A DNA stretch of 64,000 nucleotides from Plicaturopsis crispa FD-325 SS-3 (lineage: Eukaryota; Basidiomycota; Agaricomycetes; Amylocorticiales; Amylocorticiaceae). Of this stretch, positions 1 through 64,000 are shown piece after piece. Made by a program: the position numbers and the translations under genes. The notes beneath the pieces are model-generated. The model made no database searches and was not told where the DNA came from. It was given only the letters and a program-made list of their open reading frames with translations. The stretch covers positions 261,212 to 325,211 of the forward strand of contig KN832567.1 in NCBI GenBank assembly GCA_000827205.1, in the 5' to 3' direction. Numbering within the stretch: position 1 is the first letter of the stretch; each line of letters starts with the position of its first letter.

Positions 1-1418
1 CATACAATCTGCGTGCGCGAGACGAGAGGGAATCAACAGCGCGAGGGAGCGAGCGTCGAATCCGTTGTTGTTCTGTTCAAGATCGTTGGATGTAAATCCA
101 CAGAGTGAAGCAGCGGCTGCAGAGCTTACCAGTACAGAATACGCGGTACGTTTTATACACCTGCGCGTAGATGCTCAGGCTGAGCGATGAGCCAGCCCAG
201 AGAGGTCCAGATGCTAGCGCCTTAGCGCTTTATCAGTCGAAAGACGAAGGTCCGAGATCTGTCTGATCGCCCGGATATCGTTCCGGCTTCCGTTCGAGTC
301 GTCGATTTTTGACCAAGTTCTTTCGTTGTCCAGAGGGCGTTGTTCATGATCAGGTCTTTCGTCTTGCTTTCCTTGACTCCGTTCACGACTTCAAGCTTTG
401 TCCCTAGGCCTTGTGGCCTTCGAAGCTAGCTCGGCACTCGTGCGCTACTAGATACCACGCTGCATTGGCTACCAACTCAGGTCCAGCCTTGACCGCGAAG
501 GTGAAGGGTATATCAGGGCTGATTCGTGCTCTACGGTGCGTTACTCTTAACCATTGCCCCTTCACTCGCTCACTGACAACATCTTTCACCGTGTCAGTAA
601 CGCATGACCTATGCATCGCGGGAGGACGAGCGCGACACCTGCGATATCGGGTACACGATGACACACGCCCTCGCGTGGTTTTATGTGCGTACAACTTGCC
701 TTCGCCACCTTTGCGCTCCACGGTGATTCACCGGGGAAACGGCCTAAGCAAGACTCGAATCCAAAACCAGACAGGCAAGCCTCGGTGTGATTTTTTTGAC
801 TTTTCGTTGTCTTTGCACGTTGGTACATGCGAGTGCTATCTTGGAAAATATATCATTTTTCTCATACAATGGGTAGCTCTCTTCAGAGAGACTTCTACTT
901 TGCCGAGACACAGAAACCGTGAGTCAAAAGGCTTCGAAATAGTCGCCTTACTCGCATACTGGCATTCGCAAGCTAAGTTCAAGATTTTCCACTATTCATA
1001 ATGGCCACACAGACTATCGGTCATGCATGCGAAGAATTTCAGAATGCTCTACAATATGGGAGGAAGAGTACAACAACGCCGCAGTATTTGAGGCAGTTAT
1101 AACTCGTTATAACTCGTTAAAATGCTCGGTAAGTGTGGCCATGTTTGCCAACCAGGCGGAACGCCAGGGGATTTTTTCCCTGTTTTGCTGATGAAGGAGC
1201 AGGGCTATGCCTGACTCGGAGACGACATGACTGAGCGCTGGACAGTGGACGTGGCCTTTCGTTACTGCCAGGGGACCCGTGCACTGCGCACTCCCGAAAT
1301 CTTGACGCGAAATTGAAGATGAGACGGCAACCGTAATGACATCTGGGTGCCTTGGACCCCTTCACATCAATATCGGACCCTTCAGACCATCACCCTTCTT
1401 TTCCGGCCTCGGGGATCG
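1..1418. other. Intergenic, no supported gene
   Basis: Open stretches here have no convincing ATG, splice pattern or recognisable protein motif. The right end grades into the promoter of the PriA-like gene. A short direct duplication of about 11 bases (ataactcgtta type) lies near 1098-1122. Confidence 0.6.
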
Positions 1419-1426
1419 TATAAAAG
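1419..1426 (+). promoter_or_regulatory. TATA box of the PriA-like gene
   Basis: TATAAAAG sits about 112 bp upstream of the ATG at 1538. A pyrimidine-rich stretch typical of fungal transcription starts lies between them. Confidence 0.7.
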
Positions 1427-1537
1427 CGCGCAGCCAAGTCCATCGCCCACCCTAGGTCCCTTTTCATCGTCCCCGTCTCTCTCCGGTCTTTCACGGCCCT
1501 CGTCGATCTTTGACCCCCCACGCTCCTTACTCAAAAA

Positions 1538-2801
1538 ATGAAGTTCGCTGCCTCTGCCGCCGCCTTGCTCCTGGCGTCTGCCTCGTCTGTATACGCGGCC
1601 AAGCACCCAAAGAACGCGCTGATCCAGTCGCGCCAGGCGCATATTCGCCGGGACATCCTCGACGTATGTGCTGCGCTTGATGTCGATCTCTCGCTGCCCG
1701 ATATTCTTAAACACGGTGCGTCCATTATATGGCTGCTGTACCGGTTCTCAGCCTCGGCAAGAGGTAGTGTCTGATAAAATCATTTTTTCCATCCACCAGG
1801 CGAACCCCTCGTGACGGGCCATCTAGATGTCTGCCTGTGCATCTCAGTGCTTCCCACCTTCATCCAGGTCGACGCCGCTGCCCAAGCCGCCGTTGCTCTC
1901 TTGGGTGAAGGCCCAGTCACCGCCACCCTCGAAGCTCTTGTCAGTCCTCCTTTATCTCATCTTCCCCTTCGTCCAAATCTAAATTACGTGCTCGCGTAGA
2001 TCAACGAGCACCCCTCCAGCTCAAAATGCGTCTACCCCCCGCACGCGCACGCTCTTTGCTCCACCTCGTCCCCCTGCTCCTTCAACTGCACCGACGGTTA
2101 CACGCCTTTCCCCGCCTCCAAGCCCACGCAGTGCGTCTGCGCGGCGCCGTACACGGAGTGCAACGGCAAGTGCGGATCCTTCCCGCAAGGCTGCGGGTCG
2201 CAGGCCGCGTCCAAGAAGCGCACCCTGATGCCGCGGTGTGCGCCGGACCAATCGGTGTGCGGACTCCAGGGCGGGAGCGGGTATGACTGCGTGAACACGC
2301 AGAGCGATGTTGAGTCCTGTGCGCATGTTCCCTGACCTGATCTGCGTGGTAGAGGATGCTGACCACAGGGTATACTTACAGGCGGTGGATGCGCTACGCG
2401 CACCCCATTCGGAGCTGCTGCTGCTAGCGGCGTAGACTGCACCGCGCTCCCGCACGTCGACAAGGCCTCTGCGTCGTGCGCTGCGGGCGTCTGCGTCATC
2501 GAGAAGTGCGCGGAGGGCTTCGCTCCGAGTGCGGATAAGACGTCGTGTGCGCCCCTCGTCAAGCGCGATGGCAATGGCATCAACATCGACCTAGACCTCG
2601 ATGATATCCTGAGCAACAACACGATCGACATCCTCGACAACAAGCCCGCCAAGGCCAACCCTGCGTGCAAGCGCGATGGTGCGTTTCGTCTTTCTCCGTT
2701 ATGTTGTGGGCCAGGCTCAATGATTTGTTTGACGTGTAGGTATCAACATTGACATCGAGGCGTCGCATATCCTCGATTGCAACACTATCAACATCCTCTG
2801 A
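1538..2801 (+). CDS. PriA/CPL1-like secreted Cys-rich protein with two C-terminal repeats
   Basis: Secreted protein of unknown molecular function. The CPL1-like domain is known from Lentinula PriA and Cryptococcus Cpl1. Exons read as 1538-1715, 1800-1939, 2000-2318, 2382-2678 and 2740-2801, all with GT-AG introns and consistent phase. The N-terminus (MKFAASAAALLLASASSVYA) is a signal peptide. A Cys-rich middle with a Cys-Asn-Gly-Lys-Cys stretch is followed by the family block GGCATRTPFG, then GVDCTALPHV and a C-x-x-G-x-C-x-I-x-x-C-x-x-G-F pattern. Unusually, the tail after LVKRDG carries two copies of the NINIDxxxxxIL...NTIDIL-type repeat that builds the next three secreted genes. The last intron interrupts the glycine codon of KRDG, exactly as in those genes. 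The domain call is from memory of the family; the repeat link is seen directly. Confidence 0.85.
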
Positions 2802-3167
2802 TCGCGTTTCCAGGATTTGCATGGACACTATTTTCTTTATCATCTTTTTCGGTTGTGTGACTTACATGGGCTGTGGAAGAGTACTATCTAATGTCCATCG
2901 CGTACTCCTACTAATTTCAATACAACTGTTTGTTGAACTATTAGCTCTCGTGTCAGTGAACATCGTCCTCACAACGCTATATTCGCGACTCACTGTCTTC
3001 GACAGACTGAGTCTGAGACAGATGCAGCAGCACAAGGCCAGCCACACAGTCCCAAAAAGGCAGGTCTCGTATTAGTTGAGGTTTTGCCGCCGCCACACCC
3101 CTCTCGACGTCATTCTGCGTCAGAGAGCACAGGACCTGCTCTCCAGCGCCAACGGCTGCCTCGTAAA

Positions 3168-3174
3168 TATAAAG
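3168..3174 (+). promoter_or_regulatory. TATA box of the small hydrophilic protein gene
   Basis: TATAAAG about 130 bp before the ATG at 3300. The rest of 2802-3299 holds the upstream gene's 3' region and this promoter; no other gene is visible. Confidence 0.6.
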
Positions 3175-3299
3175 GGGGGCGAGGACGGTACGAACCGCCC
3201 ATTAGCGACGAATCCCCCAACCACCTACTGCCAAGTTCTCACACCTTTTACAACCACCTGAAATAAATAAGACCACTCCGAAAGAACTCTCATATTAGC

Positions 3300-3852
3300 A
3301 TGGCATCGTCGCAAACCGCACCAACAGGCGCTGAAACCGCCGGCGTGCACCCTTCCGCAGTCGGCTCCGCCGCACACCCTGCGCCCTCCAACGCCGGTAA
3401 CGACTTCACCGAATATCCAGAACAGCGGCACGCAGGCGCCGTCGGGCTAGGGCCCGACTTTGCCAAGGGCGCCGTAAGTCCCCCCACATCGCCTTGACCA
3501 CTCATAAACTGCGAACGAGACTGACACGGGGTTGTAGGGCGTAGGCGACAAGATTGCGGGGCTGAAGGAGCAGCTGGTGGGGAAGGTGAAGAAGGACCCG
3601 GCGCTGGTCGAGCACGGGAAGCAGCGCAAGACCGGGGAGCTGAACAAGAACAGGGAGCCGGTGCGTTTCATCCCTCTACGCCTCCTCGCACGCATGGATA
3701 CTGATGTTCGGTGTGTGCAGGAAGCGGACCCGTTTGCGGGGCCGGAGGAGAAGGGCGGGAAGGAGCAGGCGGCTACTGTCGCGCCGGAGGGGTCTGCCGA
3801 TGCGGAGGGTCAGCGGTCGGGTGAGGCGGGCGCGGGTACGAAGACTATCTGA
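3300..3852 (+). CDS. Small hydrophilic conserved-looking protein, 142 aa
   Basis: Three exons (3300-3473, 3538-3660, 3721-3852), all introns phase 0. The product is about 142 residues, without signal peptide or membrane segment. It is rich in Gly, Ala, Glu and Lys. The middle exon encodes an amphipathic Lys-rich stretch (GLKEQLVGKVKKDPAL), and the C-terminus is acidic with repeated Gly/Glu. I do not recognise a named family. The composition resembles small stress-related basidiomycete proteins, but that is only an impression. It sits between two secreted repeat genes on the same strand and shows none of their repeats. Confidence 0.75.
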
Positions 3853-6165
3853 AGCGCCGGCTCGGTAACGGGTCTGGTTGCGCGCAGTGTATGGCTGTCG
3901 CGAACGCTGGATCGGAGGAGTGTATAACAATGTATCCATAGTGGATTTGTATGATTATCATTATGTTGTGACTCACCGTCAGTTCTCGAGTTCTCTTGTC
4001 GTGACTTCCGCCTCGATGAATAGACTTGTCACTAAGCACTTTTTGCCAGTGGCTCTGTAGCATGATGTCCGCCGTATTAACCAGTAGCCCTCGCTCGATG
4101 AACATTCCAAGTGAATATGTTGCGAACATGATCACACCGTGGGCATAGCTCGAGTGGGAAAATAACTGTGTGACCCTCTAAAATAACCCGGCGTTAACTG
4201 ACCATGGCGGACATGAAGGTAACGTACACTGCTCTGATATCAGCGATGTCGGGAAAAGCGCTGCTCGGAAATGGCTATATTGCACAGGCCTGTATGAACA
4301 CCTTCTTTGAATGGCGACTTATACCAGAATCAGAGAGGCATTCCCTTTGTTTTCCTAGACGATTCCAGGATTAGTTTTCGACTCGCCCGATCAGCATTTC
4401 GTTGAATGAGCGCACCTGTGACTCGGACGCCTCCGTGGACGTACGGAGAGAGTTCACGGATGAGAATCCGTGCGCGTTTCTATGAAGGCTCGAGCTCGGC
4501 GTACGAGAAAAGACGAAACGCGGCGTTAGCCCTTCATCAGAGCGTGCAATCTCCTTTCAGCCTCCTTCCGCGGACCTGAACACCATTATTCATCCTGACT
4601 TTCCGGGTGTACGTGTAGTTGCACAAGGGAAAAATACGTGTGAGCGCGCAGAACGTTGCACATGGATAGGAGAGACCTTGGAACGCGCCCAGAGCAATCC
4701 TAGAGGAGCAAAACAACTCGGAGGAGGAGGAGGACAGGAGGAGGATGAGTCTTGAGGACGGAAGCAATCTGAGTATACTTAGGAAACAAGGTTTTCGCTG
4801 CGTCGGGAACTCTTGTGCTCTCAATTGATGCCGGTGCGCCGCCGCCGCGCAGTCGTTCTTGAGAATTTTGAGTCCGGACTCCGTAAACCATCCGTGATAT
4901 GTCCGTCAACTTTTCGACGTCGACGTCGAGCGCGACGACGAGCTCTGACTCTGGTGGGCAGCCTGCGGGCACAGCGCTGGACTTCGCCACGACTCGGATG
5001 GACTCAGCCACGATCTGGTGCCAAGAGCCTTTCACTGGCGTCACCCTCTATACTTAATATCGATCGTTCCGCTTTCAAAGTTCGCTTCCTTTTTCCTTGA
5101 ACTCTGCGTTTTCTCGCCGGCCTTTTGGTGAGTCTCCATACCCAGACTTGTGACAGGAACAAGGAGGGCTCTGGCTGAAATCGCGCAACTGGTTTCCCGA
5201 CGATGCGGGACCAGAGGATGTTGAGAGGATGTACATTGCTAGTAAGCAATTGTATCCAGTCAGTGTCACATTCCCTGGCAATCCACCGAGCGTTCTGCTG
5301 CGTTCTGATCCCTGATCGTCTCTGATTGTCTAGGTCTGTCGACTCCGAACGACGCTGGAGAAACGACTCGAATACGCGTTGTCGTGAATAGGCACGCGTA
5401 TTCTCCTTTTTGTGGCGACATTCGTCGCAGAAGACGAGGCACCGTTCGTACCACGATCATCCCGCCAATTGCCTTCATGGAGTCACTGCAACCCGGTCGT
5501 GCATTCGTATCCTCATGCCGCATAGAAGTGCGAGCCTTTGCAAGCACCGCGGCGAAAACGCTTCGATTCCTTCTCACCATGTCTTCGTCGTTCCATCGCA
5601 CCCGAGCTTGCTTTCCTACTCCACTTCTTCTTTGCGCCTGGCGTCAAATTGTCTTCTAGCCAGTTTAACCATTTCGAAAATTGCGCTAGAGATCGTGCCA
5701 AAACGCACATGGATTTGCCTGTGTAGAGGCTTTCTGCGCTCTAATGCCGCCCCTTGAAACAGTTACTGGCCAAGTACGCTGTCGAACACGCTCGGTGTTG
5801 CCTTTTCGTGCAAGTAGGCACGTACTTTCCAGCGACATTCCCGCTGTCCTCGCTCCACTGAAGCGCCATTTTATACACTCAGCTCGCTCCTTGGCGATCC
5901 AGTGCGCCTCTGCCATCACCTTGCCGCGCATTTTTTGCGGCGTTGGAGTCGCTCGTGCGTGGCTGGGAAAGGGATTGGAAACTGGAATACTATTTCTTCG
6001 AGATCGGTCGCTCACATGTCGAATAAACTTTGCGTTTTCTTTGGATTTCGGGCATGTCGCTGGAACGACCGTCGAGAAGTGCCTGCGCCACACCCGCGCG
6101 GCCTGCAATTTTTTAACATTGCCTCGCGTCGGGAACGCGTACAAGCACGAACAACGCCGCCCTTC
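3853..6165. other. Long intergenic region, no supported gene
   Basis: More than 2 kb without a convincing gene. Open frames on both strands (for example 4700-5044 minus and 5744-6427 plus) lack splice continuity or run into the core promoter of the next gene. The right part is probably an extended promoter of the repeat gene at 6289. Confidence 0.5.
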
Positions 6166-6172
6166 TATAAAG
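6166..6172 (+). promoter_or_regulatory. TATA box of secreted repeat gene 2
   Basis: TATAAAG about 117 bp before the ATG at 6289, followed by a CT-rich leader. Confidence 0.7.
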
Positions 6173-6288
6173 ACCTCATCCCGACTTGCTAATTTCTTCA
6201 CTCAACTCGTTGACTACTCTACTTTCAGTTCCTCTCTCTCTTTATTCCCTTCACCCGTTCCCTCACCCCCCACAGTCGTTTTATCACA

Positions 6289-7797
6289 ATGTTCCCCTTC
6301 GCTAGCCTCACCGTCCTCGTCACCCTCGCTCTCACCGTCTCGGCAGCCCCGTGGGGATCCCAGCCCGGCCAGAGCCAGACCAACTGCCCCTCGAAGCGCG
6401 ACGGTCAGTTCCGCGTTTTTTGTTTGATTTGCTGTTCACTGACGCGTGTTTCTAGGTATAAATGTCCCCATTGGCGTTAACTGCGTCGGAGACGGCAACA
6501 CAGTCGACGTCCTCTCGCGCCGTGGCGGTATCAACATCCCCATCGACGTCGTTGACTCTCTCGATGACAATGTCGTGAACGTCCTCAGCGGCCGTAGCGG
6601 CATCAACATCCCGGTTCTCGTCAATGACGTCTTGAACGACAACGACGTCGAGGTCCTGAGCCGCCGTGGTGGTAAGTATTAGCGTATGCACTATGTAAAA
6701 TGCTAGGCTAATCCCATCCTTGCGTACGCAGGTATCAACATTCCCATTGTTGCCACCAACGACTTGAACAACGATGACATCGAGATCTTGTCGCGTCGCG
6801 GTGGTGTCAACGTCCCGATTGCAGTCGTCGACGACCTGGACAACGACGTGATCAATGTCGCTAGCAAGCGCAGCGGTATGACCTACACACACACTTTATT
6901 CTGCATCCCGCTCATTGCTCTCTCAATTGCTCAGGCATCAACATCCCCGTTCTCGCTACTAATGTTGCGAACAACAACGACATTGAGATCCTGTCCCGCC
7001 GGGGCGGTGTGAACGTGCCTGTGGCGGTCCTCGACGACTTGGACAACGACGTCATCAACGTCGCCGAGAAGCGTAGCGGTAAGCGTTCGCTATTATCTAC
7101 ATATATCACTCCTCTCATTGTGCATCTCTCCATCAAACAGGTGTGAACGTCCCCGTCGCCGTAGTCGACGACGTGGACCAAAACGACGTCGAGGCCCTGT
7201 CTCGCAGGGGCGGTGTCAACGTTCCCGTTCTAGTCTACGATGCGCTGGAAAACAACGTCGTGGACGTCCTTCAAAAGCGAGGTGGTTAGTTCAAGTTCTG
7301 TTTCCCGTAAGAAATTTGGGCACTCAGAACTCGTTCTCAGGTGTCAATGTGCCGGTACTCGTCAACGATGTTGCCGACCAGAACACTGTCAACGTCGCTA
7401 GCAAGCGCTGGGGCTCGCACCCTGCGCCGGCCGGCCTCCCCGCCTGCCCCAGCAAGCGTGACGGCAGTACGTCCATTCACCCTTATGCACTTGATGCACA
7501 CTCACGTTATGTCCTACCCTAGTCAACGTCCCGATAACCGTGGACTGCATCCTCAACGGCAACGTCATCCACGCCCTCAAGCGCGACGGCATCACTATCC
7601 CCGTCCTCCTCGACGACGTCCTCGACAACGACACCATCAACATCCTCTCCCGTAGCGGTGTCAACGTCCCGATCGATGTGATCAACTCGGCCAATGCAGG
7701 CACCCTCAACGTCGCGTCTCGCAGCGGCGTTTTCGTGCCCGTCGACGTCACTGACGTTGCTGACAACAACGTCGTCAACATTGCGTCCCGGAGCTGA
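6289..7797 (+). CDS. Secreted repeat protein 2 (about 14 repeats, dibasic boundaries)
   Basis: Predicted 387-residue secreted protein of unknown function. Seven exons: 6289-6403, 6456-6671, 6732-6875, 6935-7078, 7141-7284, 7341-7466 and 7523-7797. The first encodes a signal peptide (MFPFASLTVLVTLALTVSAA) followed by PWGSQPGQSQTNCPSKRDG. The rest is an array of about 24-residue repeats of the type GINIPIDVVDSLDDN followed by a short beta-like stretch and SRRG or SKRS. All introns are phase 1 and cut the glycine codon, or the codon after it, at the repeat boundary. Middle exons are exactly 216, 144, 144 and 144 nt, that is 3, 2, 2 and 2 units of 72 nt. Twelve of about fifteen repeat boundaries carry KR or RR. 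A second WGSHPAP...CPSKRDG block restarts the pattern at exon 6. A Cys occurs in the first repeat after each block. No family name is known to me. Confidence 0.85.
6456..7794 (+). repeat. Tandem 72-nt coding repeat array of gene 2
   Basis: About 14 diverged in-frame units with consensus [SK][RK]xG[IV]N[IV]P[IV]xVxDxxDN followed by xVxxL. The units are split by introns at their borders, so they duplicated as symmetric exon modules. Confidence 0.8.
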
Positions 7798-9041
7798 GTG
7801 TTCGTGCCCAACGTTGCTACAAACGGTGCGAACTCAGTAAAATCTCTTTTCTAGTGAGTGCTTGCCTGTTTCCGCAAAATGCTTTGCGCTGACATTGCAA
7901 TGCTGTTACTAGACGATGTCGTTGCTTGCCTAGTCTCGGTCTCTCGTTTGTGTTGTCTAGCCCGGCCGTACACGCTTTAGCATTGTTATCCCCATCGCTA
8001 TCATAATAATAATACCCATCGCTTGTCCATCCAAATGCAAGTTCCCTCATAGCTGTCGGCTCAAGTGAGTTGTAAATGAAGTTGCTGGACATGCGTGCCG
8101 TGGGCGCACCTAATATCGTATGCCTGTTGATATGCCTGTTTACTTGCTCTGATGAAAACCTCAACCTTCCGCCATTTACTTATACATGTGGTCACAAACA
8201 CCCTGCAGAAACGGGCAGACGTTTCCTCAAATGCAACTACTGTATACACATCATTTGACCTGCTCCCGGCCTCGACGTCCATGGGCCAGTTCATCGCCGC
8301 CTACCGCCGCTCTCCTTGTTCTCCGTTGAAATGCGTTGAGCGCTGAGCGTACGTTCGCACCCTGAAATCGCCCCTCTGCCGTCACTTGCGCGTCCATCTC
8401 TGGGATGTTCCGTCAAGATTTACAAAAATACAAGGCCCTTCCCAGGAGGGACTCGACCAGGACGCCGGGGATACGGACGCCTGCCTGTCGGACTTCACGG
8501 AAGTTCGAAGCACAACACACAAAAATTTCACACTTTGCCGAGGACGTACTTCGGACGCCTTCTGCAATTTGTGTCTCATGTTTCACGTTCTTCACGCCGG
8601 CGACATATTAGCATCGTCCCGAAATCGTCACGGCCCCACAGCGTCGTGCTGGCGACCGTCTGGCTGCGCACCGAAGGTCCCTCGTCGCGAGCGAGTCGGT
8701 GGTGCGCACGAGCGCGAGCGCAGCGGGACGTGGTCTTGCTGAACGCGCCGCACAGCGTTCTGGGCGCGTAAAGAGGCATTAGAAGACCTCATAAACGGCC
8801 TGAGAACGCCTTGCGTGGCGGTAAGGGTCGCGATGTGAAGCAGTGCCGAGTAAGCAAAACATAATGACTTCGGCCCCGGAGCACCCGCTGCTAAACGTTC
8901 ACGTCTTCTCAATTTCAGCGCGGACTTCTTGGCTTGCCTCGCAGCACTCCGCCAGCCGGGCGTCCTGGAGCGGCAACGAGATGTATGACATATGAGGCGC
9001 CGTGCGGCAACCAGGATGCACAATACCCCCGTCCGTCCGAG
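7798..9041. other. Intergenic, no supported gene
   Basis: Contains the 3' region of the gene ending at 7797 and the promoter of the next repeat gene. Short open frames on both strands overlap one another, start mostly at non-ATG codons and have no recognisable product. Confidence 0.5.
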
Positions 9042-9050
9042 TATATAAAG
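9042..9050 (+). promoter_or_regulatory. TATA box of secreted repeat gene 3
   Basis: TATATAAAG about 120 bp before the ATG at 9168. The spacing matches the other genes of the cluster. Confidence 0.7.
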
Positions 9051-9167
9051 CTCGCAAACTGTTTCTAAGTTCTTCATTCCGCCGTCCTAGACTTACTTTA
9101 CCCCCTCTAAACGCCTCGTTTCTTTCCGTTCACCGTTCACCGAACACCGCACAGTCTTTCATTTGCA

Positions 9168-10591
9168 ATGTCTACCTTCGCTAAGCTCACCGTCCTCATC
9201 ACCCTCGCCCTCAGCGTCTCCGCTGCCCCCTGGGGATCCCACCCCAAGCCCGCGTGCAAGCGCGATGGTACGTTCTATTCAGTTTTTCTACGCGTCGTTG
9301 CAGATTCCAATTCTTCTTTTGGTAGGCGTTAACGGCGTCGTCGACGTTAACTGTGTTGCCGACAACAACAATGTCTCCATCCTGTCTCGCGATGGCATTA
9401 ACGGCCTCCTGGGTATTACCGATGTCCTCGACAACAACAAAATCAGCATCCTCTCTGGCCGTGACGGCATCAACGTTGGTGCCCTCGTCCACGATGTCGC
9501 CAACGACAACACCATCAAGGTGCTGAAGCGTGACGGCATCAACGCCCTCCTTGGCGTCACCGATGTCCTCGACAACAACAAGATCAGCATCTTGTCCCGT
9601 GACGGTATCAACGTCGGCGCGCTCGTTGACGGTGTCCTCGACGACAACACCATCTCCATCCTTAAGCGTGACGGCATCAACGTCGCTGCCCTCGTCCACG
9701 ACGTCGCTGACAACAACAAGATCGCTGTTGGCGGCAAGCGCGACGGTATCAACGCCCTCGTCGGTGTCACTGATGTCCTTGACCACAACAACATCAGCAT
9801 CCTCTCCCGCGACGGCATCAACATTGGTGCCCTCGTCGACGGTGTCCTCGATGACAACACCATCTCCATCCTCAAGCGCGATGGCGTTAACGTTGCGGCT
9901 CTCGTCCACGACGTCGCCAACGGCAACAACGTCAAGGTCCTCCGCGACGGTGTCAACGTCGGTGCCCTCGTGCACGATGTTGCCAACGACAACAAGGTGT
10001 CGGTGCTGAGCCGTGACGGTGTCAACGTTGGTGCGCTTGTCCACGACGTCGCCAACGACAACAAGATCTCCATCCTCAAGCGCGACGGTGTCAACGTTGC
10101 CGCGTTCATCCACGACGCGATCAACGGCAACAACGTGAAGGTTGCCAGCAAGCGCTGGGGCTCGCACCCCAAGCCTGCGTGCAAGCGTGACGGTACGCCC
10201 TTTGCCATACCTTTCTTTCCTCTTGTGCTGACCTGAGCATGGTATAGGTGTCAACGGTGTCGTCGGTGTAGACTGTGTGCTCAACGGAAACACCGTGTCT
10301 GTCCTCTCGCGCGACGGCGTGAACGTCGGTGCCCTCGTCCACGACGTCGCCGACAACAACACCGTCAAGGTTCTTTCTCGCGACGGTGTCAACGTCGGTG
10401 CCGCTGTCGTCCACGATGTCGACGGCAACGTCGTCAAGGTCCTTTCCCGCGATGGTGTCAACGTCGGCGCCATCGTCGACAACGTCGCTGACGACAACCT
10501 TGTCAAGGTCCTCTCCCGTGACGGCATCAACGTCGGTGCGCTTGTCCACGACGTTGCCAACGACAACACTGTCAAGGTCGCCTCCGCGTAG
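9168..10591 (+). CDS. Secreted repeat protein 3 (about 17 repeats)
   Basis: Predicted 436-residue secreted protein. Three exons: 9168-9267, 9326-10192 and 10248-10591, with phase-1 introns inside the KRDG glycine codon. The signal peptide (MSTFAKLTVLITLALSVSAA) is close to that of gene 2. It is followed by PWGSHPKPACKRDG, then 12 repeats of 22-24 residues in exon 2 (INVGALVHDVANDN then TIKVLKRDG). The block SKRWGSHPKPACKRDG recurs at the end of exon 2, and five more repeats follow in exon 3. The protein is therefore two head-to-tail modules, each starting with a Cys-containing leader and a Cys-containing first repeat (VNCVADNN, VDCVLNGN). Eight of about 18 boundaries are KR; the rest are SR, GR or LR. 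Alternating hydrophobic residues plus Asn-rich turns suggest a beta-solenoid or stacked beta structure (inference). No enzymatic motif is visible. Confidence 0.85.
9326..10588 (+). repeat. Tandem 66-72-nt coding repeats of gene 3
   Basis: Repeats alternate between two flavours, one with LLGVTDVLDNN and one with VGALVHDVANDN. This suggests that a two-repeat unit was amplified. The array keeps long frames open on the opposite strand, but those are shadows. Confidence 0.85.
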
Positions 10592-11881
10592 GGTCGCTCC
10601 ATAGGTTCGTCGCTTACCATCTGCTTCGGTTGCGAATCTTACTGACGCGGCCACTAGCTTTTTGTTATGAGTTATGACCGTTATGCTTGCGATTCCTTGA
10701 TTTTGGTTCTGACACGTCTCGATCATCCTACGGCCTTATACTTGCTCTGCGTACACATTATCCAAATAATTATTTCTCTCTTTACTCTTCCCGTGTTTGA
10801 ATCTTGAGAGCGTGTGTTGTGTCTTGGTTACTGGAAGTCTGCAGACGGCTACTCTCGCTTGCTCGCAAGGCGCAGAGACCTTGACGTTGGATTGCCTTTT
10901 TGGGTGGAGTAGATTCGACTTTGCGCATTCCGCTTGGAAAGTTTGCTTGCCCGATGTGTCCTCGTCTGTGTTGTTGTCCTGGTCAGCTGCGATGCGCTTG
11001 ACGAAAATCCTCAACGTGTAGACGACGGCATCGCTGCACGTTCACCGCAGCTGTCGCACTCTATTTCGTGACATCGTGCTCGACTCGGAGTCGTTGAAGC
11101 CGTCCCGATTTTTTGTCGCGTTTCGCATACGATCGGCCGTCTGCTCGATTAATATTCCTATGGGCAAGTAAGTTTGCGGTAACCTTGCACGACTACAGAA
11201 AGCCCGGGCCCATCGTACTATGGCTACGACGACGCTGCCAGTGCGACGCTACGGATGCGCATCGCTGTCGATAGGTATTTTTCAGGTATTTGGGCTTTCA
11301 CGCGGCGATGGCGACACTTAGAATCATCACCGCTATATGACAACGTCATACGCACCCGGGATCAAGTAATATTTTACAGGGCTGACCGTTCCAGTGACTA
11401 CGGAATTGGCACGTTCAAGGTGGCTGAACTTATTCTCAGTGCCATGGTCCCCAGGCAGGTCGGGATCGTCTCTGGTCAACGCAACCTGGAGGGCTGTTCA
11501 TTTCTAATTACGAGGGGAAAGACGCTGGCAGGGCTACGACAGGACAAGACGCCGCATTTCTACAGTGTACACTTGCGGCCCGGGACTGCTGGTAGGCGAA
11601 TCTCCGAAATTTAATGCCTCGCCGGTGGCGCGCGTCTCGTATGCAGTAGGGTGAACGGAATAATAGAAGCGCAGCGGAAGTTGTGACGTTCGTCCTTCAC
11701 CTCCTCCGCGATGCAAAAGAAGGTATGTCAAATCATATTGGGTAGCGATGTAGGCTCCACACCGCCAACACGCGCAGCGTACACGGCTCTTCACCGTTCT
11801 TCACGCAAATTTTATCGATGGCTGCAGGTCCCACTGGTCCCTGCAACCTTCGCTCGGGTAGTGAAACCCATGGCGAAGGCG
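10592..11881. other. Intergenic, no supported gene
   Basis: About 1.3 kb. An ATG-started frame of 119 codons at 11255-11614 has no recognisable motif and no supporting splice pattern. Probably the 3' region of gene 3 and the upstream region of gene 4. Confidence 0.5.
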
Positions 11882-11889
11882 TATAAAAA
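11882..11889 (+). promoter_or_regulatory. TATA box of secreted repeat gene 4
   Basis: TATAAAAA about 118 bp before the ATG at 12007, followed by a CT-rich leader as in the sister genes. Confidence 0.7.
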
Positions 11890-12006
11890 CCAGCAATCCT
11901 CCGTTACACCTCCTCATCCGTCCCTCTTTCCCTCTCTTCTCTGCCACCTTCCCATCCCTTCAGACTTTTCAGTCTCCCCACGATCTTTTCACCTAGACTC
12001 ACCGCA

Positions 12007-13298
12007 ATGCCTTCGTTCGCCGCCCTCTCCCTCCTGACGACCCTCGCCTTTGGCGCTTTCTCCGGGTCCTCCGCCGCACCTCTTAGCGGCGTGAACATCC
12101 CCGTCGACGTCCACAACGTTGCCAACGGCAACAAGGTCGGCATCCTCTCCCGCGATGGCATTAACGGCCTCGTCGGGATTTCCGATGTTCTCGATAACAA
12201 CAAGATCAGCGTCCTTAGCCGCGACGGTGTCAACGCCGCGGTCGGTGTCCACAACGTTGCCAACGGCAACAACGTGAAGGTCCTCCGGGACGGCGTTAAC
12301 GTTGGGGCTGGTGTCAACCACGTCCTCGACGGGAACACCGTCTCCATCCTCGGCCGTGACGGCTTGAACGTCGGCGCGCTCGTCGGCGACGTTGCGAACG
12401 GGAACAATGTGAAGGTCCTTCGGGACGGTGTTAACGTTGGCGCGGCAGTCCACAATGTCGCCAACGGAAACAACGTGAAGGTTCTGCGGGACGGTGTCAA
12501 CGTTGGTGCTGGTGTGCACAACGTTGCGAACGGCAACAAGGTCGGCATCCTCAGCCGTGACGGTATCAACGTTGGCGCCGCCGTCTCCGATGTCGCCAAC
12601 CAGAACCAGGTTGACGTTGCGTCCAAGCGCGCTGCCGCTCCCCGTGCCCTGGTCGTCATCCTCGCGGACGTCTCCGCCAAGATCGGTCCCTCGGTTCAGA
12701 AGCTTCGTGAGTGTTGTCACGCCCATAACATCTTTCCGGTGCTGATATTGTCCCTCTTCAGAGTACGCCACCGGTGCCAACGCGACTGTCGATGCTATCA
12801 CCCCGGTTGTCGCTGACATCAAGGTCGCCATCGGTGCCAGCGTTGAGGAAGTCAAGGCCCTTGTTGGCAAGCCTCTTAGCCTCATCCTCGCCTCTGTCGA
12901 TGGTGCTGCGCAGGTCACTATCAAGGAGCTCTCCACCCTCATTGCCGGCCTCGTCTGCGTACGTCTCTGCATCTCGGCCGGCTGTGCGGTTTGCTGATCC
13001 TGCACTCTGCTACAGTTCATCTTCTCCGCTGTCGGCGCGACTCTCAAGGCCGTCAAGGGTGATGTCGCTGCTCTGATCCCCGTCCTCGCTGTTGTTGGGT
13101 AGGTAGTTCCCTCTTACAGGGAGGAAACACTTTCTGACCTTGTCGTGCAGCCAAATCGTCTTCGACCTTCTCACCGCCATCTTCGTCCTCGTCGATGGTC
13201 TCAAGGATGAGGTTGTCGCCCTCGTCGGCAGCATCAACCCCATTGTGATCCAGCTCAAGATCACCGCCCTCATCCAGCTCTTCGGCATCCAGGTCTAA
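12007..13298 (+). CDS. Secreted repeat protein 4 with hydrophobic C-terminal domain
   Basis: Predicted 375-residue secreted protein. Exons 12007-12706, 12762-12958, 13016-13098 and 13151-13298. A signal peptide (MPSFAALSLLTTLAF... to SSAAP) is followed by eight repeats of the cluster family (VNVGAAVHNVANGN, NVKVLRDG) in one uninterrupted exon. The repeats end at SKRAAAP. The second half, about residues 220-375, is different: Ala, Val and Leu-rich amphipathic helices (ALVVILADVSAKIGPSVQKL and similar) that look like a small helical bundle seen in some basidiomycete secreted proteins (weak recall). Only one repeat boundary is dibasic (KR), at the junction with this domain. Kex2-type cleavage there would separate repeat array from helical domain (inference). 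Confidence 0.82.
12082..12633 (+). repeat. Eight tandem coding repeats of gene 4
   Basis: In-frame units of 22-23 residues of the form DGVNVGAxVHNVANGNNVKVL. They are nearer to the repeats of gene 3 than to those of gene 2, and lack introns between units. Confidence 0.8.
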
Positions 13299-13792
13299 GG
13301 TCTATGCTTGTGAGTTTCCGTCGTATTCGCTGGTATCGCGCTGTTTCTGACGCTTTTTGCAGTATGCCCACGACGCTTTGACGCCCTAGATGCTTGCTTC
13401 ATAGATTTCCCGCGTATTGTAGTAGTCTACTAGATTAATCGACTGAAAAGGAAAAACGCAACGGTGTGAACATGAGTGAACTACTGGAGTATTATGCAAA
13501 TAAGCAACCTACGTTCAACCATCCGACACCAGGTTCCCCCCGAAGCCTCCACCGATGACTTCTGGTGGTTGAGTCGCTCTTTGTCGATACGTGTGAACGT
13601 TGTCCCTGTGGATTTACATCTTGGATAAAAGCCATTCATATGTTGTTCTCATTTTCTACCACATTTCTTCTGTACCATTTGCGTCATCTACATTCTACTC
13701 TCCGTTCACATACCATTCGAGTGGCGTCAGACGGTAGCAAAGCCGCCGACGGGGACGACATCCGTGTAATGTTCCTGTCGCGCACCATAATT
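13299..13792. other. Intergenic between convergent genes
   Basis: About 0.5 kb of 3' regions of two convergent genes. Nothing else is seen. Confidence 0.5.
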
Positions 13793-15183
13793 TTAGTACG
13801 ACTCAAATTTACCAGATATCGAACGTACCGCCGGGTCCTTCTTCCATCCGTAGAAACTACCGAAATCTAGCGGTACAGTGTCGAGCGGCAGGCCTTTCTT
13901 AACGCGGTTTGCGAAGTCCGGGTTGTTGATCCATTTGCGGCCGTACGCTAAGACGTCGACTTTCCCATCGGTGATTAGGGACGTGGCGTCTTCTAGTGGC
14001 ATCTGCGCAGAGGGGGTCAACATGGCGAACAGAATTGCAGCGTATACACGCACGTCGCCGATACCGTTAACGAATAGCAAAGAGTTTTTGATCTTCGGGC
14101 GGAAGGTGCCCAGAAGGTCAAATCTCGTGGATCGCGGTTTTCCTGAAAGAATTCATGCTTAGTATAAAGCCACGAGAATAACAAGACGATGAGTCAAAAC
14201 ACACCGTCAATAATCTGCTCGAGAGCGTCGCTGTTGATGAAGACCTCCACATACGCCAAGCCAAGCTTATCCATCTCCTCGAACAAATAGGTGTACGTCT
14301 CCAAAGAATCGTCCAGAGACATGCCGACATCGTTAAGGCCTCCTCCGGGCTGCACCTTGATACCGACACGATCGGCGCCAAAGACGCTTATCACCGCGGC
14401 AAGCGTCTCCAGAGTAAAGCGGCAACGGTTTTCCGCAGAACCGCCCCACTTATCGGTGCGCACATTAGAACTCTTGTCGAGGAATTGGTGCGGGAGGTAT
14501 CCGCCACCGGCTTGGAGCTGAAGGAATGCTCGTGAAACAAACTAGCAGGATGGAGTGTCGTGGTACATACCTCGATTCCGTCGAATGAGGCATTCTTAGC
14601 GTGAATGGCGGCTGCCTTGAATTCTTCGATGAGAACGGTTGGGTCCTCGATGGCTACCGGTGTCGCATAGCTAGTACCGGTAAGGCGTTGGAACCGTCCT
14701 GCATCGGTATCACGAGCAGGGATCGCGGAGGGCGCGTAGATGGGCTACAGAAATTGAATGCATCTTAATGATCGTTCCGCCATCGAGCATAATGATATTG
14801 CAAATCACCTTCTTGTCCGTTTTATATTCTTGCGCATTCGTGTTTATGAGCCTCCCGAAATGCCATAGCTGGCAGAAGATCAGTGAGCCCTCCTTGTGCA
14901 CGGCGTCGGTGATCTTTTCCCATTCGGCAGCCTGTTCAGCGTTCCATATACCGGGGACATTTGCCCACTCGGAGCCCTGTGAGCTGATAATAACTCCTTC
15001 GCTGGCGATGAGGGAGACCCCACCCCTGGCACGCTGCGCATAATGCTCAGCCATTAATTGGTTGGGCAGGTTGCCCACAGCGCGATTGCGCGTCATGGCG
15101 CTCATCGCAAGACGGTTCTTGAGGACAAGGCCGCCCGGAGACTTGGAAAGCGGGACAAGGGAGAACAAAACATCGAACGTCAT
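13793..15183 (-). CDS. Old Yellow Enzyme-like NADH:flavin oxidoreductase
   Basis: Predicted 403-residue FMN-dependent ene-reductase, the usual length for the family. Exons on the minus strand: 15183-14809, 14744-14571, 14517-14205 and 14142-13793. The order of family motifs is preserved: an N-terminal VLKNRLAMSAMTRNRA block, AEHYAQRARGGVSLIASEG, QLWHFGRL, PSAIPARD, then the barrel motif GGYLPHQFLDKSSN leading into RTDKWGGSAENRCRFTLE. Near the C-terminus come DVLAYGRKWINNPDFANRV and a closing FYGWKKDPA. The catalytic-site motif usually written H-x-x-N-G-Y is changed here to L-Q-A-G-G-G-Y, so substrate handling may differ. No signal peptide, so probably cytosolic. The physiological substrate cannot be told from sequence. 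Confidence 0.9.
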
Positions 15184-16499
15184 GGATAGGAGGATTGCGG
15201 GGGGTAGCGGTCTCTTGGAGCTGCACTGGCGAGCCCCGCACAAGAGATATAACTGTTTTATAAGTGGCGGCCTTCTCCAACTTGGGTAGTGCGAAACTCA
15301 CCGTCGGGAGCCGGTGCCATGTATCTGCACTTACTAACTGACCTGGTACAGGATGGCACAGTATCAGTACGTTTTCTCACACTTGGAACGTACCGACAAA
15401 GCGTTGCTGCGATTGAGGCATGCTATCTGAGATAAACGAGCGCACTTCCGTAAGCAGTTCTGTAGTATGAATCAGCAGAACCGGGATGCCTGTATATGTC
15501 GCATAAAATATTGAGCAAAGCACTTGTTTCAGGCCTTCCGGGGCCGTCGAACTAGCATTACTGAGATCTGAGAGTCGGCGCTTGCATGTCTCCGCGATGC
15601 AATCATTTGCTAGCGTAAGGCAACGGCTTGCGAGGTGCATTCGGAATCATTCTAATTTCTATCTCACGATTTAGCTGGCGCACGAACGTACGGGAGACAA
15701 CGCTCACTTACTCCAATGCCATGTTGGCTGTTGGGCTCCCTTAAGACCATAAGGGAGAGCATGCACCAAATGTATGCAGATCAATCGTAGAATTGTAGAG
15801 TCCAACGAGATCTGTGTAAATGTATACAGTATCTTGCGTTAAAGTACCAACCAGGGACACACGGTAGCCGATAGTACTAGTGGCGAGTCGCAGTACTGCC
15901 TTTCATGCATACATGACGAAGTGGACGCTGACATGCTTTATCTGTGATCTGATAGAGGTGCAGGGTATCAGATAGGTGCTCGGAGAAGTTAGGGCAATAC
16001 GCACCTACAACTACTACAAGTACTTGCACGCTTAACAACATACAACCCTGGCCAGCTAAGTGGCAATCGAGTGAGTATCTCTTGGGCGTCTTTCTCGGAG
16101 CATAACTTGACCATGAGACACCGAATTTGAACTTGTAAGGCGGCTAGTTTGGGCGCTAAGTTTGCTTCAAGTTTGCAGACACCCGGACGGCATGAGAGTG
16201 CGATGGCGCTTGGTGCACAGGTACTATGCTTGCTGTGTCTTGAATAGACGCTGGAGAAGGCACACAGCATGGAAAACGGATAAAAAGAGCTCAGCAAAGG
16301 TCCAATGGCGAAAAAAACACCAACGGACTCGAGAATCGAGTCAAGCAAGTGGTCCCAAAGAAGCATCGCCCCTGAAGCGCGGCAGATATAGCGAAAAGTT
16401 TACCCCAATCTCGCCCAATTTCCCTCACCGTTCCTGCTCTCGCGCTTGCCTTCATACTTTTCTTGGGTCCCGTCAACCCAGTGGACTACTGCGCCAACT
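15184..16499. other. Intergenic with a doubtful minus-strand gene
   Basis: Two minus-strand frames could be exons of an unknown gene. One is at 16366-15989 (Cys/Ser-rich, no ATG at the natural start). The other starts at an ATG at 15640 and runs to about 15397, where a GTACGT donor-like site follows QSQQRFV. I could not join them into one convincing model and recognise no family. The region also holds the divergent promoters of the flavin oxidoreductase and ARG5,6. Confidence 0.3.
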
Positions 16500-19510
<3,011 letters not shown>

Positions 19511-19904
19511 TGATCCTCCGCGTATCTACCGCACCTCTACTGGACACTCGGATAAACTCTAGGATGTTCAGGACCTAACTATGTTTATACTACACCTTCA
19601 CAGACTATTACAAATGTATCTTCATTCCGATTATAACTGGCAAGTCAGTAGGCGAATCAAAAGATGTAGGCAGTTTGGACTTGCAATTGCCTCTTCACTC
19701 CGAGATACAAAACACCTGGCTTCCACATTTCCTCCAGCAAGTCCTATTTCACCATCCACATGAGGTCCACATGTCTTTGAAGGCCTCCAAAACATGTAAA
19801 GTTTTAGCGCTTTAGCGCCCGTCGCGCTGCCAGGCAACCAATCTGGTGGCCGAAAATGGAGATGCACAAGTTTCTGCCATTGCACAGACTCTTTACAAAC
19901 TTCC

Positions 19905-22287
19905 ATGAACCAATCTCCATACGTCGGGAACGCGCCTTTGCACGCCGAGGACGGACGCGCACAGACGGGGCCCAAGCCATGGGACGTCCCCGATCCAATT
20001 CCAGACCGTTTTGTGCAAAGTGTGAGTGCTTTCTTCCTCTGCAGCGGTACGCGCATTGACCGGATCCAGGTGCCACCACCAGCGACGCACAAGCCCACAG
20101 ATGAAGACTTATTCTACCTGGATGCGTTTGGCGGCCGACGGCCTAATCCAGAATACCTCAAGCAGCATTTTCTGCGGGAGGGACGGATAACGGAGTCCCA
20201 AGCGCTCTGGATATTGGACCAGACGACACAGGTTCTTGCGCGAGAGCCAAACTTAGTGGCCGTGAACAGCCCCGTAACTAGTGAGTCTACGCGCCTGTGC
20301 AACCGAGCTCGTGAGGAATCAGATTGATCGTATACAGTCTGCGGCGACATCCACGGCCAATATGTGAGCGCCGTTACCTAGATCGCGCGCGCTACCCATC
20401 TCAATCGTTGTCGGCCCAGTACGATCTCATGAAACTATTCGAAGTGGGCGGAAACTTCTCTGACAACTCGTACCTCTTTCTCGGCGACTATGTCGACCGG
20501 GGAAGCTTTGGGATTGAGGTGCGCAGCCATCCTGTGCAGGTCCTCCAACATACTTACGTTACGCGCAGTGCCTGCTGTACCTTTACGCGTTGAAGCTCTG
20601 GTACCCGACCAAAATGACGATGCTCAGAGGTAAGTGTCTGTGACGCGTCTCGGAGCCCGTACCGACATTGATGGAGCCCAGGAAACCACGAGTGCAGACA
20701 CCTGACGGAATATTTCACGTTTAAGCGTGAATGTACGTCGTACACTGACCGTGATGGCAACTACCTCCTAACAGACCCCTTCCAGGCTTGCACAAATACT
20801 CCCCGCGCGTGTATGAGGCGTGCCTCCAGTCTTTCAACGCGCTCCCCCTCGCCGCATTGGTCGATGGGCGCTTCTTCTGCGTGCATGGCGGCATCTCGCC
20901 GGAACTCCACACCCTCGACGACATCATGCGCGTACGTTCACGTCATTCTATTCGCATAGAAAGCGCGTCCTCATCTTTCTATTGTGCAGCTGAATCGCTT
21001 CCAAGAGCCGGGCTCGCACGGCCTGCTGTGCGACCTGCTTTGGTCCGACCCCATTGTGAACTATGGGCACGAAGAGGACGCAGTGAACGGTGTCCCGCCC
21101 GGCACCACTTTCATGCACAACGCTACGCGCGGGTGCTCCTTCTTCTACACGTACGTCTCCTGCGCTCTCCTCAAGAGCCCCCAGCCGCTCAGCGCATGCA
21201 CAGCTACACCGCCGCATGCCAGTTCCTCGAGCGCAACCAGCTGCTGGGCATCATCCGCGGGCACGAGGCGCAGGACGCGGGGTACACCATGCACCGCAAG
21301 ACGCCGACGAAGAAATTTCCGAGCGTGATCACGATATTCTCCGCGCCGGACTACCTCGACGTGTACAAGAATCGCGGGGCGGTGATAAAGTACGCGAACA
21401 AGAATATCACGATTAGGCAGTACCATTCGTCGCCCCATCCGTTCTGGCTCCCGAATTTCATGGACGCGTTTACGTGGAGCTTGCCGTTCATGGGCATGAA
21501 AAGTCGGTGATGTTCCGTATGCATCCAGATGATTTCGCCCGCTGACGGCTTCTGACCCTTCAGTTGCCGACATGCTCCTTGCAATATTGAAGGTATGCAG
21601 CGATGAAGAGCTCGAAGACTCCTCAGAAGAAGGCTCCGACGACGACACTCGGACTCTGATGGATGTCGCGCTCACCCCGAGCGAAATTGCGCAACGGCGA
21701 CAGCAAATCAAGAACAAAGTCTTGGCTGTGGGCCGCATGCAGCGGGTATTCCAACTTCTTCGGTATGTTACTCTCCTACTCACGCTGAGCCCACCGTCTG
21801 AACTGAGCCGTGCAGGGAGGAGGCCGAGAACGCCACCGAGCTGTATACCACTCCAGATACAGGCGACGAGGACGGTGGGTTGGGCGTGCACCTGATCACC
21901 GACAACACGCTCGGCATCCAAGGAAACCGCATGCACATCCACAATTTCGACGAAGCGTAAGCTCATGTTCCTGTATCCTCCCTTACTCCCGACTAACAAT
22001 CCTGCAGTCGCCGCTCCGACCTGATCAACGAGCGCATCCCCGAGTTCACGCCCACGGCGTACCCGCAGCCGGGCGCGATAACGCCCACGCCGTCCATGCG
22101 CTCGACGCTGCGGCGCGGCTCCGGCGACGACGCCGACCGCGGGCCCGCGATGGAGACACTCATACGGCGGACGCTCGAGGACGAGGAGGGCGACGGGGGC
22201 GTCGTCGAGAAGCTCGCGGAGCGCATCGCGCGCGGGCGGAAGGCGACGGGGCGGCCGCAGGCGCTGAAGCGGCACGATACCGTCTGA
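19905..22287 (+). CDS. CNA1: Calcineurin catalytic subunit A (protein phosphatase 2B)
   Basis: Ca2+/calmodulin-dependent Ser/Thr phosphatase that partners with calcineurin B and dephosphorylates Crz1-type regulators in fungi. About nine exons. Metallophosphatase motifs appear in order: CGDIHGQY (around 20340, split by a short intron), [47 protein letters not shown] and [16 protein letters not shown]. The calcineurin-B binding helix region follows ([14 protein letters not shown]). A calmodulin-binding segment ([17 protein letters not shown]) and an autoinhibitory motif ([16 protein letters not shown]) are also present. The tail is Arg/Pro-rich with a cluster of charged residues. Start ATG chosen at 19905; the 394 bp upstream hold no gene and serve as promoter and as the ARG5,6 3' region. 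Confidence 0.95.
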
Positions 22288-22645
22288 AGCGGGCACGATA
22301 CCATCTGAAGCGACTACTTAGTGGGGTTGATATACCAGCGATACCCGCGCGGTGGAGATCGAAGGGGGTTAAGTTACTATTCGCAGCTGTGCCGCATATT
22401 TGTGCACGGGGTCGTTGTATACTACTGATACTTATATCCTTGTAATCCTGTACATACACTACGTATTGCTGTTTTCGTAGTACACACCATTGTCGTATCT
22501 GGATAGGCTGAACTGAGTGTTATCGTATCACGCGTACGTCTATTAGAGACATTCTTCATCCCGCAACATACAACAGACACGGAGGTGACTTCCATCCTAC
22601 AACAACAGCCCGATCAAACTATGTAACGCTTTCGCGTCCCGAACC

Positions 22646-23439
22646 TCAGGGCGACGCGTACTTCTCCGTCCACTCCTTGCTTACTCGTCGCGCATCCTGG
22701 TCGTTTTCTTTGTAGTGCTTCGCGACGTCGGCGGCGAGGGGGTCGTCTGGGTTGGGTGCGCTGAGGAGCGCTTGTATGGAGAGGAGGACGGTGCGGATTT
22801 GGAGGGCAGGCGACCATTTGTCTGGGTGAAAAGATAGATGTCAGGTAAATAGTGGCGCGTGCAGACCCTTGCACGTCCGGCAAGATCGTGTGCAGAACGC
22901 ACCCTTCAGAATGTCAAGACAGATACGGCCAAGCTTGTCTATTGAGCACAATATCATGAGCGCCTGTTATCAGTGCCGCACAGACGCACGCGACGCACCG
23001 ATATTGGGGTGGTATATCTTGGTCATGAACCGCACCTTGGGCGGACTCATCGGGTACTCCTCCGGCAGAAACAGCTCGAGCTTGAACACCCCATCTACAC
23101 ATCACAATTTCGGAAGCAAGGTATACAGCGTTGAGCGAGCGGTTCTCGCGAGGTAATGCAGTAGGCGAGCTCACGTTCGAACGGGCTACCTCCGGGCCCT
23201 TCTATCGTGACATCAAAGTACCGCACGTTGTCGTCGTGCGGCGTTGCGGTGATGCCTGGCGCGGGGTCTGAGAGCAGACGCTCGGTCTCCTGCACAAAAT
23301 TGGGCGCATCGTCGCATGAGCGGCTCAGCAGTCTGTACAACGCGGACTCGCCTTGATAATCCGCTGCGATCCGATAAGACGAACGATAAGTAAACTGTCG
23401 AACGAAGCAGAAAGTGCAGGTTACCTTGGGCAGAGACAT
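22646..23439 (-). CDS. UBC13: Ubiquitin-conjugating enzyme E2, Ubc13/UBE2N type
   Basis: E2 that with Mms2-type partners builds Lys63-linked chains in DNA-damage tolerance. Exons include the tiny MSLPK exon (23439-23425), the RIIK piece, an [20 protein letters not shown] exon, 23094-22999, 22938-22903 and 22821-22646. Family signatures: [51 protein letters not shown] with the catalytic Cys, and [19 protein letters not shown]. The intron after RIIK starts with GC (GCGAGT) rather than GT, an accepted GC-AG type. The residue pair after SPFE reads H-G instead of the usual G-G. Divergent from elongin C with 198 bp between start codons. Confidence 0.93.
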
Positions 23440-23637
23440 AGATTTGGACGACGAGGGGAGAGGTAAAGGAATAAAACGGTCGAGCCGGGCAGAGAGAAAG
23501 GGACGCTCTGAGTCTGTACGGTCGCGCTAGCCGATTCTCACGTGTGTACTTTGTCTGTCGCGTCTTGCGCGAGTCGCGACTGCATCTTTTGTTCCCGAAC
23601 CGCCACATCCTACACAACATATCTTGTGCTGCACAGA
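23440..23637. promoter_or_regulatory. Shared divergent promoter of UBC13 and elongin C
   Basis: Only 198 bp separate the two start codons, so both core promoters must lie here. No clear TATA box is seen, which is usual for housekeeping pairs. Confidence 0.7.
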
Positions 23638-24282
23638 ATGGCGGACGATGTAGAAATGAAGGTACGACCTGCACAGTTGTTCGGTGCATTACTAACCACC
23701 GTACGCCACCGACAGAACACGGACAAATCGGACGAGCCTGAGTGGGTCAGAGTGACCAGCCATGATGGCTACTCGTTCATGATCAAGCGCAAAGTCGCAA
23801 ACGGCAGCGTGACGCTCGGGAACATGTTAAAAACAGGCAGTCAGTCCCCAAACCCACCCAAATGGCGGGAAGAGTCTGCTCAGAACCCTTTTGGCCCCCA
23901 CCAGCTTTCGCGGAAGCACTGTCAAACACATGTCTGGTCAATGAACGGTGCGTGACTATCCGAGCTACCTGCTTTCGGGAAGCTCTGACATGCCGTAGAG
24001 GTGCTGTGGTAGAGAAGCTTTGCGAGTACATGGCATTCAAAGCGACGTACGAAAACGCGGGCCCAAAGGAAGAGGTTCCTGTGAACGAGTTCATGGAGCG
24101 GCTTCCACCAGAAGTAACACTTGAATTGTGAGTCGATGTGCCCTGTTTCAAGTACGAGCACTAATCGATTGTGACCTGTAAATCTCATACGATCCAGATT
24201 ACTGGCAGCCGATTACTTGGAAGGTGAGTCTGTCCGTGTTTTGTTGCATCGCGATATAGATGCTCAAGCCTGTGTAGTATGA
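23638..24282 (+). CDS. ELC1: Elongin C (Skp1-like BTB/POZ fold protein)
   Basis: Small adaptor of elongin/cullin ubiquitin ligases and of Pol II degradation complexes. Begins MADDVEMK, then after an intron EPEWVRVTSHDGYSFMIKR, the elongin C signature (VKLISSDGHEFIV in animals). Further exons give GSVTLGNMLKTG, FAEALSNTCLVNE, AVVEKLCEYMAFKATY and VPVNEFMERLPPEVTLELL. The last intron (GTGAGT to TGTGTAG) leaves AADYLEV-stop, the classic C-terminus; without this splice the frame would read on past the conserved end. Cytosolic or nuclear. About 120 residues, normal for the family. Confidence 0.93.
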
Positions 24283-24624
24283 TCGATCGGACGGGAGACA
24301 CACACACTTAGTTGTGTAGGGCGGAGTTAGGCGAAGCCTGATATGCGTCCTCCCGATGAGCCATTGCCAGTCGTGGACACAGGTGCTGGTATTCATCGCA
24401 TATCGGATCACCTTGCTTAACCAGGGTGTACTCGTACTTACCACATACCTGGCATGTACTCCCGACGTTTTCAATTCGACTCAACGACCGCAACTCACCT
24501 TCACAACTCAGCCACCCATGCATTTCCCTCGTGGGTGTGTGTATGCATGCCCTCACTGCTTCGAGTGACGTCCTGCTGTGCTCGCAAGCAACTTCCTCCA
24601 TGCGCACGGACCTACGACGCTAAC

Positions 24625-24664
24625 CGACATGGTCCGTGCGCTCATTGCGCGATCGTATAAAAGC
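24625..24664 (+). promoter_or_regulatory. U1-type snRNA promoter: conserved upstream block plus TATA, copy 1
   Basis: A block starting CGACATGGTCCGTGCGCTCA and running through GCGCGATCG into TATAAAAA is nearly identical to the block upstream of the second copy at 40386-40424. Flanks outside are unrelated. The TATA box (24656) lies 36 bp before the inferred RNA start. The preceding 24283-24624 holds no supported gene. Confidence 0.75.
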
Positions 24665-24691
24665 CATGGGCATTTGTTTTTGAAATCTTCA

Positions 24692-24867
24692 TACTTACCT
24701 TGATGGCATAGGCCCCTTCACGTACTGGGTTTGTGGGCCGTGGGGACTCTCCATAGCACGGCGACCCTGTCCATACAGACGGGTACCTGCGGCTTGTATG
24801 TGCTTCGGTGCATGCACCGTCTCAATATTTTCCAGTCCCGCTCCGGCCACTCTGGCTGGGCGGGCTC
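24692..24867 (+). ncRNA. U1 spliceosomal RNA, copy 1
   Basis: The inferred 176-nt RNA starts with AUACUUACCU, the invariant U1 5' end that pairs with the 5' splice site. A stem CCC...GGG encloses UUCACGUACU, similar to the U1-70K loop. The next hairpin region contains CCAUAGCACGG, similar to the U1A loop AUUGCAC. The hairpin CCUGUC/GACGGG follows, then GUAUGUGC-UUCG-GUGCAUGC. After these come a single-stranded Sm-like site (AAUAUUUUCC) and a strong terminal hairpin ending GGGCGGGCU before a T-run. Length, order and a Pol II-style TATA box agree with U1. The RNA part is, by eye, identical to copy 2 while the flanks differ, which supports selection or gene conversion. The fold was done by hand. 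Confidence 0.85.
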
Positions 24868-24908
24868 TTTTTTTTGGTGCCTTCGCAGTCCTAACCCTAA
24901 TCTAGGTG

Positions 24909-25420
24909 CTATGTAAATACCGAGATCATATGCCAACCTTGTCGACTCTCTCTTGACTTGACTCTCGTCTCCTTACAAGCTGATTATCATATTGAAGTCT
25001 TTGAGAGCTCCACTTAGGACTCAGTGAACTGCACAATTGCAACACTCTACTCAATTTCCGCAAGCAAGTCTTTCTGTGTTTGAACTTTGTACTCCCTGGC
25101 ACTGGTGCGCAGTACGCTGCGTCAAGTGCCCGGCTCGCGCGATCTCTTCGATTCTCATGCTATACATATGTCTTTGCGTTGAAGGTGCGAACGGCGACGC
25201 GGCACTCGAGGCTATGCAGCTGGAGCCTGGCACGTTTTGTAGTCCTCGGGCGCCAGGTGGCACCAGTGAGCATCGACGATTCCGACAACGCTAAACAACA
25301 CCTGATCAAATGGCTTCCATCTTTCACCGCCACGATGATCCACACTGAATAAAGTCGAGTAGCCGAAGCCAGCATATATAAAGACGACACGAGCATGGGG
25401 TCGCCTCACAACTGCACAAT
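24909..25420. other. Intergenic, promoter of the GH92 gene
   Basis: No gene seen. A TATATAAAG box at 25375-25383 lies 46 bp before the GH92 ATG. Confidence 0.55.
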
Positions 25421-28400
25421 ATGCGCATCTCGCCGCTCGTCCATGTCGCGATGGGCGCGTCGCCTGCACTTGCGGCGACTAACTTTACATCCCTGGTAAA
25501 CCTTTTCATCGGGACTGCGTCAGGTGCGAATGGTGGCAGTGGCGGAAATGGGTTTCCTGGGGCGGCCATCCCTCATGGCATGGTCAAGGTCCGTCGATAT
25601 CCCTCTCTGTTAAACGCGTCTTCTAACGCGAACCACAGGTCGGAATAGACGTCGACTCGGCCCCACGTCAAGCGGGGTACATCCACGACAACTCGTCGAT
25701 CACCGGTATGCTTTCCCAATCGTGCTGCATTGCGTATACGCGTGCTGAGGAAGGGTAGGTATCTCGCTGATGCACGACGAGGGCACGGGCGGGAATACCA
25801 ACGGCGGGTACGGCTTCTTCCCACTCTTCCCTCTAGCCAACTGCTCCTTCGAATCGTGCCCCGTTGGACTCTCGGCCCGCGAGGCATTGCGCGCGGCCAA
25901 TACAGACAGTACGCCTTTCTGCCAACCCACCGTATGTGCGCTCACATACATGTTTCTATCTAGTCGCGTCCCCTGGGTACTTTACGACCACATTCGTAAA
26001 CGGCATCCAGATCGAGACGACGTCCACGCGGCGCGCGGGGCTGATACGATTCACATACCCCGACACGAACGCGTCCTCCCCCAACCACGTCGTCGTAGAC
26101 CTCACGAACGACCTGCAACGCTCCTTTGAGGGCGGGGACATTGCGATCGACCCCGCCGCCGGACGCGTAAAGCTCACCGGCACGTTCCTTCAGGTGCGTG
26201 CCTCCGCGCATTGGAGTCTACGGCTTTGTTACCAACAGTGGGTTGCCGCAGAGTTATGGCACAGACAACTACACGGTGCATGCCTGCTACGATGTCGCAC
26301 CGCCTGGCTCTGCCCAAGCGCCAGTGGCATACGGGACGTACGAGTCCGTCAACGCGTCGACTCCCAATGCCATCACCATAACTTCCAACTCAACCGCTGC
26401 GAATGCATCGGCCACTTCCACTCCTTCTCCTGTCCAAATCGGCGCCCTACTCTCATTTAACACAAGTACAGTCCTGGCTAGGTTCGGTGTCTCATTTATC
26501 AGCTCCGACCAGGCGTGTAGCAATGCGCAGGAGGAGGTCTCCGATTGGTCCTGGGACAAGGTACAGAGCGCATCTCAAGGAAAATGGCAAGACGTCCTGT
26601 CGAGGATCGCTGTGGACACACAAAAAGAGAACGCAACGATTGTGGAGCTGCTCTATTCTTCGGTAATTCCCTTCGCATCTAGCCACTGTCACGACAGCTG
26701 ATGGTCTGTGACATGCACGCCAGTTATACCGCAACTCCCTGGTCCCCGCCAATCTCACAGATGAAAATCCTTACTGGAGCTCCCCGTATCCGTTCTACGA
26801 TGCATTCTTCTGGTAACAGACATTTCATAATCTTGGGCCAGTTGGCTCACACATGTATGTCAAGCTCGTGGGACACATTCCGCACGGTCCACCCGCTTTT
26901 GTCGCTGCACTCGCCGAGAGAGTGGGCCGAAATCGTGAATGCATACGTCGATGGCTGGAGGCACACGGGTGAGTTCATACCGCACATCATGCACCACCGC
27001 GACACTTAACTTTTTACAGGTTACATACCCGAATGCCGCGCGAATACGAAACCGTGCGTCAGGCGTCCATGTTACTACGTTGCATCCACGCTGACGATGT
27101 TGTTAGTGGATATGTGCAGGGCGGCAGCGACGGAATGCCCATTCTCGGAGACTTTGCAGTCAAATACGGCTCCCAGGCTGATGCACTGGGCGTTCCGATC
27201 GACGACCTGTACCAAGCGCTTGTCGATACCGCGGAGAATACGGTACGTTGGACAACGCCCTCCCTGCATCCTTCTTCTAAACATCTTTCGACAGCCACCT
27301 AACTGGTACGAAGGTGCGCAGGTTTTCCACTGATCACGTAAGTATGGATGACAGAACGCCGCGCAGTGGGACGGCAAAACACAGCGTGGAAGCAATTCGG
27401 GTTCATACCGACGAACTGGACGGATCCGTCGGGCTCGACAGGCCTGCCTACCCGCGAGGCCTCACGCACACTCGAGGTCAGTCCCTGCAATCCCCTTAAA
27501 GCCCGCTTGCATGTGCTCAACTATGCGTACAGTACGCTCTAGGCGATTTCGCAGTCCGCCAGGCCGCGCGCGCGTTGAACAAATCGGACGCGGATATCGC
27601 GCTATACGGCAACCGCTCCATGGGCTTCACGAATGTCTGGGACGCGAATGTGACGAGCGACGGATTCGCAGGGTTCGCGCAACGGCGATATACGGTGCGG
27701 TATTCTCGATGCCGTCGTGATACGGAGAGCTGACGCAAGAGAATTGCGCTCTCGTAGAATGGGACTTTCGCATACAGCCCGCCAGATGCGTGCTCTCCGG
27801 TTGACCCCGTAGGCCACTCGTGTGCGCGGGGAACAGACAACAATGTCGGGTTCTACGAATGTACGCTCGGAATCTCGTGTCGCTGCGCTGAATAGCTCAC
27901 CGGTGCTTCGTAGCATCGTCATGGGAGTACAGCTTCTTTGCTCCGCACTCGATGTCGACGCTTGTGAGCCTGATGGGCGGGAATGATACGTTCATCAGCC
28001 GAGTGTAAGCACCTTCTCATACGACCCAGCCACCACTTTGCAAGTACTGACCTTCTTTACAGTGACAATTACTTCTCGAAGGGTTATTTCTATGCTGGAA
28101 ATGAGCCTGGATTTGAAGTTCCTTGGGTATATCATTATGCGAATCGACCAGATCTCAGTGCGCTCCGAGTACGGCAAGTTGTATTGGATAACTTTGGTAC
28201 GGGCTACGGCGGGGTAAGCTGTCTTTTATCCAGGCCATGTACATCTTCGCTGAAAAGGATTCCATAGATCCCTGGAAATGATGACAGTGGCGCGTAAGTC
28301 CTTCGCCCGCTCTCAGCGCTGCTTCAGCTAATCAGTATCGGTTTCCCTTACACAGGATGGCATCGCTCCTTGTATTCCATATCCTTGGTCTCTACCCTGT

Positions 28401-28728
28401 TCCCTCCTCCACGCAGCTTCTCATCGGCTCCCCCCTCGTATCTGCATACAACATCACCAACCCCTTGCTGGGCACCACCACGCAATTCACCGTCAAGAAT
28501 TTCGACCCTGCGACAGTCAGCGCGTCTCCGCCCAGCGGAAGTAGGGTTTACGTGAAGAGCATCACCATCAACGGACAGCCAAGTGATAGCCTTTGCTGGA
28601 TTGATTTTAAGGATGCTGTGGGTGGGGGCGAGATTGTGATTGAGGTTGACTCTGCGGTGGCGCCGGGTGGGTGCGGCGCTGGGCCGAATGCTCTGCCAGA
28701 CTCGCTGGAGAATGGGGGGTTCTCGTAG
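25421..28728 (+). CDS. GH92 family exo-alpha-mannosidase, secreted
   Basis: Predicted Ca2+-dependent, inverting alpha-mannosidase acting on N-glycans or mannan outside the cell. Many short exons. An N-terminal signal sequence (MRISPLVHVAMGASPALAA) precedes the family opening NLFIGTASGANGGSGGNGFPGAAIPHGMVKVGID. Later GH92 blocks include HDEGTGGNTNGGYGFFP, SSPYPFYDAFFW, SWDTFRTVHPLL, YVQGGSDGMPILGDF, AWKQFGFIPTNW, GSTGLPTREASRTLE, NVWDANVTSDGF, FAPHDV-like sequence, YFYAGNEPGFEVPWVYHYANRPDLS, DNFGTGYGG, IPGNDDSGAMASLLVFHILGLYPV and CWIDFKDAVGGGEIV. The order is complete, and no break was noticed, though not every exon border was resolved. It stands alone between the U1 copy and the RING gene. 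Confidence 0.9.
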
Positions 28729-28976
28729 GATTGCCTATTTGTTCGGAGACGCCTACCTCCTTTCGTCCTAACCTTAGTCGACTATTTTAAAAGCAAAGTA
28801 ATGGGCGGCAGCCCGAGCTGCAGCAAAGCAATGAGGACATGAAGCTATCGGCAATTATCGGAGTTCGGAATTTCTGCGGTCACAAACAAAGGACCTCATC
28901 TTGTCCAAGTCGGTCACACTGACGCCCAGTGCAAGTGCGCTGGTAACAGCGTCAACGTCCCTTGACTTCTACCATC

Positions 28977-31900
28977 ATGTCCTGCCCTCCACAGCTCAGC
29001 CTGACGCTGCCGGGGAATTCAACATCGTTCAAACGCTCATTTGAAGAGTTTGGTTTCGACCTCGAGAGCCCAGTAGGCGCAGGTGCGGAACCCAGCGGAA
29101 GCGGACACTCGAACACTGAGGGCAACGAGCCCAATAAGCGTGCCAGGAGCGAGAGCAAGGATTCGCCACGCAGCGAGAGACGAGACGAGAGCTCGTCGAG
29201 CGGCGCCTCGCAGGACGGCGCCGCCAGTCCTATCGGGGCATCGCCCGTGGAGGCACCGGAGAGCGTAGAGTCCGGATTGTCTGCCTCGCGCCCGCTCGCC
29301 GACACTGCACAGAGAACGATCAGAACATCGCCAGATCCCCCTCGAATCCCAACGCCCAATATTGAAGACGTCGAGATGCCGCACTATGTGCCCATCGACG
29401 ATGCTGCTCAACCGCCATCTCCTCCCACGCAGGCGGCCGCCCCCGCCGAGCCCAGCACGAGCGACGAGTTTAGGGAGACGATGGAGCGAGTGGGCGCATT
29501 TGACAGCGAGATTTCCGCTCTGCGGCGGTCGATCTCACGCTCTCCGCCCATTGCGCCTTCGTCGGCCTCTCCGCCGACCCTGCCGCCGCTGGAGGAGCTT
29601 CCCCCACTAGTAGACGGCCACGACCATTCGCACGCATATTTGCTTCCGAGCGCACAGCCGACTTTTTCTGCGCCGCACATCACGCCCTCATTCAACAGCC
29701 GCAACCGAAGTCAGACTCGCCACGTTCAGTCTGGTTGGCGGCCAGAGGCCTCGACCCGGATATTTAGAGACCGGCGAGGTAATAATCTGTTGTCTCTCAT
29801 GGCTCACAGCAGCGCTGATGCGCACCCAGACATCTCCCCTGAGTATGGTGTGTTTCCCCGGTTTCGTGATGCAGACTCACTTCCGCGGAATCTGGGACCG
29901 CGCCGAGTCAGTGCTCGTATGGCTACGGCGCTGTCCGAGGATCGTGAGGAACGCTTCTCGCCACGCTTCTCGCCCGCTGCAGAGCATGTCACAGACAGCA
30001 ACCGCCACTCGACGCCGCCACGCCTGCCGTCACCCCGGTCGGCCTCTCCGCTGTTTTCCATACCGATCGAAACAACGACGGAAACTCACGCGGACGGAGC
30101 TGATACCTCCGACTGGGAAATGGTCGATGAAGGCCTGCCGCGCCACAGCCCTCTGCCATCTCCTAGTGAGGTCGCCCATGCAGCGGACCTATCAGCGTGG
30201 ACACCGCTCGAGCGCGATGGGTACGATATAGTGCTGCCTCCACCGCGTGATCGGCGCACCCGGCCGATTGCTACAGATTGGATTGTCTCGCATGGTTCGG
30301 GCTTTGGGTGGCCCCCAGATGACACGTATGTGCCTTTGAGTCAACGACGACAACAGGCCCGCCCGCGAGAGTGGGATGACGACGACGACGGAGGTACGTG
30401 AAGTAAGTATCATACAAGATTGATATAGATTAATCCGCGTAAGCAGCTCGCACAGAGCCAAATACTCCCCCAGAGAGCTCACTCGGGCTTGATGACCCTG
30501 CATACCACACATTTTCGCTTTTTGGCGCAGACCCGACGCGCTCACGTCGGCCACCCACTATTCCGAGCAGTACGTATCCAAGGCACTAGATAAGTAAGGA
30601 AAATGAACTAAAGCTGTCTAAATCCCCGCAGGCCTACCCAGACTAAGCGAGGGCGACGGCTATCGGCCATGGTCGAGCTTCACCAGCGAGATTCTGCAAC
30701 GCCAGATGTCAACAGACGAGGAATGGCTCACCCGGCGTATGCGAGCGCGTGACGCCGCTGCGCGCAATTTGGCACGGGAGACCATGTTAGCGGAGACGGC
30801 GCTGGCCCGTAGCAGATCTGCAGATGCACTGAGTTACCTAGGGCTACGAGAAATGCCCGCGCGCGAAAATGATCTGCCTTCTACTGCCCACGCCATTGGC
30901 AGGGAGCGGCGCGAGACGCCTGATGACGATGCTACGATTTACGACCCGCACACCGCTGCAGAGAGAGCCTCGCTTGATCGGCATTACCCTCCGCCGTCGT
31001 CGCGGGCCTCACAGTCGTCTACACGCAATGCTACACACGCGTCCATTAGGGCGAGGGACGGGCCCTGGGCGAGAGCGCGTATCTACGAGCCACCCTTGTT
31101 TGAGCGGACTCGTGATAGAGATTCGAGCGCGGTACGTCGGGGTGATGGTGTGACCGAGGCAGGGCAGTCTGACGGAGAGATGGATATGTTACCATCTGGC
31201 CTACGCCCGTCCGCTGCCCGCGAGGCTCATTTGCGCACTCGGATCTTTTCCAGTCGACCGACGAGACCTATAAGCCTTTTTGATCGTCCGGGGACTTCGT
31301 CTGCTGCAGATTCTCGCGCGTTGAGGTCAAGTGCTCGCCCCGTGCGGCCAACGAGCCACGACGGTCATATCGAGTCGTCATCGCGGTTCGATCTGCCCGT
31401 GCCAAGTCCTATCGACCTCAGCGATCTCTATCGAGAACCATTTGGTCAAGCATCCGCTGGTCCACGACCAGCCTCACCCTCGCCCGATGTCGAGCCCCCA
31501 TCATCACTCTCAGGACCGTTGGAATCTGATACAGATCTTCCGTCCTCGTACCGAAATATCAATATAGACGCCTATGGGCCAGGCCTCTTCCGAGCTTCGT
31601 TGCAGAGGAATCTTGAAATGGAACGGACACAGCGGAGGGCAAGATGGCACGATGTCGGACCTTCCGACACTCTCGGTCCCGAACAGTTCAGGAATACTTT
31701 GCGCGACTCGAGACGAGCAGAAGGTGCGGCTAGGTATACTGATCCTAGGTCGGCAACAGGAAGAGCATCTCTTCGCCAGTCGAATCCGCCTGCGCTGCCA
31801 CCCTTGCGGTTCGAAACTCGCGGTGAGGCATCCACTGAAAACCGCCCCACTGGGGCTACGAGTTCAGCTGCATCAGTACGTTAATTGGTATTGCCTCTCA

Positions 31901-33329
31901 TCATCCTACTTACGGTGCCGTTCAGTCCACTCGTACAGCCCCATCTCGGGCAACACTCTATGAGGGTTCTATGTCCTCGCGTTATCTTAGTATTCTAGGC
32001 GCTCGCACTGAAGAGACTCGAGCGAGAGCGCTCCTTGCACACTACGGTACGGATGACCCAACGCCTCCTCACCGCGTACCTGCTGCGGGTCAGGCCTCAG
32101 GCCTCAGACCACGCGATGCGACCTCCCAGGCACGGCACGACATGCATAGTCTATTCGCCAACAGAGCCAGAATGGAGGCGTCTCGTATCGAAGAAGACAG
32201 CGCATCTCAACCAGGGCGAGAGCAAGGTTTCTCCGAGGCTATCGAGGTTCTGCGCGCCGACGGCCTGAGCAGCACGCGGCAACAGCAGCTAATAGACCGT
32301 TTCCGACGGGAAAGCGCAGATCAGCGCAGAAGAGCTGCTGCACTGTGGGGTGACGTTGACGGTGAAAGCGACGGACGTCTGCCTTCCGAGGCCACTCTTC
32401 GTGCACGCAGACGCCGAGTAATACCTGGCGGCGCCCCCACCACTACCGACACACGTTCGTCTTCGACTACAGCTCGGCGCCAATCTACTTCCCACAGCCC
32501 GACACGAGGAGGTGATGCCGTTGACGAGAGGCTGAGGCAGGGCCTAGCGTCAAGAGAGACGGCGAGAGCGAGGTTTGCTCAACGTGCAGCACAAAGACAC
32601 GCCGCCCGCGACTCTCCGTTTGGCGGCCGAGACAGTGACTCGCTTTTCAGCGACTTCCCGCGTCTTGAATTACTGAACTTCCGTCCTCGTCGCGGACGTC
32701 CTTTCGGCGACTATATGGTTCGTTCAATACGCTACAGACACGGTTCGTTGACTGATTTTTACCCGTCTTCCAGCGAGATGAAGACTTCGATTCGTCTTAC
32801 GAAGGCTTGCTTTCTATTTCAGCCGCACTTGGAGAGGCAAGACCGAGGGCAACGCCCGATCATGTTATCGCATCCCTCCCCACGGGCTTCTACAAGGACT
32901 GGGCTACCCCCGATAGTGACGCACGGTGTCCTATCTGCCTGGACGATGTGCGTTTATCAAGTATACAACAATGAGACCATAGCTGACAATAGTACCACAG
33001 TACAAGTCCTTGGATCCTCTCTTGAAACTGACCGATTGTTCGCATTGGCTTCACAAAGAGTGTTTAGAGGTTCGTATATTAGTCTTCCACCTGTCACATA
33101 TCTCTAACAACTACGGTGCGTTCTTTAGCAATGGCTTCACGGAGCGAGCACCTGCCCTGTGTGCCGCCACAAGGTCAAGAGCAACCATCAACACGACCAC
33201 TCCTCCGAGGACGCTGGCCCGAGCGGCAGCCACCCTCCCAGTCGAAGAGACGACGAAGACGAAGACGACAGGGGCACAGGCCCGTTGGAGGCGCTTTGGA
33301 GACCTTACGACACCCCGCCATGGCGGTAA
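28977..33329 (+). CDS. Very large disordered RING-H2 protein, putative E3 ubiquitin ligase
   Basis: Predicted 1339-residue protein in seven exons: 28977-30393, 30447-30569, 30632-31875, 31926-32717, 32774-32947, 33001-33069 and 33129-33329. The first 1150 or so residues are Ser, Pro, Arg and Asp-rich, with low complexity and no recognised domain. The C-terminus carries CPICLDD, then DCSHWLHKECLEQWL and CPVCRHKV, a C3H2C3 RING-H2 pattern whose two halves are split by two introns. It ends with an acidic stretch and PYDTPPWR. RING-H2 fingers bind E2 enzymes and promote ubiquitin transfer (known). Substrate and location are unknown; no membrane segment is seen. The ATG at 28977 gives MSCPPQLSLTLPG. 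The long disordered N-terminus looks like a substrate-recruiting scaffold (inference). Confidence 0.85.
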
Positions 33330-33734
33330 GGCACCCCACATCTGCAATCACAACTGCATCATACACATTCCTCAAGCAATGCTATATCCACCTGTTGAAC
33401 AGGGCATCCTCGTGCCATATTCATATTTTGCAACTGCATTGTTATTTATCGCCCCACGCATACGTTACCCATGTATTCTCGATGTACTCATTCCCTTTGG
33501 ATCGCACGATAAACAGTTAACATTGACTTGAATCTATATATTTTTCCACAGCACCATTGGCGTGCCGAAGCGAGAAAGTGATTCCAATTAACATGATTAG
33601 GATAGTGTCGAGGTGCTGGTAAGTATCACATAACGAAAGTACTGTACAATGCATAGGCAAATCCACACCGCTGCCCCGCGAGAGAATGCTCGTAATCCCA
33701 TATGTCCCCAGATTATCGCTGTGCTTCAACGCAA
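33330..33734. other. Intergenic between convergent genes
   Basis: 3' regions of the RING gene and the disordered-protein gene. Hairpin-like AT-rich stretches are present, but no gene is supported. Confidence 0.5.
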
Positions 33735-35189
33735 TCAATCGTATTGTTGCATCGTCGCCTCCAGCGCATCCATGTCAAACGACATCTCGCCATAACTCGA
33801 GTCTGCCTCCGGCGCCGGGGACGACGAGCGGTCGTCCCTCCGCTTCACCGGTACCCTCTCTTTCGGCGTCGTGACAGGCGTAGGCAGCGTTACGGGGGCG
33901 CGCTTCGGAGATGGGGCGGGAGGGGCCGCCTTTGGAGGAGCGTTGACGGGAGGACGTGCGAGGGGCGGCTTGAAGCCTTTCTGCTTGGACGGAAGACTTT
34001 GCGAGGTAGAGAAGGTGGAGTATGGGGTGACGCGCCGCATTCCGAGGACGGGCGGGCGCTGCGAGGGACGGGGCGGGGCTTGCGAGGGCCGCGGCGGGGC
34101 CTGTGAGGGCCGTGCCTGCGCCTGCGAAGGCCGCGCCTCGGGTACTGCCGGTGGATGCATAGGCGGAGGTGAAGCGGAAAATGGCGATGCGTGGGCGGGT
34201 ATTGTGTGAGGATTGGACGCGCTGTGGGGTTTAGGATGGCTGCGAGACGGTGGCGCGTGTATTGGGGGGACGGGATGTCGCTGAGCGGGAACAGGCTGGA
34301 TGACAGGGACGGGGCGCTTAGTATGACGAGACTGGGGAGGGTCTAGCCCTTTGACAGTTGGAGGTTCAGTTATGTCCACCTTGTGCGCGGAAGCTGATTT
34401 GCGGGGAGCAGGTGGAGGGGGCATCGCTCGTGACTGATTAGGCGCTGACGTCGGTCGGCTGGCGGATGTATGGTGGGATGTGACTTTGGCAAGCGGAACA
34501 TCAGCTTCGTCGTCGTCCACCTCCATGTCGACTTTACTGGTATCGACATCCATAGCAAGCGAGTTGTCGTACCCCAAGTCTACTTGCCGTGATTTTCCCT
34601 TGTCCTGCTTGGCGCCGATGATTGATGAGGATGATGCCCGTCGGTTCTCCTTTTCCTTCCGCCTCTTCTCGGCGAGTAGCTGCGCCCGAACCCGATCCTC
34701 TATGGGAGGTCCCTTTGCATCAAGTTGCGCCACAAAGCCACGCACAATGTTGAGCGCACGATCGGGTTGGTGAGAAGACGAGGCATTGGAGGTAGCTGCG
34801 CGACGGCGCGACGGTTGGCGGGACATGGATGTATGAGACGACGTAGAAGCGGAATGCGTCCCTGAGCCACTAGAGTTCGAAGCAAATAGTGGGTACTCTG
34901 TTGGCTCATACCTCCGCGCTGACGCATACGTGAGACTGATATAACCAGACGCGAGTTATGTGCGAGACTTACGCATGTGCCTTGCATTCTCCTGCTCCTC
35001 CTGTGCCTCGCGTATGAGCAAATTGAGCGCGGACGACGGTGTCTGCGAGCTCTGCCACTTCACAAAGTCCGCATCAACAGGACGCGTTCCCGCTCTTGCT
35101 CGGGCAACCCACTGGGAGCTAGTGCTCGGCCCTTGGTCGTCGTCCATCGGGTAGTCGAGGTCGATGTCGAGTGAAAGATCCGTGTACAT
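33735..35189 (-). CDS. Disordered Pro/Ser-rich hypothetical protein
   Basis: Two exons, 35189-34973 and 34918-33735, giving about 466 residues. The N-terminus is acidic (MYTDLSLDIDLDYPMDDD) followed by a possibly helical LIREAQEEQENARHM stretch. A second predicted helix region reads DRALNIVRGFVAQLDAKG then RVRAQLLAEKRRKEKEN. The rest is Pro, Ser and Lys-rich, including four tandem RPSQAPP-type units around residues 330-360 and several S/T-P sites. The C-terminus is acidic (MSFDMDALEATMQQYD). I recognise no family. The conserved-looking pieces are the N-terminal acidic and helical parts; a nuclear scaffold or regulator is possible but not shown. Confidence 0.75.
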
Positions 35190-35776
35190 TGCTGCGAATG
35201 CATCCGTCGTTTAAATAATTGGGACACGTATGTTTCTGGAAACCTTTGCCCTCGCTGCTCTCCTTTTAAAAGTCGGGTGCCTATGCAATACAAAGACGCG
35301 CTGTTGTGTTGACGCGCGAGTCCCTTTGAGTCGCCTGCCCACGCCCCGACGAGCGTTCTCTTTGTCACAGAGAAAGACCTGGTACCGCAAGTAGAGTGTA
35401 AATCCAAGAAACAAGGTAGCCAAGCAGTTGCTGAAAGTTCACCGCTCGAGTTCGGGCGGTAAGCACTTTGCATAAATTTCGCTCAGCTCAACCGCGTTTT
35501 GGGCGTCGCGTATGAGTTTGTTCTTGTTTGCCAGCGCCCTTTTGTTTCTGCTCGTCATTTCCTTTTGTGGATTGCAAAGTTCGTTAAATTTCTACCGCAA
35601 AAACAAGTTCTATGATATATTCTGTCTACTAAACGCCGCAATATCTGACCACGACTGTGTGTGGAGTCCGTGGTTTGATCGGCAGAGTACAAGTTCCTTA
35701 ATTAATTTTCCAGTAGCTCTTGCTATTCAAACAATACAACGTCAACATGCAACATAAGTATACTATTTCTTTTTTC
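35190..35776. other. Intergenic, no gene seen
   Basis: Upstream region of the disordered-protein gene and 3' region of the HyuB-type gene. AT-rich in its right half (35560-35780). Confidence 0.5.
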
Positions 35777-38060
35777 CTAGAATCCAGCTTGAGCAGCCTC
35801 CCTCTCCGCCAGACTTCCACGCGCCGCCCATGCCCCCACATGCGGAGCGTGCCCAGGGTCGTTCTCATCTCCGGTTTTCGCACCCCACGCCCCGCCACCA
35901 GGCGTCTCAATGAGCAGCCTATCGCCCTTGCCCATAAGCACAGTGGCCTTGCCGCCGATATTAATATTGCGGGTATCCGCGTCCTCCGGCCTTGTGCCCT
36001 CGGGGAGATCGCCGTCCCCCTGTCTCGCCTTCTTTATCCAGGTGTTCCGACCAAGCCCGCCGGGCCCACCTCCCTCCATCCCGTATGGCTGTCGCGTGCG
36101 TCTCTGCATGCCAAGATGATGAGATACGTGCACGGAAAGATGATACAAAGATTTCTCACCTCCGATAGTATCGACACCTGTAGTGGCTGCAAGATCTCGA
36201 GCTCACGCACGGTGCCCTCGCCTCCGCGCCACTTCCCCTCGCCGGCGCTGCCGTCTCTCAGCCCGAACCGGTGCACGATGAGCGGGTAGCGACGCTCCAT
36301 AATCTCGACGTCGCCAATGCGCGTGTTCGTGATGTGCGTGTGCACACCGGACGTACCGTGCCATCCAGGCCCGGCGCCCGAGCCTCCTGCAACAGTCTGA
36401 TACAACATGAGCGGTGATTGGAGGCACAAGCGGGTATTGGGCAGTACGCACCTCGTAATAGCCCCAGCCCGCGACGATCTTTCCGTCCGGGCCTTTCCCG
36501 CCAGCACCGAATGTGAGGTTACTGCAGCAATGTCAGCAAGAAGAACAGGATGAAAGATGCGGGCACGGACTTAGTGCATCCCTGGCTGGCTGCGCAGGCG
36601 TGGAACGCCTTGAGAACGACGTCGACTATGCGCTGGGAGGTAAGCACGTTCCCGCCGCAGACAGCCGCTGTGCGCGAGGGAGAAAGAAGCGATTTCTTCG
36701 GGATCTTAACTGTGCGCATGTGTCAGACGATGTAGTGCCAAATGGTAATCAACGCAAGCTCACTTTCGAGAGGCACGAGGCATCCGGCATTTAGAGGAAT
36801 GTCAACGTCCAGCATGGCGCGCATGCAGTAGATAACCGCCGAATGCACAACGGAAATCGGAGCATTGAGGTTTCCCCGGACTTCGCAGCCCGTGCCTTCG
36901 AAGTCGAGCACGGCCGATCCATCCTTCTCGTTGATTTCCACGGAAAGTTGAATCTTGCAGATCAGTGGTGTCAGCATGAAAAGCATGCCAGCAAGAGCTT
37001 GGATAGAGTACCGGTGATCCATCATCGAGATAGTCTATGGCGCTCAGGACATTCGATCCGGCGCGTTCGACGACGTCTCGTAGGAGATTGCGCACAGAGG
37101 TTTCGGCATTGGCGCGGATGTGGTACATATACTCCTGCACTGTCTGGAGGCCGTAGTCATCAACGACTGCAAATTACGGTCAGCGTACGGCTAGCCCTCA
37201 GAGAGAATCAGCGCACTGGCTCTGATCAATTGTATTCCTTTGTGGTTGGCAGCGATTTGCTTTGCTCGGAGTTAGCTGAGCTATTGATCCACATAAGTTA
37301 TTGAATACGCACTGCTTTGAGATCACTCGCGACATCACGTATGTTCCTGCAGCCAGAGTTACCCGGATACTGAGCTGGCTTCTCAACCATGTACTCCAGA
37401 AGACCCTTCTCGTCAAATACACCGCCGTCCACGATTTTGAAGCTGACGATCTCGGCGCCCTCCTCGAAGATATTCACGGACGTGGGCGGCATAGACCCGG
37501 GTAGGATACCGCCGATATCTGCATGGTGCCCCCGCGAGGCTACAAAGAAGATAATCTCGTGCGACGAGCTGTCGAAGACGGGCGTGATGATCGTTATGTC
37601 CGGGAGATGGCTGTGCAAACGGATAGCTAGCTCAGGATCGGGGGCGGGCGACGAAGAACGGGCAAACGCACGATCCCCCAGCGTGGGGCGAGTTGGTCAT
37701 GAGAACATCGCCCTCCTTCAACTCCTTCCCGTAGAGATTCATCTGGTACTTGACAGCACTTCCTTGCCGCGCGCCCGGTCAATCTTCATGCAGTCGGAAG
37801 TATACGGGCATCGGCACTCACAAGCTCATGGACCCGAGATGAATCGGGATGAACGGCGCGTTCGCGACGAGGTCTCCATCGGGTGCAAAGAGCGCACACG
37901 AGAAGTCGAGGCGCTCCTTGATGTTCGTGCTTATGGACGTCTGCTGCAGGGACCGGCCCATGGCCTCCGCGACGCTCATGAAGCGATTCGCGAACAGCGT
38001 CAGCAGGATAGGGTCCGGTCCTTTCCTCGCACCATGGTTTGTGGGTGTAGGTGCAGACAT
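35777..38060 (-). CDS. HyuB-type hydantoinase B / 5-oxoprolinase domain protein, without HyuA part
   Basis: Similar to the C-terminal half of ATP-dependent 5-oxoprolinase (5-oxoproline to glutamate, glutathione cycle). Starts [19 protein letters not shown], then [24 protein letters not shown]-type opening and [31 protein letters not shown]. Later blocks: [48 protein letters not shown]-like sequence ([18 protein letters not shown]), [43 protein letters not shown] and, at the end, [11 protein letters not shown]. About ten short introns. Fungal 5-oxoprolinases usually carry HyuA and HyuB in one polypeptide of about 1250-1300 residues. Here the start lies at the HyuB border and no HyuA sequence was found upstream, so the protein must work alone or with a partner coded elsewhere. 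Confidence 0.85.
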
Positions 38061-38688
38061 GACTGATAGGTCTCAATGAGCAAAAGATACTCAAGAACTC
38101 TGCTCCGGGCTTATAAACAGATAGCAGGTTCCGTGTGGTTTCCGGCTGGTTCCCGGGAATATTGTGCTGGGAATTTGAGAGTTGCAGCGAAGTTTTCTTT
38201 ACATCTAGCGGCAGTCGATATTGTATGGTAGTATTCAGGACCCTTGAGTTGCGTAGAACCGGTACAGAGCTAAGTGTAAGGACAAGGGCGTGAAGTCGTG
38301 AACTCAGCCTGAAAGTCGGCAACTAGTCGGACTCAGGGGCCTTCGGTGGCGTCGAATTGACAATGAGTCGCTAAGTACGGTTGCACAACGCCCGTCCAAC
38401 GCAGAGATTCTGAAGAGCTGGGTTCATTAGATTTATCTGGAGGTCTATATATGCGTCTCTATATGACGTCGGGAACGAGCCTTTCCATATCTGCTTCATG
38501 AGTCCTGGAACATCCCTTTTTGTATTGTCGTAGCGCTCAATGGGTAGCACACCCCGATTGTCCAACTTTTGGAGCAAAACCTCCTGTGCCTGTGTGGGCA
38601 GAACCAAGCACCCGTTGCAACGGTTTGATCCTATTTAAAGGTAGACGGCGGGAATCAGCATATTGGCCAGGAGGTGAGATGAAACGAC
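38061..38688. other. Intergenic with a possible 3' exon of the next gene
   Basis: A minus-strand frame at 38607-38371 (containing EVLLQKLDNRGVLPIERYD) is open for 78 codons. It may be a downstream exon or an independent remnant. An AG acceptor near 38636 and a GTAAGT donor at 38692 could join the upstream gene to this area, but the phase leads into a different, shorter frame. Function unknown. Confidence 0.3.
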
Positions 38689-39489
38689 TTACGCAGACGA
38701 AGCACGACCGTATGATGCTGACGCGTCAACGAGAAAGGGCTTGGGCGTTGCTGCGGGACAGATGGACTCCAAGTCCCGGGGCGCCTCCGTGGCCTTCATG
38801 CGTCCCTGAAGCCGTAAGGCAAAGCGCTACGCATACATCAGCGTATGATACAGGGGATGGGAGGGCCACGCTCACAAAGATCCACTTAGAAGCAAGGACG
38901 GCGTAGCGCCACACGGCTGCGAACACGAATGCAACGACAAATACCACGGCTGACAAGGGTGCAATGCATTCGCCATCTTCACAGTGTCCTGTGAATGCAA
39001 GAGTCGGCGAGTAGGGCATAGAGGTCGGGGAGGGAGCGGGATATGATGGACGATTGGTTCTCGCGGCAGATTGACCGAGCGTGGTGGCTAAGATCTCCGT
39101 GTTCGCACCGCGTCCGTCCGACGTAGGAACTCTCGTGCAAGACGCGGACGGTGGTGACAGTTTTCCTTTGTTGGGGCACGGATCTTGCTCATATATTTCC
39201 AGCGAGTGATCAGCTGCAATGTTTGCATGTGCGATTGCTCTCGGTTTGAGAATGTCATTTGCCGGCCTGCGGCGGCGCGAAACATCAGTACTTGACGACA
39301 GTACACAAGCAAAAAGGCAGCGAACTTATCAGCGCACCTTTCGATCGCGGTCGGGGTCGACGCCATAGCATGAGCAGCTACAGCGGTGTCGCTCGCAGCG
39401 ATTCCAGGGATGCACGCCGAATACACACAAGCTGAGGCGTAGAGGGCGGTTACGAGGGACACCTGTGCTTTTCGAATGGAGTGTTTCAT
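38689..39489 (-). CDS. Small single-pass membrane or secreted-type protein, about 219 aa
   Basis: Three exons (39489-39338, 39266-38876, 38805-38689) join in phase. The start MKHSIRKAQVSLVTALYASA looks like a signal peptide. A middle Ser/Pro/Thr-rich region contains four cysteines (YEQDPCPNKGKLSPPSASC and GHCEDGEC). It leads into a strong hydrophobic segment, APLSAVVFVVAFVFAAVW, followed by a short basic cytoplasmic tail. The likely topology is type I: extracellular N-part, one membrane pass, short tail. A perfect GTAAGT donor overlaps the stop region, so an alternative C-terminus through splicing is possible. No family recognised. Confidence 0.6.
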
Positions 39490-40142
39490 GTTCAAACGAG
39501 CGTTCTGTGGGATGTATCAGAGAGTGTTCTGTAGTATGTACCAGACATAGCGACTTTATACCTCTGCATACTATTATCGCGAGCCTCGATGTTTCAAAAA
39601 GTCGAGTAACTTGCATCTTCCTGGCAGCTACGGATATCTCGAGGCCTCTGTAGTTTGGATGGCAGGTCAACTTGTACTCGGGATGCCAAAGACTCACGAA
39701 TTTGGTGTCCATCCATACGTGTCTATTGCCCATGTTGAGTAGTTACGAAACATGATCGTGACTCGTGAGTGACTAGTGACTCTAAGGAAAGGGAAACATC
39801 TCCGATGTAACGAACGCAAGTAGCGCGCGCTAAATGTAGTCGAATGCAGCGGGCTTCCACAACTTCCGACAAAGACGACAAGACTTGGTCTACCTCTAAA
39901 TTAGGCCAGGATTTAAGCGCCGTAGACCGTCGACGTCGTCCCTGTGTCATTCATGCACATGCCGAAGTATATATATCGTAGCAATCGTACGGGTTTTCAT
40001 GAGCCAGTGAAGTGGAAAGGAAGTACGAAGTCGATGCAACAGAGCTCAGATTCAGAGTCAGAGTGTTTGTATGGATGCTGTTCAACTTCAAGCTTCAAAC
40101 TTCAGAGCCTGAGAATTTAAAAGGAGCCGATACAGAACATTA
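39490..40142. other. Intergenic, no supported gene
   Basis: About 650 bp upstream of the small membrane protein and downstream of U1 copy 2. It holds short near-repeats of ttcaaacttcag type around 40080-40115, but no gene. Confidence 0.5.
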
Positions 40143-40183
40143 CACCTAGATTAGGGTTAGGACTACGAAGGGACCAAAAAAAG

Positions 40184-40359
40184 AGCCCGCCCAGCCAGAG
40201 TGGCCGGAGCGGGACTGGAAAATATTGAGACGGTGCATGCACCGAAGCACATACAAGCCGCAGGTACCCGTCTGTATGGACAGGGTCGCCGTGCTATGGA
40301 GAGTCCCCACGGCCCACAAACCCAGTACGTGAAGGGGCCTATGCCATCAAGGTAAGTAT
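40184..40359 (-). ncRNA. U1 spliceosomal RNA, copy 2 (inverted)
   Basis: Minus-strand copy of the RNA at 24692-24867. It has the same 176-nt length and, by eye, no base change across the transcript. The 5' AUACUUACCU corresponds to 40359-40350. Upstream TATAAAAG (40393-40386) and the conserved promoter block are retained, and a T-run and short 3' block follow. Flanking sequence outside 40143-40424 is unrelated to copy 1, so the unit was copied as a complete gene with promoter. Two intact copies suggest that both are expressed (inference). Confidence 0.85.
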
Positions 40360-40385
40360 GAAGATTTCAAGTCAAACGCCCATAG

Positions 40386-40424
40386 CTTTTATACGATCGC
40401 GCGATGAGCGCACGGACCATGTCG
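40386..40424 (-). promoter_or_regulatory. U1-type snRNA promoter, copy 2
   Basis: TATAAAAG on the minus strand at 40393-40386, with the conserved GCGCGATCG and CATGGTCCGTGCGCTCA elements just upstream. It matches copy 1 except for a one-base length change in the A-run and a single substitution. Confidence 0.75.
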
Positions 40425-41068
40425 CTTAAGGGGTGTCGGCCGCCCGCCTCCTCTGTTCGTTACGTGCAGCTCGTGAATTTACCTTGAAATTCTGAACTTG
40501 CTCTGAACGCAAACGACGACATACTAATCATGCTTCGAGACGACAGTAAATAGATGAACGCAACTGACTAACGGAAATTTTGACACAGAACCATACGCCG
40601 CCGCGTATGCGTTGTCGAGATCGTAGACTCGGACAGCGATGATCGACAAGCTTCTCTTCGGGCCACAAGTGCACGTTGAACGGCACATTGTCTTTGAGAC
40701 TGGACAAAGTGCGTACTCGAGAGATGACTTGTTGTGCATCGGTCGCCGACCAAGTCCCCGCCAGTCACAATAGCGTCATCGCTTCCGCAGCGTACCTCCT
40801 CATAGCAGGCCATGACACCCCTTCCCGGAGCAAGAAACACCCACACAGATCGCTCAAGCGTGTCGCCATGCATAATTTCTCGTATATCCCCGCCCTTCTC
40901 ATTTTAATCCCGACTGCGGAGCCTGGCGGAAGCGAAGGGCGGATGTCTGAAACAGTCCCGATCGTCATAGTCCTACAAGTATGCCTCCAATGTCGCAAAA
41001 AATACCCCAGTTTCTGCCTCACATCCTACACATCCTACACATACTAATTGCTATAATCTACACCATCA
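40425..41068. other. Intergenic, promoter region of the first GH71 gene
   Basis: No gene seen. A repeated catcctacac motif lies just upstream of the start codon (41022-41041). Confidence 0.5.
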
Positions 41069-42710
41069 ATGCAGGCATTGATCCTCCTCCTCCTCGCCGC
41101 TTACAGTCATGCTCAGGCTTGCGACACCGTGCAACCCGTGGCTGATGCTACGATTGCCCCCGTAAACTCGACCTCCACCAAGCTAGCTGTCGCGCATTTT
41201 ATGGTGGGAAATACCTACCCCTACCTCGTTGCCGACTGGTCCAAAGGTGTGTCCACAAAAAGATTATATACCACCATGAAGCACTAAGACCGTGATTTCA
41301 GACATCGCACTTGCGGCATCGAAGGGCATTGACGGCTTTGCACTGAATACCGGACGTGACACCTGGCAGTCCGCGCGCGTCGCGGACGCATACACTGCTG
41401 CCAAAAACTTCACAACGGTTACCGGTACTGCATTCAAGCTGTTCATGTCCTTTGACATGAGCTCGCTTCCGTGCACGGCAACTGGCGATGCGGCCACGCT
41501 GCAGACCTATATTAAGACCTACAACACGCACCCTAATCAGCTCAAGTATAACAACAAGACGCTCATTTCCACGTTTGCGGGGGAGAGTTGCCGGTTCGGA
41601 CAGTCCAGCTTACAAACTGGGTGGGCGTACGCCGTGAAGAATTCGTCCCTCCCGGCCGTGCACTTTATGCCCTCGTTCTTTGTGGACCCCGCTACATTCT
41701 CGGGACTTACCGTCATGGATGGCGCATTTAATGTCAGTCTACTCTGTTTTTGATCCTCTGGAAATATAGACTCTGATACATATGTAGTGGAACGGCGGCT
41801 GGCCGCAAACAAACGCTAATGTCAGCTTCAGCACAGATACTAACTACATCAATAACCTCGGCAACCGCTCCTACATGGCAGCCGTATCCCCCTGGTTCTT
41901 CACTGTGCGTCTCTCCCGCTTTCTTCCCGCGAACCGCACCTTACACCGTTATCTCCACAGCATTATGGCGTGAACTCGTACAACAAGAACTTCATTTACC
42001 GCGGCGATGATTGGCTCCTCTCCACTCGCTGGGAGCTCCTCCTCAATAACCGCCCGAACGTATCCATTGCGCAAATCATCACGTGGAACGACTACGGCGA
42101 GTCACACTACATCGGGCCCATAGCCGGTGCCCAGCCGAACTCGCAGTCATGGGTAAACGGGTTCGACCATACAGGTGCGCTACACCGTCTCCCTGCGCAC
42201 TCCGAAAACAATACTGATCATATTCCATTCCGCTAGGGTGGTTGGACCTGATCGCATACTACGTCTCAGCATTCAAGACCGGCATATACCCCACGATCAC
42301 GCGCGACCGCGCGTTCCTCTGGGCGCGGCTGTACCCCGCCGCGGCCAGCTCCAACGACACCGTCCCTAAGCCGACTAACTGGCAATGGGTAATTATCCCT
42401 TCCCCTCCCCCGCATTCTTCTCATTCACTGACACTGCTATTACTTTGCCTAGACGAGCGATACGCTGTGGGCCGTGGTGCTCCTGACGAAGCCCACGAAC
42501 GTCACGCTGGCGTGCGGGGCCTCTACGAACACGACCGCGCTGCCGGCGGGGCTCGCGAAGCTCCGCCTGACGCTTGTGAAGGCGTGCAGCGTGAACGCGA
42601 CGTTTGTGCGGAATGGGACGGTTGTGCTGAGCTATGTGCCGAAGGGGTTCAACTATAGCTTGACGCCGCCGTCGTATAACTTCAACGCGTTTGTGGGCGC
42701 GTCGCCTTAG
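41069..42710 (+). CDS. GH71 alpha-1,3-glucanase (mutanase), copy 1
   Basis: Predicted secreted endo-alpha-1,3-glucanase acting on fungal cell-wall alpha-glucan. Signal peptide MQALILLLLAAYSHAQA, then AHFMVGNTYPYLVADWSK, the GH71 opening. The first intron is followed by DIALAASKGIDGFALN, then KLFMSFDMSSLPC, ISTFAGESCRFGQ, HFMPSFFVDPATFSGL, WNGGWP, INNLGNRSYMAAVSPWFF, WELLLNNRPN, and ITWNDYGESHYIGPI with acidic residues expected in the active site. The C-terminal part is a beta-sandwich-like region ending FNYSLTPPSYNFNAFVGASP. Six exons arranged as in the two sister genes. No CBM is attached. Compared with copies 2 and 3 it is the most divergent (AGAQPNSQSW against EGDQPNSQAW). Confidence 0.92.
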
Positions 42711-42854
42711 TGTAGAGCGTATCCGTGCGTTAGCATCGCGTATTGCATTAATGTACTTCTCAACCTATAATCCACAATGTATAATCTATAATTTTCACAT
42801 TAATCTGGGCGAACAGAAGAAGTGAAATAATACAGGCAATGCTCAAAGAACAAG

Positions 42855-43544
42855 TCATTGCCTCCATCCTACTTCGTGACCATTATCCATCATAGGCTCT
42901 ACAAAGCCGCGAAACACCCACGGGCGGTCAGGAGGGTGCGAGGACCCTGCTGTACCATCTCCATCGCCCCCTACACTCGGGCTCTCACTACCTGCACCTA
43001 TATCGCTGCGATCCTGTGACCAGCGCATCCCATACCCCTCGGGCACCCGCGTCTCGTACACCAGCACCTGGTGCGGCAACCAGTGCAGGTTACGCCACGT
43101 CGCGCCGCGCACGACGCGCCAAAAGAGGGCGAGCGCGCGCTCGTTGAGGGACGCGACAGGCCCGGACGGGGTGCCCCACCATCCCTCAGACGCTGCGCGT
43201 TCATCTGTCCCGCCAGCTTGCGAGCGGTGGGAGTGCTTGGACCACGCGCGCGCGCCGGCAGTGAGGCCGACCTTGTTGGGCACGGTGAACGCGGCGAGGC
43301 ACTCGTCGGTGGAGGGGGGCGACGAGCCGAGGGCGGAGCCTACCGTGTACGCGAGGCCGAGGGAGATGTGGAATGAGAGGGGGTCCATGTGACTGTCTGG
43401 GGCGGAAATACTACTTGGATGCAGTGCGCGGCGGCAGGGTGCAGCGTCTAGATGTTCCTCCATCCCGTAGCAGTGTGGCGTCGGCAGTATCGACTCGGAC
43501 GCCGACTGGCTCGAAATCATGGGATCCGCGCGACCTTGGTCCAT
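42855..43544 (-). CDS. Conserved basidiomycete hypothetical protein, 229 aa
   Basis: Single-exon gene. After a variable N-terminus the protein has a compact conserved-looking region: MDPLSFHISLGLAYTVGSAL, an AFTVPNKVGLTAGARAW stretch, then NERALALFWRVVRGATWRNL and HQVLVYETRVPEGYGMRWS, closing with WVFRGFVEPMMDNGHEVGW. The same closing pattern is familiar to me from uncharacterised basidiomycete proteins, but no function is known. No signal peptide or membrane helix. It lies between GH71 copy 1 and zinc-finger copy 1, and no counterpart was seen in the mirrored block at 57-58 kb. Confidence 0.8.
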   Translation of the reverse strand: MDQGRADPMISSQSASESILPTPHCYGMEEHLDAAPCRRALHPSSISAPDSHMDPLSFHISLGLAYTVGSALGSSPPSTDECLAAFTVPNKVGLTAGARAWSKHSHRSQAGGTDERAASEGWWGTPSGPVASLNERALALFWRVVRGATWRNLHWLPHQVLVYETRVPEGYGMRWSQDRSDIGAGSESPSVGGDGDGTAGSSHPPDRPWVFRGFVEPMMDNGHEVGWRQ

Positions 43545-44259
43545 TTTTATTTACGAAATAACTCGAGGATATGGGAAACACTGGGTTACACTAGGTATAG
43601 TTGTTTCATAAACATGAGACCACGCGTCAACGGAATCGAGTCTACCTAGACCACAAATTTTTGGTCAGTGCTGAGATCGATGACGGTTGTACCATGTTAG
43701 ATCCAAAACCTGTTGGACTTGTACTACCGCTCATAAATCAATAGAACGCTTGCATTTGAATGACGAGATGGTTATCGTTGTAGCTGGATAGGAAGTCGTA
43801 CTTGGATAAGAAGTCGGCGAAGTCGATTGGAAGTCGAAGTCGCGAATTGAGAAGCGGCCGCGGCAACCGCGCGTTCATATATTTTCGTGTTCAAAACTCC
43901 CAAAATGCAAGCGGTTGCGACCAGGATTGAACCACAAGTCAACGCCTCTCAGATCACACAGAGAATGACAATCGAAAGAGCCCAAGATTGGGTATAAATT
44001 TGAGCTCATCCCAGTCCACGAATCCAGTTACAAACGATATGAAGCAACAAGCGCGAGTGAAACAAATTGTACAAAACGATGCGAGCCATGCAAAAGGGGA
44101 ACAATGCGAGGGGAATCCAATGCGATGAAGTGTCCGTCCGTCCAGTGAGAAAGCCGTTAGAAATATGGATAAAGTACAGATGAAGTTAGAAGATAAGTAG
44201 ATGAGCAAGAGCCAGGAAACCAGTGGGGGAGAAAATGCAGTTGGCGGAGCACCAAGAGC
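43545..44259. other. Intergenic, no gene seen
   Basis: About 0.7 kb. A short cluster of imperfect direct repeats of the type gaagtcg lies at 43790-43845. The rest appears to be the promoter of the hypothetical gene and the 3' region of the zinc-finger gene. Confidence 0.5.
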
Positions 44260-45456
44260 CTAGCACGCAGCCGTGGGGGTTTCGAACAGAGAAGAGTCGT
44301 CCAAGAACTGGGGCCACTCGTTCCAGAGATCGGTGGGCGCGCTGGGTTCCACGGGCGCGGCAGTGAAGTCGCAAGAGGCCAGAGCCTCGGCAAACAGAGC
44401 CTCTACATCATCAAGTACGGGGGCCTGCGGGAATGTCCAGAGACTCTCGTCTTGAGAGGGCGAGTCGACAAGAGCAGGGGAGTTCGCTGGGTTGGCGGCA
44501 GGAGCAGCCCACGTCCAGAAGTCGCAGTCCATCGCGTCGGAAACGGGGGGTGCGACGCCGCACGCGTCGAGCATGTGCGCGGGCAGGAAGTTGCTGCCAT
44601 CGAAGGCCGGGGTGAAGTCGTACGCAGTGGACTCGGCGCATGCGCGCGACACCTCTTTGAACCAAGCATCCATGGCAGCGGGATCGTGTGGGGAGGGAAC
44701 AGAGGATTCCGCGATGACGGGAGCCGAGAGGGAGAATTCGCCAAACCAGGAGTCCATTGTGTACAGGTCCGCGTCCGAGAGCCCACAGGATACGGGAGCA
44801 TCAGGCAGAGAGAGGGAAGAGCCAGAGCCAGAGGACAGAGAGGTGGAGGAGCCGGATGCATCTGAGGAGAGGTAGAGCGAGGAGTGTGCGGACTCTGAGC
44901 TGTCCGTGTCGGTGTCCGAAGACGCAGGCGCCGCGTAGGGTGTGTACCGAGCGCTCTTCCTTCCGGCACGGCGACGAGGACCTTGCGCACCCCGCTTGGG
45001 CTCGTACGCGTGCACCCGCTTCCTGTGGCGCGTGAGCGAGCCCGGGTCTGCGGTTCTGTAGTCGCAGTCCGCCTCGGGACATGTGTGCGGCTTCTCCCCC
45101 GTGCTAAATATGTCGTCAGAAAAGGTTGACGAGCGCGTGTTGGATAAGACTCACTGTACGTTCATGTGGCTCCGCAAGTTGCTGCGCTGGAGCGTGCTGT
45201 AGGTGCAATCCGCGACGGGGCACTGGTGTTTCCTATGATTATCTATGTCAGTGTTACCCTGTACATGAGTGAATGAGACTACGTACAAGGACTCCTTGTT
45301 AGGAGAATGAATCTGTCTGTGCCGCGACATGTCGGTCTTGGCGCTGAGGTGCTTCTGGCATATAGCACAGAACACGGAAGATGACTGTGTGAAAAACCGT
45401 TAGAGAAAAGTAAATGGCCACATGCAAGGGGCGGGACGTACGGCAGATGAAGACAT
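44260..45456 (-). CDS. C2H2 zinc-finger transcription factor, copy 1
   Basis: Predicted DNA-binding regulator. Exon 1 is only MSSSA (45456-45442). The following exons encode three classical C2H2 fingers: CAICQKHLSAKTDMSRHRQIH; CPVADC...HMNVH; and, after the TGEKPH linker, CPEADC...HRKRVH. A basic Arg/Lys stretch follows (RGAQGPRRRAGRKSARY), probably a nuclear localisation signal. The long C-terminal half is acidic and Ser/Trp/Phe-rich, with repeated short patterns such as MDSWFGEFSLS, MDAWFKEVS and DLWNEWPQFLDD, typical of activation domains. It is a paralog of the gene at 56037, with the same tiny first exon and the same finger-interrupting introns. Its target is unknown. Confidence 0.88.
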
Positions 45457-45559
45457 TGTGGCTGATATGGGTGTAGATGTAAGTGTGAGTGCGAGTGGGG
45501 GATTGTGTGGGAGGGGAGGGGATATCACTTCTGTGAAGATACCGAGGCTGGGGGGCTTT

Positions 45560-45870
45560 GGGGATGAGGATATGTCCTCTCCAACGCCCCCGCTTTAAGC
45601 ATTTCAGGAGGACGCTTGAACCTCACCGCCCTCGAGCAATTGGTTTTGAAAACCATTGCATTTCTACCTGGAATAGCAGGTGTTGCAGGCCAATTGGCAC
45701 ACCTGGCCAAAGCACCAGCGAAAATTGCCGTAAAAAGGTCGAGTGGCTCAAAACAATCGGTTTAATGAATTGGCTCGGACACACGGTAGCTCAGCGACAC
45801 GCAAAATTCCCTTAACAGGAAGGTGTTGCTAGCCGAGTGGCTCAGTGGGACGTGCTAAACGTCGGTGAGC
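45560..45870. promoter_or_regulatory. Promoter of zinc-finger copy 1 with repeated GTGGCTCA motifs
   Basis: Upstream of the gene (which reads leftward), several motifs GTGGCTCA, TTGGCTCGG and GTAGCTCAG occur within about 120 bp, plus the longer block GCTAGCCGAGTGGCTCAGT at 45831-45849. The same motifs, in the same order and with the same spacing, lie upstream of the paralog (mirror image near 55660-55800). The core near 45548-45605 also matches the paralog around 55900-55950. Confidence 0.65.
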
Positions 45871-46489
45871 GAATTGTTCGAGAAAGCGGGGGCGCGCTGG
45901 TGAAATTGTTGAGCGCAAGGCGATGTTCGATTGAAGAAGAGCTGCGCTCGATTCGCGGGGGGACTCGTCAGCCGAATGCGCGCCCCATATTGAGCGCATC
46001 CATCGCTGTGTTGGCGCAGAATAGGTTGGACATGGTGGGAGGAAGCAAGAGAAACAATTCTCGGTAGCGTTGAACAAGCGTTGAGTATCGCGAAGGTCGA
46101 AAACAAGGCGTGGGTCCCATTTAATTTAATGGATACATATGGACCTACAACTCAGATTATGTAATCAGTTGATTTAAGTATTTTTATGCGTCTCTTCAGC
46201 GGATGCCACTGGCCCACTGCCTTCCCAGTTTCCGCCTTTAAGTTGGCTTAGGCTATGACAACTAATGGCATCTGTTCTACTTCCCTGCTCAAGTCACCTA
46301 CAAGACTCGTGTTCGCTTTCTAGCCAGCCTCTGAGTCTGCCTCTGAGTCTGCTTCCCCTAGGATCGTACTACTTAGAAACGCAATCGTTATGACTCTGAG
46401 GAGTCCTGCATCTCGATATAGAGGACTCTGACGCGACGGCCGGAACGTGTGGGATCGACGGGACTCGGAGAACATGGTGGAAAGCGAAA
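45871..46489. other. Intergenic, no gene seen
   Basis: Upstream flank of the zinc-finger gene and left border of the UBA2 pseudogene. Degenerate cctctgagtctg repeats lie near 46325-46355. Confidence 0.5.
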
Positions 46490-47330
46490 GGTCTCGACCC
46501 CCTCACTCGTGTTTTACTCCCTCCGCTAATACGAGAGCTGCAGAAATGGCTAGGAGCACCATCTCCGCGATTGCTACGACAAAGGCCATCACATAGGGTC
46601 CCGTCATGCTGCGCAAGGTGGACAAAAACATCAAGTTTACAATCGGAAGGTCACATTTCAATAAGCATGAGCATCTTGTGTCCTCCGAATCCGCGACGCC
46701 GCGTGTGTCGCGACAGGCACGCTCAAGTTGCTATGCATCCCCCACGCACGATCCTCGGTGAAGTTGTTGACGCGACATTTTGCGATAATCCTGCATACAG
46801 ACGGAACAATTTACGATGACAGCGCGCGCTGAGCCACCCAGATTTGGACGATAATACTTACTTCGCGCAGATCGGCAGGCATGAACGTGATTCAAGAGAA
46901 GTTTTCAACTATCATCGATGAGGCCTTGAGGAGCGAAGCTGGGGTACATTTTCCCTCGAACTCGGCGTCTTACGGGGTACGTGATTGTCTTGCACACTCC
47001 CAAATACGCAATCAGCTGAAGTTCAATACAATTCATGGTACAGGCTTGATCATTCCTGATAGATCACCATATGCATTTTTGACCCCCACCGTTGCCTATG
47101 CCTCCACGAATAGCGCGTCCAGTCACACCACCTACAGCAGATGATGATATTCTCGGACCCAAACCATCGCTTAACGTAAAGGGCCAACGGAGGTCCGGCG
47201 ACGAGCCTCGACCTGACCAGTTCGAGTAAGAAACAACGGCTGAAAAAGATGGGCTAATTCTGACGGTTAAGTACTTACCACCAGTGCAAAGGATCAGTTG
47301 GAGAATAACGTTTTTGATCATGGTTGAGTT
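46490..47330 (+). pseudogene. Decayed 3' part of UBA2 (SUMO E1 subunit)
   Basis: Nucleotide similarity to the 3' half of the intact UBA2 gene at 60236-62704, in opposite orientation. Recognisable pieces: GHISISMSILCPPNP against [24 protein letters not shown] against [25 protein letters not shown] against [16 protein letters not shown]. The frame changes several times and internal stops occur, for example after the PMPP-like stretch near 47100. The N-terminal catalytic part is absent, so this is a non-functional truncated duplicate. Like the intact gene, it sits directly upstream of a GH71 gene. Confidence 0.85.
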
Positions 47331-47717
47331 CCTCGCATCTTGACTGCTTCATTGCTTACTTACTACTTATTCTCTAGACCAGCTCAGATATATTCACACC
47401 GTGAATACTTCTCGCAATGACTATATACTACGATCCCACTTAAAGCAACACACGTCTGCTCTTCGACAGCATGGTCGAACTGTGGATCCATCAGGCACCC
47501 CCATTGACGGCGACAATAATCTCTCGGATTGTCGAGATGAAGATACACTGAGACTCCAAATCCAATTGCTAGCAAGTCCAATGTCGGTTGACGCAGGCGA
47601 TATAAGTATGATATTTCTCTACAATGCTAACGTCGCTCACCTGCAGCTTCACGTCCCCCCCTGGGACTTCCTATCTATTCATATTGATCTCCCCGTCGCT
47701 AACGTCCCGTGCACGCT

Positions 47718-49362
47718 ATGAACGCACTCCTCCTTCTTGCATTCGTAGTGTGTGCGCTGCAGAGCTACGCTACTCCCTCCCCAGTTGCTCGGCCCGCAGG
47801 CGATACTAGGGATGCGTCCGACAAAGTCGTAGTTGCTCACTTTATGGTGGGAAACTCCAACCCGTACACCGTAGCTGACTGGACCAACGGTACATATCTC
47901 GTACCCCATGACTTACTTGCGGATAACTGACTGCCTGGGCGTATGATTGTTTCAGACATAACCCTTGCATCGTCGAAGGGCATCGATGGGTTCGCATTGA
48001 ATGTCGGAAGCGATTCATGGCAACCGACCCAGGTAGCCAACGCGTACGCTGCAGCGAAGAGTTTTGGGACGAATTTCAAATTGTTCGTCTCGCTGGACAT
48101 GTCGTCCCTGCCTTGCACCGCTGCGGGTGACACGGCGACGGTGCAGAACTACATCACGACGTACAGCAGCCACCCCAACCAGCTGCTGTACGACAGCAAA
48201 ATGGTCCTCTCAACTTTTGCCGGAGAAAGCTGTACATTCGGTCAGGGCAGCCTGAACGATGCCTGGACGACTGCCGTTAAGGCGTCCTCTCTTCCTGCTG
48301 TATATTTCATACCCTCGTTCTTCGTGGACCCCGCGACGTTCTCCGGATTGACTGTCATGGATGGTGCATTCAACGTGAGTGAGATTGCTTTGTTACACTG
48401 CGGTGTAAAATTAACGCGCTTCGATCTTAGTGGAATGGGGGCTGGCCTATGACCGACGCTGATGTTTCCTTCGACACGGACACAAACTACATCAATAACC
48501 TCGGTGGACGCTCTTACATCGCCCCCGTCTCTCCTTGGTTCTTCACCGTACGTCCTCTCAGCACTCTCAACATCTGCTTCCCGTAAAGTGTTAACAACGA
48601 CTGCTTTATAGCATTACGGCCCCGATACATACAACAAAAACTGGATCTACCGCAGCGACGACTGGCTGCTAGCAGAGCGCTGGGAACTCCTGATCAACAA
48701 CCGTGATAGCATCCCCTTTGTCGAAATAATCACCTGGAACGACTACGGCGAATCGCACTACGTCGGACCCATAGAGGGCGACCAGCCGAATTCGCAGGCG
48801 TGGGTTGATGGCTTCGATCACCAGGGTGAGTTTGTTTATCTACCTACCTGTCAGTCCCTTTTGACCGTGGGCCTTCCTATTTCTAAGGCTGGTTGGACCT
48901 CATTGCGTACTACATCACGGCATACAAGACCGGCAGCTATCCCGCTATCACCACTGACAGGACTTTCCTTTGGTCGCGGCTCTATCCTGAAGCCGCTACC
49001 GCCCCTGACTCCATTGGCCCGCCTACTGATGCTGCATGGGTATGTCGCTGAAACCACATGCATTGTTGAACCCGTATCAATTATCGTGTATTTAATTGTA
49101 GGAGAGTGACACGCTTTGGGCAGTCACCTTGCTGACGTCGCCCGCGACCGTCACCCTCGCATGCGGGTCGTCGACGAACTCTACGCTGATCCCCGCAGGG
49201 CTGACGAAGCTCAGTCTCCCACTGTCGACCGACTGCAGTGTTACTTCAACAATCTCGAGGGATGGCTCCAGCCCTGTGACGTTCGCCCCGGAGGGATTCA
49301 CGTTCAGCACGTCTCCGCCTTCGTACAACTTCAACGCGTTCGTGGCTGCCTCGCCCGCATAG
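47718..49362 (+). CDS. GH71 alpha-1,3-glucanase (mutanase), copy 2
   Basis: Predicted 444-residue secreted enzyme. Exons 47718-47889, 47956-48374, 48431-48547, 48612-48825, 48888-49039 and 49102-49362. Signal peptide MNALLLLAFVVCALQSYA. Key family blocks: VAHFMVGNSNPYTVADW, DITLASSKGIDGFALNVG, KLFVSLDMSSLPC, LSTFAGESCTFGQGS, FIPSFFVDPATFSGLTVMDGAF, WNGGWP, INNLGGRSYIAPVSPWFF, WELLINNRDSIPFVEI and ITWNDYGESHYVGPIEG. The C-terminal domain ends STSPPSYNFNAFVAASPA. Very similar to copy 3 (minus strand, 58142-59780) in coding sequence and in the 5' flank (47370-47700 against 60000-60200). Together with the UBA2 pseudogene it forms one arm of an inverted duplication. Confidence 0.93.
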
Positions 49363-50009
49363 TAGGCCAAAAACTCATCCCATCCCTCCTCCTTTCCATG
49401 CATTTATTTATTCTGCATCCCTATCATTGGCAAGTGCCATCTCACCTCACTCGTTTTCTTCCGGCTGCATTTTTGTACCACGCCATTGTTGTTTCACTCG
49501 TCTGAGTTTGTGTACTTGGGTTTCATTGTTTTATCTACTAAATTATTTGGGCGGCGACAGGCTGGGCCGCCTTTGCATACTTACTGAAAAAATGCATGTA
49601 CGGTACATGATTATCTTGGCGGTTGAATACATTGTATGCGGTCTTCCTGTGCAGGGTCGCCGGAGGTCGTCATGTTGCGGGACCCATATTGACTGTACGC
49701 ACATCCAAACTCCAATCCGAGGTTTAGGACACGGTGGGGACGCAAGGGGAACAATGTCCGGTATACGTAGCGTTAAGTAGCGCGAACCTTCATACTCAAT
49801 CCCAAAACAAGCCGTGGTTCGAAATGAATGATTAGATAGATCCATATGGACTTACAACTCTTGCATGCGCAAGATTGAGACTCAAAGGTTGAGAGGTTAC
49901 CGGTTACTAGCAATCGAGACAGTAAAAGTATTTCCATTCCATACACATAACAAGAAAATATCCATTGAATATGCCTACCCTTCCATCCACAAAAGACCCC
50001 GCACAACGC
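49363..50009. other. Intergenic between convergent genes
   Basis: 3' regions of GH71 copy 2 and the VHS/GAT gene. A frame at 49427-49780 starts with a non-ATG codon and is not supported. Confidence 0.5.
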
Positions 50010-51730
50010 TCAAAACAGCCCAACTAGATCGGCAAATGGGTCCTTACCCTTTAGTTGCCCACCCGTTTGTGCCTGTGAGCCAGAGGCTGACTGCTGCTGC
50101 GGTTGAGATTGCGCCGCCAGCTGCTGTATATTCATTGCACCCATACCACCGATCGGCGCTGCGGGGCCCTGCTGGGGTACGCTTCCGAAATAATTCGGCG
50201 ACGCCACCCTCGACGCGGGACCGCTTCTCTGCGGTTGGGGCGTCCCCGGGAGCATGATTGAGCCCAATTCGTGGTGATGTTGCTGGGGCGGACTTGCCGT
50301 AAACATTGGCGACGAGGCGGATATTGGCCTTGTGGCCTGGTTTATAGAAGGAGGTGTGTAGCCATTGGATGGCAACGGCGAGGAGGTGAAAGCACTTGGC
50401 TGCGCAGTTGATGTGGACGGAGGCCCAAAGAGCCCCATGAGGTCGTCTGGCCCTGAGCTGGGTGCGGCGTTGTTGGACGGTGCGCTGTCGTCGAAGTCGA
50501 TCAGCGACAGATCGTTTTTCGCGGAGCCACCGAGTTCAGCTGGTATGGGATTGGACGACGTCACGTAGTCGCCCTTCTTGAACGCTTCGTAGCGGTTCAA
50601 GACGGTGTTGATTTGATCGTTGATCTGCAAGAAAGTGTCTATCGTACGAAGAATACTTGAGTATAGCAAAATCATCAAGACTAAGGATGGTAACGCACCC
50701 AAAGACTCTGGATCATCAGTTTCAGCGTCAGAGACCCATTTCTGAATTTTGGGCCGCGCGTTTTTCAGTATAGAGGAAACTTGCTAGACGTTCAAAGTCA
50801 GTACGCAAACGACAGGTGCTCTAGCGCGAGAGACGCGTACATCATACACATCACCCGACACGGAGCGCTCTCCTCTGGAAGTATCTGCGTTGTCCAGCAT
50901 CTCGTTGAGAAGTATGACCTTCTGTTCTAGCTTGTTCAGCTCGGTCAATGCTTGCGAGCGATAATCAGGTTTGGCGTCTGGGTTTGCACCCGCTAATGAT
51001 TTCATGAGCTCCTGCGCCGCAGCCAAGTCTCTGGGTGTTCCACGGCGAATGAGTTCCTGGAGCTTCGCAGATTGTGCCTCCCTATCCTCATTCTCCAGTT
51101 CCTCTGCAGATTTGATGTTCTGCGATATCCAATGAGATGTAGGCACAGCACGGCTCATAAACGCGACTCACAGACGCGGAGGCCAAGGACGGCTGCCGAG
51201 GCACATCGCGGAAGCGATACCCTTTGAAGGTAAGAAGCCTATGCATATCCCGGATATTCCCCAGGTCATCCCGCCACCGCGACTCCGTGCATATGCCCTC
51301 CTTCCACGTCTGGATCAATTCGAGAATGCGGGACATGACAGGTCCGGGGAAGGGCGGTGGGCGCTCGGGAAACCGTCGCACGAGTTCATTGAGGAACTCC
51401 TTTGTCGATATTTGTAGATGGAACGGATATCCACACGACTGAACGAGGGTGTCCAGAAGAGACAGCGCGAGAATGGCGATGTGCGGATTGCGGTGATTAG
51501 CAAGGCGGGCAATGAGCATGGCTGCCTCCCGTGGACTAAATAGAGTCATCAGCTGCTAGATACATAAGCGAATACAAATCTACGCACGTATTCGCCTTCT
51601 TCTCGTTGATAAATTCCGCGACTTCCAAGTGGACTGCGTAGTTTGGTTCGTGCATCGAGGGATCGCATGCTCGGGTGACAAGGACCTCTATCTGAGAGAC
51701 CTTTACCCACGGAACCTGGCTACCCAGCAT
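50010..51730 (-). CDS. VHS-GAT domain trafficking adaptor (GGA-like, no ear domain)
   Basis: Predicted clathrin/ubiquitin adaptor of trans-Golgi to endosome transport. Starts MLGSQVPWVKVSQIEVL. The VHS domain includes VTRACDPSMHEPNYAVHLEV, then AAMLIARLANHRNPHIAILALSLLDTLVQSCG and EFLNELVRRFP, closing with IQTWKEGICTES. The GAT-type helical bundle follows around DYRSQALTELNKLEQKVILLNEML and LQINDQINTVLNRYEAFKKGDY. After a clathrin-box-like LSLIDFDD comes a Ser/Pro/Gln-rich tail ending KGKDPFADLVGLF; the DPF and FADLVG motifs resemble AP-binding peptides. A C-terminal GAE ear, present in yeast Gga1/2, was not found. The shorter form may be normal in this lineage (inference). Confidence 0.9.
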
Positions 51731-52431
51731 CTTGGAAGAGAAATATGTGCCTGCAAGTGCCCGGAAGAAACAAAATGAAACAAAATGAAGAAGTCAGTGA
51801 AAGCGAGGATGTCGAGATCAGCCAGGGCTTGCTGCGTCCGACGCTAGCCACGTGTCCCGCCGCCACCGTACGTCCCTGCGGCGTTTCGCTGCTTGTCCTC
51901 TACCACAACGATGTCTTCAAATCGCCGCTGTATCTCGCTGAACACTTTTGTTCGGCCTTTTACACGGCGGCTGTTCCATGTACTGCGCGATAGCTCTCAG
52001 GTATATTTTTGCTTCTTCCGAGTGCAGTCCGAGGCTGCTACGACGGTATGCAACGTCCATTCATTTTCTATTCGACACCACCAGTCAACGGGCTCATGGA
52101 TCGCCTATACTTTCCCCAGCAACTCTACATAAATGCTGGGTCGTGCTCAGGATTTTTGGAGCGGTGTCCCGACGGCGAGTTCATGTTTTATTTGAGGCGC
52201 CTTTATATAATATTTTTAAGGCGTTTGTGAACGTGGGTTGTGCAAGATAAAAGCCTCACCAAAAAAATGCCCCCAGGAATTACTTTTAAGATTAACTAAC
52301 GTGTAGCTGCCTGCGCAACTACCTACCTGACATGCAGTACATTTTCGAACTGGTACGTGCTGCTTTCACCTCACGTCTGCATGGACCTACGCTAATGCAG
52401 TACTAGACGACGCGTGATCAGCGAAACGCGA
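51731..52431. other. Intergenic, no gene seen
   Basis: About 0.7 kb. Promoter of the VHS/GAT gene on the left. An AT-rich stretch with a TTTATATAA element lies near 52200. Confidence 0.45.
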
Positions 52432-53643
52432 ATGGTATACCTTGCCGTCTCCCTGGATGCACTAAGAGGCTCCCAACACCTACGGGTGCGAAAAAGCACT
52501 TCACTTCCGTACATGGTCCAAGTAAATTGCACCCGTATGTGCATTCGTCTCTTTGACCGAAGGATTATCCATAACACGCTGCAGCGCAGGGCGCAAAAAT
52601 GTCCTAAGTGCTCTTACCTTCATCTAACATAGGACGGCATAGACCAGCATTACAAGGATACCCATCTTCAGAAACTCGCGTCTCCTCAGCCTTTGGTATC
52701 GATCCTGGAAATACCAGACAACCAAAGCCCAAGGCAGGGACACAAACCGATTCAAGAATACGACAGTGTAAATTATACATGTCTCCGCCGTCCGTTCAGC
52801 ATCCCAGAGTTCTCTCCCCTTGCTATCCATCTCCCTGAAGGACATCCGGGCGACATCCATTTCGATCTCCCCCCTCCGCAGGAAAATTGCTTGAACATTA
52901 TAGCCCGAAGTATTCCAGAAACGATTCTCAATTGGCTCAGCGCCGGCACTTCGTCCGCATATGATCATTCGGGTCTCTTGCCCGACGCTGGTATTTCGCG
53001 TATCTCCCAGAATCGTGGCTCGAGCTTGGATGGAACTCCAACACTCGGCTATCCCGATGACGTGAGTCCCGAGGTCGACTATGCCTATGCACCGGCAGAA
53101 TGGACTCCAGCAACGCATGTGCTCCCGGGCAACAACCCGCAATCACGAGCGTCTTCCCGTCAACAAGGTCCCGGCCCCCACTGGCAAGACCCTACGTATT
53201 TGGGCCCACAACCTCTCGAGAATCGCTGCGAGGACATTGATACTTCGTCGCTGGATCAGGATTTTGCTACCGCAAATATTGGCTCTCTCATCGGAGACAC
53301 TTCGCCGCTCGGACACGAATATCTTCCACCTGGCATCCTCGACCATGATTGGTGGATGCGCAACGACGATCCTGTACCTCCCTACTCTAGCGACGCATTT
53401 CCTCTAGGCGACGATGGCTATTCTCCGCAACTTTTTAACACAGAAACATACCCGCAGATGTATCCCGTCGACGCCGTCCCGCCTCCCGCACAGGACGATG
53501 CCTCTTGGTCGCCTGCATATACGACCAATGCACTCCACCTAGAATACGCCCGCTTCGACATTGCTTTGGCTCTATCGCCGTTGGCCGTCCCTCAAGGTGG
53601 AAAAAGTACCATCGGCAACGATCGTCAAGCAGCCTCGCACTAG
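52432..53643 (+). CDS. Uncertain acidic, Pro-rich hypothetical protein
   Basis: A frame of more than 300 codons runs from about 52690 to the stop at 53643, but has no ATG near its start. A plausible first exon begins with ATG at 52432 (MVYLAVSLDALRGSQHL) and ends at a GTAAAT donor near 52521. A TCAG acceptor at 52689 keeps phase. The product is acidic and rich in Pro, Asp, Tyr and Ser (PPYSSDAFPLGDDGYSPQLF), reminiscent of an activation region. No domain is recognised. The opposite strand also has an open frame over 52624-53142, so this could be a chance frame or a decaying gene. Confidence 0.35.
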
Positions 53644-54035
53644 CGAGCACGGCGCCGGAGGATTCTGCACTAAGCAGCGGTTCGCCGATTATTTTACAAG
53701 CCCTTGCTATAGGAAGGGACCTCAGTTACATTATCAAACATTATTGTACACTTATTATTAACGTGTACGTTATTCTCGCCGTAAGTTGACATTTAAATAT
53801 TTATCCTTAATACCAACGACGTCTCGTGCCAGCGATGATAATAATTGTCGTAACGATTTATTTAGCATACTTCTGTACTGTATACTCCGAGCTGGAATCA
53901 TAATGAATGGCGAGGGGGAGAATAAAAAGCAGGTATCAAGTGCTGGACGACGCAGAGGCAAGGAAGCAGAACGATGAAAACGAGACGTGAGGCAATAGCG
54001 TTCAAAGGCGGCACCGTAGCACACGAGCAGGAAGA
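53644..54035. other. Intergenic, AT-rich
   Basis: No gene seen. AT-rich 3' flank shared by the uncertain gene and the HMG-box gene. Confidence 0.45.
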
Positions 54036-55165
54036 TTACGCCGCAGCTGCCTCCGCCTCCGCCTTTCGTGCTTTCCATTTAACTAATTCGTATTGAAACT
54101 CCTTATTGTACGGCTGTTCCACAGGAGTGAACGTCAGGGCAAAGAAATTAGAAGGACAAGAAACTATGTACGCACCGCTTTCTGCTCCGGGGTCATCTCA
54201 CGCCATTGCGCAGCACCCTGCTTGAACACCTGACGGTTGAACAGACGTTTGTCCCCAGAGCCATCACGAATCGATTCCGCAGCGGGTGACTCCCGCAACT
54301 CCATGATGTACCTGCGGATGGCGCGTCAGGGTGCAGCACGAGAGGGTTTGGCTGTTATCGCAGAACGTCGACGCGCGACATACCTCACGAAGCCGGTGAC
54401 TGGACGCTTCCCTTCTGGGCCGCGCGCGCGGGCCAAGCGCTTGAGACCGTTCTTGACACGGCGGCGGTTGACCTCGCGCAAGACTTCAGGCTTCACGGTC
54501 TGCATGTACTGCAGCCTTTCCTCCTTCTGTTTCACGCGCAGCGAGGCGGCTTCTTCCTCGAATACCTGGACATGGGTTGGCTTGGGGTATGACGTGACAT
54601 GCTCGGCGACGCACCTCTTTCTCAGCAGGGGAAAGGTCCTTCCACATGTTGGAGACGGACTGAGCATGGTCGGCGAGCTTGGAGTTTCCTTCCGGAAGAC
54701 TTTTGACATATCTCGACCAGAACAGCGTCCAAGCACTTGGGCCGCGCGAAGGAATACGCTCTTCCTTGGTAAGTCTGACAAGGGCTGTGAGAGCAATAAC
54801 TTAGTAGTGTACCACCGCATTCAGGTTTAACTAGGAGACGCACTGGACTTCTTGGGAGCAGCTTTTTTCTTGGGTTTGGCCACTTTCTTGGCTACGACGC
54901 GTTTCACAGGCTTTTTCTTCGGTTTTGTGGCAGGCTTCGCTTTGGTAGTCTTCTTCGCTGCTGGTTTCTTTGCCTTCGAGGTGGTCTTCCTGGCCGCCGT
55001 CTTTGAAATGCGCGCCGCGACGGCGGGTTTCGCGCTAGGATAGCATAGACGAGTAGCGGTAAGGAAAGTGCGACGCGTCGCCTGGAAGGAAGTCAACGCT
55101 GCCGTTGCATTGACAGTGGGTAGACGGCGAGCGAGAATTTGGCGGGCGAGAACGGCCGTCGACAT
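54036..55165 (-). CDS. Mitochondrial HMG-box DNA-binding protein (TFAM/Abf2-like)
   Basis: Predicted nucleoid protein that packages or bends mitochondrial DNA. Exon 1 (55165-54844) starts MSTAVLARQILARRLPTV and continues with an Arg-rich segment (RRTFLTATRLCYPSAKPA) typical of mitochondrial targeting. A Lys/Ala-rich tract follows (KKPVKRVVAKKVAKPKKK), like a histone H1 tail. The first HMG-like box reads RGPSAWTLFWSRYVKSLPEG then SNMWKDLSPAEKEVFEEEA. After KQKEERLQYMQTV and NGLKRLARARGPEGKRPVTGF comes a second box, YIMELRESPAAES to GAAQWREMTPEQKAPYNKEF. The protein ends with an Ala/Glu tail. Several GT-AG introns join the pieces in phase. Function and location are inferred from family and N-terminus. 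Confidence 0.85.
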
Positions 55166-56036
55166 CGTGGGCGAGAGGGAAATGCAGCTCAAGTGTGCCG
55201 TCACGCTTCTGGGCGATATTCAGTGTCACAAATGTCACACTAGGTTCGGTTGTCAACGAGTCACACCACCATGCTTCTCGAGACTCGTAAGTAGTCGTTG
55301 AACGTTGAACGTTGACCTTGCTGTTTTTTTCTTTGCAAACGACAGTGTGAAGGATGGCTTTCGCAATCATATCATTCACGGGCATGAGCACTATGGAACG
55401 AGGATTTGTACACTCCAGAGTTTCACATATCGCCATCGCATGTCTTGACACCGTCAGACCTGATAGTACTCAACGTCGCGGCGCTTACTTCCTCCTACTA
55501 CTTCCATCACCACATTTCACGCGAAACTGGGCTTTCAATACAGTCAGTCGAGGCTCAACATGGCGCCGCATGACAAAGTTCCCCACTGCTCTAGTAGTAG
55601 CCAACCCAAAATCGCTTTTCGCTCGACGACTTTGCCAACGCCCTGCCTTTTCGGATGATTCGTTCAGTGACCTCACTGAGCCACTCGGCTAGCAAAACCT
55701 TCCCCTTAAGGTAGATTTGCGCGTCGGTGAGCCACAGTGCGTCCGAGCCAATTCACCTCACTGCGGTTACTTTGAGCCACTAGAACTTTTTAGGAGATTC
55801 CCGCTGCCCCTTTGGCCGTTTGTCAACCTGCCATTGCAGGTAAAATTGCCATAGCACTCGCATCAACTGCTTTGAGGCAGTGAGGTCAAAGCGTCCATCT
55901 GAAATGTATAAAGAGGGGGCGTTGGAGGGGACATATCGTCATCCCCAGAGCCCCCAGCCTTGGTATATTCACAAAAGTCTTCTCCTGCACATCGTTTTTA
56001 CTCCTCGCACGCACATCTGCAACTACCTCAGCCGCA
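55166..56036. promoter_or_regulatory. Promoter region of zinc-finger copy 2 with GTGGCTCA-type motif array
   Basis: Inverted equivalent of the region upstream of zinc-finger copy 1. CACTGAGCCACTCGGCTAGC at 55671-55690, then GGTGAGCCAC, CCGAGCCAATTC and TTGAGCCACT follow in the same order and similar spacing as the copy-1 motifs. A TATAAAGAGGGGGCGTTGG core at 55907-55925 matches the copy-1 core closely. The left part (55166-55600) is the HMG-gene upstream flank; an ATG-started frame at 55354-55692 there is not supported. Confidence 0.65.
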
Positions 56037-57094
56037 ATGTCTCCCTCCGTACGTCCGCTCCATTGCATGTGGCCATACGCTCTTCTCACGGTCCCTTGTT
56101 CCCAGTCCGCTACTGTACTTTGTCCCACGTGCCAGAAGCATTTCAGCGCCAAAACGGATATGACACGGCACAGACAAACTCATGCTCCCAACAAGGAGTC
56201 ACTGTGCGTATTATCAGTTTGCCTCCATTTCTGCCATTTTCCAACGTGCACTACAGGAAGACACTGTGCCCGTTCGAGGGCTGCAGCTATAAGACCCTTC
56301 AGCGAAGCAACCTCTTAAGTCACATGAATACACAGTACGTATGGACTCAGCATACACTGGGGCCTATACTAAGGATTGGTTTTAGCACGGGAGAGAGGCC
56401 TCACGAATGCACCGAGTGTGAGTTCAGGTCCGCGGACCCAGGCTCTCTCACTCGTCACAGGAAGGCAGTGCACGGATACGAGCCTAAGCAGCGTGGTCAA
56501 GCCTCTGCTCGCAGTGTCAGCAGGAAAAGTGCGCGGCATGAGCCCTCTGCAAGCTCCAAGACTTCAGTTACCCCAGGCGTCAACGCGGACTCATCAGCTC
56601 TGCTGTCGCTCTATTTGTTGTCGGATGTATCCTCTTCTTCCCCGTATCTGCCATCGTCTCGCTCATCAGTTTTGGATTTTTCTCCTTCGCGTGCTTCCCC
56701 TGCAGCTCCTGCATCACCTTCTGGACCTACCGCTGCCTTTTCTGACGCTGACCTGCACATCATCAAATCTTGGTTCAGCGACTTATCGCTTTCGACTGGC
56801 CCCGCGGATGGGTGTGCCTCTGCTCGATCAAATTTCGACGACTGCGTTTCATTAGGCGCCTGGTTCAGGGACGTGTCGTCTGCAAGCTCTCCCGTTGACG
56901 CGCTTTCCTCTATAAAAGCGCCGCTGCTCCCTTCCTGCGAAGCCGCCCCCGCACACATGCTGGACGCTTCGGGTTCCTCCCTGCCTGTCGAAGAGGTAGT
57001 TGAGTGCGAACTCTGGATGTGGGACTCGGCCACGCCAGCTACAGATGCGCCTCATTTCTCCGCCTTGTCCGCACTCGTCGTCTCGTCCCCGTAA
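56037..57094 (+). CDS. C2H2 zinc-finger transcription factor, copy 2
   Basis: Paralog of the gene at 44260-45456, in opposite orientation. A tiny first exon (MSPS) is followed after an intron by finger 1 (CPTCQKHFSAKTDMTRHRQTH), finger 2 (CPFEGC...HMNTH) and finger 3 with a TGERPH linker and C-x2-C spacing (CTECEF...HRKAVH) instead of the C-x4-C of copy 1. The basic stretch (KQRGQASARSVSRKSARH) and the acidic Ser/Trp-rich tail are kept but strongly diverged: IIKSWFSDLSLS, LGAWFRDVSS and AHMLDASGSSLPVEEVVECELW align with copy 1. It ends SALSALVVSSP. Likely nuclear transcription factor; targets unknown. The finger cores are conserved while the tails have drifted, as expected for duplicated regulators. 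Confidence 0.88.
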
Positions 57095-58141
57095 ACCTTT
57101 CTTTCCCCACGACGCGACCCTCCCTCCGGCGTCCACCACCAGAAAGCATGTCTTCCGCTCAGGAATCCACTAGTCTTCCTTCCCTCGACGTCACCGTCAA
57201 GCCTACAGTCCACGGCCCGACTCCGGAACTCCGGAACCAAAGGCCTCAGTCCCAAGACTCTTCTCCCCTCCACGCCGTGATGGCTGTATGCTAGACAGCC
57301 TGAGCTCTCTTTCCCAAGTGTTCTCCATCCCTACTCGCGCATCTTCCGCGTCATTATTCATATTCTATTGGCTTCTGGTTTACTCTCGTCCCAGTCCCAT
57401 TATCGCTTGGCTCTGCACTGGAACGGGCATTTGCTCTATCGCATGGCACGGACTCTTCAGCGGACCCCCTCGTCTTGCCGCATCTCATGTGCATTTCGTG
57501 AATGCCTGCATACCTCTTGAGTCTTATTGCATTCTTGCGCTTGTTGCATCTTCTCGTTTGTATCGTGGTTCTGTGGCTGTGGTCAATTTCATGCCTGATC
57601 TTCAATGCACCGCTTTGATCGTCGTGCTCGTCCATCTGTGCCTGCCACCCAAAGGTGCCATCATGATGCGTGGGCCTCCAGACGACTCCGCGTCGTGAGT
57701 GACGCGGCGTGGCGGTAAGTCCACGATCAGGGTTTAGATCGTTCAGAATCAGATCATACAAAGTTATGATCAAAGCTCGAGCACCTTGTTCGCATGTGTT
57801 TTACGCTGCGGGTGGCGCTGGACGTTCGTAGTGAATGCGAGAACTAGTAATGTTTCTTGTCTTGCACTCAGACTATCCATCGAAGACTATGATGCTATTT
57901 ATGCTTTAACACTGTAACGTACATGCACGTCGAACGCGTAGATATAGTGACGGCTTAGCCTGTCCCTACACAAATAAAGCGAGTAAACCAATAATGCCCA
58001 GGTACAACAACAGAAACAGCGTAAGCGACAATGCAATACAAAAATGAATGTTGGGAGAAAGCGAACGTGGTGATGTGAGAGCAATGATGCGTCAACATGA
58101 CAGGGACGTGAAGAAGAGCGAATGCATGAGAGAGACGCGGC
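57095..58141. other. Intergenic between convergent genes, no supported gene
   Basis: About 1 kb after zinc-finger copy 2. An ATG-started hydrophobic frame at 57288-57698 lies in what is probably the 3' untranslated region. It has no family resemblance and is not called. Confidence 0.45.
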
Positions 58142-59780
58142 CTAAGTTGCGGGCGACGCGGCCACGAACGCGTTGAAGTTGAACGATGGCGGAGACGTGC
58201 TGAACTTGAATCCCTCCGGAGCGAACGTCACAGGACTGGAGCCAGTCCTCGAGACTGTTGAAGTGACACTGCAGTCGCCTGACAGCGGGAGACTGAGCTT
58301 CGACAGCCCTGCGGGGACCTGTGTGGTGTTGGTCGACGACCCGCATGCGAGAGTAACGCTTGCGGGCGACGTCAGCAAGGTGACTGCCCACAGCGTGTCG
58401 CTATCCTGTAGGATATTGTCCACGAGGGTCAGTATACATAAGCTAGGTTATGCGAGTGCGGTACATACGAAGGCAGCGTTGGTAGGCGGGCCAACGGCAT
58501 CGGGGGCGGTGGCAGCAGCAGGGAATAGCCGCGACCAAAGGAAAGTTCTATCAGTCTTGATAGCGGGATATGTGCCGGTTTTGTATGCCGTAATGTAGTA
58601 CGCAATGAGATCCAACCAGCCTTATGAATAAAGGGAAACTCGCACGGTGAGAATAGACAAAAAGTGGGACGTATATAAAGCGACTCACCCTGGTGGTCAA
58701 AGCCATCTACCCACGCCTGAGAATTCGGCTGGTCACCCTCTATAGGTCCAATATAGTGCGATTCGCCGTAGTCGTTCCAGGTGATGATCTCGACGAAGGG
58801 GATGCTGTCGCGGTTCTTCACCAAGAGTTCCCAGCGTTCGGCCAGCAGCCAGTCGTCGGTGTTGAATATGAAGTTCTTGTTGAACGAGTCGACACCGTAA
58901 TGCTACAACGTGGTTATGCTGAGCACTTCGATGAACGTGAATGGTAAATTTCCAAGGGGACGTACAGTGAAGAACCAGGGAGAAACGGCGGCCATGTAAG
59001 ATTTTCCTTTCAGGTTATTAAGGTAATCTGTGTCCGAGTCAAAAGAAATGTCGGTGTCATCCTGAGGCCAACCCCCATTCCACTGTATTTGGAGAACGTT
59101 AATTGAACGGCAATTTGAGGCGAATCAATTCCAATCACATTGAACGCGCCATCGATGACACTCAACCCCGAGAATGTCGCAGGGTCCACGAAAAACGAAG
59201 GAATGAAATATACGGGCGGGAGAGAAGATGCTTTGACAGCAGTCGTCCAAGCATCGTTCAGGCTGCCCTGGCCAAATGTGCAGCTCTCCCCGGCGAAGGT
59301 CGAGACGACCGCCTTGCCATCCTGCTGCAGCTGGTTGGGGTGGCTGCTGTAAGTCGTGATGAAGCTCTGCACCGCCGCAGTGTCGCCCGCTGCGGTGCAA
59401 GGAAGGGACGACATGTCCAGCGAGACGAACAATTTGAAATTCGGCCCGAATTTTTCTGCCGCAGAATACGCATTGGCCACTTGGGTCTTCTGGAATGCGT
59501 CGCTTCCGACATTCAATGCAAATCCGTCGATGCCCTTAGACGATGCGAGGGTTATGTCTGGAGCAATTCGACATCAACAAGCAACCAGCGACGCGAAGTG
59601 ATGCAGACTACTCACCCTTGGTCCAGTCGTCTACGGTGTACGGGTCGGTGTTCCCCACCATAAAATGGGCAACGACAAGCTTGTCGGACGCATCCCTGGC
59701 GCTCGGAGCCGGCCGAGCAACTGGAACAGCGTAGCTTTGCAATGCGCAAGCTACAAGTGAAAGGAGAAGGAGCGCGTTCA
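58142..59780 (-). CDS. GH71 alpha-1,3-glucanase (mutanase), copy 3
   Basis: Minus-strand sister of copy 2 with the same six-exon plan. Signal peptide beginning MNALLLLSLVACALQSYA, then VVAHFMVGNTDPYTVDDW, DITLASSKGIDGFALNVG, KLFVSLDMSSLPC, VSTFAGESCTFGQGS, FIPSFFVDPATFSGLSVIDGAF, WNGGWP and ITWNDYGESHYIGPIEG. It ends SPPSFNFNAFVAASPAT. The active-site region and C-terminal beta-rich domain are complete. It follows the intact UBA2 gene, which reads in the same direction, with about 460 bp between them. Confidence 0.93.
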
Positions 59781-60235
59781 TCGCGTAGGCCAGACGTCAG
59801 AATAGATAGGAATAGATAGGAGTACGGCGCTGGCGTAAAAAAGAATGGAAATACCGCGCCGGGCGTGAAAGAAGGACAGAAAAAAACCGGGCGGGCAAGA
59901 AAGAAGGATCGAAGGGTGCTGAGCGATGCCAGGCATTGCGAAGAAACGGCGTACTTATATCGCCAGGGTCGACCGACATTGAACTAACCCGCGAGGTGAC
60001 TGCATCTCAACAGTACGACGGATGAGGGCCGCCGTCGGGTAGGTGCCTGATGGATTGAAGACTCGGCCATGCTGCCCAAGGGCTGGCCTGGGCAGGCGTG
60101 TGTTGCATTATATACGATTGTAATATATAATCGTCGCGAAGAAGCATTATACAGTGTGAATATATCGCTGGCCCAACAATCAAAGGAATAAGTAGGTAAG
60201 TAAACAGCATAGCAGTTGAGTATGATGCGAGGAAC
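59781..60235. other. GH71 copy 3 promoter, duplicated sequence
   Basis: Reads as the reverse complement of about 47370-47700. Shared pieces include ATATATTCACAC, TTCTCGC/TTCGCG-like and CATCAGGCACC blocks. It marks the promoter part of the inverted duplication. Confidence 0.65.
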
Positions 60236-62704
60236 TCAATCAATCTCGATGACGTTATCCTCTAACTGATCCTCTGCGCTATCCATCATGATGAGACCGT
60301 CCTCCTCGAGTCGTCGTTTCTTGCTCGGACTGGTCAGGTTCAGGCTCGTAACTGGACCTCCGTTATTTCCTTTCACGCGCTTGAGCGATGGCTCGAGCTC
60401 GAGGATATCATCGTCTGGCGCAGAGCGCTTCAGCGAAGGTGCCGGCGGCGTGCCTGGGCGTGCTACTCGCGGAGGCATAGGTAGTGGCGAGGGCAAAACA
60501 TATGCTGATCCATCAACGTCGTGATTAGGCCTATACCATGAATTCAATTGAATAGGATTTTCAACTGATTGTGAGTTGCGGAAGATTGGGAAGATCACTC
60601 ACGGTAAAACTCCTAGGCCAACGGCAATCGTGCCCCATTCCCCTTCCTCGTCGACGATTGTCAGGAACTTTCCTCGCGTTACGTTCAGGCTCTCCAGCGT
60701 GCGCTCGTTGTTATCGTCCCAGTCTGGGTCACTCAGCACGCGCTTGTCCTCGTACACGCTCACTTCTCTCTTCCCGGTGCCGCCTGTCCGCCCATCGCCA
60801 AGTATCGCATCAACAACTTCGCCGAGGGTCGTGCGTGCAGGATCGCATAGCAGCTTTGCGTACGTGTCGCGACAAACGCCGCATTTCGGATTCGGAGGGC
60901 ACAAGGTGCTCGTGCTTATAGGAATGTGACCTTTCAACTGTAAATGTACGGTCTTGATCTTGTCGTCCGCCTTGCGCAACAGTTGCAGCGCTTGCAGCAC
61001 GATGAGACCCGATATGATGGCATTTGTAGTGGCGATTGCAGGAATGATGTTCCCAGCCATTTCTGCAACTGTCGGGTTAGCGGAGGGAATAAAATGCGAA
61101 CAGAGGGTCCAGACCTTTCACTTCCCACCGCGTTTTTCCTTCGATACCATACGCAGCCGATCTAAGGTTGGCGGCGGCCGTCACAAAATCAAGCGTGTCG
61201 TCGTCGTCTTTATCGAAGGAAATCGTCTCTTCACCGGCGCGCAGTCTCGAAGACAGGCGATCCGTGCTGCGTGCCACCATCAGCACGACTACGTAGATAA
61301 GAATATCCAAAGGGCGCACCTGGAGACAAACAAGGCAAGGTTGTCGACTAATGTCAGTGCGCGCTGGTCTTTCAACCCTGCTACTTTTGCAGCAGCTGCG
61401 TCGTTGACAGACTTGCCCGCACTATCGCCGGCCGCGAGCTTCTCTCCAGAGGCACCACCGTTCGGAGCGCCATTCGGAGCTGCAGCGCCTTTTGTCGCAG
61501 GCTTCAGGACAAAGGTCCCATTCTTGATTGCGTCGAAGTCGAGGGGTACAGGTGGCGAACGGGAACGCCACATATCTGACATCGAGAGCAGGTTTAAGAT
61601 GTCCGCATTGAACACCTATTATAGTGGTCAATGCTTTACCCAATATGATAGAGGGACGAAGTAACCTTCTGGAACGCCTTCCGTGCTGCGTCGTCGTGCG
61701 CTGCACCAGTCGAACGAAGGGCAGCGCGCACTGCTTTGAATGCCTGCGCTTCTTTCCTCAAGGTAGCAATTTCCTGGGCTATGATGACGCCATTAGAAAC
61801 CTCCCGTAGACCATAAGTATTGTTCAGACCATTTTCGCCTTGCTTCTCCGCTTCATCCAATTCACCGCCTGCGTCTTCGTCTTCACCAAATAATTGCCTG
61901 TGATATGCTAAGATATTGCATATGACACAGCGGGGAATAGCACTCACGAAAGAAGGTAGTTCTTTGCCCACACAATGCAGTGTATAGGCTGGGAAGGGGT
62001 GGAGCGTATTGTGCAAACAGGGAATGTCTTCGGCGTTTCTTTTGGCACGCAGTCGAAGCATTCCGTTTTGTCCTGCGATAACGAATATTAGTGCAGGTTC
62101 GTACACTACGATATATGCATAGATAATCACCTTAAGCATTGGTTGCACCTGGCCAAGGTACCCTGCTGTTCCTGATTCCACAAGGGGCACATTCGCCGCC
62201 ATGCACATTTTGTTCACATGCCTGCGTGCATCTGCGCAGTGTCAGTAAATCCCGATAGGGCGTCCTCCAGGCGAAGTACCTAGGTTGTCGAGTGCGTTTA
62301 ATACGATGTCGAATCCCTGAAACCATTCGATGTCGAACTGCGGCTCCTTGATATTCCCGTGGATGGGTGTTATGCGGACGTTCGGGTTGAACGGTGCTGC
62401 GGTCTGTGCCGCCACCAGAGCCTTGCTCTGTTTTACATCCTTCTTCCGGAAGAGAAACTGACGGTTCAGATTCGAAAGGTCGATAGTGTCCAGGTCGAGC
62501 AGCGTAATGCGCCCGAAACCTGTAAGCACGATGTTTTTCACTGATTGACTCGCGTTAAGGGATCGTACGCGAAATCAAACGACATATATACGCACATAGT
62601 TCACAACCTATCCCTCCAGCTCCCACTAACAGGACCTTCGTTTTCGGTAAACGCGCGTGCAACTCCGGCCCCAAGATAGCTTGCGCATGAGATGTACGCG
62701 CCAT
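60236..62704 (-). CDS. UBA2: SUMO-activating enzyme subunit 2 (E1, ThiF fold)
   Basis: Catalytic subunit that, with Aos1, adenylates SUMO and holds it as a thioester before transfer to Ubc9. Exon 1 starts [20 protein letters not shown] and encodes [14 protein letters not shown], the nucleotide-binding motif. Then [42 protein letters not shown], and [21 protein letters not shown] with the catalytic cysteine in the usual PVCTIRSTP context, followed by [12 protein letters not shown]. The adenylation domain resumes with [21 protein letters not shown] ubiquitin-like domain ([15 protein letters not shown]) and a tail with [15 protein letters not shown] and a Lys/Arg nuclear signal ([11 protein letters not shown]) close the protein. 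About ten introns. Complete as far as can be seen. Confidence 0.93.
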
Positions 62705-63054
62705 AGTTGCGCGATGCGATTGTCAGAATATTTGTTCTAGTTTTCAGCGATATGTGTGTGAGATACAGAGGCAGTCCGAGAGCAAGAGAGCAACGTCGAA
62801 AGAGACAGGAAACTTGGACAGAGCTTGGGCGAGACGCGAGCGCCGAGAACGAGAGCGACATCGGATTACATAATCACACGCGGTCACGATACTCACTTAG
62901 CGACGCGACGCGTTGGGACGCGTCAGCTCTCAGGAATTTATGCAGCGAAATTGCAGCGAAAAGAGTGATATTCAGAGCAAATGGAAAGCAAGATTGAAAC
63001 TAAAACTCTCATAAATAATATATATATACCGCCATGTCGCCAACCTTCACCCTC

Positions 63055-63665
63055 TCACGAAAACCCACTGATCTGCGAGAAATTCGCCTTCCGCCGTCGG
63101 TTATCGTTGTCCGATTTTTTGAAGCGTCGGATGGTGAAATTCATGAGCGAGGAGGGCATCATAAAGTCGATCTTCATCGCACCCGCGTCGAGCTTGCGTT
63201 GCGCGAGGTCGACAATAGCATCCTGCGCGTAGAACGTCTTGGGAGACAATGGAATGGATTCATGGGGGAGAGTAAGCATTTCAGCTTCCGTGAGCTTATA
63301 CGCGGATTTTGCTGCAGAAAGGGTGAGCAAATTGTTTTCGAAGCAAGAGTGAGTACCGCACCATCGCTTTTATACATTGCCTACGCGTGATGACATTCAG
63401 AGCGCATTGAGCCGACGCGAACCCAAGTACTCACTATGGTGCCGATGGGAAAGCGGAAGGTGGAATCAGGCGTCCATGCCTTTCCGAGTTGCGCGTCCCA
63501 GTCCTTCTTCATCTCGCGACCCATTTTCCGCACCTCCTTCTCGATTTCCGCGTCCGCTTTCTCTTCCTCCGTCAATACCTTCATTGGTGCGCGGGGTTTA
63601 CGCGCTTTGGGCGGAGGCGACTCGCGGAAAGCGCAGCGCATCTTTCTGGATCGGACTGGGGGCAT
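63055..63665 (-). CDS. Small basic hypothetical protein, 163 aa
   Basis: Two exons: 63665-63431 and 63311-63055, joined so that IV-T-KSAYKL keeps frame (donor GTACTT, acceptor TGCAG). The N-terminus is basic and Pro-rich (PPPKARKPRAPMKV) followed by a charged helix (TEEEKADAEIEKEVRKM). The C-terminal part, YKLTEAEMLTLPHESI then AQDAIVDLAQRKLDAG, weakly recalls the C-terminal helical motif of XPA-like proteins, but no zinc finger is present. It ends in a basic tail. Divergent from UBA2 by orientation only (same strand, about 350 bp apart). Function unknown. Confidence 0.65.
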
Positions 63666-64000
63666 TGTGCATGCGAAGAGGCGGTAGGCGGTAGCTGGGG
63701 AAGGGAAGAAAAATGCTACATAGTCACCGTACTTATGGTAGCCTGTAATTATTTGTTTTTGGTTGTGTACTTAAATACTGGTTACGTAACAGTACTCAGT
63801 ACTCAGCGTTCTCTGTGGCGTCGGACTGTCCGCTGCTAGATTTCTCTACTACTACTACGTGCTTTTTACCGCAGTTACTGGCACAGTAGTTGCTGCGGGC
63901 CTGCAAGAACCGAAGTCGTGCGACTCCACTGGCTTTTCAACAGACACAGAGCGGACACGGTTCCTCTACTTCAACCACCGACGTTCAACGACGCCGTACC
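63666..64000. other. Right end, no gene seen
   Basis: Upstream flank of the small hypothetical. A short tandem of cagtactcagtactcag lies near 63789-63803. Confidence 0.5.

What the first reader, a model, noticed from the sequence alone, without database searches (positions are those of the whole stretch)
1538..13298. Four-gene cluster of secreted proteins built on a shared 22-24-residue repeat
The genes at 1538, 6289, 9168 and 12007 all lie on the + strand and have signal peptides and TATA boxes about 112-120 bp before the ATG. They share one repeat type (R-x-G-[IV]-N plus an Asn-rich turn plus a short beta-like stretch) but combine it differently: CPL1 domain plus 2 repeats, about 14 repeats, about 17 repeats, and 8 repeats plus helical domain. 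I know no named family for this repeat. It looks like a local expansion of a new extracellular or cell-wall protein family.
Basis: partly seen in the sequence, partly recalled or inferred. Interest (0 to 1): 0.9.

Follow-up and report, generated by a model that had tools for sequence, protein, structure and literature searches.

The report
Fungal secreted beta-repeats with Kex2 sites
Four neighbouring fungal genes encode proteins, apparently secreted, built from one 23-residue repeat; in two of them likely protease-cut sites sit between the repeats, so they look like precursors of small surface peptides, a known fungal kind with a new-looking repeat.

Summary
Spliced models give four proteins of 331, 387, 436 and 375 aa with 2, 14, 17 and 8 units, 41 in all. 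Profiles built without the tested gene recover G2, G3 and G4 strongly; G1's two units are borderline. No Pfam family covers the unit above its cut-off.

All 21 in G2-G4 lie at unit or block edges: 12 in G2, 8 in G3, 1 in G4, between repeats and helical part. [quoted passage not shown] The unit is amphipathic, strand-turn-strand by pattern. AlphaFold2 gives a G3 stretch a helix-free beta model (pLDDT 85.7), but is known to overpredict such folds, and the G2 run was poor (51.6). Copies differ more at synonymous than other sites, so the sequence is constrained.

Best reading: repellent-like surface peptides, as in Ustilago Rep1/Hum3, with site density varying by gene. Secretion, processing and assembly are inferred. 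Fungal proteomes could not be searched, so novelty of the unit is open.

The parts
1538..2801 (+). G1: exons 1538-1715, 1800-1939, 2000-2318, 2382-2678, 2740-2801; 331 aa; CPL1-like domain (aa 201-268), then two repeat units, each preceded by KR
   Evidence: model; PF21671 64.7 bits against a cut-off of 27.4; units; borderline in the held-out tests
6289..7797 (+). G2: exons 6289-6403, 6456-6671, 6732-6875, 6935-7078, 7141-7284, 7341-7466, 7523-7797; 387 aa; 14 units in two blocks (10+4), 12 dibasic sites
9168..10591 (+). G3: exons 9168-9267, 9326-10192, 10248-10591; 436 aa; 17 units in two blocks (12+5), 8 dibasic sites
   Evidence: AlphaFold2 of 9328-10143 pLDDT 85.7, pTM 0.84
12007..13298 (+). 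G4: exons 12007-12706, 12762-12958, 13016-13098, 13151-13298; 375 aa; 8 units, one KR, then a hydrophobic C-terminal part that looks helical by eye
   Evidence: C-terminal part has no Pfam match above its cut-off
7409..7548 (+). second block cap of G2 (WGSHP...C-PSKRDG...C), interrupted by a phase-1 intron 7467-7522
10156..10276 (+). second block cap of G3 (WGSHPKPAC-KRDG...C), interrupted by a phase-1 intron 10193-10247

Best explanation
G2 and G3, and in part G1 and G4, are secreted precursors built from an amphipathic strand-turn-strand unit of about 23 residues. A Kex2-type Golgi protease would cut after the dibasic sites: G2 mostly into single 23-24 residue units, G3 into pieces of 1 to 5 units, G4 once (freeing an intact 8-unit stretch from a hydrophobic part), and G1 between its CPL1-like domain and its units. 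The pieces then self-assemble by beta stacking on the hyphal surface, as reviews describe for Rep1 peptides of Ustilago, and change wetting or attachment. Shown here: the units, the positions of the dibasic sites, the amphipathic pattern, constraint on the amino-acid sequence. Inferred: secretion, cleavage, beta assembly, surface role.
For: Units and held-out profiles. Of 21 dibasic sites in G2-G4, 18 directly precede a unit's anchor Gly; the other 3 end a unit, before the WGSHP spacer (2) or the G4 C-terminal part (1). G2 has 12 sites against 1.97 expected on shuffling and G3 8 against 3.69. P4 is aliphatic or Pro in 20 of 21, the Kex2 preference a review gives (PMC8528282, passages), though the unit is aliphatic there anyway. 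G2 (13) and G3 (9) pass the four-fragment KEP rule and, by local BLAST, the rule of one fragment similar to two others. Columns 2, 4, 6, 8, 17 and 19 are 90-100% hydrophobic and hold no charged residue; columns 3, 9 and 18 are 2-15%. AlphaFold2 of a G3 stretch: pLDDT 85.7, pTM 0.84, 22 strands in about 12 units, no helix. Constraint: within-gene medians pS 0.50-0.59, pN 0.30-0.37; G3 units 4-5 against 7-8, dS 0.75, dN 0.05. Rep1 and Hum3 are described as amphipathic repeats with Kex2 motifs between, Hum3 followed by a hydrophobin domain (PMC4617103, passages).
Against: [quoted passage not shown] The G2 run gave pLDDT 51.6, pTM 0.36. Foldseek found no match at E 0.001 or better in PDB or viral models. 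The hydrophobic alternation is not perfect: column 7 is 59% and columns 11, 12 and 20 are 83-98% hydrophobic. G4 has 1 dibasic site against 1.75 expected, no excess. Twenty unit edges have only a single Arg (3 in G2, 10 in G3, 7 in G4), with Ser or another residue at P2 and so no canonical Kex2 site. By my stricter global measure no fragment reaches 70% identity with two others. Kep knockouts in Coprinopsis gave no detectable phenotype (PMC9769878, abstract). No expression, cleavage or assembly data.
Confidence: 0.5

Rival explanations
1. The proteins stay whole and act as elongated beta-solenoid wall proteins or adhesins; the dibasic residues are just turn residues.
For: G4 has no dibasic site among its 8 units and no excess of them; 20 unit edges in G2-G4 carry only one Arg; the confident G3 model is of an uncut 272-residue stretch; weak resemblance to curli CsgA for G3 and G4 (18.3 and 19.6 bits, cut-off 160).
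Against: In G2 12 dibasic sites against 1.97 expected, all at unit or block edges; domain edges in G1 and G4 also carry KR. The CsgA resemblance is thin: a helicase model scored higher on the G3 stretch (24.1 bits), the G2 stretch had no hit, and CsgA also matched 1 of 8 column-permuted controls at 11.5 bits, none of 2 plain shuffles.
Confidence: 0.2
2. The released units are signalling or antimicrobial peptides rather than structural ones, as may hold for other KEPs.
For: G2 gives eight 24-residue fragments; KEP functions are called largely unknown and a role towards the biotic environment is suggested (PMC9769878, abstract).
Against: Unit-bearing fragments are imperfect copies of 23 to 115 residues; the pattern is amphipathic with Asn at fixed positions, more like an assembling peptide; no STE13-type XA/XP start after the cut sites (by eye).
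Confidence: 0.2
3. The array is a low-constraint tandem repeat spread by slippage, without function of its own.
For: Tandem arrays of near-copies; G3 units 4-6 and 7-9 repeat one three-unit order (by eye).
Against: Within-gene medians of pS above pN; pN exceeds pS in 23 of 255 within-gene pairs; dN/dS 0.02-0.21 in the six comparisons that printed, picked for likeness and partly overlapping.
Confidence: 0.05

Closest known systems
Rep1 repellents and Hum3 of Ustilago maydis
   Same: amphipathic tandem repeats separated by Kex2 motifs; Hum3 joins repeats to a hydrophobin domain (PMC4617103, passages), as G4 joins them to a hydrophobic C-terminal part
   Different: units of 31-55 aa there, mostly 22-24 here; the G4 part has one Cys and no Pfam hydrophobin match; Rep1 and Hum3 sequences were not compared
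Kex2-processed repeat proteins (KEPs)
   Same: leader (by eye), repeats, dibasic sites between repeats, 13 fragments in G2 and 9 in G3
   Different: imperfect repeats; 20 edges with a single Arg; G4 (2 fragments) and G1 (5 dissimilar fragments) do not qualify
Curli CsgA
   Same: repeat of about 22 residues with strand-turn-strand and fixed Asn (curli side recalled); weak profile hits for G3 and G4; CsgA 8c50 is rank 13 at E 0.54 in Foldseek
   Different: far below the cut-off of 160 bits; no hit for the G2 stretch; no relative of the G3-type unit confirmed in prokaryote genomes
CPL1-like domain proteins (PF21671)
   Same: G1 carries the domain (64.7 bits)
   Different: G1 adds two repeat units behind KR sites; G2-G4 have no such hit

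Membership tests
KEP | secretory signal peptide | not testable with these tools
   hydrophobic leaders seen by eye in all four; no predictor available
KEP | at least four fragments after cutting at KR/RR (PMC6339444, passages) | tested here: met
   G2 13, G3 9 and G1 5 fragments; G4 has 2, not met
KEP | at least one fragment similar (70% identity, length difference under 30) to two others (PMC9769878, passages) | tested here: inconclusive
   local BLAST over 15 or more residues: met by 4 of 13 G2 and 3 of 9 G3 fragments, by 0 of 5 G1 and 0 of 2 G4; by a stricter global measure met by none in any of the four
Repellents (Rep1/Hum3) | amphipathic repeats with Kex2 motifs between | tested here: met
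   by pattern in G2 and G3, not by homology; not met in G4, which has no site between units
Repellents (Rep1/Hum3) | sequence homology to Rep1 or Hum3 | not tested
   those sequences were not in hand
Repellents (Rep1/Hum3) | peptides form surface-active amyloid-like fibrils | not testable with these tools
   needs bench work
Curli CsgA | curated CsgA score cut-off | tested here: not met
   18.3 (G3) and 19.6 (G4) bits against 160, no hit for G2; no curlin row in Pfam at E up to 10 for the four proteins
Chaplins (PF03777, number recalled) | Pfam chaplin profile | tested here: not met
   no such row for any of the four proteins at E up to 10; HMMER's filters drop most weak matches
Hydrophobins | eight-Cys pattern (recalled) | tested here: not met
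   G2 and G3 have four Cys each, G4 one; Hydrophobin_2 11.3 bits against 24 for G3
CPL1-like | PF21671 above its cut-off | tested here: met
   G1 only, 64.7 against 27.4
Beta-solenoid fold | stacked strand-turn-strand rungs | tested here: inconclusive
   G3 stretch pLDDT 85.7, G2 stretch 51.6; AlphaFold2 bias known; coordinates were not seen

The most novel reading that the evidence does not exclude
One beta-forming unit is used in four neighbouring genes as a graded assembly kit: Kex2 site density sets piece length (G2 single units, G3 short oligomers, G4 an uncut 8-unit rod tied to a hydrophobic part), so that G4 and G1 act as anchors or nucleators for the peptides of G2 and G3, a fungal counterpart in logic to the curli subunit and nucleator pair.
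Probability: 0.15. Interest if true: 0.75.

Novelty: new variant of a known kind. Interest (0 to 1): 0.45.

Why it matters
If right, it ties a small, regular beta-type repeat to Kex2 processing in four linked genes and makes the idea of repellent-like coats in such fungi directly testable with 24-residue synthetic peptides. It would also give one possible job to some of the KEP genes, whose functions are called largely unknown (PMC9769878, abstract).

Tried and rejected
The window's own genome: none held. Relatives elsewhere: 84 pattern matches in prokaryote genomes and 44 and 26 in viral contigs, none confirmed by tblastn; no match in plasmids (G3 only). Phage and E. coli records were not searched. 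Fungal proteomes are not among the collections.

Twelve unit strings were searched as letters in the paper library: 2 and 8 papers, all unrelated by title, none opened. Word searches for chaplin-like, priA/CPL1, repellent, beta-solenoid, CPL1-like and functional amyloid papers showed nothing on this repeat in their listings.

Weak profile rows are taken as artefacts of repeats and composition: Pfam rows all below cut-off (best E 6.6e-05), NCBIfam rows far below cut-off (best E 1.4e-05, a helicase), and PHROGs rows for G3 (10; best phrog_29975, unknown function, 33.1 bits, E 1.1e-07, with no single stretch passing) and G4 (2). Only NCBIfam had a control (rows in 5 of 10 permuted or shuffled proteins, best E 0.023); the PHROGs and Pfam rows had none. 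PDB sequence searches gave nothing below E 0.3. Nine introns at unit edges: 1 of 36 pairs passed z 2.5, so no sign of recent exon copying.
Full report
Observation. The four genes are open, spliced frames on the + strand: G1 1538-2801 (331 aa), G2 6289-7797 (387 aa), G3 9168-10591 (436 aa) and G4 12007-13298 (375 aa); all 15 introns are GT..AG. They hold 2, 14, 17 and 8 units, 41 in all. In the 41-unit alignment the anchor Gly is in 41, Asn 3 in 39 and Asn 15 in 36. Profiles built without the tested gene recover G2 (212 bits), G3 (403) and G4 (192), against shuffle maxima of 13.3, 6.8 and 6.6; G1 scores 6.3 with a shuffle maximum of 7.5. With the composition correction off, whole G1 scores 16.4 bits and its tail 23.3; none of 2000 shuffles of each reaches these (1120 and 1944 were given a score). 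One other weak hit was found in six frames of the window, 9.1 bits, E 0.025.

Gene structure. Nine introns lie at unit edges in G1 (1), G2 (6) and G3 (2). All nine are phase 1, and 8 of 9 split the anchor Gly codon; the last of G2 is one codon later. The other three introns of G1 and the three of G4 lie outside the units. G2 has three successive exons of 144 nt, two units each. G2 and G3 each have two blocks, each opened by a cap with a Cys, KRDG and a second Cys; these four are the only Cys of each protein. The leaders of G2 and G3 are near-copies and that of G4 similar, by eye.

Dibasic sites. G2 has 12, G3 8 and G4 1. Of these 21, 18 directly precede the anchor Gly by three residues, and 3 end a unit before a spacer (2) or the G4 C-terminal part (1). 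On shuffling the expected numbers are 1.97, 3.69 and 1.75: a clear excess in G2, about twofold in G3, none in G4. G1 has four KR/RR sites: after its leader region, before the CPL1-like domain, and before each of its two units. P4 is aliphatic or Pro in 20 of 21 G2-G4 sites, as a review gives for Kex2 (PMC8528282, passages); there is no control for this and the unit is aliphatic there. Twenty further unit edges carry a single Arg. Cutting in silico gives G2 13 fragments, eight of them 24 aa, and G3 9 fragments of 11 to 115 aa. The published KEP similarity rule is met by 4 of 13 G2 and 3 of 9 G3 fragments with local BLAST (one is enough), but by none with a global measure.

Fold. Columns 2, 4, 6, 8, 17 and 19 are 90-100% hydrophobic without charge; columns 3, 9 and 18 are 2-15%, columns 5 and 16 are 24 and 20%, column 7 is 59%, and columns 11, 12 and 20 are 83-98%, so alternation holds in the two strand stretches with exceptions. 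AlphaFold2 on a G3 stretch of about 12 units, with seven other window stretches as alignment, gave pLDDT 85.7, pTM 0.84, strands and no helix. On four G2 units it gave 51.6 and 0.36, with eight short strands. AlphaFold2 is reported to give confident but unrealistic solenoids for perfect repeats (PMC11795689, abstract and passages); these repeats are imperfect and the presumed inward columns carry no charge, but coordinates were not seen, so the fold is likely and not shown. Foldseek gave 168 PDB and 370 viral rows to E 10, none at 0.001 or better (50 rows of each were shown). VIA-align was not available.

Constraint. Within-gene medians are pS 0.585, 0.495 and 0.573 and pN 0.369, 0.316 and 0.300 for G2, G3 and G4; pN exceeds pS in 4 of 91, 18 of 136 and 1 of 28 pairs, and between genes in 12 of 136 (G3-G4) and 59 of 378 (G2 or other pairs with G2). 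Chosen close copies show stronger constraint: G3 units 4-5 against 7-8, dS 0.75, dN 0.05; G2 units 4-5 against 6-7, dS 1.89, dN 0.11. These pairs were picked because they look alike, so their ratios lean low; three of the six comparisons overlap and one (G3 14 against 17) is not significant (p 0.056); the G4 comparisons failed to print.

Known families. No Pfam family passes its cut-off for the unit; only CPL1-like does, in G1. CsgA hits are weak (18.3 bits for the G3 and 19.6 for the G4 stretch, cut-off 160; none for G2), and a helicase model scores higher on G3; one of eight column-permuted G4 controls matched CsgA at 11.5 bits. One PHROGs family of unknown function reaches E 1.1e-07 on the G3 stretch with no single stretch passing; no control was run for it. 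Rep1 and Hum3 are described as amphipathic repeats with Kex2 motifs between, and Rep1 peptides as amyloid-like fibrils on hyphae (PMC4617103, passages; PMC8528282, passages). A KEP survey reports 7878 KEPs in 1345 of 1461 strains (PMC7329392, passages); its tables were not read, so this family may be listed there.

Verdict. A real repeat family. In kind it is known (KEP, repellent-like by pattern in G2 and G3); in unit, layout and graded site density it looks new as far as these searches reach, which does not include fungal proteomes.

Noticed in passing
window 3300-3852 (+): Probable small three-exon gene (142 aa, hydrophilic) between G1 and G2, open with GT..AG introns; no Pfam match at E up to 1.
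   Followed up: partly
window 14710-15297 (-): Open-frame piece matching NADH:flavin oxidoreductase (PF00724, 92.8 bits).
   Followed up: partly
window 17517-18674 (+): ORF with an N-acetylglutamate synthase NAT domain (181 bits) and a semialdehyde dehydrogenase domain (85 bits), probably an arginine-pathway gene.
   Followed up: partly
window 44260-45015 (-) and 55880-57094 (+): Two ORFs with similar H-x-YEPK and Ser-rich stretches, by eye; possibly dispersed zinc-finger paralogues.
   Followed up: no
window 9535-9948 (+): G3 units 4-6 and 7-9 repeat the same three-unit order, a super-repeat of about 70 aa (by eye; coordinates).
   Followed up: partly
window 12630-13298 (+): The hydrophobic C-terminal part of G4 (167 aa, one Cys) has no Pfam match above cut-off; what it does is unexplained.
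   Followed up: partly
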